DNA from: Acidimicrobiia bacterium
GTDB taxonomy: Bacteria; Actinomycetota; Acidimicrobiia; Spongiisociales; ZC4RG35
Direction of reading: 5' to 3'
NCBI GenBank assembly: GCA_025922945.1
Contig: JAICGW010000008.1
Coordinates: 1-48,042, forward strand
DNA length: 48,042 nt
Within the stretch, counting starts at the first letter, position 1; each line of letters opens with the position of its first letter. This document shows positions 1-48,042 of the stretch, one piece after another. The notes under the pieces are model-generated. The model made no database searches. It had not been told where the DNA came from and was given only the letters and a program-made list of their open reading frames with translations. Both the position numbers and the translations under genes were made by a program.

Positions 1-356
1 CCCAACCACGCCACCACCAACGCAGCCGTGCCGAGCACGTTTACGTATTCCCATCCTTCGCCTTTATTGAATGTGAAGAAGCCGTTGAAGCGGTGGACCG
101 AGCCGGCCGCCGTCACCATTGTCGCCACCACCGCTGCCGCCGCGATCGGGGTCAAGAGCCCCACTGCCAAACCCGCTCCGGCCGCCAGCTCCCCGAACGC
201 AGCCAGGCGCGCTTGCAACGGAGCCATTTTGAATCCAACCTGCTCGAACCAGCGGGCGGTGCCTTCCTGGGTGCGGGCGTGTCGAACGCCATGGGCGAAG
301 AACGACAGCCCGACCACAACGCGAAGAAAGAGCATGGCACCGTCTAAGGCCGTCAT
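1..356 (-). CDS. DoxX family membrane protein, 3' end beyond the window
   Basis: The minus-strand frame opens with ATG at 356 and stays open to the window edge, giving about 118 residues without a stop. Residues 6-20 (LRVVVGLSFFAHGVRH) resemble the first helix and following loop of DoxX-type proteins, and residues 50-78 and 107-118 form further hydrophobic helices. This fits the small four-helix DoxX/DoxD family, whose members are often linked to redox or thiol stress; the role here is unknown. The start has no Shine-Dalgarno sequence but lies 7 nt after a TAACGT box, so the transcript may be leaderless. It is divergent from kynureninase. The C-terminus is missing only because the window ends. 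Confidence 0.75.
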   Translation of the reverse strand, partial: MTALDGAMLFLRVVVGLSFFAHGVRHARTQEGTARWFEQVGFKMAPLQARLAAFGELAAGAGLAVGLLTPIAAAAVVATMVTAAGSVHRFNGFFTFNKGEGWEYVNVLGTAALVVAWL

Positions 357-363
357 CTTGACG

Positions 364-369
364 ACGTTA
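364..369 (-). promoter_or_regulatory. Leaderless -10 box (TAACGT) for the DoxX gene
   Basis: TAACGT on the minus strand matches TANNNT and ends 7 nt before the ATG at 356. This is the usual geometry for actinobacterial leaderless genes. No clear -35 element is visible. Confidence 0.45.
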
Positions 370-386
370 TCGGTCCGCAACTCCTT

Positions 387-392
387 TAGCCT
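387..392 (+). promoter_or_regulatory. Possible -10 box (TAGCCT) for kynU
   Basis: TAGCCT matches TANNNT and ends 8 nt before the TTG start of kynU, one base longer than the best-spaced cases in this window. A GAGGAAC stretch lies between box and start, so a very short leader with a weak ribosome site is also possible. Confidence 0.3.
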
Positions 393-400
393 CGAGGAAC

Positions 401-1570
401 TTGCTCACCCTTGCAGAATGTCGCACCGCCGACGAGGCCGATCCTCTCGCCGATCGGCGCGCTTTCTTTGATCTTCCCCCCGAGCTCATCTATCTCGACG
501 GAAACTCCCTGGGTCCTCCGCCGCAGAGTGTTCGCCATGGGGTCGAGCAGGTGCTCTCGGATTGGCGCCGCCGATTGATCGCCGGGTGGTGGGACAGCGG
601 CTGGGTGGACCTCCCTCGCCTCGTCGGTGCGAGGCTGGAACCCATCGTCGGCGCCGAGCCGGGCTCAATCGTCTGCACCGATTCGACCTCGGTGAACCTG
701 TTCAAGGCAGTCACCGCACTGTGCGACTTGTCCCCCGGTGACATCCTCACCGACGTAGGCAACTTTCCCTCATGTCTTTACATCCTCGAAACCATCGCGA
801 GCCGACAGCATCGGCGGCTGCGGGTGGTCGATCCCGATGACGTACTGAGCACGATCGACGGCGATGTCGGTGTGGTCTCGCTTACCCAGGTCGACTTTCG
901 GAGCGGACGGCTTCATGACATGGAGGAGATCACCCGTCGCGCCGCCGCGGCGGGGGCGATGACGGTGTGGGACCTTTCCCACTCGGCGGGAGTGATCCCG
1001 ATCGAGCTTGCTCGTTGGGGGGCCGACGCCGCCGTCGGGTGCGGTTATAAGTATCTCAACGGAGGCCCGGGGGCTCCGGCCTACATCTATGTCTCGCCGC
1101 GACACTCTCAAGAAGCGGCCAACCCGATCAATGGTTGGTTCTCCCATCGCTTCCCCTTCGATTTCTCCACCGAGTTCATCCCCGCCGATGGAATCGATCG
1201 CATGAGAACTGGAACGCCGGACATCCTCTCGATGGTCGCTCTCAACGAGGCGCTCAAAGCGTATGAAGCCGTCCGGGTCGAGCAGGTGCGGGAAAAGTCT
1301 GTTGCCCTCACGGCACTGTTCATCGACCTCGTCGATCGTGGAGTGGGCTGCGAGGTGCTGACGCCACGAGAACCAGAGCGGCGCGGCAGCCACGTAAGCC
1401 TAAAGATCCCACAGGCGGAGAAGCTCATGTCGGCGCTTGCCGACGAAGGAGTGATCGGTGACTTTCGGCCGCCCGATGTCGCCCGCTTTGGATTCTCGCC
1501 CCTCTACATCGGTTATGAGCATGTGTGGCGGGCGACGGCCGCCATCAAGGCGATCCTCGCCCGCCTTTAG
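401..1570 (+). CDS. kynU: Kynureninase
   Basis: PLP-dependent hydrolase that splits kynurenine (or 3-hydroxykynurenine) to anthranilate (or 3-hydroxyanthranilate) and alanine. The 389 residues fit the family. Visible motifs are YLDGNSLG near residues 31-38, DSTSVNLFK in the phosphate-binding region, DLSHSAG, and GCGYKYLNGGPG, whose Lys217 should carry the PLP. The start is TTG at 401; a stop in frame at 359 leaves no earlier ATG or GTG. No other tryptophan-catabolism gene (tryptophan dioxygenase, formamidase, monooxygenase) is nearby, so it may feed anthranilate or NAD precursor routes together with distant genes. Its stop overlaps the convergent exporter gene by 4 nt. Confidence 0.93.
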   Translation: MLTLAECRTADEADPLADRRAFFDLPPELIYLDGNSLGPPPQSVRHGVEQVLSDWRRRLIAGWWDSGWVDLPRLVGARLEPIVGAEPGSIVCTDSTSVNLFKAVTALCDLSPGDILTDVGNFPSCLYILETIASRQHRRLRVVDPDDVLSTIDGDVGVVSLTQVDFRSGRLHDMEEITRRAAAAGAMTVWDLSHSAGVIPIELARWGADAAVGCGYKYLNGGPGAPAYIYVSPRHSQEAANPINGWFSHRFPFDFSTEFIPADGIDRMRTGTPDILSMVALNEALKAYEAVRVEQVREKSVALTALFIDLVDRGVGCEVLTPREPERRGSHVSLKIPQAEKLMSALADEGVIGDFRPPDVARFGFSPLYIGYEHVWRATAAIKAILARL

Positions 1571-3045
1571 GCGAGGAAACGGCGGGCGGCATCGAAGACC
1601 AGCCAGATACCGATCAGAGTGACGGCCAATCCGCCGAACTGGGGGACTCGCAGCTGCCACGTCTGTCGCCAGCGGCTGGAACTGATTCGGGTCCACCCCC
1701 ACCTCTGAGCACCAACGGCGAGGAGGCCGGCTCCGATCAGGCTGACCGACATCCCCAGGCCGAACGCGGCCACCAGCGCCAGCCCCCACCAGGCTTCCCC
1801 CTGCGCTACCGCACCCAGCAGTAGCACTACCGCCGAGGCCGAAGGCACCAGCCCTCCGGCCAAGCCGAGGGCAGCGAGCGAACGCCAACCGGCGGCGCGG
1901 TGCGCAAGGTGGCCTCCCTTGTGGTCGTGGTCGTGCTCGTGGTCATGATCGTGCTCGTGAGGCTGGTCATGACCGTGGGAATGGTGATGTTCCCGATCCC
2001 GGCGGACGGCGCGGACCAACATCACGGACCCGATCGAGGTCACGATCAAGGCCGAGATCAGCGACAGCCACGGGTACACCGACTCGGGCTGGAACGCTGA
2101 GGTGGTGAGAGCGGTCACCAGTCCCAAAAGGCCGACCCCGAGTGTGTGCGAAAGAGCGACGCTCAACCCCAACCCCACCGCGGTGCGTGGTCCCCCCCGG
2201 CGACCCACCAGATAGGCCGCGATCAGGGTCTTGCCGTGGCCAGGAGCGAGGGCATGCCCGGCCCCGAGGGCCAGGGCAGCCAGCAACGCCAGGACGCCGG
2301 AGCCTCCTGCCACTCCGCGGCCGATTCGCGCGACCAACGCCGGGGTGGTGGCGGTTGGAGTCGACACCGTCTTTCTCCGACCGGGTCCGAAGACGATCGA
2401 TCCCGCTCGTTCCTCCCGGGTGGGTCCGGCCGGATAGGTGGTGAGGATCTCGGAGGGACTGGCCGATGGCAGCGTCGTCTCGATTGCCAACCCCTGACTC
2501 GAGGCGACGATCTCCGACCACCCCAAGCGATCGACATAGACCCGGTTCTCTACCTGCAACTCGCCGCGGTGCTCGGCGAGAGCGGCGGCGAACCGACACT
2601 CGATGCGCAGCGTGTCGAGGTCGCCCTGCCCGGGTGGAAAATTCAAAATGGCGCCCCGGCTTTCAAGTACGAGCGGCGCGGTTTCCAGCCGGAGGACGAT
2701 CTCGGAGCCTAAGCCGTTGCAGGCGCCGGCGGCGTACTCCTCGCCTTCGCGAGCGCCCACAATGCCGTCACCGTCCTGATCGATGGTCCGCTTTTCCCGG
2801 AACGCTGGAATCTCGGCCATGTCGACCACCAGTGAGACGTCCAGCGAGCCCGGACTGAAGGAGAGGCCGAGGTGGACGTTGGTGGTGAAGTTGCCCAACG
2901 GATGGGCAAGAGCGGTTCCCGTCATCAGCGACAGCGCGACCGTGGTCAGGATGAGAAGCCGCCCGCGCTGGGACCCGGCACGACGAGGCGACTCGTGACG
3001 CGCTCGGCCCTTTCCCAGACCTCGATCCCTTGACAGCCGGCCCAT
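1567..3045 (-). CDS. NicO-type (nickel/cobalt exporter-like) membrane protein with extracytoplasmic N-terminal domain
   Basis: A signal-peptide-like segment (residues about 29-48, ending ALAHP) precedes a roughly 190-residue exported domain that includes an EF-hand-like DQDGDGIVGAREGEE stretch. The C-terminal half is a multi-helix permease with GHALAPGHGKTLIAAYLVG and ALSHTLGVGLLG, the metal-binding histidine motifs of the NicO/RcnA family, and a long His/Asp-rich cytoplasmic loop (HSHGHDQPHEHDHDHEHDHD). Family knowledge points to Ni/Co or another divalent metal. The exact substrate is not visible. It is divergent from the DUF4331/TPR pair, which suggests a shared function. The N-terminus before the signal peptide is unusually long and basic, so the ATG at 3045 is only moderately secure. 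Confidence 0.82.
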   Translation of the reverse strand: MGRLSRDRGLGKGRARHESPRRAGSQRGRLLILTTVALSLMTGTALAHPLGNFTTNVHLGLSFSPGSLDVSLVVDMAEIPAFREKRTIDQDGDGIVGAREGEEYAAGACNGLGSEIVLRLETAPLVLESRGAILNFPPGQGDLDTLRIECRFAAALAEHRGELQVENRVYVDRLGWSEIVASSQGLAIETTLPSASPSEILTTYPAGPTREERAGSIVFGPGRRKTVSTPTATTPALVARIGRGVAGGSGVLALLAALALGAGHALAPGHGKTLIAAYLVGRRGGPRTAVGLGLSVALSHTLGVGLLGLVTALTTSAFQPESVYPWLSLISALIVTSIGSVMLVRAVRRDREHHHSHGHDQPHEHDHDHEHDHDHKGGHLAHRAAGWRSLAALGLAGGLVPSASAVVLLLGAVAQGEAWWGLALVAAFGLGMSVSLIGAGLLAVGAQRWGWTRISSSRWRQTWQLRVPQFGGLAVTLIGIWLVFDAARRFLA

Positions 3046-3086
3046 CGACGAGGGGTTCGTTTTCGGGATAGCAAAGGATTGGTGGC

Positions 3087-3101
3087 CAGTTTTGAAAACT
3101 G
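3087..3101. promoter_or_regulatory. Perfect inverted repeat between the divergent exporter and DUF4331 genes
   Basis: CAGTTTT-G-AAAACTG is a 7+1+7 perfect dyad in the 122-nt divergent intergenic region. Its size and AT-rich centre suit a dimeric repressor operator or an overlapping promoter. No known regulator consensus was recognised. Confidence 0.4.
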
Positions 3102-3167
3102 AGCAATCCGCGGTGAGCCGGACTCCGAAACCGATGTCGAAGCGTCCGACAGAAGGAGAAAGAGAAC

Positions 3168-4193
3168 ATGCGCCAGCTTTTCAGAACGTTGCCGATCCTG
3201 GCGGTCATCGCTGCATTAGCGGTCGGGCTGGTGGCTGGCCCGGCGAGCTTGTTGGCGGCCGATCACCTCGACGCCCCGGGGTTGACGCCTCCCGGCGGCG
3301 ATTCCCGATTGGACATCAACGATGTCTACGCGTTTCAGTCGCCGGCCAATCCCGACCATGCGGTCCTGATCATGACCACCAATCCCGCAGCCGGAGCGCT
3401 CACCGGACAGCTCGGGTTTCACCCTGATGCCACCTATGAGTTCTTGGCCGACACCGACGGCGACGCCAAGCCCGACAACTGGGCCCGGATCAACTTCGAT
3501 CCAACCGACTCCAGCGGTCAGCAGGCATATCGGCTCAAGGTCAAAGGCAACGGACCCAACATCAGCGGGGTGACGGGACAACTGGTTGACCTCGATGGTC
3601 AGGTGAAGGTCACGGCCGGAACGTTTGACGATCCGTTCTTTTTCGATCTGGTGAGCTTCCTGGCAGCTGATTTCGACTGCTCGACTGCAAGCAACTTCTT
3701 TACCGGGCTCAACACTCAGGCGATCGTCTTCGAGTTTCCGCGGTCGGAGCTATCGGGAACGGTCGGGGTCTGGGCTCGGACCATGCTCGGCGATCAGCAG
3801 ATCGACCGCATGGGGAGACCAGCGATCAACACCGTGTTCATCCCCAACAACATCTTCGAGCCCGCCGGCTCTGAGCCGTCGCAGAGGAATGCGTTCAACG
3901 CCGGGAAGCCGCAGCACGATCAGCGTGATTTCCGGAACGAAGTTGTCGACACGCTCGAGATCTTCTACGGAGCCGGAAACCCGACTGTCGGGACCCTTAC
4001 CGACATCCTTCTGCCCGATGTGCTGACCGTGGACTTCGGGTCGAGCGCGGGATTCCTCAACGGTCGGAGATTGGCCGACGACGTCATCGACGCCGAGCTC
4101 GGCCTCGTGACCAACGGGGCCGTCACCACCGACTGCGTGAGCAACGACTCCGCCTTCAGCGGAACCTTCCCCTACCTGGCACCGAAAAACTGA
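3168..4193 (+). CDS. Secreted DUF4331 family protein
   Basis: A 341-residue protein with a clear signal peptide (hydrophobic residues 8-30, ending around SLLAADHLDAP). The mature N-terminus ADHLDAP followed by SRLDINDVYAFQ is the signature opening of DUF4331 proteins. The family has no established biochemical function; members are exported beta-rich proteins. The ATG at 3168 is preceded by AGAAGGAGA, a good ribosome site. Next downstream is a TPR protein gene, and upstream on the other strand is a metal exporter with its own exported domain. That arrangement suggests one envelope-linked module (inference). Confidence 0.85.
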   Translation: MRQLFRTLPILAVIAALAVGLVAGPASLLAADHLDAPGLTPPGGDSRLDINDVYAFQSPANPDHAVLIMTTNPAAGALTGQLGFHPDATYEFLADTDGDAKPDNWARINFDPTDSSGQQAYRLKVKGNGPNISGVTGQLVDLDGQVKVTAGTFDDPFFFDLVSFLAADFDCSTASNFFTGLNTQAIVFEFPRSELSGTVGVWARTMLGDQQIDRMGRPAINTVFIPNNIFEPAGSEPSQRNAFNAGKPQHDQRDFRNEVVDTLEIFYGAGNPTVGTLTDILLPDVLTVDFGSSAGFLNGRRLADDVIDAELGLVTNGAVTTDCVSNDSAFSGTFPYLAPKN

Positions 4194-4204
4194 CAACCGG
4201 AATT

Positions 4205-4234
4205 GATAGGAGCGGCTCTCGAGCCGCTCCTATC
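4205..4234 (+). terminator. Strong hairpin between DUF4331 and TPR genes
   Basis: Arms GATAGGAGCGGC and GCCGCTCCTATC pair over 12 bp around a 6-nt centre. There is no U-tract and the next gene's ribosome site (AGAGGA) follows at once. It may therefore attenuate or stabilise the message within an operon and need not end transcription. Confidence 0.55.
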
Positions 4235-4247
4235 AGAGGAGTGAATC

Positions 4248-5531
4248 TTGACTCTGCGAAAAATTCTGGTCGTAGCCTTGCTCGGGGTCGTGGCCCTGGT
4301 TGGTCCTGGTCTGTTGCCAGCCCGACTCGGCGGCACCTATCCGAGCGGTGACCGCCCGGTGCCCGACACCGTTGCCGCCCTGGCGCTCTTTCAGAGCCGG
4401 GTGGAGCGGGATGCAAATGCCATCAATCTCACCGTGCTCGCACAGCTCTATGCCCGGCGCAGCCGCGAGACGGGAAATGTTGAAGAACTGGCCTCGGCCG
4501 AAACTGCAGTGAGGGCGGCTCTCGCCCAAAAACCAAATTACGGACCAGCAATGCTCACACTGGCCTCGGTTTTGGCCGGCCAGCATCGCTTCGACGAAGC
4601 CCTCACCACCGCCCACCGAGCCCAACAGCTCGACCCTCGATTGGGGGCGTTGGGCCTGGTGGGTGATGTACTCGTTGCCACCGGCGACTATGAGGGCGCC
4701 AGGGAGGCGTACTCGCATCTCGCCGGTACGCCTGGCTCGCCCGGGCTCGCCGCCCGGATGGCCCACCTGTATGAGTTAGAGGGGGATCTCGAGAAGGCGA
4801 TCCGTCAAACCGAACGGGCCGCGGCCGCAGGGCTCGATCAGGGAGCCGTGGGCGAAGAGGCTGCTTGGTTTCAGGTTCGCCTCGGCGACCTCAACTTCAC
4901 CGTCGGGAAGTTCGGGGAAAGCGATCGCCGCTATCGGGCGGCGCTCGAGCTTCTTCCCGGTTATTGGCCCGCGCTGGCGGGACGGGGGAAGGTCAGCACC
5001 GCCCGTGGAGACTTCGACCGGGCGGTCCAGTTCTACGAGTTGGCCGCCGCCGTGGTCCCCCGCCCGGAAGTGATGGTCGCTCTTGGCGACATCTACTCCA
5101 TCAACGGGGAGCTCAGGCGGGCTCGCGACAGCTACGCCACCGTCGAGATCATTTCCCAGCTTTCGCCTGGCGTGTATGACCGCAACCTCGCCCTCTACGA
5201 GGCCGATCATGGCGACCCCGAAGCGGCGCTGGCGTTGGCTGAGAGTGGTCTAGAGGAGCGCCGGGATGTCTATGGGTACGACACCTTGGCCTGGGCTTTC
5301 TATCGCCTGGCGCGCTATGGCGACGCTCGCCGCGCCATGGATCGGGCGCTGTCGCTCGGAACCCGCGATCCGCAATTGCTATTTCATTCCGGCGCCATCT
5401 GGCTGGCCCTGGGAGACAACAGGTCGGCCATTACCGACCTCGAGGCGGCTCTCGAGCTCAACCCGCACTTCCACCCCCGTTATGCGGAGGAGGCGCGTGA
5501 GATGCTGGCCCTCGCCCGCAGTTTTGACTAA
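4248..5531 (+). CDS. Exported or membrane-anchored TPR-repeat protein
   Basis: A 427-residue protein with a hydrophobic N-terminus (residues 5-22), a cleavable or anchoring signal, followed by tandem tetratricopeptide-like helices over residues 55-420 (for example AETAVRAALAQKPNYGPAMLTLASVL and DLEAALELNPHFHPRYAEEA). TPR arrays act as protein-interaction scaffolds; there is no catalytic domain. The TTG start at 4248 is chosen because AGAGGA sits 7 nt upstream and the signal sequence begins there. It lies 54 nt after the DUF4331 gene with a strong hairpin between, so the two are probably co-transcribed with different expression levels. Confidence 0.8.
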   Translation: MTLRKILVVALLGVVALVGPGLLPARLGGTYPSGDRPVPDTVAALALFQSRVERDANAINLTVLAQLYARRSRETGNVEELASAETAVRAALAQKPNYGPAMLTLASVLAGQHRFDEALTTAHRAQQLDPRLGALGLVGDVLVATGDYEGAREAYSHLAGTPGSPGLAARMAHLYELEGDLEKAIRQTERAAAAGLDQGAVGEEAAWFQVRLGDLNFTVGKFGESDRRYRAALELLPGYWPALAGRGKVSTARGDFDRAVQFYELAAAVVPRPEVMVALGDIYSINGELRRARDSYATVEIISQLSPGVYDRNLALYEADHGDPEAALALAESGLEERRDVYGYDTLAWAFYRLARYGDARRAMDRALSLGTRDPQLLFHSGAIWLALGDNRSAITDLEAALELNPHFHPRYAEEAREMLALARSFD

Positions 5532-5794
5532 GTAGCTGGCCTCACGGGTTCGAGGCCTACCACTCGGGAGAAAGCGAATTCGCCCTCCACCCGTTCGGGG
5601 ATGAGCTGGGCCTTGCCCGTTTGATCACCCATCACCAACTCGACGACCAGCGCCTTTCCGGCGACCCCGGTGTCGTCGAGGACCGTCAGTGTTCCAGTCC
5701 AGGTCCCCGCGTCCTCATCATCAGCCACGTCCACCGTCCCCACCGTGAGCAATACGCCGTCAAGGGTGATGCGAACCGGTCCCGAGTAGTTCAT
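5528..5794 (-). CDS. Small hypothetical protein
   Basis: An 88-residue frame (MNYSGPVRITLDG...), rich in V, T, G and acidic residues, with the alternating pattern of a small beta-sheet protein. It has no signal peptide, membrane segment or cysteine. It fills the gap between the TPR gene (stops overlap by 4 nt, convergent) and hspR, and no better frame competes. No ribosome site or well-spaced TANNNT box is visible before the ATG, so confidence is limited. I do not recognise a family. Confidence 0.5.
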   Translation of the reverse strand: MNYSGPVRITLDGVLLTVGTVDVADDEDAGTWTGTLTVLDDTGVAGKALVVELVMGDQTGKAQLIPERVEGEFAFSRVVGLEPVRPAT

Positions 5795-5886
5795 TGTGGG
5801 ACGTTTCTATCAGGTAGCTCGGATGTTTTCGGGGAAGCGGGCGGGAGAATTCTCCAACGGTCCAGCGGGGAGGCAGCCCCAGCCGC

Positions 5887-6285
5887 TCATCTCTTCTTGG
5901 TACGAAGCTGAGGGACGGTCGTGGATCGGAGGACGAGATCGCGCCGATAAAGGTTGTGAGCTTCCCTGACCCGGCGGTCGGCTTCAGATCGCAACCGTTC
6001 TGTCTCCTCCAAAAGCCGCGCGACTTCGGCGCGCAAGCTCTCGATTTCATTGGTGAGGCTCAGCACCTGCCGCACCCCTTCGAGGTTGAGACCGCGTGCT
6101 GTCAGCTCGTTGATGAGCGCGAGGCGGTCGACGTCGGCCTGCGAGTAGCGACGGGTACCCCCCGGGGTCCGATACGGCTCGACCAATCCCTTGCGCTCGT
6201 AGATGCGAAGAGTTTGGGGATGCATCCCCGCCATTTCGGCAGCGACCGAGATGACAAAAACGGCTGCGGCCTTGCGCTCGTTCAT
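5887..6285 (-). CDS. hspR: HspR, MerR-family heat-shock repressor
   Basis: 132 residues. A MerR-type winged helix-turn-helix covers residues about 9-75 ([34 protein letters not shown]), followed by a Leu/Glu coiled coil for dimerisation (residues 77-110). HspR represses dnaK operons in actinobacteria, with DnaK as co-repressor. It is the last gene of dnaK-grpE-dnaJ-hspR, and its ATG overlaps the dnaJ stop (ATGA). That location implies autoregulation through the dnaK promoter. Confidence 0.93.
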
Positions 6286-7421
6286 GAGACCGTTTCCTGG
6301 CGAGTGCGGAGATGACCACGGAGGTCGTCGTCATCGATCGCCGCCAGCTCCTCGAGTAGGCGCTTTTCCTCTCGGGAGATCTTGGCCGGCACGACTACTT
6401 CGACCTTGGCGTAGAGATCACCGGTTTGTCGGCGGCCGCCGCTGACTCCTCGCCCTTTCACCCGGAATATCTTCCCAGAGGGCGTACCCGCCGGCACTTT
6501 GATCGATACCTTGCCGTTGAGAGTTGGCACCTCGAGGGTGGTGCCGAGCGTCGCCTCGGTGTAGCTGATCGGAACCGTGATATGGAGGTCGTCGCCTTTG
6601 CGCTTGAACAGCGGATGGCTCGAGACATGAACCTTGACCAGCAGATCCCCCGGAGGTCCGCCGTTGGCGCCGGGGGCTCCCTTGCCCGCCAGGCGGACCG
6701 TGGCACCGTCCTTGATCCCGGCCGGAATCCTGACCTTGATCGTGCGAGTGCGGACTTCGGTCCCTCGTCCCCGGCACTGACTGCAGGGTTGGGTGATCAG
6801 GCGCCCGCTGCCACCACACTGAGGACAGGGCTGGCTGAATGAAAAGACGCCTTGATTCTGCGCAACGACCCCATCGCCACCGCAGGTTGGGCAGATATCG
6901 ATGGCCGAACCCGGTTCCGCTCCGGAGCCGCCGCAGCGACTGCAGGGAGCCTCGCCTCGCAGTTCGACGCTGGTGATGAGCCCGCCGATCGCATCGTCAA
7001 ACGAGATGTTGAGATCGGCGGTGGTGTCTCGCCCCTTCTGCGGGCCGGCTCTCCCGCGGGCTCCGCCGAATCCGAATATGTCTCCGAATCCGCCGAAGAT
7101 GTCACTCAGGTCTTCGACCCGTACTCGTTGGCCACCGCCGCCAAAGCCACGGCCGCCTTGACCGCCATAATTCCTGAAGGCACCCGATTCCACCAGGCGG
7201 CGAAGTTCGTCGTACTCCTTGCGCTGCTCGGCATCGGAGAGCACCCCGTAGGCCTCCGAGATCTGCTTGAACTTCTCCTCGGCGGCACCGTCTCCGGGGT
7301 TGGCGTCGGGATGGAACTTCTGCGCCAGCTTGCGATAGGCGCGCTTGATCTCCTCGGCCGTGGCCGAGTTGGAGATGCCCAAGATCTGATAGAAGTCCTT
7401 GTCAACCCAATCGCGATTCAA
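6282..7421 (-). CDS. dnaJ: Chaperone DnaJ
   Basis: Hsp40 co-chaperone that stimulates DnaK ATPase and delivers unfolded clients. In its 379 residues the J-domain has His37-Pro38-Asp39, then a Gly/Phe-rich linker ([12 protein letters not shown]), then four CxxCxGxG zinc repeats ([32 protein letters not shown]), then the C-terminal substrate-binding domains. It uses TTG at 7421 as start, preceded by AAGGA, 4 nt after the grpE stop. It overlaps hspR by 4 nt. Confidence 0.97.
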
Positions 7422-7425
7422 AGAT

Positions 7426-8019
7426 TCATTCCTTGCGAGGCGTGACCCCCACCATGCTGGCGCGCAGCACCCTGCCCTTGAGGCGATACCCGCGGCGGAA
7501 CTCGTCGGTGATTACCAGCTCGCCGTTGCCCTCGCCGCTGGTGGTGACGGCCTCGTGCAATGAAGGATCGAATGGCATGTCGAAAGTCTCGATCGGCTCG
7601 AGTCCTTCCTTGGCCAACACGTCGAGAAGCTGGTCGCGAGTGCTGCGGACCCCGGACTTGAGCTTCTCCTCTGTTTCGGTAGTGGTTTCAACGGCGAGGG
7701 CGGCATCGAGGCTGTCGATCACTGGCAGGAGCGCCGAGACCACTCGCTCGGAGGCGCGATCGACGAGACCGCCCATCTCGCGCTGGGCGCGCTTGCGGTA
7801 GTTGTCGAAATCGGCTGCCACCCGCCGCAGGTCGTCGAGATAGGAGTCGGCCTCCTTGCGCGACGCGGCCAGGGCCGCCACCAGTTGGTCAATGGCCTCT
7901 TCGGGGTCGTCGGAGAGGTCGAGGCCCAAAGACTCGGCCGTGACCGCCTCGATGGCCTCTTCCTCTACCGGCTCTGCCTCGACGATGGTGATCTCAGGGA
8001 GATCAGGTTGCTTGCTCAT
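7426..8019 (-). CDS. grpE: Nucleotide exchange factor GrpE
   Basis: A 197-residue GrpE: acidic disordered N-terminus, then a long coiled coil ([21 protein letters not shown]) and the C-terminal beta domain ([21 protein letters not shown]). It releases ADP from DnaK. The ATG at 8019 (MSKQPDLPE) is chosen over frame-compatible upstream codons because those would read deep into dnaK. This start overlaps the dnaK end by 17 nt, fitting translational coupling. Confidence 0.96.
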
Positions 8020-9838
8020 CGCCCTCGTCGACGATCTCCGCCTCGACCACATCGTCATCGCCGGCGCCCTCGCTCCCTGCACCGGCGCCCGGCTGGGAGG
8101 CGGCTTCCTGGTACATCCGGGTAAAGGCTCCCTGGCTGGCGGTCACGAGAGCTTCGATCCGGGAGCGGAGCGTCGCCGTGTCCGAGTTCTCGTCGCCGAG
8201 GGCGGCCTTGAGATCGGAGAGAGCCGAGTCGATGGAGCCGCGCTCGTCGGCGGACAGCTTCTCGCCCTGTTCGGCCAGGACCTTCTCGGTCTGGTGGACG
8301 ACCTGATCGCCCTGGTTCCGAGTCTCGATCTGCTCGCGGCGCATGCGATCCTCCTCGGCGTATGCCTCGGCGTCCTTGACCATCCGGTCGATGTCGTCCT
8401 TGGCCAGAGCCGTGCCGCCGGTGATCGTCATCGCCTGCTCCTTCCCGGTGGCCATGTCCTTGGCGTGGACATTGACGATGCCGTTGGCGTCGATGTCGAA
8501 TGTCACCTGGATCTGCGGCACCCCCATCGGGGCCGGCGGGATCCCCGTCAGCTGGAAGCGACCCAGGCTCTTGTTATCCGCAGCCATGGTGCGCTCGCCT
8601 TGGAGGACGTGAATCTCCACTTCCGGCTGGTTGTCGGCCGCGGTGGTGAAGGTCTCGGTTCGACGGGTGGGGATGGTGGTGTTGCGCTCGATCATCTTGG
8701 TCAACACCGCCCCCTTGGTCTCGATCCCGAGGGTCAGCGGCGTCACATCGAGCAGGAGGATGTCCTTCACATCACCTTTCAATACGCCAGCCTGAATGGC
8801 GGCACCGGCGGCCACGACCTCATCGGGGTTGACGCCCTTGTGAGGGTCCTTGCCGGTGAGACCCTTGACCAACTCCTGGACGGCGGGCATCCGGGTCGAC
8901 CCACCCACCAGAACGACGTGGTCGATGTCGGCCACCGGGATCCCTGAGTCCTTGATCGCCTGCTGGAAGGGACCCTTGCAGCGTTCGAGCAGGTCCTCGG
9001 TGAGCTTCTGGAACTCCGAACGGGTGAGCTTGCGCTGGAGGTGAAGCGGGCCCTCGGCGGTGGCAGTGATGAAAGGAAGGTTGACCTCGGTCTCCGAAAC
9101 CTGGGAGAGCTCGATCTTGGCCTTTTCGGCCGCTTCCTTGAGCCGCTGACTCGCCATCCGGTCTTTGCCGAGGTCGACCCCGTGGTCGTTCTTGAATCCG
9201 GTGATCAGCCAATCGACGATGGCCTGGTCCCAGTCGTCACCGCCCAGATGGGTGTCGCCGGAAGTGGCCTTGACCTCGAAGACGCCCTCACCGATCTCGA
9301 GAAGGGAGACGTCAAAGGTTCCACCGCCGAGGTCGAAAACCAAGATGGTGTGGTCGGTGCTCTCCTTGTCGAGCCCATAGGCCAGCGAGGCGGCGGTGGG
9401 CTCATTGATGATCCGCAAGACGTTGAGCCCGGCGATCTGGCCGGCTTCCTTGGTGGCCGTGCGCTGGGCATCGCCGAAGTAGGTGGGAACCGTGATCACG
9501 GCGTCGGTGATGTTGTCGCCCAGGAAGGCCTCGGCGTCTCGCTTCAGCTTCATGAGGATCCGAGCCGAGATCTCTTGGGCGGTGTAGTTCTTTCCCTCGA
9601 TCGAAATCGACCAGTCGGTGCCCATCTCTCGCTTGACCGAGCGAATCGTGCGATCGGGGTTGGTGATCGCCTGGCGCTTGGCCACCTCGCCCACCAAAAC
9701 CTGTCCCTCCTTGAAGGCGACCACCGAGGGGGTGGTCCGAGAGCCCTCGGCATTGGGGATGATGGTGGGTTCGCCCCCCTCCAGGGTGGCGATGACGCTG
9801 TTGGTGGTTCCAAGATCGATGCCGACGGCACGGGCCAT
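8003..9838 (-). CDS. dnaK: Chaperone DnaK (Hsp70)
   Basis: A 611-residue Hsp70 with an ATPase domain ([10 protein letters not shown] at the N-terminus, [24 protein letters not shown]), the interdomain linker [13 protein letters not shown], the substrate-binding domain and an acidic C-terminal tail ending DEGDEQAT. The ATG is preceded by CGAGGAGC. It is the first gene of the heat-shock operon and is divergent from lon across 130 nt containing a consensus -10 and two HspR-like half-sites. Confidence 0.98.
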
Positions 9839-9853
9839 ATCTGCTCCTCGTAG

Positions 9854-9884
9854 GTTGAGTGGGTTCAGCGATTATAACTTGAGT
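9854..9884. promoter_or_regulatory. Putative HspR half-sites in direct orientation
   Basis: GTTGAGT (9854-9860) and CTTGAGT (9878-9884) lie in the same orientation, 24 bp start to start. CTTGAGT is the half-site of the HAIR element (CTTGAGT-N7-ACTCAAG) bound by HspR. Neither copy has an inverted partner 7 nt away. Seen from dnaK, one half-site lies between -35 and -10 and the other lies downstream of the -10. With an hspR gene in the operon, HspR control is likely. Confidence 0.5.
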
Positions 9885-9897
9885 CAGGTATTGTCAT
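9871..9897 (-). promoter_or_regulatory. dnaK operon promoter
   Basis: On the minus strand a perfect TATAAT -10 (9876-9871) is preceded by ATGACA (9897-9892) with a 15-nt spacer, or by the overlapping TATGAC with 16 nt. The start codon is 32 nt beyond the -10. Confidence 0.6.
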
Positions 9898-9968
9898 ATT
9901 CCAGGATCAGGAAATATTGCCCCGGCGAAGGGCGTTTTGACTACCGATTTTTCAACAGGAGAACCCTT

Positions 9969-12278
9969 TTGACCCAAAACCTCGATACCCAGACCCTTCC
10001 CGTCCTCCCGCTTCGAAACGGGGTCGTCTTCCCCCATATGGTGGTCACCCTCCGCATCGAGACCTCGGAAGGAAAGATCGCCCTGGCGGCGTCCGAGCAA
10101 GCCGGCGGTCGTCTGATCCTGGTGCCGCGGGTGGCCGGCAAGTACGCCTCGGTCGGGACCATCGCCGAGATCCAGCAAAGCGACGAGGAAGGGAACGTGG
10201 TGGTGTCGGGGGTAGGGCGCGCCCGGGTGGGCAGTGGCTCCGCCGATACCGCCGGAGCCCTCTGGGTCGAATTCGAGCCCTATCCCGAGGTCGATGTCCA
10301 CGACGAAGCCCTCGATGACCTCGTGGCCGAGTACCGAGCGGTGGTGACCGAGGTCCTCGATCATCGCGGCGTCGGAGCGGTGGCGGAGAGAATCCTGGGT
10401 CTGGAAAACCCTTCGCAACTCGCCGACCTGGCCGTCTACTCACCCGACCTCAGTCTCGAGCAGAAGGTGGAGATTCTGGAGACGCTCGACGTCAGGGAGC
10501 GTCTCGGCAAGCTTCTCATCTGGATGCGAGAGGTCCTCGCCGACCTCGAACTGCGACGGCGGGTGCGCGACGATGCCGCCGAGCGAATCGACAAAAGTCA
10601 GCGCGACTACTTGCTGCGCCAGCAGATGGAGGCCATCAAGAAGGAGTTGGGTGAGGAACAGGGAGCCTCCGACAGCTATCGGGCCCGGCTCGAAGAGACG
10701 GCGATGCCCGAGAAGGTCAAGGAGGCCGTCGAGCGGGAGATCGACCGCCTCGAGCGGATGTCCGAGCAGTCCCCGGAGCATTCGTGGATCAGGACCTGGC
10801 TCGACACGATGTTCGACATTCCCTGGGGCAAGCGCTCAGAGGATCGGCTCGATCTCAACGAGGCATGGACCGTGCTCGATGCCGATCACACCGGGCTCCA
10901 CGATGTCAAGGAGCGGATCGTCGAGCACCTCGCGGTTCGCAAGCTGCGTCAGGAGCGGGGGCTAACCGAGGAGAACTCGCGGCAGTCCGGAGCCATCCTG
11001 CTGCTCGTCGGCCCTCCGGGGGTCGGTAAAACCTCGCTCGGGGAATCGGTCGCCCGTGCCCTGGGACGGAAGTTCGTGCGCGTCGCCCTCGGTGGGATCC
11101 GCGACGAGGCCGAGGTGCGGGGACACCGGCGTACCTATGTCGGCGCCCGCCCGGGTCGGATCGCCCGCGCCCTGACCGAGGCCGAGACCATGAACCCCGT
11201 CTTCCTGCTCGACGAGATGGACAAGGTCGGAAGTGACTGGCGAGGAGATCCGTCCTCGGCCTTGCTCGAGGTGCTCGATCCCGCCCAGAACCACACGTTC
11301 CGTGACCACTATCTCGAGGTGGATCTCGACCTTTCGGATGTTCTCTTCATCGCCACCGCCAACGTGGTGGAGACCATCCCCGCTCCGCTGTTAGATCGGA
11401 CCGAAGTCATCCGGCTCGATGGCTATACGGACGAGGAGAAGGTCGCCATCGCCCGCGATCACCTGCTGCCCCGCCAGATCCGGCAGGCCGGTCTCGAGCC
11501 CGAGGAGGTCGCCGTCACCGAAGAAGCGCTGGGAGTGGTGGTCGATCGCTACACACGGGAGGCCGGTGTTCGTTCCCTCGAACGAGAACTCGGCAAGCTT
11601 TCCCGCAAGGTGGCGACCAAGGTCGCCAAGCGCGAGGACGACGAGAAGGACGTAATCGAGATCGACGGCGGGGACGTCGTCGAATACCTGGGCAAGCCCA
11701 AGGTATGGCATGACGAAGCCAAAGATCGAACCGACGTCCCCGGCGTGGCCACTGGCCTGGCCGTCACCGGCACCGGTGGCGACGTGCTCTTCATCGAGGC
11801 CACGGCCACCGATGGCGAAGCGGGCCTCACGCTGACCGGTCAGCTCGGCGATGTCATGAAGGAGTCGGCGCGGATCGCCCTCTCATATGTCGAAGCTCAC
11901 GCCCGCGAACTGGAAGTGGAACCGGCGGCGCTCAAGCGGCGCTTCCACGTCCACGTACCGGCCGGGGCCGTGCCCAAGGACGGGCCGTCCGCCGGGATCA
12001 CGATGGTGACGGCGGTGGCCTCGCTCCTCACCGGGCGCAAGGTTCGCTCGGAAGTGGGCATGACCGGTGAGGTCACCCTCCAGGGGAAGGTCTTGCCGAT
12101 CGGTGGGCTCAAGCAGAAGGTGCTGGCCGCTCACCGAGCGGGGCTGACGACGGTCCTCTTCCCACAGCGGAATGAGATCGATATGGACGACATCCCCGAA
12201 TCGGTACGCGAGAAGATGACCTTCCATCCGGTCGAGACCGTCGACCAGGTCCTCGATCTCGCCCTCGAGTCCGCCTAA
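9969..12278 (+). CDS. lon: ATP-dependent protease Lon
   Basis: A 769-residue LonA: N-terminal substrate domain (LPVLPLRNGVVFPHMVV), AAA+ module with Walker A GPPGVGKT at 348-355 and Walker B FLLDEMDK, and a serine protease domain whose DGPSAG holds Ser674, with Lys717 in GGLKQK forming the Ser-Lys dyad. It degrades misfolded proteins. The start is TTG at 9969, after AGGAGA with 6-nt spacing; reading further upstream runs into the dnaK promoter. Divergence from dnaK and the shared half-sites suggest co-regulation by HspR. Confidence 0.97.
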   Translation: MTQNLDTQTLPVLPLRNGVVFPHMVVTLRIETSEGKIALAASEQAGGRLILVPRVAGKYASVGTIAEIQQSDEEGNVVVSGVGRARVGSGSADTAGALWVEFEPYPEVDVHDEALDDLVAEYRAVVTEVLDHRGVGAVAERILGLENPSQLADLAVYSPDLSLEQKVEILETLDVRERLGKLLIWMREVLADLELRRRVRDDAAERIDKSQRDYLLRQQMEAIKKELGEEQGASDSYRARLEETAMPEKVKEAVEREIDRLERMSEQSPEHSWIRTWLDTMFDIPWGKRSEDRLDLNEAWTVLDADHTGLHDVKERIVEHLAVRKLRQERGLTEENSRQSGAILLLVGPPGVGKTSLGESVARALGRKFVRVALGGIRDEAEVRGHRRTYVGARPGRIARALTEAETMNPVFLLDEMDKVGSDWRGDPSSALLEVLDPAQNHTFRDHYLEVDLDLSDVLFIATANVVETIPAPLLDRTEVIRLDGYTDEEKVAIARDHLLPRQIRQAGLEPEEVAVTEEALGVVVDRYTREAGVRSLERELGKLSRKVATKVAKREDDEKDVIEIDGGDVVEYLGKPKVWHDEAKDRTDVPGVATGLAVTGTGGDVLFIEATATDGEAGLTLTGQLGDVMKESARIALSYVEAHARELEVEPAALKRRFHVHVPAGAVPKDGPSAGITMVTAVASLLTGRKVRSEVGMTGEVTLQGKVLPIGGLKQKVLAAHRAGLTTVLFPQRNEIDMDDIPESVREKMTFHPVETVDQVLDLALESA

Positions 12279-12291
12279 TCATTCGGCGCAG

Positions 12292-12317
12292 ATCCAGCAC
12301 GGTCAACCGTGCTGGAT
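12292..12317. terminator. Bidirectional terminator between lon and the DNA methyltransferase
   Basis: ATCCAGCACGGT and ACCGTGCTGGAT pair over 12 bp around two unpaired bases, between two convergent stop codons. A weak TTTA follows on the plus side. Confidence 0.75.
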
Positions 12318-13229
12318 TTACTCCAGAACAAAAAGTCGGTGCTGGGCGAGCTCGATGTAGGCCGGCTCGATGTCGAATCCGACGTAGTGACGGCCGCTTT
12401 GTTGGGCAGCCACCGCCGTCGTTCCGGAGCCGATGAAGGGGTCCAGCACCAGGTCGCCGGCATAGGTGTAGAGCTCGATCAATCTCCGCGGCAAGTCGAC
12501 GGGAAAAGGTGCGGGATGGCCGACCCGGCTCGCGCTAGCGGATGGGATCTCCCAGAGGTCGAGGGTGGCCAGCATGAATTCCTCAGCGGAGATGGTGGCG
12601 AGGTGCGGCAATCCCCGTTGCTGTCTCTCGCCGCGGCTGATGGCCCGATCAAATCGCCCTTTGCTGGCGACCACCACCCGCTCGGTGAGGTCCCGTAGCA
12701 CCGGGTTGGCGGGGCTGCGATAGCTGCCCCAGGCACAGGAGCCGCTCTGGCCTCTCGCTTTGCGCCAAACAATCTCGCCCCGCAAGAGCAGACCGAGGTC
12801 ATCTTGGAGGATGGCGGTGACGTCGGCGGCGAGCGATCGATATGGTCGCCTGCCCAGGTTGGCGACGTTGATGGCCAGCCTGCCTCCCGGCTCGAGCTTC
12901 TGGGTGCATACGGAGAGGACCTCTCTCAGCATGTCGAGGTATTGACCGTAGGCAAAAGGCTCCTCCCCGGCGGAGATGACTTCCTCATATTCCTTGCCGG
13001 TGAAATAGGGGGGAGAGGTAACCACCAGCGCCACCGACCGGTCGGTGACCTGCTCAGCGCTCATCAGGCGAGCGTCGCCAACAAAGAGGCGGTCGACTAC
13101 CGCCGCCGGGCTGATCTCGTCGTCGGGGGAGATGGTGGGGAGGGGGAAACGCTGATAGAAGCCGCTCGAATCGTGGCTCTCACGTCGGCCCGAGCCAAAA
13201 GACGAGGTGGAAGTGGGGCGGCGAGGCAC
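12318..13229 (-). CDS. Site-specific DNA methyltransferase (beta-class, N4-cytosine or N6-adenine)
   Basis: In 303 residues the catalytic motif IV TSPPYFTGKEY comes first and the SAM-binding motif I (LVLDPFIGSGTTAVAA) is near the C-terminus. That order defines beta-class amino-methyltransferases. TSPPY is more typical of m4C enzymes, but N6-adenine cannot be excluded. No endonuclease or specificity gene is adjacent, so it appears to be an orphan methylase with an epigenetic role. The GTG at 13229 is supported by a TAGCGT box 6 nt upstream, although the first 30 residues are low-complexity and the true start could lie further in. Confidence 0.88.
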   Translation of the reverse strand: MPRRPTSTSSFGSGRRESHDSSGFYQRFPLPTISPDDEISPAAVVDRLFVGDARLMSAEQVTDRSVALVVTSPPYFTGKEYEEVISAGEEPFAYGQYLDMLREVLSVCTQKLEPGGRLAINVANLGRRPYRSLAADVTAILQDDLGLLLRGEIVWRKARGQSGSCAWGSYRSPANPVLRDLTERVVVASKGRFDRAISRGERQQRGLPHLATISAEEFMLATLDLWEIPSASASRVGHPAPFPVDLPRRLIELYTYAGDLVLDPFIGSGTTAVAAQQSGRHYVGFDIEPAYIELAQHRLFVLE

Positions 13230-13235
13230 CTACTC

Positions 13236-13241
13236 ACGCTA
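13236..13241 (-). promoter_or_regulatory. Leaderless -10 box (TAGCGT) for the DNA methyltransferase
   Basis: TAGCGT on the minus strand ends 6 nt before the GTG at 13229, and there is no Shine-Dalgarno sequence. Confidence 0.45.
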
Positions 13242-13286
13242 CCGGGGGCGATTGCGGCGTATCGGGAATAGAACCGGTGGGGCCTA

Positions 13287-13304
13287 TGCTTGCAATTGCA
13301 AGCA
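13287..13304. promoter_or_regulatory. 18-bp perfect palindrome before the GNAT gene
   Basis: TGCTTGCAATTGCAAGCA is a gapless perfect dyad ending 13 nt before the GNAT start codon, next to its AGAGGAAAG ribosome site. Gapless dyads of this length are typical operators for dimeric winged-helix or TetR-type repressors. In RNA it could also form a small hairpin that masks the ribosome site. No regulator gene is adjacent. Confidence 0.5.
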
Positions 13305-13317
13305 GAAGAGGAAAGAA

Positions 13318-13836
13318 ATGATCCATGCCCAACTCGCCGACGGAACCGACATCGTCGTCCGACCGGTACGTCCTGAAGACAAGCCGTTGCTCGTGGCCGG
13401 AATGGCCCGGTTGTCCGACCGCTCCCGTCGGCAGCGCTTCTTGGTTTCCACCGATCACCTGACGCGGAGCCAGCTCGCCTACCTCACCGAAGTTGATCAG
13501 CGCGACCATCATGCCTGGGGCGTGCTCGCCAATGGCGAACCGGTCGCCATTGGGCGTCTGGTGCGGCTTGACGACGATGAAGGAGAAGTGGCCATCACCG
13601 TGCTGGACGACTGGCAGGGACGGGGAATCGGCGAGATCCTGGTTCAGCACCTCGCCGGGCTTGCCCGGGAAGCCGGCATCAAACGGTTGATCTTCGTGTC
13701 CCTTCCGGAGAACGTGGGGATTGCCCGTCTGCTGGCTCGCTTCGAGAAGATCAGCAAGACCGAAGACGGCCTCGTCACCACCACGATCGAAACTACCAGC
13801 GTCGCTCCTCCGGCCTTCGCCGCCGGAGTTCGCTAG
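13318..13836 (+). CDS. GNAT family N-acetyltransferase
   Basis: A 172-residue single GNAT domain: N-terminal VRPVRPEDKPLL, central VAITVLDDWQGRGIGEILVQHLAGLAREAG, in which QGRGIG is the acetyl-CoA pyrophosphate-binding loop, and a C-terminal NVGIARLLARF strand-helix. It resembles the acetyltransferase domain found alone or fused in protein-lysine acetylases (HTRSQ.. SDRSRRQRF region), but the substrate is unknown. The ATG follows AGAGGAAAG. The selenoprotein candidate begins 33 nt downstream on the same strand. Confidence 0.85.
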   Translation: MIHAQLADGTDIVVRPVRPEDKPLLVAGMARLSDRSRRQRFLVSTDHLTRSQLAYLTEVDQRDHHAWGVLANGEPVAIGRLVRLDDDEGEVAITVLDDWQGRGIGEILVQHLAGLAREAGIKRLIFVSLPENVGIARLLARFEKISKTEDGLVTTTIETTSVAPPAFAAGVR

Positions 13837-13869
13837 AACTGATGGGATCACTCAGAACAGGAGGAGCTG

Positions 13870-14448
13870 ATGCCCCGAATCTCCTATCCCGACCTTGACT
13901 CACTCGACCCTGGCGATCGAGAAATAGTCGAATACGGTCGCACTCATTCCACCCCGCGGCCCGAGAGCCAGGCCATTCGCTCTCACGTGCCTGCCGTACT
14001 CCATGCCTTCACCAACGCGTGGCGCACGACGTTCTTGGACGGCGTCTTGGATCATCAGATCAAGGAGCTTTGCCGCGTCTACGTCTCCAAGTCGATCAAA
14101 TGTGAGTATTGAGGAGTACAGCGATCCGTCCAGGCTGGACGGCAAGGACTAACCGAAGCTGATTACGACGAGCTCCTTCAGTTCGAGAACTCGGATCGAT
14201 TTGACGAGCGGGAGAAGACCGCCCTCCGCTACACCAGCGCCATCCTTTGGGACGCCGACATTGCCGACGACAAGCTCTGGGCCGATCTCCATCGCCATTT
14301 CACCGAGCCCGAGCTGGTCGAACTGGGCTTCTTCATCGCCTTGACCAGCGGACAGCAACGGTGGATCAAGACCCTCGGGATCGGCCATCAAGAGGTGCTG
14401 GGCGATACCACCGTCGGCCTGGCCGATGGCAGATCTGAGCGTGTCTGA
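13870..14448 (+). CDS. AhpD-like carboxymuconolactone decarboxylase family protein with in-frame TGA: candidate selenoprotein
   Basis: The frame starts at ATG 13870 after an excellent AGGAGG and meets TGA at 14110-14112 (codon 81), then stays open with clear family sequence (RSVQAGRQGLTEADYDELL, REKTALRYTSAILW, ELVELGFFIALTSGQQRW) to a TGA at 14446-14448. Read through, it is 192 residues. The internal TGA falls in Cys78-Glu-Tyr-TGA, exactly where the second cysteine of the CxxC redox pair belongs. Glu66, Cys78, position 81 and Arg85 keep the AhpD spacing E-11-C-2-C-3-H, with Arg in place of His. A SECIS-like hairpin follows 19 nt later. A Cxx-selenocysteine thiol oxidoreductase or peroxidase-type role is inferred. 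The alternatives are a nonsense mutation or a base-call error (TGC or TGT to TGA). Selenocysteine machinery genes are not in the window. Confidence 0.75.
14113..14150 (+). promoter_or_regulatory. Candidate bacterial SECIS element
   Basis: Directly after the in-frame TGA, CCGTCC (14126-14131) and GGACGG (14137-14142) form a perfect 6-bp stem closed by the 5-nt loop AGGCT. A weaker outer AGT/ACT pairing (14115-14117 with 14148-14150) can extend it. The loop begins 19 nt after the TGA and has G at its second position. Both agree with the known bacterial SECIS rules (short apical loop, early G, about 16-37 nt from UGA). Confidence 0.6.
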
Positions 14449-14476
14449 GACGAAAAAAACCGCGCCGAGCCAAGCT

Positions 14477-14932
14477 CTAACCGGGGACGGCCACCCTTGA
14501 CTCAAGGCGGTCGAGGAAAGGGATCTGAGCAGGGTTCAAGAGCCGGCGGGCGTCGTCGGGCAAGCACCAACTGACCCGGTCGATCTCGGGGAATTCCTGA
14601 ACCCGTCCTCGCCACATCATTCGAAAGGTGCCGGGGTCGAGGGTGGCGGGATCGAAGTCGGCCGCCACCGCCCAAGCGGTGACGTTCTTTCCCGATCGCA
14701 TGCGCACCGACCCAAGTTCCACCCAGTTCTCGGTCGGCGCCTGCCACCCGGTCTCTTCCTGGAACTCGCGCAGAGCCGCCGAGCGGGGATCCTCGTCGGG
14801 TCCGATCTCGCCCTTCACCACGCTCCAAGCCCCCAGATCCTTGCGAGCGAAGAAAGGTCCGCCGGGATGGGCGATGAGCACCTCCAGAACCTGGCGGAAT
14901 CGGTAGGGGAGAAGACCGGCGCTCGTCCGCAT
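14477..14932 (-). CDS. NUDIX hydrolase
   Basis: 151 residues. The Nudix box reads G(5)EIGPDEDPRSAALREFQEETGW, matching Gx5Ex7REUxEExGU and giving the metal-binding glutamates. The N-terminus TSAGLLPYRF and the VKGEIGPDE loop resemble the small MutT-like actinobacterial hydrolases. It cleaves a nucleoside diphosphate linked to some group; the substrate is unknown. ATG 14932 is preferred because TAGGGT lies 7 nt upstream; a GTG at 14941 preceded by GGAG is an alternative that adds three residues. Confidence 0.88.
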   Translation of the reverse strand: MRTSAGLLPYRFRQVLEVLIAHPGGPFFARKDLGAWSVVKGEIGPDEDPRSAALREFQEETGWQAPTENWVELGSVRMRSGKNVTAWAVAADFDPATLDPGTFRMMWRGRVQEFPEIDRVSWCLPDDARRLLNPAQIPFLDRLESRVAVPG

Positions 14933-14939
14933 CGTGATC

Positions 14940-14945
14940 ACCCTA
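14940..14945 (-). promoter_or_regulatory. Leaderless -10 box (TAGGGT) for the NUDIX gene
   Basis: TAGGGT on the minus strand ends 7 nt before the ATG at 14932. Confidence 0.4.
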
Positions 14946-14972
14946 TCTCCGGCCCGTAGCATCGGCGGAAGG

Positions 14973-15000
14973 TGTCGAAATCGGCCTCGGCCCATTCGTC
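14973..15000 (+). promoter_or_regulatory. Predicted ECF42-type promoter for the YCII-sigma operon
   Basis: TGTCGA (14973-14978) and CGTC (14997-15000) with an 18-nt spacer agree, as I recall it, with the -35 TGTCGA and -10 CGTC motif described for ECF42 sigma factors, which activate their own YCII/DGPF operons. It lies 36 nt before the YCII start codon, which fits autoregulation by the sigma factor two genes along. Confidence 0.6.
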
Positions 15001-15035
15001 GTAAGGCGGTATCCAGACGAAGGAAAGGAGAAAGG

Positions 15036-15401
15036 ATGCCTCTCTATGCAGCACTCATCTACTCCGAAGAAGGAGGAGAGGCCTCGCCCGAGGAGTGGTC
15101 AAAGGTGATGGCGGAGTACAACGAGTTCTCAGCGAAGGCTGGAGCCGCCGGCGTGATCCAGGGCGGTGAGGCGCTCGAAGAGACCACGACAGCCACAACT
15201 GTCCATGTCAAGGGCGGCAAAGGTGGCGAGGCAGTACACACCGACGGTCCTTTTGCTGAAACCAAAGAAGCCCTCGGTGGCTTCTACCTTCTCAAGTGCG
15301 CCGATCTCGACGAGGCGCTCGGATGGGCCGCCCAGATCCCGGGCGCATGGCGGGGAAGGGTGGAGGTCCGGCCCTGCGTTGACTTCTCGCAGGCACAATG
15401 A
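15036..15401 (+). CDS. YCII/DGPF-domain protein
   Basis: A 121-residue YCII-related protein: MPLYAALIYSEEG at the start and the conserved VHTDGPFAETKEALGGFYLL stretch with the DGPF motif. These small ferredoxin-fold proteins are the regular partners of ECF42 sigma factors; their biochemical role is unknown. The ATG follows GGAAAGGAGAAAGG. The sigma factor gene begins 9 nt after its stop. Confidence 0.93.
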   Translation: MPLYAALIYSEEGGEASPEEWSKVMAEYNEFSAKAGAAGVIQGGEALEETTTATTVHVKGGKGGEAVHTDGPFAETKEALGGFYLLKCADLDEALGWAAQIPGAWRGRVEVRPCVDFSQAQ

Positions 15402-15410
15402 CCTGAGTCG

Positions 15411-16601
15411 ATGACGCTTGGGGAAACGATTCGGATCGAGGGTGGTCGGGTTCTGGCCACCCTCATCCGCTTCACAGGAGACATCGGTCTGGCCGAGGAC
15501 GCCCTCCAGGAGGCAACGATCGTTGCATTGGAGCGCTGGACCACCGATGGCGTCCCCGCCCATCCGGCCGCCTGGCTGACAGCCGTTGCCCGCAACAAGG
15601 CCCTCGACCGAATTCGGCGAGACGCTCGTCGGAGGGACAAGGAGATCGAAGCGCATTACGAGCGGCCATTTGAGATGGAAGAAGACGACAGCCTTCGGCT
15701 GATTTTCACCTGCGCCCACCCGGCCTTGTCGATGGAGGCGCGGATTGGCCTGACGCTGCGGTTGGTCGGAGGACTCAAGACCTCGGAGATCGCCGGACTT
15801 TTTCTCGTGCCCGAAGCCACGGTGGGCCAAAGAATCAGCCGGGCCAAGAAGAAGATCGCCCTGGCGCGCATTCCCTACCGGGTGCCATCGCCACATGAGC
15901 TACCCGATCGCCTGGCCGGCGTGCTGGCGGTCATCTATCTCATATTCACCACGGGCCACCACGCATTCGAGGGTCCGCTTGACTCACGATTCGATCTCGC
16001 CGCAGAGGCGATACGTCTTGGTCGATTGCTGGTGGGATTGATGCCCGATGAACCCGAAGCACTGGGACTCCTGGCCCTGATGCTCGCCACCACCGCCCGT
16101 CAGCGCGCCAGGCTCGACGAACACGGGGACATCGTCCTGCTCGCCGATCAGGACCGGTCGCTGTGGGATCTGAAGGCGATCAACGAGGCCTCGCTTCTGA
16201 TCGAGAAGGCTCTGCGCCGTCGACGGGTGGGGCCATACCAAATCCAGGGCGCCATCGCCTGCCTGCACGGCCAAGCCCGGTCGGATGCCGAAACCGATTG
16301 GCGGCAGATTTCCGATCTCTATCGCTTCCTCGAGTCCTTCAACGACGGTCCCGTGATCCGCGTCAATCGAGCGGTAGCCGAGTCGAAGGTGTTCGGTCCT
16401 GAGGCGGGCCTGGAGTTACTGGAAGGGATCTCCGGGGTGGACAGCTGGCACCTGTACTGGTCGACCCGAGCCGACTTTCTCCGTCAGCTCGGCCGCGAGG
16501 CTGAGGCCGCGGTCGCGTATCGCTCCGCCCTGGCGATGAACATGAACGATGCCGATCGCCGGTTTCTCGAGCGGCGGCTGGCATCGCTGTCGTTAGCCTG
16601 A
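15411..16601 (+). CDS. ECF42-group RNA polymerase sigma factor with C-terminal TPR-like extension
   Basis: 396 residues. Region 2 (residues about 10-75, with DIGLAEDALQEATIVALERW) and region 4 (about 105-155, GGLKTSEIAGLFLVPEATVGQRISRAKKKI) are followed by a helical extension of roughly 200 residues (DUF6596/TPR-like, including GPYQIQGAIACLHGQA and SALAMNMNDADRRFLERRL). In ECF42 factors this extension replaces a classical anti-sigma and is needed for activity. The YCII gene upstream and the matching promoter motif support the group call. The inducing signal is unknown. Confidence 0.92.
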   Translation: MTLGETIRIEGGRVLATLIRFTGDIGLAEDALQEATIVALERWTTDGVPAHPAAWLTAVARNKALDRIRRDARRRDKEIEAHYERPFEMEEDDSLRLIFTCAHPALSMEARIGLTLRLVGGLKTSEIAGLFLVPEATVGQRISRAKKKIALARIPYRVPSPHELPDRLAGVLAVIYLIFTTGHHAFEGPLDSRFDLAAEAIRLGRLLVGLMPDEPEALGLLALMLATTARQRARLDEHGDIVLLADQDRSLWDLKAINEASLLIEKALRRRRVGPYQIQGAIACLHGQARSDAETDWRQISDLYRFLESFNDGPVIRVNRAVAESKVFGPEAGLELLEGISGVDSWHLYWSTRADFLRQLGREAEAAVAYRSALAMNMNDADRRFLERRLASLSLA

Positions 16602-16608
16602 TTTTTCA

Positions 16609-17577
16609 GTGCCACACTTGCCGGCCTTGCCAGCGCCTGACTTCCATTTGATCCCCGGCGAGGACCTTTCCGGCGGCCTCCGGCGGATCTGTCTGGAGCA
16701 GTTCGAAGCATCGCTCGACGCCCTCTCCTCGGGCCCCGATCTCAACCTGGCCATCCATGAACTGCGGAAGTCGAACAAACGGGTGCGGGCGCTATTGCGC
16801 ATGGTCCGCCCGGTCATTGGCGACAAGGTATATCGAGCCGAAAACGACGCCCTGGTCCAAGCCTCCCGGCTGGTGGCGCCGGTTCGGAATGGCAAGGTGC
16901 TATTGGACGCGGTGACCCGATTGCGGGGCCGGTACAGCCACTTGCTGGCTCCGGGAGTATTCGGGGGAATCGAAGACCGGCTCCATAACCGCCACGAGCG
17001 GATGATGAATCGCATCCTTGACGATCCGGAGGTGCTCCAGCAGGTGACGGCAATCGTCTACCGCGCCCGCTCGCGTTATGCAGCCTGGCCCACTGATCCA
17101 TCCGACCCGCGCTACGGCGCCCGCATGATCCCCAACTCCTTTCGATCGATCGGGGCAGGGGTTAGTCGCACCTATGACCGGGGGCGCAAGGCGATGGAAG
17201 TCGCCTACCGCACTCGAGCCCCGCAGCAGTTCCACGACTGGCGCAAGCAGGTCAAATACCTCCGGCATCAGATGGAGGTCCTCGATCCACTGTGGCCGGA
17301 GGTGATCGGCGGTCTGGCAGCATCGCTCGAGCATCTGGGCGACGTCCTCGGCGACGACCACGATCAGAGCGAGTTGATCGCCTTGGTGGCGGCACTTCCC
17401 GAGCTCGCCCCCGACCCCGACGAGCGCAATCTCCTGGTCGCCTTATCCCATCAACGCCGGCGCGAGCTTGAAGGCGCCGCCCGCGTGATGGGTGGCCGTA
17501 TCTACGCCGAAGGAGCGAAGCAGTTCACCGACCGTCTCAAGGCGTATTGGTCGGCCTGGTCCTACGGCCGCGATTGA
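16609..17577 (+). CDS. CHAD-domain protein
   Basis: A 322-residue all-helical CHAD domain. Conserved basic and histidine positions appear in AIHELRKSNKRVRALLRMVRP (residues 46-66), HDWRKQVKYLRHQMEVLDPLWP and LGDVLGDDHDQSEL. CHAD domains bind inorganic polyphosphate and are found on polyphosphate granules. There is no CYTH triphosphatase domain attached. The GTG start lies 7 nt after the sigma factor stop. The gene ends 10 nt before the kinase-LLM fusion, so the two are probably co-transcribed. Confidence 0.9.
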   Translation: MPHLPALPAPDFHLIPGEDLSGGLRRICLEQFEASLDALSSGPDLNLAIHELRKSNKRVRALLRMVRPVIGDKVYRAENDALVQASRLVAPVRNGKVLLDAVTRLRGRYSHLLAPGVFGGIEDRLHNRHERMMNRILDDPEVLQQVTAIVYRARSRYAAWPTDPSDPRYGARMIPNSFRSIGAGVSRTYDRGRKAMEVAYRTRAPQQFHDWRKQVKYLRHQMEVLDPLWPEVIGGLAASLEHLGDVLGDDHDQSELIALVAALPELAPDPDERNLLVALSHQRRRELEGAARVMGGRIYAEGAKQFTDRLKAYWSAWSYGRD

Positions 17578-17587
17578 GACCGGCTCC

Positions 17588-19024
17588 ATGGACGAAATCC
17601 CTGATCCCGCTCTCGTCGTTCTGGTTGGTGCGTCCGGATCGGGGAAGACCAGCTGGGCCGAGCAGGGATATCGACCCGAAGAGATCGTTTCTTCCGATCG
17701 ATTGCGGGCGCTGGTGGGGAGTGGAGAGCATGATCTCGATGCCAGCGAGGTTGCCTTCGACATCCTCGACCGCATCGTCAGCTCCCGGGTCGGCCGGCGG
17801 CTCACGGCGGTAGTCGACACACTCGGTTTCGATGCTGCTCGCCGGCAAATGCACCGCACCGCTGCCCACAAGGCCGGACTGCCGGCAGTAGCGGTGATCT
17901 TCGAGACTCCCGACGCTGTTTGCCGCGCCCGCAACCGCAACCGATCCCGCCCGGTGCCTGCGGCCGTCCTGACCGGGCAATTCCGCCGCCTGCGGGATGT
18001 CCGCGCCCAACTCGAAGAAGAGGGATGGGACTTGATCGTCCGCGTTGAGGACAAGGGCGACCAAGCATCGACCGTCTCGGTGCCCGCCGAGGAACCGTCC
18101 CATCGGACCGGTCTCGATCTGTACCTCCAGATCTCCCGGTTCCCCGACAAGGAGCCGCTCGGTCCCTGGTTGGCTCAGATGGCCGCCACTGCTCAGGCGG
18201 TGGGATTCCGGGGGTTGGCTTTGATGGATCATCTCGTGCAAATCCCCCAGGTGGGACGGGAATGGGACAACATCGTCGAGGCCTATACCGGCCTGGCCTT
18301 CATGGCCGCCTCGACATCGAGCTTGCAGCTGGGAACGTTGGTGACTGGCGTAACCCTCCGCAATCCCGCCCTCCTGGCAAAAGTGCTAGCGAGCCTCGAT
18401 GCTTTGAGCGGAGGACGTGCGTTTTGTGGTCTCGGAGCGGGCTGGTTCGAGGCCGAACAGGTCGCCTACGGCTACGAGCCGCTGGAGATGAGGAGACGCC
18501 TCCAGAGCCTGGAGGACACGATCCAGATCCTCCGCCTGATGTGGGCACCTGGCAAGGCCACATATACCGGAAAGATTCACTCCGTTCACGAGGCGGTTTG
18601 CTACCCGCGCCCTGTCCATTCCATCCCGATCTACGTGGGAGGGAAGGGCAAGAGGACGGTGTCTCTCGCCAGCCGGCTGGCGGACGGTCTCAACGTCTTG
18701 GGAGCTGGACGCCTCGATGAAGTGCTGCCAGCAGTCAGGCGGAGGTTGGATGATCAATCCGGCTTCCAACTTTCGATCCTCGATCTCCCCCTGATGGCAG
18801 GCGATCGGTCGGCGGTAGCGTCGAAGGTCGAGCAGTGGCGCGGCCGGAGGAGGGCGGAGATTTTTGCCGAACGGCATCACGCCGGGGTCCCCGAACGCCA
18901 TGTCCAGCGCTATCGAGAGCTGGCGAGCCGCGGAGTGGGTGCCATCTTCGTTTCGCCCGTGGGGCTGACCGATCCCGGCGAATTGGAACAATGGAGAGTG
19001 ATCACGGAAGCCCTCCAGCAATGA
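17588..19024 (+). CDS. P-loop kinase domain fused to LLM (F420/flavin-dependent) oxidoreductase
   Basis: 478 residues in one uninterrupted frame. Residues 8-165 form a polynucleotide-kinase-like P-loop ATPase: Walker A GASGSGKT at 14-21, SSDRLRALVG, and the LID-like RARNRNRSRPVP. From residue 175 a luciferase-like monooxygenase TIM barrel begins (GLDLYLQISRFPDKEPLGPWLAQMA), with LGTLVTGVTLRNPALLAKVLASLDALSGGRAFCGLGAGWF typical of the F420-dependent branch. The LLM domain keeps its full C-terminus. ATG 17588 starts 10 nt after the CHAD stop. The substrates of both domains are unknown. Confidence 0.88.
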   Translation: MDEIPDPALVVLVGASGSGKTSWAEQGYRPEEIVSSDRLRALVGSGEHDLDASEVAFDILDRIVSSRVGRRLTAVVDTLGFDAARRQMHRTAAHKAGLPAVAVIFETPDAVCRARNRNRSRPVPAAVLTGQFRRLRDVRAQLEEEGWDLIVRVEDKGDQASTVSVPAEEPSHRTGLDLYLQISRFPDKEPLGPWLAQMAATAQAVGFRGLALMDHLVQIPQVGREWDNIVEAYTGLAFMAASTSSLQLGTLVTGVTLRNPALLAKVLASLDALSGGRAFCGLGAGWFEAEQVAYGYEPLEMRRRLQSLEDTIQILRLMWAPGKATYTGKIHSVHEAVCYPRPVHSIPIYVGGKGKRTVSLASRLADGLNVLGAGRLDEVLPAVRRRLDDQSGFQLSILDLPLMAGDRSAVASKVEQWRGRRRAEIFAERHHAGVPERHVQRYRELASRGVGAIFVSPVGLTDPGELEQWRVITEALQQ

Positions 19025-19031
19025 GCCGCCC

Positions 19032-19093
19032 GGTTTCTCCCCCTTCCCCCCTCCCCGGCAACGCCGGTACTCCCGCCTGCGGGGGGAGAAACC
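19032..19093 (+). terminator. GC-rich stem-loop after the kinase-LLM gene
   Basis: GGTTTCTCCCCC (19032-19043) pairs with GGGGGAGAAACC (19082-19093) over 12 bp. The loop itself contains CCGGCAACGCCGG. It lies between convergent genes and probably terminates both. The composition resembles dispersed GC-rich repeats. Confidence 0.55.
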
Positions 19094-19135
19094 AGACTCA
19101 CTGCGGGGAGAAAACCGGTACGGGGGAAAGAGCGG

Positions 19136-20743
19136 CTAGCCGGCCGCGGTGGTTGTCACCGCCCCTTCGGGGGTGATGGCGAACTCGAGCGTGTTCTGCT
19201 CGGCCTGATAAACCATCCGATAGGCCAGCCCGTTGTGAGTCAGTGATCCGTCGATTCCACCCAGCTCGGGCCGATCCACGTCGAGACCGAGTTGAGCCAG
19301 TAAGGCTTTGCGATCGCTGCCGTCTAGCGAGGGATCGGCGGTCCCAATCAGGATCCCGAGGGCGTTGAGGATCGCCCCGTCGCCCTCCGGGGTCCCCGTT
19401 GGGGTCGCGCGCATCGTGACATTTCCGGCCACGGGATCGAGCACCCCTTCCAGCGTCACGTTCGGGGTCAGGAGCAGGATGAAGGGGGAAGTGAGATCGG
19501 AGAAGAGCACCATGTTGGGAGCCGAGACTTCGGCCAGTGTGTTCCAGCGCTCGGTGAGCGTGGCCGCGTCGGTCTGAAAGAAGGTGGTATCCCCCAGCTC
19601 GGGGGCGGCAGTGGTGGCGACCGTGACCGGGGGAGCGGTGGTGATGACAATCGTGATCGGAGGTGCGGTGGCCTCGGGTTGGGTGGTGGCAGTGGCTCCC
19701 GGATCCCCGGTGCGTCCCATGAGCAGCATCACCGCATACGCTGCTCCAGCCAGGACGGCGACGAGGCCGATGACAACGGCGGTTTTGATGAGCATGCCCC
19801 GGAGGTCGTTGGGACGGAATCGGCGGGGGCGGACCGTTTTCCCCACGCTGTGGGCCCGTACCGAGTCTGCAATCGTGACCTCTTCGCTTGCTTCCTCAGC
19901 CATTTGGGGGATGGGTTCTTCGGGCGGAAGAGGAGTAACCGGCGCCGGCAATGGTGCTGGGGCTTCCGATCCTTCCGGCCGGAAGTTCTTGATGCGGGGC
20001 CTTCTGACTGCTGCCGCCGCCACCGAGACCTCGGGGGTGACAGGTTCCGGTGGTGGCGCCTCGGTTTGGTTCTCTTGCGGCGAATCCTCAGACGGGATCG
20101 GCTCTGGCCCTTCTGGTGGCGGCACCGGCGCGGTGGTGGCGGCAATTGCGTTATCCAGTCCGGTCGGGTCGTCGGCCGTAAAGGTGAGGGTCTCGCCTTC
20201 GGCCTGGATGGCGAAGCGAGAAAAGGTCAGTCGAGCGATCCTGGCCTGCGAATGCTCCCAGGTTCCGATCTCGGCACCTCCGCCCCAGAGAACAATGCCG
20301 GCGCTACCGACCACGATCGAGGCATTGAGGACCTCAGAACCCGTCACCAGAGTCCCAGTGAACCCCGGGGTAGGAAGACTCGAGGAAGCCGCAGACATCT
20401 TCGGCACCGGTTCCGGCTCGGCTGTCTGGGCTTCGGGCTCGGCGGTCTGGGCCGGTTCCGGCTCGGCTGACAGCGCCACCGGCTGCAGGGCTTCGGGCTC
20501 TGGCGGTACCGACTCGGAGGCGGGCGGCGGGGCGTCTGCGGCCACGGGAGCCTTCTGGTGGGTGGACCCATTGGGCATCGACCAGAGTCGTTCGTAGTCT
20601 GAGTTGGCCCTTGTCAGCGGGCTCCAGGCCTCCGTCTTTTCATCTTCGACCGCAAAGGAGGGAACCAAGTCGAGCGGTGCCTGCTCGCTGGGCGCATCCG
20701 GAGATGATTCGTCGGCGGGAGTGGTTTCTGGCATATCGGCCAT
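19136..20743 (-). CDS. Single-pass membrane protein with Pro/Glu/Ala-rich linkers and exported C-terminal domain
   Basis: 535 residues. A low-complexity cytoplasmic N-terminus (repeats of AEPEPAQTAEPEAQ type) leads to a folded domain at about residues 125-200 (GFTGTLVTGSEVLNASIVVGSAGIVLWGGG... IARLTFSRFAIQAEGETLTFTADD), with the look of a PH-like fold. A second Pro-rich linker and a basic stretch (VRPRRFRPNDLRG) precede a transmembrane helix near 317-343. The outer part is a Thr-rich stalk and a domain with NGLAYRMVYQAEQNTLEFAI. The ATG at 20743 is preferred over the TTG two codons earlier. I recognise no named family. Confidence 0.7.
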   Translation of the reverse strand: MADMPETTPADESSPDAPSEQAPLDLVPSFAVEDEKTEAWSPLTRANSDYERLWSMPNGSTHQKAPVAADAPPPASESVPPEPEALQPVALSAEPEPAQTAEPEAQTAEPEPVPKMSAASSSLPTPGFTGTLVTGSEVLNASIVVGSAGIVLWGGGAEIGTWEHSQARIARLTFSRFAIQAEGETLTFTADDPTGLDNAIAATTAPVPPPEGPEPIPSEDSPQENQTEAPPPEPVTPEVSVAAAAVRRPRIKNFRPEGSEAPAPLPAPVTPLPPEEPIPQMAEEASEEVTIADSVRAHSVGKTVRPRRFRPNDLRGMLIKTAVVIGLVAVLAGAAYAVMLLMGRTGDPGATATTQPEATAPPITIVITTAPPVTVATTAAPELGDTTFFQTDAATLTERWNTLAEVSAPNMVLFSDLTSPFILLLTPNVTLEGVLDPVAGNVTMRATPTGTPEGDGAILNALGILIGTADPSLDGSDRKALLAQLGLDVDRPELGGIDGSLTHNGLAYRMVYQAEQNTLEFAITPEGAVTTTAAG

Positions 20744-20810
20744 GATCAATTCTGATATTTATCGCCCCGCGGCGCCAAGCATTGAAGGCAATTTGGCTAG
20801 GGCGCCTGGC

Positions 20811-21392
20811 TCATCCTTCGGTGGAGACAAAGCCCTCACGGGCGAGGAGCACGCGTTTGTTATCGGCTCCTCCGAGCGAATAGGCCCCCAGAGAGCCATC
20901 GGAGCGCACGACTCGGTGGCAGGGCACTATCAAGGGAATCGGATTGTTGGCCATGGCACTTCCCACCGCCCGGGCCGCGCCCGGGCGTCCAGCCTGTCGG
21001 GCCAGCCATTGATAGGGCCGAACTTCACCGCGGGGAATGGTGGTGGCGATGAGCATGATCTCTCGTCGAAAGGCAGTAACCCCTCTCAGGTCGAGGGGAA
21101 GCTGTCCTGGGTTTCCGGCCTCGATTCCCCGATTGATCAATTTCTCCCACCCCGACGGCGGTCGGGCCTCGATGAGTCGACGCCCGAACCGATCGGCGAA
21201 GTAGTCCTCGAAGTCGAGCGCAGCCAGACTTACCGACGAAACGCCGTGCGGATTGAACGTCACCGCCAGTTCGCCCACTGGGCTCTCGAAGATGGAGACA
21301 CCGTCGGCCAAACCGGTGCCGAGCTCGACATTCGCCTTCAGCGACGCCGGCGCCCCTCGACGCAGTCCGGCGAGCGTTTCTTCGATGTTCAT
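20811..21392 (-). CDS. ogt: Methylated-DNA-[protein]-cysteine S-methyltransferase (O6-alkylguanine repair)
   Basis: 193 residues. The C-terminal domain has the acceptor motif IVPCHRVV with Cys158, the Arg-finger/HTH region (YQWLARQAGRPGAARAVGSAMANNPIP) and the closing GGADNKRVLLAREG. It transfers alkyl groups from O6-guanine to itself, a suicide repair reaction. The N-terminal 35 residues (NIEETLAGLRRGAPASL...) are additional to a minimal Ogt. Its ATG overlaps the stop of the sigma factor gene (ATGA), so translation is coupled to a regulator in the place usually held by an anti-sigma factor. Confidence 0.93.
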   Translation of the reverse strand: MNIEETLAGLRRGAPASLKANVELGTGLADGVSIFESPVGELAVTFNPHGVSSVSLAALDFEDYFADRFGRRLIEARPPSGWEKLINRGIEAGNPGQLPLDLRGVTAFRREIMLIATTIPRGEVRPYQWLARQAGRPGAARAVGSAMANNPIPLIVPCHRVVRSDGSLGAYSLGGADNKRVLLAREGFVSTEG

Positions 21393-21901
21393 TCTTCGTC
21401 CTCCATGATCGTTCTCAGTCTCTGCAGTCCGCGATGGACGTCCGCTTTCACCGTTCCCACCGGCCGGCCCGTCACCGACGAGATCTCTGGGTAATCGAGT
21501 CCAACCACATGGCGGAGGACCACCGCCTTGCGGATCGGAAGGCTCAGTTTCTGCAAACGAGCCTCCCAAGCCATCCAGTCGATTGGCTCAGGATCGTCTC
21601 TCCCCACATCGAACAGCTCATTGGCGACGGTGGGTCGGCGGGCACGATCCCGGAGATGGTTGCGCCCCAGATTGAGGGCGATGGTCCAGATCCAGCCCCG
21701 CAGCGAGAGGTTGCGGACCCGTGCCGTGTCGTAGCTCGAGAGGGCGCGATACGCCCGAATGAATGTTTCCTGGGCGAGGTCCTCGGCATCCCCACCTGCC
21801 AACGAGCGCAAACCCGAGTAGAGCTCCGATTGCAGGCCTTCGACCAATTCGGGAAAGGCGCCATCAAGGTCCTCCGCAAGCCGAATTGGCAGATCGTCCA
21901 T
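21389..21901 (-). CDS. ECF-type sigma-70 factor
   Basis: 170 residues. Region 2 is GGDAEDLAQETFIRAYRAL with SLRGWIWTIALNLGRNHLRDRAR. Region 4 is LSLPIRKAVVLRHVVGLDYPEISSVTGRPVGTVKADVHRGLQRLR. ATG at 21901 is chosen over the TTG one codon earlier. No zinc-binding anti-sigma gene follows; the next gene is the coupled alkyltransferase. An alkylation or stress response is a reasonable inference from that pairing. Confidence 0.93.
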   Translation of the reverse strand: MDDLPIRLAEDLDGAFPELVEGLQSELYSGLRSLAGGDAEDLAQETFIRAYRALSSYDTARVRNLSLRGWIWTIALNLGRNHLRDRARRPTVANELFDVGRDDPEPIDWMAWEARLQKLSLPIRKAVVLRHVVGLDYPEISSVTGRPVGTVKADVHRGLQRLRTIMEDEE

Positions 21902-21943
21902 CAATCAAGGAACCCCGAAGCTCGCCACCCGGTTGCAGGCATT

Positions 21944-23203
21944 TCAGATGGCGTGAGCGGGCTCGTTCCAGTACCGCGTGGTGACTCGACGCCAAACGAG
22001 CCCAAAAACAATTGCGGCTAACGCCAAACCGAAGAAGATGGAGCGAACCGAATAGGACGTCGCCAGCCAGCCGAACAGCAATTGCGACATGGTCGAGGTG
22101 AGGGTGACGGCGGCAAAGTCAAGGCCGAAGATGCGACCTTTGATGCTGTTGTCGGTGTAGAGCTGAAGGCCGTAGGAAGAGAAGCTCCATTGGCTTCCCG
22201 CCCCGGCATGGCCCAAGAACACCGCTGCGGCGGCGAGGAGCAGCGAGGGGGCTGTCGCGGTACCCAGGTAGGAAAGGCCCCAAAAGGCCATGCACGCCCC
22301 GATGGAGGTGAGCACGGCGCGATCGGTGCCACCCACCATCCGGCGGATGATGAACGGCCCTATGACGACACCGATGCCGCGGGCGGCGAGGAGCCAGCCG
22401 ACACCATCGTCACCTGCGCCGAATGAATCGAGGGCGAGAACCGGGAGGAGCGCCACGGCCCCGCCCCCAAAGATTGCGAAGCCCGCCTTCGAGGTAAGCA
22501 GCGCCGCCACGGTCGGTTTCTGGGCGATGTATGTAAACGCCGAGCGGAGACGCGCTGGAGGCTCGCCACTGGCTCGCTCCTTATGAGGAGAGAGATTGGT
22601 CCGCACCCGCCAGATCAGTGTGGCGGCGACAAGGAAGCTGGTGACGTCGACCGCCACCGCCGCCCGCCGCCCGAACAAGGTGGCGACGACCCCGCCGAGG
22701 GCGGCACCGACCGCGGCCATAGTGCCCCAGGTCGATTCGAGGAGAAACGATGCATCTCCCAGCTCCGCTGGCTTGACGATCACCGGGAGTGACGCCGAGG
22801 AGGCCGGAGTGATCAGGGCACTGAGGGCGGCGAGAATCGACATCGCTCCCAGGACCAGCGTGACTCCGAGCCCGTTGTCGCGGATGAACGACGAGTCGAC
22901 GAAAAGAATTGTGGAGCTCGCCCCAGCGGCGACCAGGCTCGACCAGACGATGATCTTCTTCCGGTTGACGCGATCGGCCAGGACCCCGCCGATCGGAGAG
23001 AGCAAAAAGGCGGGGAGGGTGTTGGCGGTCAGCACGGCCGCGGTGAGGAAAGGCGAGCGACTCAGATCGTGGACCAGAGACAGCATCGGCACCAGCAGGA
23101 ACCAATCGCCTCCGAAGGAGACGAGTCGGGCGAGATAGAGCCTCCGAAAGTCGGCGTTGTCGGCGAGCAATCGGAGATAGCGGCCCCCGGTTCGAGCGGT
23201 CAT
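21944..23203 (-). CDS. MFS transporter
   Basis: A 419-residue major facilitator with about 12 hydrophobic helices. The N-terminus NADFRRLYLARLVSFGGDWFLLVPMLSLVHDLS and the motif GGVLADRVNRKKIIV (motif A in loop 2-3) place it with the EntS/MFS_3-like exporters. The substrate is not evident. Its start overlaps the stop of the next MFS gene upstream by 4 nt (ATGA), so the two are translated together. They might act together or serve related compounds. Confidence 0.85.
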   Translation of the reverse strand: MTARTGGRYLRLLADNADFRRLYLARLVSFGGDWFLLVPMLSLVHDLSRSPFLTAAVLTANTLPAFLLSPIGGVLADRVNRKKIIVWSSLVAAGASSTILFVDSSFIRDNGLGVTLVLGAMSILAALSALITPASSASLPVIVKPAELGDASFLLESTWGTMAAVGAALGGVVATLFGRRAAVAVDVTSFLVAATLIWRVRTNLSPHKERASGEPPARLRSAFTYIAQKPTVAALLTSKAGFAIFGGGAVALLPVLALDSFGAGDDGVGWLLAARGIGVVIGPFIIRRMVGGTDRAVLTSIGACMAFWGLSYLGTATAPSLLLAAAAVFLGHAGAGSQWSFSSYGLQLYTDNSIKGRIFGLDFAAVTLTSTMSQLLFGWLATSYSVRSIFFGLALAAIVFGLVWRRVTTRYWNEPAHAI

Positions 23204-24876
23204 ATGTGGTCGCCGCGGATGGCGTCGAATTCGGCCGTCTCTTCGAGGAGTATCGAACCGTCCGTTTCGTGCATTTGCGTGTGGGTGGTGAGAAGCAGGT
23301 CGAAATCCGGAGGCTTCTCTACGTCGACTGCGATCAGGTGGCGCGACCTTGGTTCACCGGTTCGATCGAACGAGCGCGCCCGGCGGATTAGTTCGGCCGA
23401 GACGTCGTCGATCCGACGATGCTGGTTGAGGTGCTCGCGCCAGGAGACGACGAGGAACATTTCGATCAGGCGACGCGGATCGGAGGCGTCCCGATAAAGA
23501 CGCCAGCGGTAAGCCCCGGTTCGTAGGCGAACCAGGCGCAGGTCCTGCATCACCTCCAGGAAATCGTCGACCTGGCCGGGTTGAAGATCGAAGGCGTTGA
23601 GGACCATCACTGGGCCGCTGTCGAGGGTTTCGACGTGTTCGGGAGGGCTGCGGTCGGGGTCGAATTCGGGCGGGACGATCTCGCTCAGCACCGGGATGCC
23701 CGAGCGAATGGCTGCCACTGCTAACACCAGACCAGCGGAGGAGATCAATACGTACGAAGAGCGAGTGGTGAGAGCGTCAGCGACGGCCCCCGCCAGGATT
23801 GCACCGAATGGGGTCATTCCGGCGAAGGCCAGCGACCAGAGACTCATGGTCCTCCCTCGAACCCAACGAGGACTGAGCATCTGGGCAGTCGAGTTGAGAG
23901 TTGTGGTGGCGAGCACGAGCGAGGCGCCAGAAAGGAGCAGACCGGGAATGGCCCAGAGCAACGACGGGGCCAGCCCGACCGCAATGCCGCCCAACGAATA
24001 CCCACCGATGGCGGCGGGAACGGTCCATTTTCGCAGGCGTTCCGCCAACCGTCGTCTCGCGAACGCCGAGACGATGGCTCCGAAACCCATCGTGCCGAGC
24101 AGCACCCCATAGGCGAGCGAGCCGCCCCCGAGCGCATCGGTGTGACTGGGAAGAACGGTCGGAACGACCGAGGACGACAACCCAAAAAGGGCTCCAAACA
24201 AGAGCACTCGTCGAAAGCTGTGGGTGTAGCGCGCAAACCGCCACCCCAGGGCCATCGCCGTCGTCAGTGGGGCGGCATCGGCGGGCTTCTGGGTGTCAGA
24301 GCGTCCGATGAACCAAAGAGCGACAACGACAGAGATGTAGGAAAGGGCATTGAGTCCGAATCCCGCTTCCGCCCCGATGGTGGCGATCAGCAGCCCGCCG
24401 AGGGCTGGGCCGACGGCCCGGGCGACATTGAAGGAGACCGAGTTGAGCGCCACCGCGGACGCAATCATCTCCCGCGGGACGAGGTCGGGGACCAGAGCCT
24501 GCCAGGCGGGAAGGTTGAAAGAGCCGGCGACACCGATGAGCAGGCCGAGGACGAGGAGACGGACGGGAGTGGCCTCGCCCAAGAAGGCCAGGATGGCCAT
24601 GGCGGCGGCCGCGGTGGCCATCGCAATCTGAGATACCAGCAGTATCCGCACCCGATCGGTCATGTCGGCCACGGCACCCGCCAACAGCGCCAGGGCGAGA
24701 AAAGGCAGCGTGGTTGAAGCCGAGATCAGCCCCACCCAGGTGGCCGAGCCGGTGAGGTCGAGCATCAGCCAGGCAGCCGCCGAGGCTTGGAGAAAGCCTC
24801 CGATATTGGAGAAGAGGGATGCCCCCCACAGCGAACGAAAACCACGAAGCTGCAGCGGGGCCACCGACGAGGTCAT
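23200..24876 (-). CDS. MFS_3 family transporter with C-terminal ABM-like domain
   Basis: 558 residues: an MFS permease (residues 1-400, motif A GAVADMTDRVRILL) followed by a soluble domain of about 130 residues (VMVLNAFDLQPGQVDDFLEVMQDLRLVRLRTGAYRWRLYRD... MFLVVSWREHLNQHRRIDD) that resembles antibiotic-biosynthesis-monooxygenase/dabb-like folds. This permease plus C-terminal domain layout is known from the MFS_3 (EntS-like) family. Export of a small metabolite is likely; the substrate is unknown. It is the first gene of the pair. Confidence 0.87.
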   Translation of the reverse strand: MTSSVAPLQLRGFRSLWGASLFSNIGGFLQASAAAWLMLDLTGSATWVGLISASTTLPFLALALLAGAVADMTDRVRILLVSQIAMATAAAAMAILAFLGEATPVRLLVLGLLIGVAGSFNLPAWQALVPDLVPREMIASAVALNSVSFNVARAVGPALGGLLIATIGAEAGFGLNALSYISVVVALWFIGRSDTQKPADAAPLTTAMALGWRFARYTHSFRRVLLFGALFGLSSSVVPTVLPSHTDALGGGSLAYGVLLGTMGFGAIVSAFARRRLAERLRKWTVPAAIGGYSLGGIAVGLAPSLLWAIPGLLLSGASLVLATTTLNSTAQMLSPRWVRGRTMSLWSLAFAGMTPFGAILAGAVADALTTRSSYVLISSAGLVLAVAAIRSGIPVLSEIVPPEFDPDRSPPEHVETLDSGPVMVLNAFDLQPGQVDDFLEVMQDLRLVRLRTGAYRWRLYRDASDPRRLIEMFLVVSWREHLNQHRRIDDVSAELIRRARSFDRTGEPRSRHLIAVDVEKPPDFDLLLTTHTQMHETDGSILLEETAEFDAIRGDHI

Positions 24877-24904
24877 AGGCCCGGCGAGTGTACGAGGTGG
24901 ATCT

Positions 24905-24945
24905 GCGCGGATTCTTCCCGGCTATAAGCCCGGAAGAATCCGCGC
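24905..24945 (-). terminator. Long hairpin downstream of the VOC gene
   Basis: GCGCGGATTCTTCC (24905-24918) pairs with GGAAGAATCCGCGC (24932-24945) over 14 bp, and GGCT/AGCC extends the stem inside after a C-C mismatch. It lies 12 nt beyond the VOC stop and upstream of the MFS pair, so it should insulate the two units. Confidence 0.7.
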
Positions 24946-24957
24946 TAAGCGAGGCGA

Positions 24958-25371
24958 TCAGCTCCGGGGCGGACCGATGTTCACCATCCAGGGAATCCCG
25001 AACTGATCGACACACATACCGAATTCGTCTCCCCACATCTGCTTCTCGAGGGGCACCGATACTTCCCCCCCGGCCGATAGTTTCTTCCAATACCCACGGA
25101 GCTCGTCGGCGTCCTCCCCGCTCAGGCTGACGGCGAAGTTGTTCCCCACCTGGTGGGTCTCTCCGGGCGGGGTGTCGGCGGCCATCAACGTCAGCCCGCT
25201 ATCGGTGTCGAGCTGGCCGTGCATGATGTTGTTGGCTCCGGGTCCGTCAGGTGCTCCGTACTCTCCGAAGGTGTTGAGAGTGAGCTTTCCCCCGAACACC
25301 GACTGATAGAACTCCATTGCCTGTCGGGCGTTGTCGGTGAAAGAGATATAAGGATTGAGCCGAGTAGCCAC
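24958..25371 (-). CDS. VOC family (PhnB-like) protein
   Basis: A 137-residue glyoxalase-fold protein: LNPYISFTDNARQAMEFYQSVFGGKLTLNTF at the start and WGDEFGMCVDQFGIPWMVNI at the end, the typical PhnB/3-demethylubiquinone-methyltransferase-like pattern. The metal ligands of true glyoxalases are not clearly complete, so enzyme activity is uncertain. The GTG start at 25371 has a strong AAGGAGG. Confidence 0.88.
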   Translation of the reverse strand: MATRLNPYISFTDNARQAMEFYQSVFGGKLTLNTFGEYGAPDGPGANNIMHGQLDTDSGLTLMAADTPPGETHQVGNNFAVSLSGEDADELRGYWKKLSAGGEVSVPLEKQMWGDEFGMCVDQFGIPWMVNIGPPRS

Positions 25372-25419
25372 TGAAACCTCCTTCTGCGTTCGGCCCTCGA
25401 CGGTACTACCGGGAGATCT

Positions 25420-26307
25420 TTAGATACCGAGAGGCGGCCGGGCGGAATAGCGCTCGATCAATGCCACTGCTCCGACTACCAAAACCCCACCCAAAACCTG
25501 GAGAGGGGTCAGGATCTGGTCGAGCCACCACCAGGCCACTGCCGCCGCAATCGCCGGCTCGAGCGTGGCGACCACGCCAACGGTGCCGGGATCCGTGAGA
25601 CGGAGGGCGGCCACCTCGAGGAGGAACGGGACCACGGTCCCCAAGATCACCAGCCACACAACCCCTGCCAGGACCCGCGGCTCGGTGGGCGGCAACGCCA
25701 CTTTGAAGGCGGCCAGCAGGAAAAGCGCCGAGAAGGAGAAGCCATAGGCGGCGATCGTGATGGTTGGCAGCCAGCGACCCAAAAAGCCCGAAAGGATGAT
25801 GTAAGTAGCGAAGCTGAGTGCGGCGATTCCCGCTGCCAAAAGACCAACTGGGTCGAGGCGGCCGAAGTTGGGAGCGCCGCTGACCAAGGCCACACCGATC
25901 AGGGCGACCAACGCCGCGACCCACGCCAACGCCGGCACCCGCCGCTTGTTCACGAGTCGTATCCAGGCCAATACCAGCACCGGAGCACTGAACTGGATCG
26001 TGACTCCCGGACCCACGCCGAGTCGAGAAATGCCAACCAGGAAAGACAGGCTGACAATGGCGAGATTGAGGCCGAAGCCCACCAGGGCTAGGAGTCTGCC
26101 ATTGGTCGCGACAGCTCTCCGTCGGTAGGCGATCAGTCCCAGGACCAGGGCCGCGAGGACCGACCGAATTTGGGCGACGGTGCCTGCGGGAATCGCCATC
26201 AGCAAGTCGGCAGCCACTGCCCCATTCACACCGAACAGCAGGGCCGCCAAGGCGGTGTAGGCGATCCCTCGTCGATGCTTTTCAGATAAGGATGAGCTCG
26301 TGGTCAC
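25420..26307 (-). CDS. EamA/DMT-superfamily permease
   Basis: 295 residues with ten predicted hydrophobic helices in two EamA repeats (RRGIAYTALAALLFGVNGAVAADLL; GVVWLVILGTVVPFLLEVAALRLTDPGTVGVVATLEPAIAA). DMT carriers usually export amino acids or other metabolites. The GTG at 26307 is the only start that keeps the first helix. It lies 11 nt from the divergent DLH-like gene if that starts at 26319, which leaves no room for separate promoters with leaders. Confidence 0.9.
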   Translation of the reverse strand: MTTSSSLSEKHRRGIAYTALAALLFGVNGAVAADLLMAIPAGTVAQIRSVLAALVLGLIAYRRRAVATNGRLLALVGFGLNLAIVSLSFLVGISRLGVGPGVTIQFSAPVLVLAWIRLVNKRRVPALAWVAALVALIGVALVSGAPNFGRLDPVGLLAAGIAALSFATYIILSGFLGRWLPTITIAAYGFSFSALFLLAAFKVALPPTEPRVLAGVVWLVILGTVVPFLLEVAALRLTDPGTVGVVATLEPAIAAAVAWWWLDQILTPLQVLGGVLVVGAVALIERYSARPPLGI

Positions 26308-26318
26308 AATTCCCAGCC

Positions 26319-26942
26319 ATGTCTGGGTTGGCTTACTACGTCGGGCCTCCTCGGCCGGCCAATCCGGTCTTGCTGCTCCACTCCTGGCACGGGCTCAACG
26401 CTGCCACGAAGAAGCTGGCTGACCGCCTCGCCGACGAGGGCTGCACCGTACTCGTGCCCGATCTTCTGTCCGGGGCGCTCCCGGCGAGCCAAGCCGAGGC
26501 GGAGGAGGTGCTCGGGGCGGTAGATCCCAATCACCTGGTCTCGGCCACGCTCGGCGGGCTCGAGGTGCTGGGCAATTCCGCTCCCGGCCCGGCGACGGTT
26601 CTCGGCCTCGGTATGGGCGGTTCGCTGGCGCTCTGGCTATCGGTGCGTCGACCCGAGCGAGTAGTCGGAGTGGTTTCCTTCTACGGCACCCAGACCATCG
26701 ACTTCGCCGGATCCCGAGCTCGTTACCAACTCCATCTGGCGGAAGAAGATCCTTGGGTCAGCTCCGATGATGCTGCGTTCATGGAGGCAACCATGGGCCT
26801 CGAAGGAATCGAGTTCGAAACATTTCGTTACCCCGGCACCCGTCCCGGCTTTTTCGAAGAAGGGAATCACTTCGACGCGGATGCCGCAGACCTCGCCTGG
26901 TCGAGGACGCTGACCTTTCTTCAATCAGTACGGGTGAATTGA
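26319..26942 (+). CDS. Dienelactone-hydrolase-like protein, probable pseudoenzyme
   Basis: A 207-residue alpha/beta-hydrolase of the DLH type (VLLLHSWHGLNAATKKLADRLADEGCTVLVPDLLSG). The nucleophile elbow, usually G-x-C/S-x-G-G, reads GLGMGG, with Gly where Cys or Ser belongs. The catalytic His position in the usual YPGAGHxF reads YPGTRPGFF, with Pro. The acid region (AEEDPW) is kept. Hydrolase activity is therefore doubtful. The ATG at 26319 is chosen because 26292 would overlap the divergent EamA start; 26292 remains possible. Confidence 0.8.
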   Translation: MSGLAYYVGPPRPANPVLLLHSWHGLNAATKKLADRLADEGCTVLVPDLLSGALPASQAEAEEVLGAVDPNHLVSATLGGLEVLGNSAPGPATVLGLGMGGSLALWLSVRRPERVVGVVSFYGTQTIDFAGSRARYQLHLAEEDPWVSSDDAAFMEATMGLEGIEFETFRYPGTRPGFFEEGNHFDADAADLAWSRTLTFLQSVRVN

Positions 26943-27388
26943 TCGCCTGCTGCGATCGACCCCTCTACCAGCACCCTGGCATAGACGCGGGCGAATCCCG
27001 GGTGGAGTGACTGGCTGATTCGGGTGAAATTGCCGTCGATGAACCAGCCAGCATTCTTGAAGCAGGGACTGGTGTAGCTCGTGACCTCGACTTCGGCTTC
27101 TTCGCCGATACCCCAGCGGGAACCGGGCACCACATCGATCCAATTCACTCCGGTCACCGTCACGTTCTCTCCTGCCGCCCCCGCGAAGATCGGGTGGCCC
27201 TCTGCGCGCAGGGCGTCAATGACCTCGTCCGAAAAGAGACAGACGGCGCGTAGAGGGCCTCCGTGATGAACTCGATCGGTATGGCGATCTCCCTCGAGGC
27301 CATTGGCCGAGAGAAAGGCTCGGTCAACGGGGAGTTTGGGTACACCGCCAGCGGAAATGTTGACGGCGACGACGCGACCGTTTGTCAA
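26921..27388 (-). CDS. MOSC-domain protein
   Basis: A 155-residue stand-alone MOSC domain: GGVPKLPVDRAFLSANGLEGDRHTDRVHHGGPLRAVCLFS (the GLEGDRH and HGG motifs) and SYTSPCFKN, whose Cys is the conserved MOSC cysteine. MOSC proteins bind or pass sulfur or molybdenum cofactor. Its TTG start overlaps the TGA of the class V aminotransferase gene upstream (TTGA), so the two are translationally coupled. The gene ends 22 nt inside the convergent DLH-like gene. Confidence 0.92.
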   Translation of the reverse strand: MTNGRVVAVNISAGGVPKLPVDRAFLSANGLEGDRHTDRVHHGGPLRAVCLFSDEVIDALRAEGHPIFAGAAGENVTVTGVNWIDVVPGSRWGIGEEAEVEVTSYTSPCFKNAGWFIDGNFTRISQSLHPGFARVYARVLVEGSIAAGDQFTRTD

Positions 27389-29064
27389 ACGCCAACCTCG
27401 TGCGGCAGTGGAAACCAGCGCAGAGCCTCGGCCTCGGCATCGAGGACTTCATCTATAACCTCGGAATCGACGGCGGCGGTGGCAAAAAGGGTGTGGGCCT
27501 CGGTCACGTATCGGGGGTAGTCATCCGCGCTGGCGGACGATCGCCCACTGGTGCGGTGCTCGAGAAGTCCGTGGCCATAATCGATCTCGAATAGCGACAG
27601 CGGCGGATGGGGCAAACTCCGGCGATGTCTCCACAAGGCGGTGTCGGCCTCAAAGCGGTAGTGCGGCAGCAGCTTCCAGCCGAACTCGGCGATCAGGTGG
27701 ACTCCGTCGACGATGAACGCGAACTCCTCCTCGCTGATGAAATAGTTGAAGTTGACCCGTACCCATCCCGGCTTGACAACCTCGCAACCCAGACCAATCT
27801 GGCGTTCGATCTGACGACTGGTGTCGAGGTCGATGCCGAGAAGGCGATGGCCGTAGGGACCTGCACAGGAACAGCCGCCCCGGGCCTGGATGCCGAAGAG
27901 GTCATTGAGCAACGCGACCACGTAGTTGTGGTGTAAGTAGCGATCGCCAAAACGAATCACGAACGAGACAATCGAGAGCCGCTCCGCCTTGGGATTGCCC
28001 AAGATCTGAATGTTGGGATTTTGCGACCACGAATCGATCGCCCGCTGGATGAAGTCTTCCTCGCGCCGGCGAATCTCTCCGACTCCTACGGCTTCTTTGA
28101 GCTGAAACACCAAACCGGCTCGGATGGATTCGACAATGGCAGGTGTCCCTCCCTCCTCGCGATGCTCGGGATCGGTGAGATAACGATGGACCAGTTTGTT
28201 GACATACGCCACCGTCCCTCCCCCGGGAACGGATGGAACTCGATTGGCCAGGAGGTCCTTTCTCACCACCAATACCCCCGGCGTGCCCGGGCCCCCGATG
28301 AATTTGTGCGGAGAAATGAAGATGGCGTCCTTGTAATCGAGGTTGCCCGCCTCCTTCTGACGCATGGCAATGCCGACATAGGGAGCGGCGGCGGCGAAGT
28401 CCCAAAAGGAGAGCGCTCCGTGCTTATGCAAAAGGGTTGAGATGGCTGAGGTGTCGGTGATGATCCCGGTCACGTTCGATGCGGCGGAGAACGACCCGAT
28501 CCGAAGCGGCCGAGCGGAGAATTCGACCAGCCGTCGTTCGAGGTCGTCGAGATCGATGTGGCCGTCGGAGTCCTCGGCAATTTCAACCACGTCGGAGATC
28601 GTCTCTCGCCAACCAAGTTCATTGGAGTGGTGCTCGTATGGTCCGACGAATACCACCGGGCGTCGATCGACCGGGATGTGACCGCTGAGATCGAATTCGT
28701 CATCCAGGGCGGCCGGCACACGCACGCCGAGAATCGTGATCAACCGGTCGATGGCTCCGGTCGAGCCCGAGCCGGCGAAGATCACGGCATGGTTCTCGTC
28801 CCCGCCCACCGCCTGGCGGATGAGTGTCCGGGCGTCCTCTCGGAAGCGGGTGGTCTGGAGGCCGGTTCCCGAGGTTTCCGTGTGTGTGTTGGCATAGAGC
28901 GGAAGGACCGTTTCGCGAATGAAGTCTTCGATGAAGGAGAGGGAACGGCCCGAGGCGGTGTAGTCCGCGTAGGTGACCCGGCGGAGCCCGTAGGGGGTGA
29001 AAACGGCGGTATCGGCACCGATGACCGATCGTCGGATCGTCTCGATGAGCCGATCGGTTTCCAT
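27385..29064 (-). CDS. Class V aminotransferase-fold PLP enzyme (cysteine-desulfurase-like)
   Basis: 559 residues. The PLP lysine is Lys254 in FISPHKFIGGPGTPG. YADYTASGRSL near the N-terminus and GPYEHHSNELGWRE match the class V family. A later GGCSCAGPYGH motif supplies candidate sulfur-carrying cysteines. The extended C-terminus (past residue 450) is longer than in simple NifS proteins. Coupling to a MOSC gene suggests sulfur transfer to a cofactor (inference). The ATG at 29064 is preferred: TAGCCT sits 7 nt upstream, and any longer frame would run through a dispersed repeat. Confidence 0.85.
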   Translation of the reverse strand: METDRLIETIRRSVIGADTAVFTPYGLRRVTYADYTASGRSLSFIEDFIRETVLPLYANTHTETSGTGLQTTRFREDARTLIRQAVGGDENHAVIFAGSGSTGAIDRLITILGVRVPAALDDEFDLSGHIPVDRRPVVFVGPYEHHSNELGWRETISDVVEIAEDSDGHIDLDDLERRLVEFSARPLRIGSFSAASNVTGIITDTSAISTLLHKHGALSFWDFAAAAPYVGIAMRQKEAGNLDYKDAIFISPHKFIGGPGTPGVLVVRKDLLANRVPSVPGGGTVAYVNKLVHRYLTDPEHREEGGTPAIVESIRAGLVFQLKEAVGVGEIRRREEDFIQRAIDSWSQNPNIQILGNPKAERLSIVSFVIRFGDRYLHHNYVVALLNDLFGIQARGGCSCAGPYGHRLLGIDLDTSRQIERQIGLGCEVVKPGWVRVNFNYFISEEEFAFIVDGVHLIAEFGWKLLPHYRFEADTALWRHRRSLPHPPLSLFEIDYGHGLLEHRTSGRSSASADDYPRYVTEAHTLFATAAVDSEVIDEVLDAEAEALRWFPLPHEVGV

Positions 29065-29071
29065 CTCCCTG

Positions 29072-29077
29072 AGGCTA
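29072..29077 (-). promoter_or_regulatory. Leaderless -10 box (TAGCCT) for the class V aminotransferase
   Basis: TAGCCT on the minus strand ends 7 nt before the ATG at 29064. Confidence 0.45.
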
Positions 29078-29078
29078 C

Positions 29079-29132
29079 CTGCGAACCCTGGGTTGGGAGG
29101 GTGGCTGGACCTATCTGCCAGCCCACAGAACG
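29079..29132. repeat. Dispersed two-hairpin repeat, copy A
   Basis: This segment aligns without gaps to 43989-44042. From ACCTATCTGCCAGCCCA to AGAACG the two are identical except for one base. GGCTGG...CCAGCC forms the second hairpin; the first (GAACCC/GGGTT) is eroded relative to copy B. It lies between the divergent aminotransferase and DHA2 genes. Confidence 0.55.
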
Positions 29133-29192
29133 AAAATTTCACCGTCTCGGAATATCCGGCCGGACTTGATAGGTTCTCCCGGGGTTCTCTAA

Positions 29193-30728
29193 ATGACCGA
29201 CACCGTCCTCCCGACTTCCGACGCTCCCCGCGTGGCCATGACCCATGGCCAAATCATGGCCGTGATCTGGGGATTGATGATCGGCCTCTTCCTCGCGGCC
29301 TTGGATCAGACCATCGTCGCCACCGCGCTCCCGACCATGGTCGGAGAACTCGGTGGGCTCGAACAGCTTTCGTGGGTGGTAACCGCTTACCTTCTCGCCT
29401 CGACCGTGACCGCTCCCCTCTACGGGAAAATATCCGACCTTTACGGGCGGAAGATCGTCTTCCAGGCCGCGATCATTCTTTTCCTCGCCGGATCGATCCT
29501 CTGCGGGCTATCCCAAAACATGGGACAGCTGATCGCCTTCCGCGGCTTGCAGGGTCTGGGGGCTGGGGGACTGTTTGTCATGGCGATGACCATCATCGGT
29601 GACATCCTTTCCCCCCGGGAGCGAGGTCGGTACCAGGGGTACTTTGGAGCGGTGTTCGCCCTCTCGAGTGTGGCGGGACCACTGGCTGGCGGCTGGCTCG
29701 TCGACAACGTCGATTGGCGCTGGGTCTTCTACGTCAATGTTCCGATTGGCTTGGTCGCTCTCTTCGTGACCGCGTCGGCACTCAATCTCCCGTTTGTTCG
29801 CCGAGAGCATCCCATCGACTATCGGGGAGCGGGGACGCTGGTTGTCAGCGTGTCTGCCCTGCTCCTGGCCATGGTCTGGGGCGGAAACGAGTATCAGTGG
29901 GGCTCGCCGCAGATCATCGGTCTCCTGGCCATAGGAGTGCTGATGGCCCTTGTGTTTCTCTGGTGGGAACGCCGGGCAACAGAACCGATCCTTCCTCCCC
30001 GTCTTTTCCGGAACCGAACCTTCGCCTTGACGTCGGCTTCCGGGTTCATCATTGGTCTGGCGATGTTCGGGGGAATCGTCTTCCTGCCCTTGTTCCTTCA
30101 GGTAGTAGTCGGGGCCAGCGCCACCAACTCCGGACTGCTTTTGATTCCGATGATGGTGGGCATCATCGGGAGCTCGGTGATCGGGGGCCGGCTCATCACC
30201 CACACCGGTCGTTACAAGATCTTCCCGGTTATCGGTTCGGCACTGGCGACGCTGTCCTTCTTCCTTCTTTCGACCATGGGAGTTGGCACCGTTCTCGTCA
30301 CCGCCTCGATCTACATGTTCATCCTCGGGGTGGGCGTGGGAATGATCATGCCGGTGCTGGTGCTAGCCGTTCAGAACGCGGTCGATCACAGCGATTTGGG
30401 AGTGGCGACTTCCTCGAACAACTTCTTCCGCTCCCTCGGTGGCGCTTTCGGCACCGCGCTTCTTGGTGCAGTCTTCACGAGCCAGCTCACCACTGCACTG
30501 GCCGGCCTCGTCCCTGAAGGCGGGAGCGGCCAGCTCACCTCGAGCCCGGCGGCGATCGCTGCCCTGCCCGATGCCGTCCGGACCCAGGTGATCGAAGCGT
30601 TTGCCTCTTCAATCGGCACCGTCTTCTTGGTGGCATTGCCCTTCACAGTCCTGGCCCTCTTCCTCGCCCTGATGACGCCCGAGCTTCCGCTTCGGGAGAC
30701 GGCTCACGTGGGGGCGGGCGAGCCCTAG
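29193..30728 (+). CDS. DHA2-family MFS drug efflux transporter (EmrB/QacA-like)
   Basis: 511 residues with 14 expected helices. Motif A GKISDLYGRKIVF, the DHA2 signature LDQTIVATALPTM in helix 1, and motif C-like SSVAGPLAGGWLVDNVDWRWVFYVNVPIG are all present. It is a proton-driven exporter of hydrophobic or cationic compounds; the real substrate is unknown. No TetR or MarR regulator is adjacent. The upstream region holds one copy of a dispersed repeat and a weak TAGGTT -10 candidate. Confidence 0.93.
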   Translation: MTDTVLPTSDAPRVAMTHGQIMAVIWGLMIGLFLAALDQTIVATALPTMVGELGGLEQLSWVVTAYLLASTVTAPLYGKISDLYGRKIVFQAAIILFLAGSILCGLSQNMGQLIAFRGLQGLGAGGLFVMAMTIIGDILSPRERGRYQGYFGAVFALSSVAGPLAGGWLVDNVDWRWVFYVNVPIGLVALFVTASALNLPFVRREHPIDYRGAGTLVVSVSALLLAMVWGGNEYQWGSPQIIGLLAIGVLMALVFLWWERRATEPILPPRLFRNRTFALTSASGFIIGLAMFGGIVFLPLFLQVVVGASATNSGLLLIPMMVGIIGSSVIGGRLITHTGRYKIFPVIGSALATLSFFLLSTMGVGTVLVTASIYMFILGVGVGMIMPVLVLAVQNAVDHSDLGVATSSNNFFRSLGGAFGTALLGAVFTSQLTTALAGLVPEGGSGQLTSSPAAIAALPDAVRTQVIEAFASSIGTVFLVALPFTVLALFLALMTPELPLRETAHVGAGEP

Positions 30729-30730
30729 CC

Positions 30731-32104
30731 CTACTTCTCCCCGGTTAACCCCCACTGATAGGCGAGGCAGATCAGTTCGCCGAGTTCGTCGTCCAACTCG
30801 TCGGTCTTATTAACCCTGACGTCGTGCACCCATTCGTGGGGACCAACCTGGAATAGCTTTCGGACCCGGGGATGCTCGTGACCTTTCGACATCGATAGCC
30901 AAAAGCTCACTCCCCGATCGCTCAATGTGTAGACGGTGAGAAATCGGCCCCGGACCAAGAAGGCGCTGCGGGTCTTGCCGGCGGCAAACTCGAATGGTCC
31001 GCATCTCCGGGCAAGCTCGACGAGACCGTCCCAATACTTCTTCCCTCCCTTGTCGGCAAGGAATTGCTCGATGGTGTAGTGGGCGCCAAGTGGGGCGGAG
31101 GTTTCTGTATCGACATCGTGGCGTTTGCGTGAGGGCTGAACTCGCGTTGGCTCCCCTGCCACTTTCGGATACTGAGGGGGCCAGGGGGCATCGCCTTGGC
31201 CGTATTCCTCTTGGTCCCGTGTCACCCACTCGAGGAGCGTTTCAATCCGTCCCGCCGCTTGGTCGATCCCGTCGGTGAGGTCGCCGACCTCCTCATATCT
31301 CTCGGCAAAGCCGTCAAGGGGGAATCGCTCGATCGTGATCTCTTCGATCTCCTCCCAGCGAAAGGGCGTCGAGACGAAACCGGTGGGACGGACGCCGTAG
31401 GCGGCGGAGACGGTCTTATCGCGAGCGTTTTGGTTGTAGTCGATGAATACTCCGGTGCGCTCTTCTTTCCACCAGCTGGTGGTGACCAGGCCCGTCATCC
31501 TCCGCTCGAGCTCACGCGCCGCGGCCAAGACCGAGCGCCGGGTCTGGAAGAAGTCCCACTTCGGTTCGATTCGTACGTAGACATGGATTCCGCGGCTACC
31601 CGAAGTCTTGGGCCAGCCGACCAGGCCCGCCTCCGCGAGGACTTGACGGAGACCCTTGGCCGCCTCGCGTACGTGCTCGAAGGTAAAACCCGGGGTCGGG
31701 TCGAGATCGAAGCGGAGCTCGTCGGGATGGTCGGTGTCTTCGGCTCGTACCGGCCAGGGATGGAGGTCGAGGCAGCCGCGCTGGATCAATCGGACGACGT
31801 CGACCTCGGTGCGTGGCACGTTCATCAGACCTGGTCTCTGCGACGGAAATTTCACCTCGACAGTTTCGAATTGAGAATTGGGCTCGGCGCGCTTGTGATA
31901 GATGGGGTCGACCTCTACCGACTCCATGTATCGCTTCAACATGGTGGGGCGGCCGAACACCGCCCGGAGGGCTCCTTCCGCGACGCGCACGAAGTGGATG
32001 ACCACATCGAGCTTCGTCCACCCTTGCCGTGGGAAGAGGAGTTTGTCGGGACTCGAGATGCGGACCTTTTCGCCGCCAACTTCAACTGTGGTCTCGCTTG
32101 GCAC
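30731..32104 (-). CDS. LigD-type NHEJ polymerase/primase with C-terminal DUF5655-like domain
   Basis: 457 residues. Residues 1-300 match the LigD polymerase (archaeo-eukaryotic primase fold): KLLFPRQGWTKLDVVIHFVRVAEGAL, the DELRFDLDPTPG metal-binding aspartates, TSGSRGIHVYVRI, and ARDKTVSAAYGVRPTGFVSTPFRWEE. A linker then leads to residues about 345-455, similar to DUF5655. The ligase and nuclease domains of full LigD are absent; the separate LigC gene lies 0.7 kb away. The GTG start has TACGGT 7 nt upstream. No Ku gene is in the window. Confidence 0.88.
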   Translation of the reverse strand: MPSETTVEVGGEKVRISSPDKLLFPRQGWTKLDVVIHFVRVAEGALRAVFGRPTMLKRYMESVEVDPIYHKRAEPNSQFETVEVKFPSQRPGLMNVPRTEVDVVRLIQRGCLDLHPWPVRAEDTDHPDELRFDLDPTPGFTFEHVREAAKGLRQVLAEAGLVGWPKTSGSRGIHVYVRIEPKWDFFQTRRSVLAAARELERRMTGLVTTSWWKEERTGVFIDYNQNARDKTVSAAYGVRPTGFVSTPFRWEEIEEITIERFPLDGFAERYEEVGDLTDGIDQAAGRIETLLEWVTRDQEEYGQGDAPWPPQYPKVAGEPTRVQPSRKRHDVDTETSAPLGAHYTIEQFLADKGGKKYWDGLVELARRCGPFEFAAGKTRSAFLVRGRFLTVYTLSDRGVSFWLSMSKGHEHPRVRKLFQVGPHEWVHDVRVNKTDELDDELGELICLAYQWGLTGEK

Positions 32105-32111
32105 GCTTGCA

Positions 32112-32117
32112 ACCGTA
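32112..32117 (-). promoter_or_regulatory. Leaderless -10 box (TACGGT) for the LigD-type polymerase
   Basis: TACGGT on the minus strand ends 7 nt before the GTG at 32104. Confidence 0.45.
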
Positions 32118-32159
32118 CCCTGCGGGCTTCATGACAGAGTCGATCGGTGGCTGGGACCG

Positions 32160-32843
32160 GTGAGGTTCCAACTGTTCAGGTTTCCGGTGGTCATCAGCCC
32201 CACCTTCTTGATCCTCGGGCTCTTTCTCGTCGGCACCAATCTCGGCTGGCAGGGCATCGTGGCTTGGGTGGCGGCGGCGTTCTTCTCGGTCTTGCTGCAT
32301 GAACTCGGCCACGCCTTTTCGGTGCGGGGGTTTGGGGGCATGGTCAATCAGATCACGTTGCACGGCCTGGGAGGAGCGACCAGCTGGTCTGATCCCAATC
32401 GCCAGATTTCGTGGGGGCGGCGGATCGCCATCGCCGCGGCAGGTGCCGGGCTCGGCTTTCTCGTGGCCGGCGTCCTCTATGTCCTCGTCCGCCTGGGCAC
32501 TTTTGGCGACGCTGCTTCCAGAGTCATCGACAGCCCCTTCCGGGTGTTTCTTGGCGACGCCGCTCGGGCCGAGCTCTGGCTGGTCTTCTTTCTCGGCGCC
32601 TTCATCTGGGTGACGATCGCCTGGGGCCTGATCAACTGGCTCCCGATTGGTGGTCTCGACGGCTGGCACATCATGGCGGAGCTCCTCGAAAAGTGGCTGC
32701 CGGGGCGCGGTCGCCGCGTGGCGGCTGTGATCGGACTCGTGGTGGCGCTCGTAGCGGCCTATTTCCTATTTCGAGCCGGGCTCCAATTCGGCGCCATCAT
32801 CCTCGTGCTTTTCGCCTTGCAAACGATGAGTCGGCCGGGCTAG
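32160..32843 (+). CDS. Site-2 protease-like M50 metalloprotease
   Basis: A 227-residue integral membrane protein. The zinc site HELGH has His47, Glu48 and His51 in helix 2. The distal ligand motif is INWLPIGGLDGWHI, an NxxPxxxxDG variant. About six hydrophobic segments are seen and there is no PDZ domain, like the compact M50B rhomboid-neighbour type. It cleaves membrane-embedded substrates, perhaps anti-sigma factors (inference). GTG 32160 is chosen because the conserved RFQLFRFPVVISPTFLILG begins there. It ends 4 nt into the convergent LigC gene. Confidence 0.85.
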   Translation: MRFQLFRFPVVISPTFLILGLFLVGTNLGWQGIVAWVAAAFFSVLLHELGHAFSVRGFGGMVNQITLHGLGGATSWSDPNRQISWGRRIAIAAAGAGLGFLVAGVLYVLVRLGTFGDAASRVIDSPFRVFLGDAARAELWLVFFLGAFIWVTIAWGLINWLPIGGLDGWHIMAELLEKWLPGRGRRVAAVIGLVVALVAAYFLFRAGLQFGAIILVLFALQTMSRPG

Positions 32844-33862
32844 CCGACCACCACCTCGGAAAAACCGAGCCCGGCCGGACGCTCGAGCTGATCCATGGTG
32901 CAGCTGAGGGGATCTTTGTCAGGACGCCAGCGATGGAAGCGAGTGGCGTGTCGAAAGCGACCCTCCTCCAGCTGGTCGTAGCTGATCTCGACCACGACCC
33001 CTCCCTCGATTGGCGTCCAGGAGAGATCCTTGCCTCCGGTCCAGCGGCTGACCGCTCCCGGAGCACGGGCGGCAGCGCCAAAGGAGCCCTCGGTGCGAAG
33101 CTCCTGGAATCGCTGAAAGATCGCCTCCCGTTGTCCTTCGGGGAAACCCGAACAGTGGCCGATGAAATGCAGCTCCCCTTTCTCGTTGTAGAGGCCGAGC
33201 AAGAGCGAGCCGATCTTGCCGCCGTCTTTGTGCTCCCGGTAGCCGCCGACAACGCAATCAGCCGTGCGCCGGTGCTTGATCTTGAGCATGGCGCGCTTTC
33301 CGTGCACGTAACCCTGACCGAGCAGTTTGGCGATGATGCCGTCGCATCCGGCCGGCTCGAACTCGTCGAACCAGCGTTGGCCGATCTCGGGGTCGACCGT
33401 TGAGGGAGTCAGGTGCCAGGGATGGTCAAGGCCCGACAGCAGATCGACGAGGAGCTCTCTCCGTTCAGAGAAGGGCCGTTGCCGCAGGTCGTCTCCGGAG
33501 AGGGCGAGAAGATCGAAGGCGACAAGTTGGGCCGGGGTCTCGGCCGCCAGGCGCTTGATGCGCGATTCGGCGGGATGGATCCTCTGCTGGAGAGCGTCGA
33601 AATCGGTCACATCGTCGATCACCACCACCACTTCCCCGTCCACGACGGTATCGGCCGGGAGCCGGCTGATCGGCTCTTCCAGCTCGGGGAAATAGCGCAG
33701 CAGCGTTTTCTGGCTGCGGGAGTCGAGCCGCACTTCTTTGCCATTCCAGGAGACAGCCCGGAAACCATCCCACTTGGGCTCGAAAGCAAACGCTCCTTCG
33801 GGCCACGACTCCACGACCTTGGCTTCCATGGTTTCAATCGGGGGTTTGAAGGGCCACGCCAT
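32840..33862 (-). CDS. ligC: ATP-dependent DNA ligase, LigC type
   Basis: 340 residues: nucleotidyltransferase domain with the adenylated Lys30 in FEPKWDGFRA, then DGEVVVVIDD, an interdomain GCDGIIAKLLGQGYVHGKRAMLKIKHRRTADCVVGGYREHKDG, and a C-terminal OB fold (VVVEISYDQLEEGRFRHATRFHRWRPDKD). There is no N-terminal DNA-binding domain, as expected for LigC. It likely seals breaks or repair gaps with the nearby LigD-type polymerase. ATG 33862 has TACCGT 6 nt upstream; upstream in-frame codons would overlap the divergent gene. Confidence 0.92.
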   Translation of the reverse strand: MAWPFKPPIETMEAKVVESWPEGAFAFEPKWDGFRAVSWNGKEVRLDSRSQKTLLRYFPELEEPISRLPADTVVDGEVVVVIDDVTDFDALQQRIHPAESRIKRLAAETPAQLVAFDLLALSGDDLRQRPFSERRELLVDLLSGLDHPWHLTPSTVDPEIGQRWFDEFEPAGCDGIIAKLLGQGYVHGKRAMLKIKHRRTADCVVGGYREHKDGGKIGSLLLGLYNEKGELHFIGHCSGFPEGQREAIFQRFQELRTEGSFGAAARAPGAVSRWTGGKDLSWTPIEGGVVVEISYDQLEEGRFRHATRFHRWRPDKDPLSCTMDQLERPAGLGFSEVVVG

Positions 33863-33868
33863 GCGGAG

Positions 33869-33874
33869 ACGGTA
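33869..33874 (-). promoter_or_regulatory. Leaderless -10 box (TACCGT) for ligC
   Basis: TACCGT on the minus strand ends 6 nt before the ATG at 33862. Confidence 0.45.
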
Positions 33875-33893
33875 AACGTTAGAAAGGAGGCCC

Positions 33894-34709
33894 TTGGAGG
33901 TCCTCAAATCGACATGGCGGCGTTTCTCGCAAGGACGCGGGACGACGATGGCCGCCGCCATTGGCTACCGGTCGGTCTTTGCCTTGGCTCCATTGATGCT
34001 GGTAGCGATCTCGGTTGCCGGGGCCATCTTTGGCGAGGATGCCGCCCAAGGTCTCCTCAGCAGCCGCTTGCAACAACTGCTCGGAGACGAGCTCGCCGGC
34101 GACATCGAGCGGATCCTGGCCGAAGCCCGCGGTGCCACCACTGCCGGGCTCATCGGATTTGCCTTGCTGATTTGGGCTGGAAGTGGCCTATTCACCGAGG
34201 TGCAGGGCTCGTTGAACACCCTCAACGAGGTCCCACCGAAGAAGCTCGAAGGGATCGGACGCGCCATCCGGCGACGGCTTCTGACTCTGGCCGCGGTGCT
34301 TGCGTGTGCGATCGCTCTCGCCTTGCTGGTGGGGTCGGCGACTCTTGCCGCCTGGTTGCCAGCGGAATGGGCCACGGGCACCGTGGCGTTCATCACCACG
34401 GCATTCATCTTCTTCGTGGCGATCCTTCTCAGCTTCAAGTTCTTCACCCCTTACCGGCCACCATGGCGCGTCGCGGCCGCCGGAGCCGCTGCTACCGAAG
34501 TGGCGATGGTGATTGTCGGGGCACTCGTGGGCCTCTTCGTCGGACGGGGCGGAGGGACCAGCGCCAGTGGGATCGCGGGGTCGGTGGTGGCGATTCTCCT
34601 GGTGGTCTATTTCTTGTCCGCCGTGTATTTGTTGGGCGCCTCTTTGACCCGTGAACTGGCGGATGCGCTGCCGCTATCGGCCCGCGCTTCTGTCCCTGTC
34701 AATCTCTAG
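33894..34709 (+). CDS. YihY/BrkB-family membrane protein
   Basis: 271 residues and about six helices. The family opening WRRFSQGRGTTMAAAIGYRSVFALAPLMLVAIS, the central LLIWAGSGLFTEVQGSLNTLNEVPPK (usually S.tGvf..l..aLN.iw) and the closing LVVYFLSAVYLLGASLTRELAD are clear. Once miscalled ribonuclease BN, the family has no proven enzyme activity. The TTG at 33894 is needed to include the conserved N-terminus; AGGAGG lies only 3 nt upstream, so spacing is tight. Confidence 0.88.
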   Translation: MEVLKSTWRRFSQGRGTTMAAAIGYRSVFALAPLMLVAISVAGAIFGEDAAQGLLSSRLQQLLGDELAGDIERILAEARGATTAGLIGFALLIWAGSGLFTEVQGSLNTLNEVPPKKLEGIGRAIRRRLLTLAAVLACAIALALLVGSATLAAWLPAEWATGTVAFITTAFIFFVAILLSFKFFTPYRPPWRVAAAGAAATEVAMVIVGALVGLFVGRGGGTSASGIAGSVVAILLVVYFLSAVYLLGASLTRELADALPLSARASVPVNL

Positions 34710-34720
34710 GCTGGCCGCCA

Positions 34721-35287
34721 ATGGCAATCGACATCGCTGGCTTCGTCGCCGACCTCAAGGACCATGCCATCGAGCACGGATTCCACGTCCATGACGAGCG
34801 CCATTTCATGGAGACCTATTCCTTGCGACAGTCCTGGGAAGTCGACGTTCATCCCGAGGACGCTTGCGGCGGCCCACTCGACCTGCATTTGAGCCTCGAC
34901 GTCGATCCCCGGGTGGTGTTGTCGCTCCAGGACCGGCTCGACGAGATGGACGATGAGTGGGAAGAGCCCGAGGATCTCTATCGCCTCGACCTCTACTTCA
35001 ACTGGCAGCTTCCGAGCCTCCTATCACCCCCCGACCTGCTGGTGGTGAGCACGGATCTCGCCGGTCTGGGAGGAGTGGAGCTTCCGATCACGGTTTCCTC
35101 CAACGAGTCGATCGCCGCCGTTACCGATCCATCGGCGCGCACCCTGCAGGTGGTGGGAAAGTGCCAGGTCTCCCTCGTCGATGTGCTGATGGCGCGCGAG
35201 CAGCTTTGCGAGGAGCTCGACCGGGCGAAGGCGGTTTCGGAGTACTTGCTCGAACGGGTGAGCGGTTGGCTCGAAAGCCCTAACTAG
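34721..35287 (+). CDS. Hypothetical acidic cytoplasmic protein
   Basis: 188 residues, strongly acidic (DEMDDEWEEPEDLYRLDLYF), with no signal or membrane segment. The alternating pattern in DLHLSLDVDPRVVLSLQ and ELPITVSSNESIAAV suggests beta structure followed by a helix at 150-185. A TAGGCT box lies 8 nt before the ATG and overlaps the stop of the YihY gene. The frame and codon use match its neighbours. I recognise no family. Confidence 0.7.
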   Translation: MAIDIAGFVADLKDHAIEHGFHVHDERHFMETYSLRQSWEVDVHPEDACGGPLDLHLSLDVDPRVVLSLQDRLDEMDDEWEEPEDLYRLDLYFNWQLPSLLSPPDLLVVSTDLAGLGGVELPITVSSNESIAAVTDPSARTLQVVGKCQVSLVDVLMAREQLCEELDRAKAVSEYLLERVSGWLESPN

Positions 35288-35296
35288 CTCGTTCTC

Positions 35297-35346
35297 TTTC
35301 TTGCGTAAATTTGGCCACATTTATGTGGCCAGATCTACGCAAGAAA
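35297..35346 (+). terminator. Long imperfect hairpin between the hypothetical gene and the maltodextrin operon
   Basis: TTTCTTGCGTA (35297-35307) pairs with TACGCAAGAAA (35336-35346). The inner GGCCACAT/ATGTGGCC and AT-rich pairs make the stem nearly continuous over about 24 bp. There is no U-tract, so it may terminate the upstream gene, or the outer TTGCGTA/TACGCAA dyad may be an operator for the sugar operon. Confidence 0.55.
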
Positions 35347-35415
35347 CGCAGGACTGTTTACATACGCCTGGGATCGGGTTTCCGAGCCCACTCATAACTC
35401 AGGAGGAATTCGACT

Positions 35416-36705
35416 GTGAAGCAACGCTCAGTGGCGCTGCTGGCGGTACTGGTCCTCGTGCTGGCGGCCTGTGGGGGCGGCGGCGCGGGGGACACGACGG
35501 TGACCGCCGACACCGGTGCCACTACAACGGCAGCTCCCGTGACAACCGCGGAAGCAGCAACCACCACCGCCGCCTCGGCCGACGTCAACTTGCTGGTGTG
35601 GGCCGATGAGGCTCGAACCCCGGTCGTCGAAGAGGTCGCCGCGGCCTTCACCGAGGCGACCGGCGTCACGGTGACCGTCGAAACGAAGGAGTTCGGCGAC
35701 ATTCGCGATCAGATGGTCACGGCTGGCCCCGCCGGTGAAGGCGCCGACATCTTCATCGGTGCCCACGACTGGGTCGGGGAACTAGCCGCCAATGGCGTTG
35801 CCGAGCCCATCGATCTTGGCGCCAAATCTGGTGAGTTCGAGCAGGTTGCCATCGACGCGTTCACCTATCAGGGCTCGCTTTACGCGGTGCCTTATGCGAC
35901 GGAAGCCATCGCCTTCTACTACAACACCGACCTCGTGCCGGAAGCACCGGCCACCTTCGAAGAACTGGCCGGGATCTGCGCCGGACTCGATGGAATCGAG
36001 AACTGCGTCGGGGTGCCCGGTGGCGGCGATGCTCCCGATGCCTATCACAACTATCCGTTTGTGTCCGCTCTCGGCGGCTACATCTTTGGTTATGACCCGG
36101 CTTCGGGTTATGACACCACGGACGTTGGCCTCGATAGCGAAGGCGCCATCGCCGGCATCACCTTCCTCGAAGAGCAGATCGCTGCGGGTGTGATTGGGTC
36201 GACGAACTACGACACCGCCAAGGCCCTTTTCCTCGACGGACTGCAGCCGTTCTGGATGACCGGTCCCTGGGAGGTAGGAAACCTGGAAGGCCAGACGGAA
36301 ATCAACTGGGCCGTCGCCAAGATCCCGACCATCGGTGGAAACGCCCCGGCACCCTTCGTTGGCGCCCAGGGCTTCTTCCTCTCGGCATTCTCCGAGAACA
36401 TGGTTGTGGCCCAGTCCTTCCTACTCGATTACATCGCGACTGCTGAAACTCAGCAGGCGCTGTACGACGCCGATCCTCGCAACCCGGCCTACACCTCGGT
36501 GCTCGAGGGCCTGGCCGACAACCCGGTGGCGGCGACCTTCGCTGCCTCCGCGGCCGACGGAAACCCCATGCCGAACGTTCCCGAGATGGGAGCCGTGTGG
36601 ACGCCACTCGGCGAACAGATCCAGCTCGTTCGCAATGGCGAGCTCGCGGCGACAGAGGCGATGACCGCCGCTGCCACCGCCGTCCGAGGGGCAGTCGGCA
36701 GCTAG
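35416..36705 (+). CDS. malE: Maltose/maltodextrin ABC transporter substrate-binding lipoprotein
   Basis: 429 residues with a lipoprotein signal whose lipobox LAAC gives Cys19, followed by a Thr/Ala-rich spacer and a type I (MalE-like) solute-binding fold (VNLLVWADEARTPVVEEVAAAFTEATGVTV; YAVPYATEAIAFYYNTDLV; FWMTGPWEVGNL; GAQGFFLSAFS). The GTG start has CAGGAGGA upstream. It captures oligosaccharides outside the membrane for the permease pair encoded next; maltodextrin is inferred from the downstream amylases. Confidence 0.92.
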   Translation: MKQRSVALLAVLVLVLAACGGGGAGDTTVTADTGATTTAAPVTTAEAATTTAASADVNLLVWADEARTPVVEEVAAAFTEATGVTVTVETKEFGDIRDQMVTAGPAGEGADIFIGAHDWVGELAANGVAEPIDLGAKSGEFEQVAIDAFTYQGSLYAVPYATEAIAFYYNTDLVPEAPATFEELAGICAGLDGIENCVGVPGGGDAPDAYHNYPFVSALGGYIFGYDPASGYDTTDVGLDSEGAIAGITFLEEQIAAGVIGSTNYDTAKALFLDGLQPFWMTGPWEVGNLEGQTEINWAVAKIPTIGGNAPAPFVGAQGFFLSAFSENMVVAQSFLLDYIATAETQQALYDADPRNPAYTSVLEGLADNPVAATFAASAADGNPMPNVPEMGAVWTPLGEQIQLVRNGELAATEAMTAAATAVRGAVGS

Positions 36706-36726
36706 CTCCGTTAGGGTCGGAAGAAG

Positions 36727-38352
36727 ATGACTACCGGAGAAGGCAGGGAACCGACCCTGCCTTCTCCGCGTCAAAGACTCAATCTTGGAGGCGCCCTCGT
36801 TCGGTTCGGAGCGGTGGCGCTAATCGATGCGCTTTTGGCCCTCGCGCTTCCGGCGCTGATCTCGCAGCGATCGTGGACCCTGGTCGCGCTTGTGGCCCTA
36901 GTCGCCCTGATGGTGAACGGCGCCTATCTCCACCCGCGCGCACAGGCAGCTCGCTGGCTCACCCCGGGCTTGATCTTCATGCTCCTCTTCGTGGTGTGGC
37001 CGGTCGTCTACACCTCGTACGTCTCGCTCACCAACTATCGGACGGGCAACGTCCAGTCAAAGGACCAGGTGATCGCCCAGTTCGAGCGCCAGTCATTGCA
37101 GTCCACGGAAGGGGCGGTGGCTCTTGCTCTGGAGGTCTATCGCGACGCTGGCGGCAACCTGGCCTTTCTCGTCACCGATCCCGACGGCGAGGTTTCATTT
37201 GGCGTCCCGCGACTCCGCTCGGAAGCACCGTCGACCGCTCCCCTCCAAACCCCTGAGGAGCTTGGGGCCACCGACACCGATGGTGACGGGATCCCCGATC
37301 AAATCGGCGACTTCGCTCGGATCCCCCCCTTGCAACGCTTCGGCATCGCCAATCAACTCGAGAACCTGCTCCTCGATATCCCCGGAGTTGGAGTCGCCGA
37401 AGTGCAGACGACATCCTCGGCACGATTGGTGGCCGGGGGCCGTCGATACACATACGACGCGGAAACCGACACTCTCTTCGACGCCCAAAACAATGTCACC
37501 TGTCCGGCGGCGGGAGGAAACTTCGTCTGTGATGGCAGGCCGATCGATCCCGGCTGGGTGTCATTCGTGGGTTTCGACAATTACCAAAACATTTTCACCA
37601 ACCGTGAGCTGCAGGGACCCTTTTTCAAGGTCTTCGTCTGGAACCTGGTCTTTGCCGCGCTATCAGTGCTTCTGACCTTCACCGTCGGCTTGGCCCTGGC
37701 GAATGCATTTCAGGACGATCGCCTCAGGGGGAAGGCGATGTATCGATCGCTCCTGATTCTTCCCTACGCCATCCCCGGCTTCATCTCGATCATCATCTGG
37801 CGGGGGTTGTTGAATGACCAGATCGGTCCCGTCAACGATCTGCTCAACTCGTTCGGGATCTCGAATGTCCCCTGGCTCCTCAACCCCTTCTGGGCCAAGG
37901 TGTCCCTGCTGCTGGTCAACACCTGGCTCGGCTTTCCCTACATGTTCCTGATCTGCTCGGGAGCGCTGCAAGCAGTTCCCGCCGAGTTGAAGGAGGCCGC
38001 TCGCGTGGATGGAGCGGGAGCCGCCCGCGTCTTCCGGACCATCACCCTTCCCCTGCTGTTGGTGGGAACGGCGCCGCTTCTCATCGGGTCCTTCGGTTTC
38101 AATTTCAATAACTTCGTGCTTCCGTTTCTCCTCACCAATGGCGGGCCGCCGGTGCCGGGGGCGGCGGTGCCAGTGGGTGAGACCGATCTCTTGATCACGT
38201 TCACCTTTGACCTCGCCATCAGTTCGGGGCGGGGCAACCAGTTCGCGCTGGGATCGGCAGTGGTCATCATCATCTTCTTCATGGTCGCCGCCATTTCCGC
38301 GTTCAGCTTCCGCTACACGCGGCGTCTCGAGGAGGTCTACGGAAATGTCTAG
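36727..38352 (+). CDS. malF: Maltodextrin ABC transporter permease, MalF type
   Basis: 541 residues. Two or three N-terminal helices are followed by a large extracytoplasmic P2-like region (about residues 105-285) and a six-helix binding-protein-dependent permease core with the EAA loop KEAARVDGAGAARVFRTITLPLL. The outer region contains DTDGDGIPDQ, a calcium-binding-like acidic loop not usual in MalF. It begins 21 nt after malE and overlaps malG by 8 nt. Confidence 0.92.
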   Translation: MTTGEGREPTLPSPRQRLNLGGALVRFGAVALIDALLALALPALISQRSWTLVALVALVALMVNGAYLHPRAQAARWLTPGLIFMLLFVVWPVVYTSYVSLTNYRTGNVQSKDQVIAQFERQSLQSTEGAVALALEVYRDAGGNLAFLVTDPDGEVSFGVPRLRSEAPSTAPLQTPEELGATDTDGDGIPDQIGDFARIPPLQRFGIANQLENLLLDIPGVGVAEVQTTSSARLVAGGRRYTYDAETDTLFDAQNNVTCPAAGGNFVCDGRPIDPGWVSFVGFDNYQNIFTNRELQGPFFKVFVWNLVFAALSVLLTFTVGLALANAFQDDRLRGKAMYRSLLILPYAIPGFISIIIWRGLLNDQIGPVNDLLNSFGISNVPWLLNPFWAKVSLLLVNTWLGFPYMFLICSGALQAVPAELKEAARVDGAGAARVFRTITLPLLLVGTAPLLIGSFGFNFNNFVLPFLLTNGGPPVPGAAVPVGETDLLITFTFDLAISSGRGNQFALGSAVVIIIFFMVAAISAFSFRYTRRLEEVYGNV

Positions 38353-39262
38353 TCGCGCAGAAGCCTTGACGACCTCGCGCACCGCGGAGGCGGTTGCAAA
38401 CAGGATGCCTTTCGCTCGCTGGTTTCGCGAGCTTGGGTGGCGACACCTGGTGGGATTGGTCGGGTTGCTCTTCGCCCTCTATCCGGTGGTGTGGATCGTC
38501 TCGGCCGCTTTCAACTCGGTCCAGTCCCTCGTCTCCGCCCGCCTCATTCCCCGCAGCCTGACCACCGAGAACTTCACGTCGCTCTTCGGCAGCGCTACCA
38601 CTCCGTTCGCGAGATGGATCGGTAACTCGTACAAAGTGGCGCTGACCGCGGCGGTCCTCAATGTGTTGCTGGCGGCGCTCGCCGCCTATGCCTTCAGCCG
38701 CATGCGATTTCGAGGCCGGCGCATGGGACTCTTGGCCCTCCTCCTCGTGCAGGTGTTTCCGCAGTTCCTCGGCTTCATCGCCCTCTTCTTGTTGGCTCAG
38801 CAAATCGGCGAGGTGTTTCCCCAGGCGGGACTTGGTACCCACCTCTTTCTGATCATGGTTTATCTCGGGGGCGCCATCGGGTTCAATGCCTTTCTCATCA
38901 AGGGCTTCATGGACACGATCCCGGCCAGCCTCGATGAATCGGCCCGGGTGGATGGCGCCGGTCCTTTCCAGATCTTCTGGAGCGTCGTTTTTCCTCTCGC
39001 CCGGCCGGTGCTGGCGGTGATCTTCATCATCACCTTCACCAACCTCTTTGCCGAGTACATCCTGGCGAGCACCCTCATCACGTCCACCTCGAACTACACG
39101 ATGCCGGTGGGGCTGCAGTTATTCGTCGCGTCCGACTACTCGGCCAAGTGGGGAAACCTCGCCGCCGCGGCGCTGATCGGCGCGGCGCCGATCGTGGCGA
39201 CCTTTTTGATCGCCCAGAAGCACATCATCGGCGGCTTGACCACAGGAGCCGTCAAGGGTTGA
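38345..39262 (+). CDS. malG: Maltodextrin ABC transporter permease, MalG type
   Basis: 305 residues, six helices, EAA loop DESARVDGAGPFQIFWSVVFPLARP, and the C-terminal QKHIIGGLTTGAVKG that is diagnostic of MalG and contacts the MalK ATPase. ATG 38345 lies inside the end of malF and the TGA is shared with the TTG of the GH13 gene, so it is coupled on both sides. The partner ATPase must be encoded elsewhere. Confidence 0.94.
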   Translation: MSSRAEALTTSRTAEAVANRMPFARWFRELGWRHLVGLVGLLFALYPVVWIVSAAFNSVQSLVSARLIPRSLTTENFTSLFGSATTPFARWIGNSYKVALTAAVLNVLLAALAAYAFSRMRFRGRRMGLLALLLVQVFPQFLGFIALFLLAQQIGEVFPQAGLGTHLFLIMVYLGGAIGFNAFLIKGFMDTIPASLDESARVDGAGPFQIFWSVVFPLARPVLAVIFIITFTNLFAEYILASTLITSTSNYTMPVGLQLFVASDYSAKWGNLAAAALIGAAPIVATFLIAQKHIIGGLTTGAVKG

Positions 39263-41097
39263 GAACCCGTCGCTATCGCGACGACCTCGGGATCTTCGGT
39301 CTTCCCGGCGAAGTAACTCCCCGCGACGTCAGATTTGATCCGACGAATCGCGCCTTTCTCGATCGTGAGCCCGACGGCCGCTATCGAGTCCGTTGCCACA
39401 CCCAGACGGACCTGACCGAAGCCACGCTCGTCCTCCGGCGAGGAGGGGCGGTCCGGAGCGTTGTCATGGAGCTGGTGGCGATGACGGCGCGCTTTGCTTT
39501 GTGGGAGCTCGTTTGGCGCCTGGAGGCGGGTGACGAGTGGAGCTTCGCCTTCCGTACCAAAGCGGGGCGAGCCGTGTACTTCGTCCCGGGGGGGATCACC
39601 AACGCCGTCGAGCGCCTCGACCGCTTCGTTCTGCCCGACCTCGCTCCGCTGTCGGTCCCACAATGGAGCCGGGGGGCGGTGATCTATCAGATCTTCCCCG
39701 ACCGCTTCGCCAACGGAGATCCCTCCAACGACCCGATCGACACCGAAGAATGGGACTCCGAACCCGGCCATCGTGGCTTCCATGGTGGTGACCTGATCGG
39801 GGTCACCGATCACCTCGACTACTTGCAGGCGCTTGGAGCCGACGTGGTCTATCTCAACCCGATATTCCTCTCACCATCCAATCATCGCTACGACGCCGTC
39901 GACTACGAGCAGGTCGACCCGGTGCTGGGAGGCAACGAAGCCCTCGCCTCCCTCGTGGAATCGGCACACGAACGCGGCATGAGGATTGTCCTGGACGCCT
40001 CGTTCAACCATTGCCATCCCCGCTTCTTTGCCTTTCAGGACGTGGTGCAACGCGGGGAGTGGTCGCGCTATCGGAACTGGTTCGTCGTCAAGGAATGGCC
40101 AGTGCGGATCAAGGTTCGTGGTCCCTTGCGTGGCTGGCAGGCCGAATGGTTGCCGGTCTGGACGGCGCAGGCAGGGCTGGAGCTCGATTATGTCGACGAC
40201 GAGGGCCCAGCAGTCGAGCCCACCTACGAATCGTGGTACGGGGTTCCGACTATGCCCCGCGTCAACCTTGCCGATCCCGAGGCTCGTGGCTACATGGTCG
40301 CCATCGGCGCTCGTTGGGTGACCGACCCCGGCATCGACGGGTGGCGACTCGATGTCGCCCGTTATGTCGACCCAGACTTTTGGAACGACTTTCGCCAATC
40401 GGTGCGCAAGGTCAATCCCCAGACCTACCTCTTAGGCGAGATCTTTGGCGATGCGAGTGAGTGGCTCCAGGGCGATCGTTTCGACGCCACCATGAACTAC
40501 ACCTTTCGCGAAATCTGTTTGCGGTTCCTGGCTCGCGAGGAAGCCGACGCCAGCCAGACCGCGGGCGATCTCGCTCATCTCTGGGCGATGTATCCCTGGC
40601 CGGTGACGCTAGCCAACCAGAACCTGTTGGGAAGTCATGACACGGCTCGCTTCCTCACTGCTGCCGGCGAAGACGTGTGGCGTCTCCAGCTCGCAACTCT
40701 GCTGCAACTGACCTTCCCGGGGGCACCGGGGATCTATTACGGCGACGAGATCGGGTTAGCGGGGAAGAACGACCCCCACTGCCGACGCACCTTCGACTGG
40801 AATCGCGACCCATTGGGGCATCCGGTCGCCCAGTCAATCGCCTCCCTGACCGACCTCCGGCGGCGACATCCGGCGTTGATCGAGGGGGAGTGGCGGCCGC
40901 TTGCATCAAGCGGCGACGTCCTTGCCTTCTCCCGTCATCGAGGGCGGAGATCGTTGGCGGTGGTAGTTAATCGCGGCGGTCGAGCTCGTTACCCGCTAGC
41001 CGGTGGTTCTCAGGTTCTTTGGGGTGATGGCAAGCTCAGTGGCGATACCCTGACCGTGGCCGCCCGTTCGGGAGCGATCGTCGAGATGAGCAAATGA
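39259..41097 (+). CDS. GH13 alpha-amylase family enzyme (neopullulanase/cyclomaltodextrinase-like)
   Basis: 612 residues with no signal peptide, hence cytoplasmic. An N-terminal beta-sandwich (residues 1-125, CBM34-like) precedes a GH13 barrel with VLDASFNHCHP, GWRLDVARYVD (nucleophile Asp365), LLGEIFGD (acid Glu394) and LLGSHDTARF (Asp461). The layout fits enzymes that hydrolyse imported cyclodextrins or maltodextrins. The TTG start overlaps the malG stop (TTGA), with AGGAG 11 nt upstream. Its stop overlaps the next gene. Confidence 0.93.
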   Translation: MRTRRYRDDLGIFGLPGEVTPRDVRFDPTNRAFLDREPDGRYRVRCHTQTDLTEATLVLRRGGAVRSVVMELVAMTARFALWELVWRLEAGDEWSFAFRTKAGRAVYFVPGGITNAVERLDRFVLPDLAPLSVPQWSRGAVIYQIFPDRFANGDPSNDPIDTEEWDSEPGHRGFHGGDLIGVTDHLDYLQALGADVVYLNPIFLSPSNHRYDAVDYEQVDPVLGGNEALASLVESAHERGMRIVLDASFNHCHPRFFAFQDVVQRGEWSRYRNWFVVKEWPVRIKVRGPLRGWQAEWLPVWTAQAGLELDYVDDEGPAVEPTYESWYGVPTMPRVNLADPEARGYMVAIGARWVTDPGIDGWRLDVARYVDPDFWNDFRQSVRKVNPQTYLLGEIFGDASEWLQGDRFDATMNYTFREICLRFLAREEADASQTAGDLAHLWAMYPWPVTLANQNLLGSHDTARFLTAAGEDVWRLQLATLLQLTFPGAPGIYYGDEIGLAGKNDPHCRRTFDWNRDPLGHPVAQSIASLTDLRRRHPALIEGEWRPLASSGDVLAFSRHRGRRSLAVVVNRGGRARYPLAGGSQVLWGDGKLSGDTLTVAARSGAIVEMSK

Positions 41098-44012
41098 AGC
41101 GAGCTTTTCTCTTGTTGCTCGGCGCCGGCTTGGTGATGGCCTGCAACCAGCTCACGGTCAACACCACGTCAGTGATTTCGGATCCAACCAATCCCGCACC
41201 GGCCCGACCAGATCCGCACTTCTATCTCAACCTGATCTGGCATCAGCACCAGCCTCGCTATCCGCTGTTGGAAGACGGCACCGTCTCCCGACCCTGGGTG
41301 AGAGTCCATGCCACCAAGGACTACTACGACATGGCGGCTTTGGTCTCCGAGTACCCAAACGTCAAGGTCACCTTCAATCTGACACCGATCCTCCTGCTGC
41401 AACTAGAGGAGCTTGCGAGCGGAACCAAAGATGTTTATTGGACGATGACCGAAGTTCCAGCTGAGGAACTCACGGACGAGGAAGTGGCTTTTATCACCGC
41501 CCGGTTCTTCGACGTCAATCCCCAGATCATCCGGCGGTTTCCCCGCTTTGCAGAGTTAACCGAGCGACGCGATTCGGGCGACCCGTGGACGAGTGAGGAG
41601 TTGCGCGACTTGCAAGTGCTTTTCAACCTCGCCTGGACCGATCCCAGCTTTCTCGCCGTCGAACCCTTGCTGACGCTGGTCGAAAAGGGTCGTGACTTCA
41701 GCGAAGAAGACAAGGCCGTGGTACTCGCCGAGCACGAGCGGATCATCGGCGAGGTGATCCCCCTCCATGCCCGACTTTGGGGGGAGGGGCAGATCGAGGT
41801 AATCACCACCCCGTTGGCCCATCCCATCCTGCCGTTGATCTCCGATGTCGCTCTCGCCACCGTCGGCGACCCGGCCGCCCTGATGCCGGCCAATCGCTTC
41901 ATGGAGATTCCCGATGCCGATCAGCAGGTCATCCGCGGACTCGACGAAGCCGAGCGTCTCCTCGGTCGTCGTCCGGTCGGGATGTGGCCCGGTGAGGGAT
42001 CGGTGGCACAGCTGGTGATGTCGCTCTTCTCGAAGAACGGGGTGCAGTGGGTGGCGACGGGGGAAGAAGTCCTGGCTAAGACCTTGGGGATTGGATCCTT
42101 CACGCGCAACGAGAACGATCTGGTCATGGAGGCCGATCAGCTCTACCGCCCCTATGCGGCCCAACTCAATCGCAACGACCCGGTACCGATGTTCTTTCGC
42201 GACGGGCTTCTCTCCGATCTGATCGGCTTCGAGTATTCGGGTACCGAGGCCAACGCCGCCGCCGACGATTTCATGGGACGTCTGCGAGCGATTCGCGATT
42301 CTCTGGATGTCGAAGCCGCCTTCGCGGCGCGGCGACCATACGTGATATCGGTCATCCTCGACGGCGAGAACGCCTGGGAGTCCTATCCCAACGATGGCAT
42401 CGATTTTCTGCGGGCTTTGTACGAGCGACTGAACGGTGCGGATTGGATTTCGACTATCACCCCCACCGATTACCTGGCCCGTTTCCCCGCGGTCGAGCCC
42501 GCGCCCGAGATCTGGCCGGGTGCCTGGTTCCAACCCAACTTCGCCACTTGGATCGGCGAGGAAGAAGAGTCGACCGCTTGGGATTACCTCTATCAAGTGC
42601 GAGAAGACCTCGCCACCGAAGAGGACAACCCCAACTACGACGCCGCCTATCGGCAGATGCTCTTCGCCGAAGGCTCGGACTGGTTCTGGTGGTACGGGGC
42701 CGACCAGGAATCGGGCGACGACGGCTACTTCGATACCGCTTACCGCGATCTCCTCGGCACTGTTTACGACGAACTCGGGCTCGACCGCCCGGCGTTCCTC
42801 CAGGTGCCGATCATTCCGGAGCGGCCGGTCGCCACCCTCACTCCCACCGAGCTGCGGACGGTCTCCATCGATGGCAGCCCCGACGATTGGGTGGATGCCC
42901 CCTCCGACGGGGTCTTCTCGGTTCAATTCGACAAGAGCTATCTCTATTTGCGCGGGCCCGCCGGCACCGTTTACTTGGGGGCGCCGCGGGGACAAAAATC
43001 GGCGGTCACAGCCGAAGGCGCTCCCCTGGGATTTGGGGCTACCACCGTCATCTCTCTCGGTCCCACCTGCGGGGTCGGACCCGTTCTCTCCGAGTTCACC
43101 CCCATCGATTGCCGGGCGATCGCAGACGATGTCGAGGCGGCGATTCCGCTCCTCGCCTTCGGGGCCCTGGCACCGGGCGATCTACTCGTTCTCAAACACG
43201 ATGACGGCGCCGGGACTCTCTATCCCTCTGGTCCGCTGGCACTTCAGGTCCCCGATATCTCCAATGTGGCGGTATTCCTGGAGGTGGTCGACCCTCGGGG
43301 TGACGACCACGGGCCGGGGGCGTACACGTATCCCACCGATGCAGTATTCACGGCCGGCAGCTACGACCTTGAGCAGTTCAAAGTCGGGACAGAAGGCGAC
43401 CAGCTGGTTCTCGACCTCGACGTGGTCGCTCCCATCCAGAACCCCTGGGGCTCGCCCCGCAACCTCTCGATCCAAACCTTCGATATCTATATCGATACCG
43501 ACCCCGGCACTGACAACGGCGAGCGTCGCCTGATCGACGGCCGCAATGCCTCCGTTGCGGAGGGAACCGGGTGGGAGTTCGGCATCACCATCGAGGGTTG
43601 GGAGCCGGCCATCTATGTGGCTGGCGCCGAAGGCACCGTCGAGGAAACCAGACCCTCATTTGACATAGCTGTTTTCGGAGACAAGGGGCGAGTGGTGGCG
43701 CGGATTCCACTTTCGACTTTCGGACCGGGCGACCCCGCCACCTGGGCCTACGGGGCGGTGGTGTTGAGCCAGGAAGGCTTCCCGTCCTCTGGAGTTCGCC
43801 GGGTGCGCGACGTCGAAGCCTCGGCCCAACAGTTTCGGCTCGGCGGTGGCCCCGCCGACGCCAACCACACTCGGATCATCGACGTCGCCACGTCCACGGA
43901 GGGAGAACAGGAGCAACTGCTCTCCGATTATCCCGGCGCCCCCTCCCTCGACGGTCTCTCGGCCAACGACTTCGGCGTCATCCCCCTACTGCGAACCCAG
44001 GGTTCGCAGTAG
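41094..44012 (+). CDS. Secreted GH57 glycoside hydrolase lipoprotein (amylopullulanase-like)
   Basis: 972 residues. The lipoprotein signal has lipobox VMAC with Cys17. The GH57 domain shows LIWHQHQPRYP (His50, His52), MWPGEGSVAQ (candidate nucleophile Glu301) and ILDGENAWESYPNDG (candidate acid Asp423). After about residue 580 come beta-rich regions (SIDGSPDDWVDAP...; FKVGTEGDQLVLDLDVVAPIQNPWGSPRNLSIQTFDIYID) resembling the glucodextranase C-terminal binding module. It probably cleaves starch or pullulan at the cell surface and feeds the transporter. The ATG overlaps the GH13 stop (ATGA). Confidence 0.93.
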   Translation: MKRAFLLLLGAGLVMACNQLTVNTTSVISDPTNPAPARPDPHFYLNLIWHQHQPRYPLLEDGTVSRPWVRVHATKDYYDMAALVSEYPNVKVTFNLTPILLLQLEELASGTKDVYWTMTEVPAEELTDEEVAFITARFFDVNPQIIRRFPRFAELTERRDSGDPWTSEELRDLQVLFNLAWTDPSFLAVEPLLTLVEKGRDFSEEDKAVVLAEHERIIGEVIPLHARLWGEGQIEVITTPLAHPILPLISDVALATVGDPAALMPANRFMEIPDADQQVIRGLDEAERLLGRRPVGMWPGEGSVAQLVMSLFSKNGVQWVATGEEVLAKTLGIGSFTRNENDLVMEADQLYRPYAAQLNRNDPVPMFFRDGLLSDLIGFEYSGTEANAAADDFMGRLRAIRDSLDVEAAFAARRPYVISVILDGENAWESYPNDGIDFLRALYERLNGADWISTITPTDYLARFPAVEPAPEIWPGAWFQPNFATWIGEEEESTAWDYLYQVREDLATEEDNPNYDAAYRQMLFAEGSDWFWWYGADQESGDDGYFDTAYRDLLGTVYDELGLDRPAFLQVPIIPERPVATLTPTELRTVSIDGSPDDWVDAPSDGVFSVQFDKSYLYLRGPAGTVYLGAPRGQKSAVTAEGAPLGFGATTVISLGPTCGVGPVLSEFTPIDCRAIADDVEAAIPLLAFGALAPGDLLVLKHDDGAGTLYPSGPLALQVPDISNVAVFLEVVDPRGDDHGPGAYTYPTDAVFTAGSYDLEQFKVGTEGDQLVLDLDVVAPIQNPWGSPRNLSIQTFDIYIDTDPGTDNGERRLIDGRNASVAEGTGWEFGITIEGWEPAIYVAGAEGTVEETRPSFDIAVFGDKGRVVARIPLSTFGPGDPATWAYGAVVLSQEGFPSSGVRRVRDVEASAQQFRLGGGPADANHTRIIDVATSTEGEQEQLLSDYPGAPSLDGLSANDFGVIPLLRTQGSQ

Positions 44013-44042
44013 GGCTGTACCTATCTGCCAGCCCAGAGAACG
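43984..44042. repeat. Dispersed two-hairpin repeat, copy B, acting as convergent terminator
   Basis: CCCTACTGCGAACCC and GGGTTCGCAGTAGGG pair perfectly over 15 bp with one base between; this hairpin contains the GH57 stop codon. GGCTG...CAGCC forms a second hairpin. The unit matches copy A at 29079-29132 closely. Here it lies between convergent genes, where it could terminate both. Confidence 0.6.
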
Positions 44043-44051
44043 GTCGACGAA

Positions 44052-44735
44052 TCAGAAGGCGAGGTTCATGGCCGAGGTGAGAAACCGCATGTAGGGGACC
44101 GAGGCCTTGGCCAGGGCGGCGTACTCGGTGAGGAACCCCTCCGACGTGACCATCCGGTCGGGCAGCCGGGCGCCGGCGATGAAATCCTTTCGCTTCAGAT
44201 CCTCCACCCACGGATGCTCGGGATCGAACCCCTGCGGAGGTCTCTGGAGCGACTCGCCATCGAGAGTGAAGCGACTGAGAAACGCCTTGCCGTGGGCGGC
44301 TCTTTTCCAACCAGCGGGGTCATCGACTATCGCCTGGCGAATCTGGCGGGCCACAGGTGCCTCCGGCCGCCAGAGGCCGACACCGGCGTAGGAATTGGCC
44401 GGTTCGAGGTGGAGGTAGAAGCCGGGAGCGTGGATGTCGGAGCCCGCTTCGTGAAAGAAGCGGATCCCGACGTTGGTCTTGTAGGGCGTCTTGTCCTTCG
44501 AAAATCGAATGTCGCGATACGGGCGCAAAAGCGAGCCGCCCTGGACTCGAGGGTCGGCTTCGAAGTGCGATGAAATCTTGCGGAGCCGGGGCGCGAAGTC
44601 AGATATGAAGGCCAGGGCGGGCTCCTGTACCAAGTCGATGTACCGCTCCTTGTTGGCCGCAAACCAGTCACGCTCGTTGTTGGCGGCCAACTCGCGCAAG
44701 AACTTGAAGCTGCCGGGGGTGAAGTAGGTAGGCAT
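44052..44735 (-). CDS. DUF2461 family protein
   Basis: A 227-residue soluble protein matching the DUF2461/TIGR02453 family: FTPGSFKFLRELAANNERDWFAANKERY at the start, RPYRDIRFSKDKTPYKTNVGI and GFYLHLEP in the middle. No activity is established for the family. A TATAAG hexamer ends 5 nt before the ATG, so a short or absent leader is likely. It is convergent with the GH57 gene. Confidence 0.92.
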   Translation of the reverse strand: MPTYFTPGSFKFLRELAANNERDWFAANKERYIDLVQEPALAFISDFAPRLRKISSHFEADPRVQGGSLLRPYRDIRFSKDKTPYKTNVGIRFFHEAGSDIHAPGFYLHLEPANSYAGVGLWRPEAPVARQIRQAIVDDPAGWKRAAHGKAFLSRFTLDGESLQRPPQGFDPEHPWVEDLKRKDFIAGARLPDRMVTSEGFLTEYAALAKASVPYMRFLTSAMNLAF

Positions 44736-44784
44736 GACTTCTTATACCTTCGGCCGACTTTGAAAGGAAGGGGTTCGGCTGTTT

Positions 44785-44836
44785 CCTCCCCCCGGCGAGC
44801 GCAGAGAGCTTTGGGGGAGGTGGCGCCGCAGGCGCC
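44785..44836. repeat. GC-rich double hairpin between DUF2461 and LigB genes
   Basis: CCTCCCCC (44785-44792) pairs with GGGGGAGG (44813-44820), followed at once by GGCGCC-GCA-GGCGCC (44822-44836). It lies just past the LigB stop and may terminate it. Its composition resembles extragenic repeats dispersed in actinobacterial genomes. Confidence 0.5.
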
Positions 44837-44843
44837 GGAGGGG

Positions 44844-46358
44844 CTAGCCGAGCAGAGCTCGAAGAGTCTGGATGGTGTCGGCTTCTTCGGGCCTCTTGTC
44901 CGACCGGTATCGCTTCACACGGGCGAACCGCAAGGCAACTCCACCGGGATAACGGGTCGATACCTGGACTCCGTCGATGGCCACCTCCACCACCTGCTCG
45001 GGCCGGAGGTGGACCGTCCATTGGTCGCGGTCGACAGCCAAGGTCGGAAAGTATTCGGTCTGCCAGGCGAGAATTTCGTCGGTCATCCCTTTGAAGGTCT
45101 TGCCCACCATGACGAACTCGCCGGTGGTGTCATCACGAGCGCCGAGGTGAATGTTCGAGAGGTACCCCGAGCGGCGCCCATGGCCCCACTCCGCCGCCAG
45201 CACCACCAGGTCATAGGTGTGAACCGGCTTGACCTTGCGCCAGGTCTTTCCTCTTCGCCCGGCCTCGTACCGCGAATCGAGGTCCTTGATCATGACTCCT
45301 TCCTGGCCGGCGGCCAAGGCCCCCTGAGCAAAGGATTCGGCGTCGGCCACCTCGGCGGTGGTGATGCGCGGGACCCGCCTTTCGCTCGGAACAATCTTTT
45401 CGAGGGTGACTAACCGCTCACGCAGTGGCACATCTATCAGATCGTTGCCGTCGAGGTGGAGGATGTCGAAGAAGAAGGGCACCACCGGAACCTCGGCGAA
45501 TGCTCGTTCCTCGGTCCCGAACCTGCTCATGGTTTCTTGGAAGGGTTGTGGGGTTCCGTCTGCCCGGAGTGCCATCGCCTCTCCATCGAGAACCACAGCG
45601 CCCACCTCCAGATCGACCGCCACCGCCACCACCTCCGGCATGCGGGCGGTGATGTCGTTGAGATTGCGCGTGTACACCGTCACCACTTCGCCCAGCCGGT
45701 GCACCTGGATCCGGGCACCGTCCAATTTCCACTCCACCGACGTCGGGCCTTTGATCGACTCGCTGATACTTGCTCCCGGCGAAGCCAGCATCGGCTGGAT
45801 GGGTGAAAGCACCCGCAGCCCGATCGTGAGCAGCCCCTCTTCTCCCTTGGTGGCGGCGACGCGGGCGACCTCGCCGAGGTCGGCTTGCAGCATCGAGGCT
45901 CGCCGGACCACCGCCGGAGGTATGGCGAACGCCCTCGCCACCGCCTCGGTGAGGATCCCGGCCAGTGCCCCTTGACGAACTTCGCCGGTCAGGGAACGAC
46001 GCAGAAAGTCCTGCTCGTCTCTGGTGGCGCGTTCGAAGAGCTCTCCCAGGAGTCGCGCCCGCCGTGCTTGCGATCCGGGACCGGTGGATTCCTGCAGCCG
46101 GTCGAAGTAGCCGTCAACTTCGGCGACGGTCAGCTTCGGATCCGCCGCCGGTTCCACCGAAGTTCCGAATGCCGAGGCATAGCCGATCCCGATACGTCCC
46201 TGACGGGGCTCGCCCCGCAGTAGCCCGAGGGCGGTCGGTAACTCATCCGGCCCGAGAGTTTGAAGAAGCGAGGCCAACCGGGCGGTCTTGGCGTTGCGAG
46301 AACTGGTTGTCGCCACTTCCGAAGATGCCGCGATCAGCTCTGCCAGCAGAGTGCTCAC
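44844..46358 (-). CDS. ligB: ATP-dependent DNA ligase, LigB type
   Basis: 504 residues. An N-terminal helical DNA-binding domain (1-190; LLGELFERATRDEQDFLRRSLTGEVRQGALAG) leads to a nucleotidyltransferase domain with Lys211 in EWKLDGARIQVHR, then VLDGEAMALRADG and GQEGVMIKDLDSRYEAGRRGKTWRKVKP, and an OB fold (QVVEVAIDGVQVSTRYPGGVALRFARVKRYRSDK). It seals DNA nicks with ATP. GTG 46358 is preferred: TATCGT lies 6 nt upstream. The longer GTG at 46376 adds six residues and has no such box. Confidence 0.94.
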   Translation of the reverse strand: MSTLLAELIAASSEVATTSSRNAKTARLASLLQTLGPDELPTALGLLRGEPRQGRIGIGYASAFGTSVEPAADPKLTVAEVDGYFDRLQESTGPGSQARRARLLGELFERATRDEQDFLRRSLTGEVRQGALAGILTEAVARAFAIPPAVVRRASMLQADLGEVARVAATKGEEGLLTIGLRVLSPIQPMLASPGASISESIKGPTSVEWKLDGARIQVHRLGEVVTVYTRNLNDITARMPEVVAVAVDLEVGAVVLDGEAMALRADGTPQPFQETMSRFGTEERAFAEVPVVPFFFDILHLDGNDLIDVPLRERLVTLEKIVPSERRVPRITTAEVADAESFAQGALAAGQEGVMIKDLDSRYEAGRRGKTWRKVKPVHTYDLVVLAAEWGHGRRSGYLSNIHLGARDDTTGEFVMVGKTFKGMTDEILAWQTEYFPTLAVDRDQWTVHLRPEQVVEVAIDGVQVSTRYPGGVALRFARVKRYRSDKRPEEADTIQTLRALLG

Positions 46359-46364
46359 GCTGGC

Positions 46365-46370
46365 ACGATA
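46365..46370 (-). promoter_or_regulatory. Leaderless -10 box (TATCGT) for ligB
   Basis: TATCGT on the minus strand ends 6 nt before the GTG at 46358, and this decides that start. Confidence 0.5.
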
Positions 46371-46379
46371 AGCCACGCC

Positions 46380-46385
46380 TAGCGT
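46380..46385 (+). promoter_or_regulatory. Leaderless -10 box (TAGCGT) for the SAM methyltransferase
   Basis: TAGCGT ends 6 nt before the GTG at 46392. It is part of a dyad GCCACGC-CTA-GCGTGGC (46372-46388) lying between the two divergent genes. Confidence 0.5.
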
Positions 46386-46391
46386 GGCGCC

Positions 46392-47144
46392 GTGAACGAT
46401 CCCGAAGCTCTTTGGTCCGCATTCCTCGCCTACCTAGAGCGAGCTCCGGCGGCCGGAATTCCTGCCGAGCTGTTCGCTGGGTTTCGCGACGAACTAATTC
46501 GAGAAGGAATGCCAGCCGATCGAGCAACGGAAGCGGTTTGGGGCATCGTGACCATGGCCGCAGACCGACGCGATTGGACGGCTCCCATGTTCGATCGCAT
46601 CTACGCGTCGCCCGAGCCCGGCTTTAGTACCCAACCCAGCGCATTCCTGGTCGAGGTGATCGAGGGACGAATCGCAGGGTCCGCTCTCGACATCGCCATG
46701 GGCCAGGGTCGCAACGCTCTCTACCTGGCATCACGTGGCTGGAAGGTGACCGGCTTCGATGTCTCACGGGAAGGGGTAACTGTGGCTCAGCGAGAAGCAG
46801 CCCGACGTGACTTGACTTTTGAAGCCCGCGTGGCTGCCCACGACGAGTTCGAATACGGTGCGGCCGCCTGGGATCTGATCGTGATGACCTACGCCCTGGT
46901 GCCGGTCACCGACGTTGATTTCGCCGCCACCCTGGTCAACTCGCTGCGACCGGAGGGCCTCATCGTCACCGAGTCCTTTGTTGCCGATCCCACTCGTCCA
47001 CCCCGCCCGGTCGAGATCGATCCTGATCGGCTACGCCGCGCCTATTCGGAGCTACGGATCCTGAAATTCGAAGACGAGACGACCACATCCGATTGGACTC
47101 ACGAACCCTCGCGGATTGTGCGGATGGCTGCCATTAAGGACTAG
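46392..47144 (+). CDS. Class I SAM-dependent methyltransferase
   Basis: 250 residues. An N-terminal helical segment of about 85 residues precedes a Rossmann methyltransferase: ALDIAMGQGRNALYLASRGWKVTGFDVS is motif I (a variant of the D-x-G-x-G-x-G loop with M for G) and motif II. WDLIVMTYALVPVTDVDF and LRPEGLIVTESF follow. The pattern is like tellurite-resistance/TehB-type enzymes. The substrate is unknown. Its stop overlaps the convergent lipoprotein gene by 4 nt. Confidence 0.87.
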   Translation: MNDPEALWSAFLAYLERAPAAGIPAELFAGFRDELIREGMPADRATEAVWGIVTMAADRRDWTAPMFDRIYASPEPGFSTQPSAFLVEVIEGRIAGSALDIAMGQGRNALYLASRGWKVTGFDVSREGVTVAQREAARRDLTFEARVAAHDEFEYGAAAWDLIVMTYALVPVTDVDFAATLVNSLRPEGLIVTESFVADPTRPPRPVEIDPDRLRRAYSELRILKFEDETTTSDWTHEPSRIVRMAAIKD

Positions 47145-48037
47145 GCGCCGCAACCCGCCGATAGGGCCGCCACGGTGCCGCGATCGTCGTCGATGTACTC
47201 CCAGGCGGTGGTGCCCGATCCCTCGTAGTAGTACCCGTCGATCACGATTTCCATCTTGTCGTCGCCGTTGAGATCGGCGATGGCGGTCACCGCGTGGAGA
47301 ACGACGTAGGCGTTGTCGGCCGCGCCCTGCGAAAACTCGATGACGAGCGTTGCCGGCTCGACATCAAGCATCTTGCGCATCAAAACCAGGCTGTAGGACT
47401 CGACATTTCCAAAGAGATCTTCCGGAATCCGGCGGACCACGAGCAGTTCCTCGTCGATCCCATCGCCCTCGAGGTCGAAGGTTAGATACTGCGCCACCCC
47501 GGGTTCAGGATCTGAGAGCCCGCGGCCGGCAATGAAAGCCACCGCTTCGTCAATGAGATCGGAAGGAGGCGTGCCATCGGAATTTGCGAGCCGAGGCACG
47601 ACGTTCCAGGTGGCCCCGGTGATGGCGATCGCTCCCGGCTGGGCATGGCCCACCGGCAACTTCGGATCCAGAGAGATCATCGGGGTCTGGCTCGGTTCGC
47701 AGATCCGGAGCGAGGAGCCGACGGCGGTACCCGCGACTCCGCTGAGATCGACCACCTGCTACTCCTCTCCTTCCTCTACCTCGAAGACTGCCTCGCCAGG
47801 TATCCACTGAGTGCCGTCGTGATACCCGAGCAATCCCGAGCTACTGACTACCAGGGGGAAGTCCGCTCTCGGGCCGGTTGTGGTGGTGGCCGGCGCATCT
47901 GTCGTGGTCGAACCGATCGTGGTGCTGGTGGGGGCAGTCGAAGCGGTGGTTGCGACCGCCATCGTCGAGGAGGTCGTGCTGGCGCTCTCCCCGCACGCAA
48001 CCAGAAGTAGCGAAAGAAGAAGGATCGAATGCTTCAT
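47141..48037 (-). pseudogene. Lipoprotein gene interrupted by one in-frame TAG
   Basis: From ATG 48037 the frame encodes a lipoprotein signal (lipobox LVAC, Cys15), a Ser/Thr-rich spacer and a folded start (FPLVVSSSGLLGYHDGTQW), then meets TAG at 47761-47759 after codon 92. The same frame continues for 205 codons (VVDLSGVAGTAVGSSL... YLTFDLEGDGIDEELLVV ... IADLNGDDKMEIVIDGYYYEG) to its stop at 47141, with two FG-GAP/VCBS-like acidic D-x-[ND]-x-D loops. Both parts fit one exported protein of about 298 residues. The context GAG-TAG-CAG suggests a point mutation such as CAG to TAG, or a base-call error; readthrough is less likely. A GTG at 47755 could restart only a fragment lacking the signal peptide. 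Confidence 0.65.
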
Positions 48038-48042
48038 CGAAA

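Follow-up and report, generated by a model that had tools for sequence, protein, structure and literature searches.

A probable selenocysteine codon in the redox pair of an AhpD-like protein from Acidimicrobiia

The gene and its predicted fold

The window analyzed here is a stretch of 48,042 nucleotides from an Acidimicrobiia bacterium (assembly GCA_025922945.1, contig JAICGW010000008.1). On its forward strand, a gene of the AhpD/carboxymuconolactone decarboxylase (CMD) family occupies positions 13870-14448, and ORF analysis revealed one in-frame TGA in it, at 14110-14112. When this TGA was taken as a stop, the ORF (13870-14112) encoded an 80-residue stub; when it was read through, the frame continued to a terminal TGA at 14446-14448 and encoded 192 amino acids, exactly at the coordinates of the original prediction. 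A strong ribosome site had also been proposed upstream, and a Shine-Dalgarno sequence, AGGAGG, was indeed found on the same strand at 13859-13864, 5 nt before the ATG.

The Pfam CMD model (PF02627) matched residues 41-122 of the read-through protein with 31.2 bits against a cut-off of 23, placing the protein in the family. This match spans the TGA, in line with the prediction that the family sequence is intact on both sides of it. A Glu-(x11)-Cys-x-x-Cys/Sec arrangement is present, in which Glu66 (14065-14067), Cys78 (TGT, 14101-14103) and Cys or Sec at position 81 (the TGA at 14110-14112, C-terminal member of the pair) were invariant across 31 sequences. Every homologue in the comparison, whether of the Sec or the Cys form, had Cys78, and only the redox-dead partner paralogues described below lacked it. 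In AhpD, the C-terminal Cys of the pair is the attacking residue, and a catalytic His stands four residues after it. The window protein has Arg85 in place of this His and in this respect is not an AhpD proper, the partner of AhpC/lipoamide. Both Glu66 and Arg85 had been predicted to keep the AhpD spacing. Glu66, whose role we take to be that of the AhpD catalytic glutamate, was invariant among the 31 homologues; Arg85 does lie at the place of the AhpD His, but it is not invariant.

The AF2 model of the read-through protein (pLDDT 90) had an AhpD-core fold. Foldseek matched it to the AhpD-core structures 2prr and 6k40, to PA0269 and to the debrominase Bmp8 (6ohi), with TM values of about 0.7-0.77 for 2prr, 6k40 and Bmp8. 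Bmp8 was a profile match as well, with its Cys pair aligned. While 6k40, 2prr (AhpD/peroxidase-related) and Bmp8 share the modeled fold and the position of the Cys pair with the window protein, they carry Cys at the position of the proposed Sec and are only 16-20% identical to it. Bmp8 acts on bromopyrroles; our literature search on Bmp8 and AhpD returned nothing useful.

Recurrence of the TGA, downstream selection and the SECIS hairpin

Among 138 genomes of the same Acidimicrobiia order, 12, including that of the window, carried an orthologue that was at least 72% identical. All 12 had TGA at codon 81, the 11 others being 72-88% identical to the window protein, and Cys-form paralogues and more distant homologues of the same order carried TGC or TGT at this codon. 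A scan of species genomes yielded 80 loci; column 81 was TGA in 47 of them and a Cys codon (TGC or TGT) in 33. Eight of the 47 were Acidimicrobiia orthologues already counted, and the remaining 39 were about 58-71% identical and came from several phyla. Outside Acidimicrobiia, the Sec form was found in Chloroflexota (including Ktedonobacterales), Rokubacteria, Armatimonadota, Binatota and others, as well as in Pseudomonadota, Burkholderiales and records titled Deltaproteobacteria. Position 81 is therefore Cys or TGA in the relatives and codon 78 of the window gene is TGT, which bears out the placing of the TGA at the second Cys of the CxxC pair. Considering that about 50 genomes carry this TGA independently of one another, it is not the product of chance or sequencing error. 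In a tree of 118 proteins from which the codon-81 column was excluded, the Sec and Cys forms fell into blocks that needed 6 changes, against about 41 with shuffled labels; this tree was built quickly and has some long branches, and we claim no direction of change from it.

Genomes with the Sec form often had one or two Cys-form paralogues as well (loci L043, L047, L055, L056 and others), which in some cases (contigs G105:C3 and G065:C17) lay no farther than about 10 kb from the Sec gene. Further divergent CxxU proteins were encoded at L064 (6262-6771 of G105:C11), L065 and L066 (G022 and G023) and L057 (G089:C74); their genes share both the TGA column and the hairpin spacing.

Selection at the protein level persists downstream of the TGA, as the mean pN/pS in the 12 orthologues was 0.185 after the codon and 0.233 before it. 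Codons 86-91 were near-invariant including their third positions (TCC, GTC, CAG, GGA, CGG), whereas the neighboring codons varied freely. Such frozen silent sites are expected from an overlapping RNA element, and a bacterial SECIS hairpin lies precisely there, at 14125-14143 on the forward strand. Its core stem, CCGUCCA/UGGACGG, pairs 14126-14132 with 14136-14142 around an apical GGC loop (14133-14135), and the outermost pair, 14125/14143, is broken in the window but U-A in many relatives. Bacterial SECIS rules call for G at loop positions 1 and 2, a spacing of 16-37 nt and an MFE of -7.5 or lower (PMC13188914). The window hairpin agrees with all three: its loop is GGC, it lies 20 nt from the TGA, and its energy is -10.3 kcal/mol.

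The spacing of the stem-loop was the same in all aligned Sec genes, with a small apical loop bearing GG or GU, and the stem was kept with different letters in three divergent subfamilies (CCGUCC/GGACGG, CUGCUU/AAGCAG and CCGUCU/AGACGG). We compared the hairpin in 22 sequences and in 47. In the set of 47, 91% of cells were paired, two-sided changes occurred in 6 of 8 pairs, and the covariation was 0.447; shuffled data gave 0.195 (0 of 500), and slid structures no more than 0.117. Genome-wide, the sole match of a SECIS covariance model was the window site (60.5 bits, E 6e-9); none of the Cys homologues scored above 17.4 bits, the hairpin being absent there. An Rfam scan of 13900-14400 gave chance matches only. 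When 14110-14152 was folded as a single sequence, an alternative structure had the minimum energy and the stability was not unusual (z -0.73 versus shuffles), so the assignment of the SECIS rests on covariation.

Selenocysteine machinery and the reading of the codon

The four genes for selenocysteine synthesis and insertion, which the original prediction had named as a check, were all present in the same genome, on contig C27, and scored above their cut-offs. selA (20016-21317, 438 bits), selB (21332 to about 23068, 260 bits) and selC, with anticodon UCA (23086-23176, 71.7 bits), adjoin in a row, and selD (23701-24627, 366 bits) lies beside them on the opposite strand. SelB exceeded its cut-off in 113 of the 138 genomes of the order. 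Other selenoproteins of the genome were sought by protein family as well as with the SECIS model, and two formate dehydrogenase alpha-like genes (L159 on G000:C51 and L163 on G000:C96) proved to have TGA where Sec classically stands, in the contexts CNRT-U-HAPSVAG and QARL-U-HGPTVAS, and both TGAs were followed by hairpins comparable to that of the window. Our literature search found no paper on selenoproteins of Acidimicrobiia.

A broken Cys codon, arising in a pseudogene or through an error of sequencing or assembly and leaving only the 80-residue stub, would take a single base change from TGC or TGT, and the assembly is a draft of 179 contigs. Such damage does not explain why some 50 independent assemblies, representing several phyla, share this TGA at codon 81, nor does it explain the strong purifying selection after it, the conserved SECIS or the presence of the Sec machinery; we reject this reading, refuted above all by the recurrence of the TGA, and its chance of being right is negligible. 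A conserved frame would look the same if a suppressor or reassigned tRNA inserted a residue other than Sec (Cys, Trp or Arg) at the UGA, and Cys is the residue of the family. However, UGA also serves as the terminal stop of this gene in the 12 orthologues, beside UAA and UAG, the hairpin obeys the SelB/SECIS rules, the selA-selB-selC-selD set is complete, and the formate dehydrogenase-like genes have UGA at a known Sec site. Insertion of another residue is thus highly improbable, and we rejected an alternative code because UGA is still a terminal stop and both the SECIS and the sel genes are present.

The selenocysteine reading of the original prediction gained support from the column shared by TGA and Cys, the covarying SECIS, the sel genes and the downstream purifying selection, and the presence of the TGA in about 50 independent assemblies takes the place of the read support that the prediction had asked for. 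Based on the position of the codon, the SECIS, the machinery and the selection, Sec is almost certainly inserted at codon 81, and we are confident that 13870-14448 encodes a full-length selenoenzyme of the AhpD/CMD fold with a Cys78-x-x-Sec81 motif and SECIS-guided decoding of UGA. In the mechanism that we propose, SelB would bring Sec-tRNA(Sec) to the UGA at 14110-14112, guided by the SECIS about 20 nt downstream, and the codon would be read through; in the absence of selenium, the 80-residue stub would be made. As Sec occupies the C-terminal, attacking position of AhpD, the best reading is that Sec81 is the nucleophile and Cys78 the resolving residue. Sec81, as a selenolate, would attack a substrate that is most likely a hydroperoxide or some other electrophile, the Cys78 thiol would resolve the intermediate to a selenenyl sulfide, Glu66 would act as the base, and a cellular thiol reductant would recycle the Cys78/Sec81 pair.

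Known relatives, genomic context and possible function

The original prediction was correct that CxxU AhpD-like selenoproteins have precedents in environmental data: they were described in a 2005 study of the Sargasso Sea and a 2008 study of GOS (PMC1088965, PMC2398784) and are listed in reviews of 2022 and 2026 (PMC9312934, PMC13188914). The kind has thus been known since 2005, and the window protein adds a member. Like the window gene, the Sargasso Sea and GOS selenoproteins (COG2128 YciW) combine an AhpD/CMD fold, CxxU, a downstream SECIS and widespread Cys homologues; they came from marine metagenome reads, whereas the window belongs to an Acidimicrobiia lineage, and its protein is a possible member of the COG2128 group. 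Every NCBIfam model that the window protein matched scored it below the cut-off. TIGR01926 (peroxidase-related enzyme), the model named for AhpD-like selenoproteins by the 2026 review (PMC13188914), gave 23.8 against 81.8 bits. The best match, NF053654 (GroundWater_YciW (seleno)protein), gave 48.2 bits against a cut-off of 310 and was matched weakly by all 31 relatives, so that the window protein is related to this YciW-related family but is not a member. The GSU3128 family (NF041047) and the CMD-like selenoprotein (PF02627) likewise belong to the CMD family and have CxxU. GSU3128 is a short single-domain form (a model of 84 positions), to which the window protein scored 17 bits against a cut-off of 110; PF02627 it matches above the cut-off, as given above.

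The most notable side observation was that divergent relatives repeatedly adjoin a redox-dead paralogue. A second Sec (CxxU) AhpD-like family, 34-37% identical to the window protein, was found at seven loci (L058-L063 and L067), and the paralogue directly 3' of its Sec gene has D-P-Y-F in place of the redox pair. At five Chloroflexi loci (L127, L131, L133, L137 and L152), an AhpD-like gene of about 120 codons follows the Sec gene closely, overlapping it by a few bases in some, and lacks the CxxC segment altogether; these pairs are apparently another case of a Sec protein with a dead partner.

The neighbors of the window gene, a GNAT acetyltransferase and a NUDIX hydrolase, gave no hint at its function. 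Elsewhere, Amidohydrolase_2 was found near 12 of 47 Sec loci and 1 of 33 Cys loci, in counts that ignore relatedness, and LigB dioxygenase, CoA-transferase III and ABC uptake genes lay near other Sec loci. These contexts make a catabolic rather than an antioxidant role a real possibility, and the match of Bmp8 in both profile and fold, with its Cys pair aligned, points the same way. The selenoenzyme would then serve, for example, a selenolate-driven dehalogenation or isomerization in the degradation of aromatic or carboxylic compounds; this retains Sec81 and departs from our preferred explanation in the substrate only. However, the contexts are mixed, related loci cannot be counted as independent and no such neighbors occur in the window, and we consider a catabolic role possible but rather unlikely. 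More speculatively still, the Sec proteins might form an unnamed multi-phylum AhpD-like subfamily that serves catabolism instead of peroxide defense and that, in several branches, acts as a hetero-oligomer with the paralogue lacking the redox pair.

Taking the gene as that of a selenoenzyme, standard gene calling would cut it to a stub of 80 residues, and since the Sec subfamily extends across several phyla without a model that names it, its copies are probably mis-annotated. The Sec and Cys paralogues that occur together in the same genomes offer a natural experiment on the benefit of selenium in the AhpD fold. As judged from the SelB counts, selenocysteine use is widespread in this order of Acidimicrobiia.
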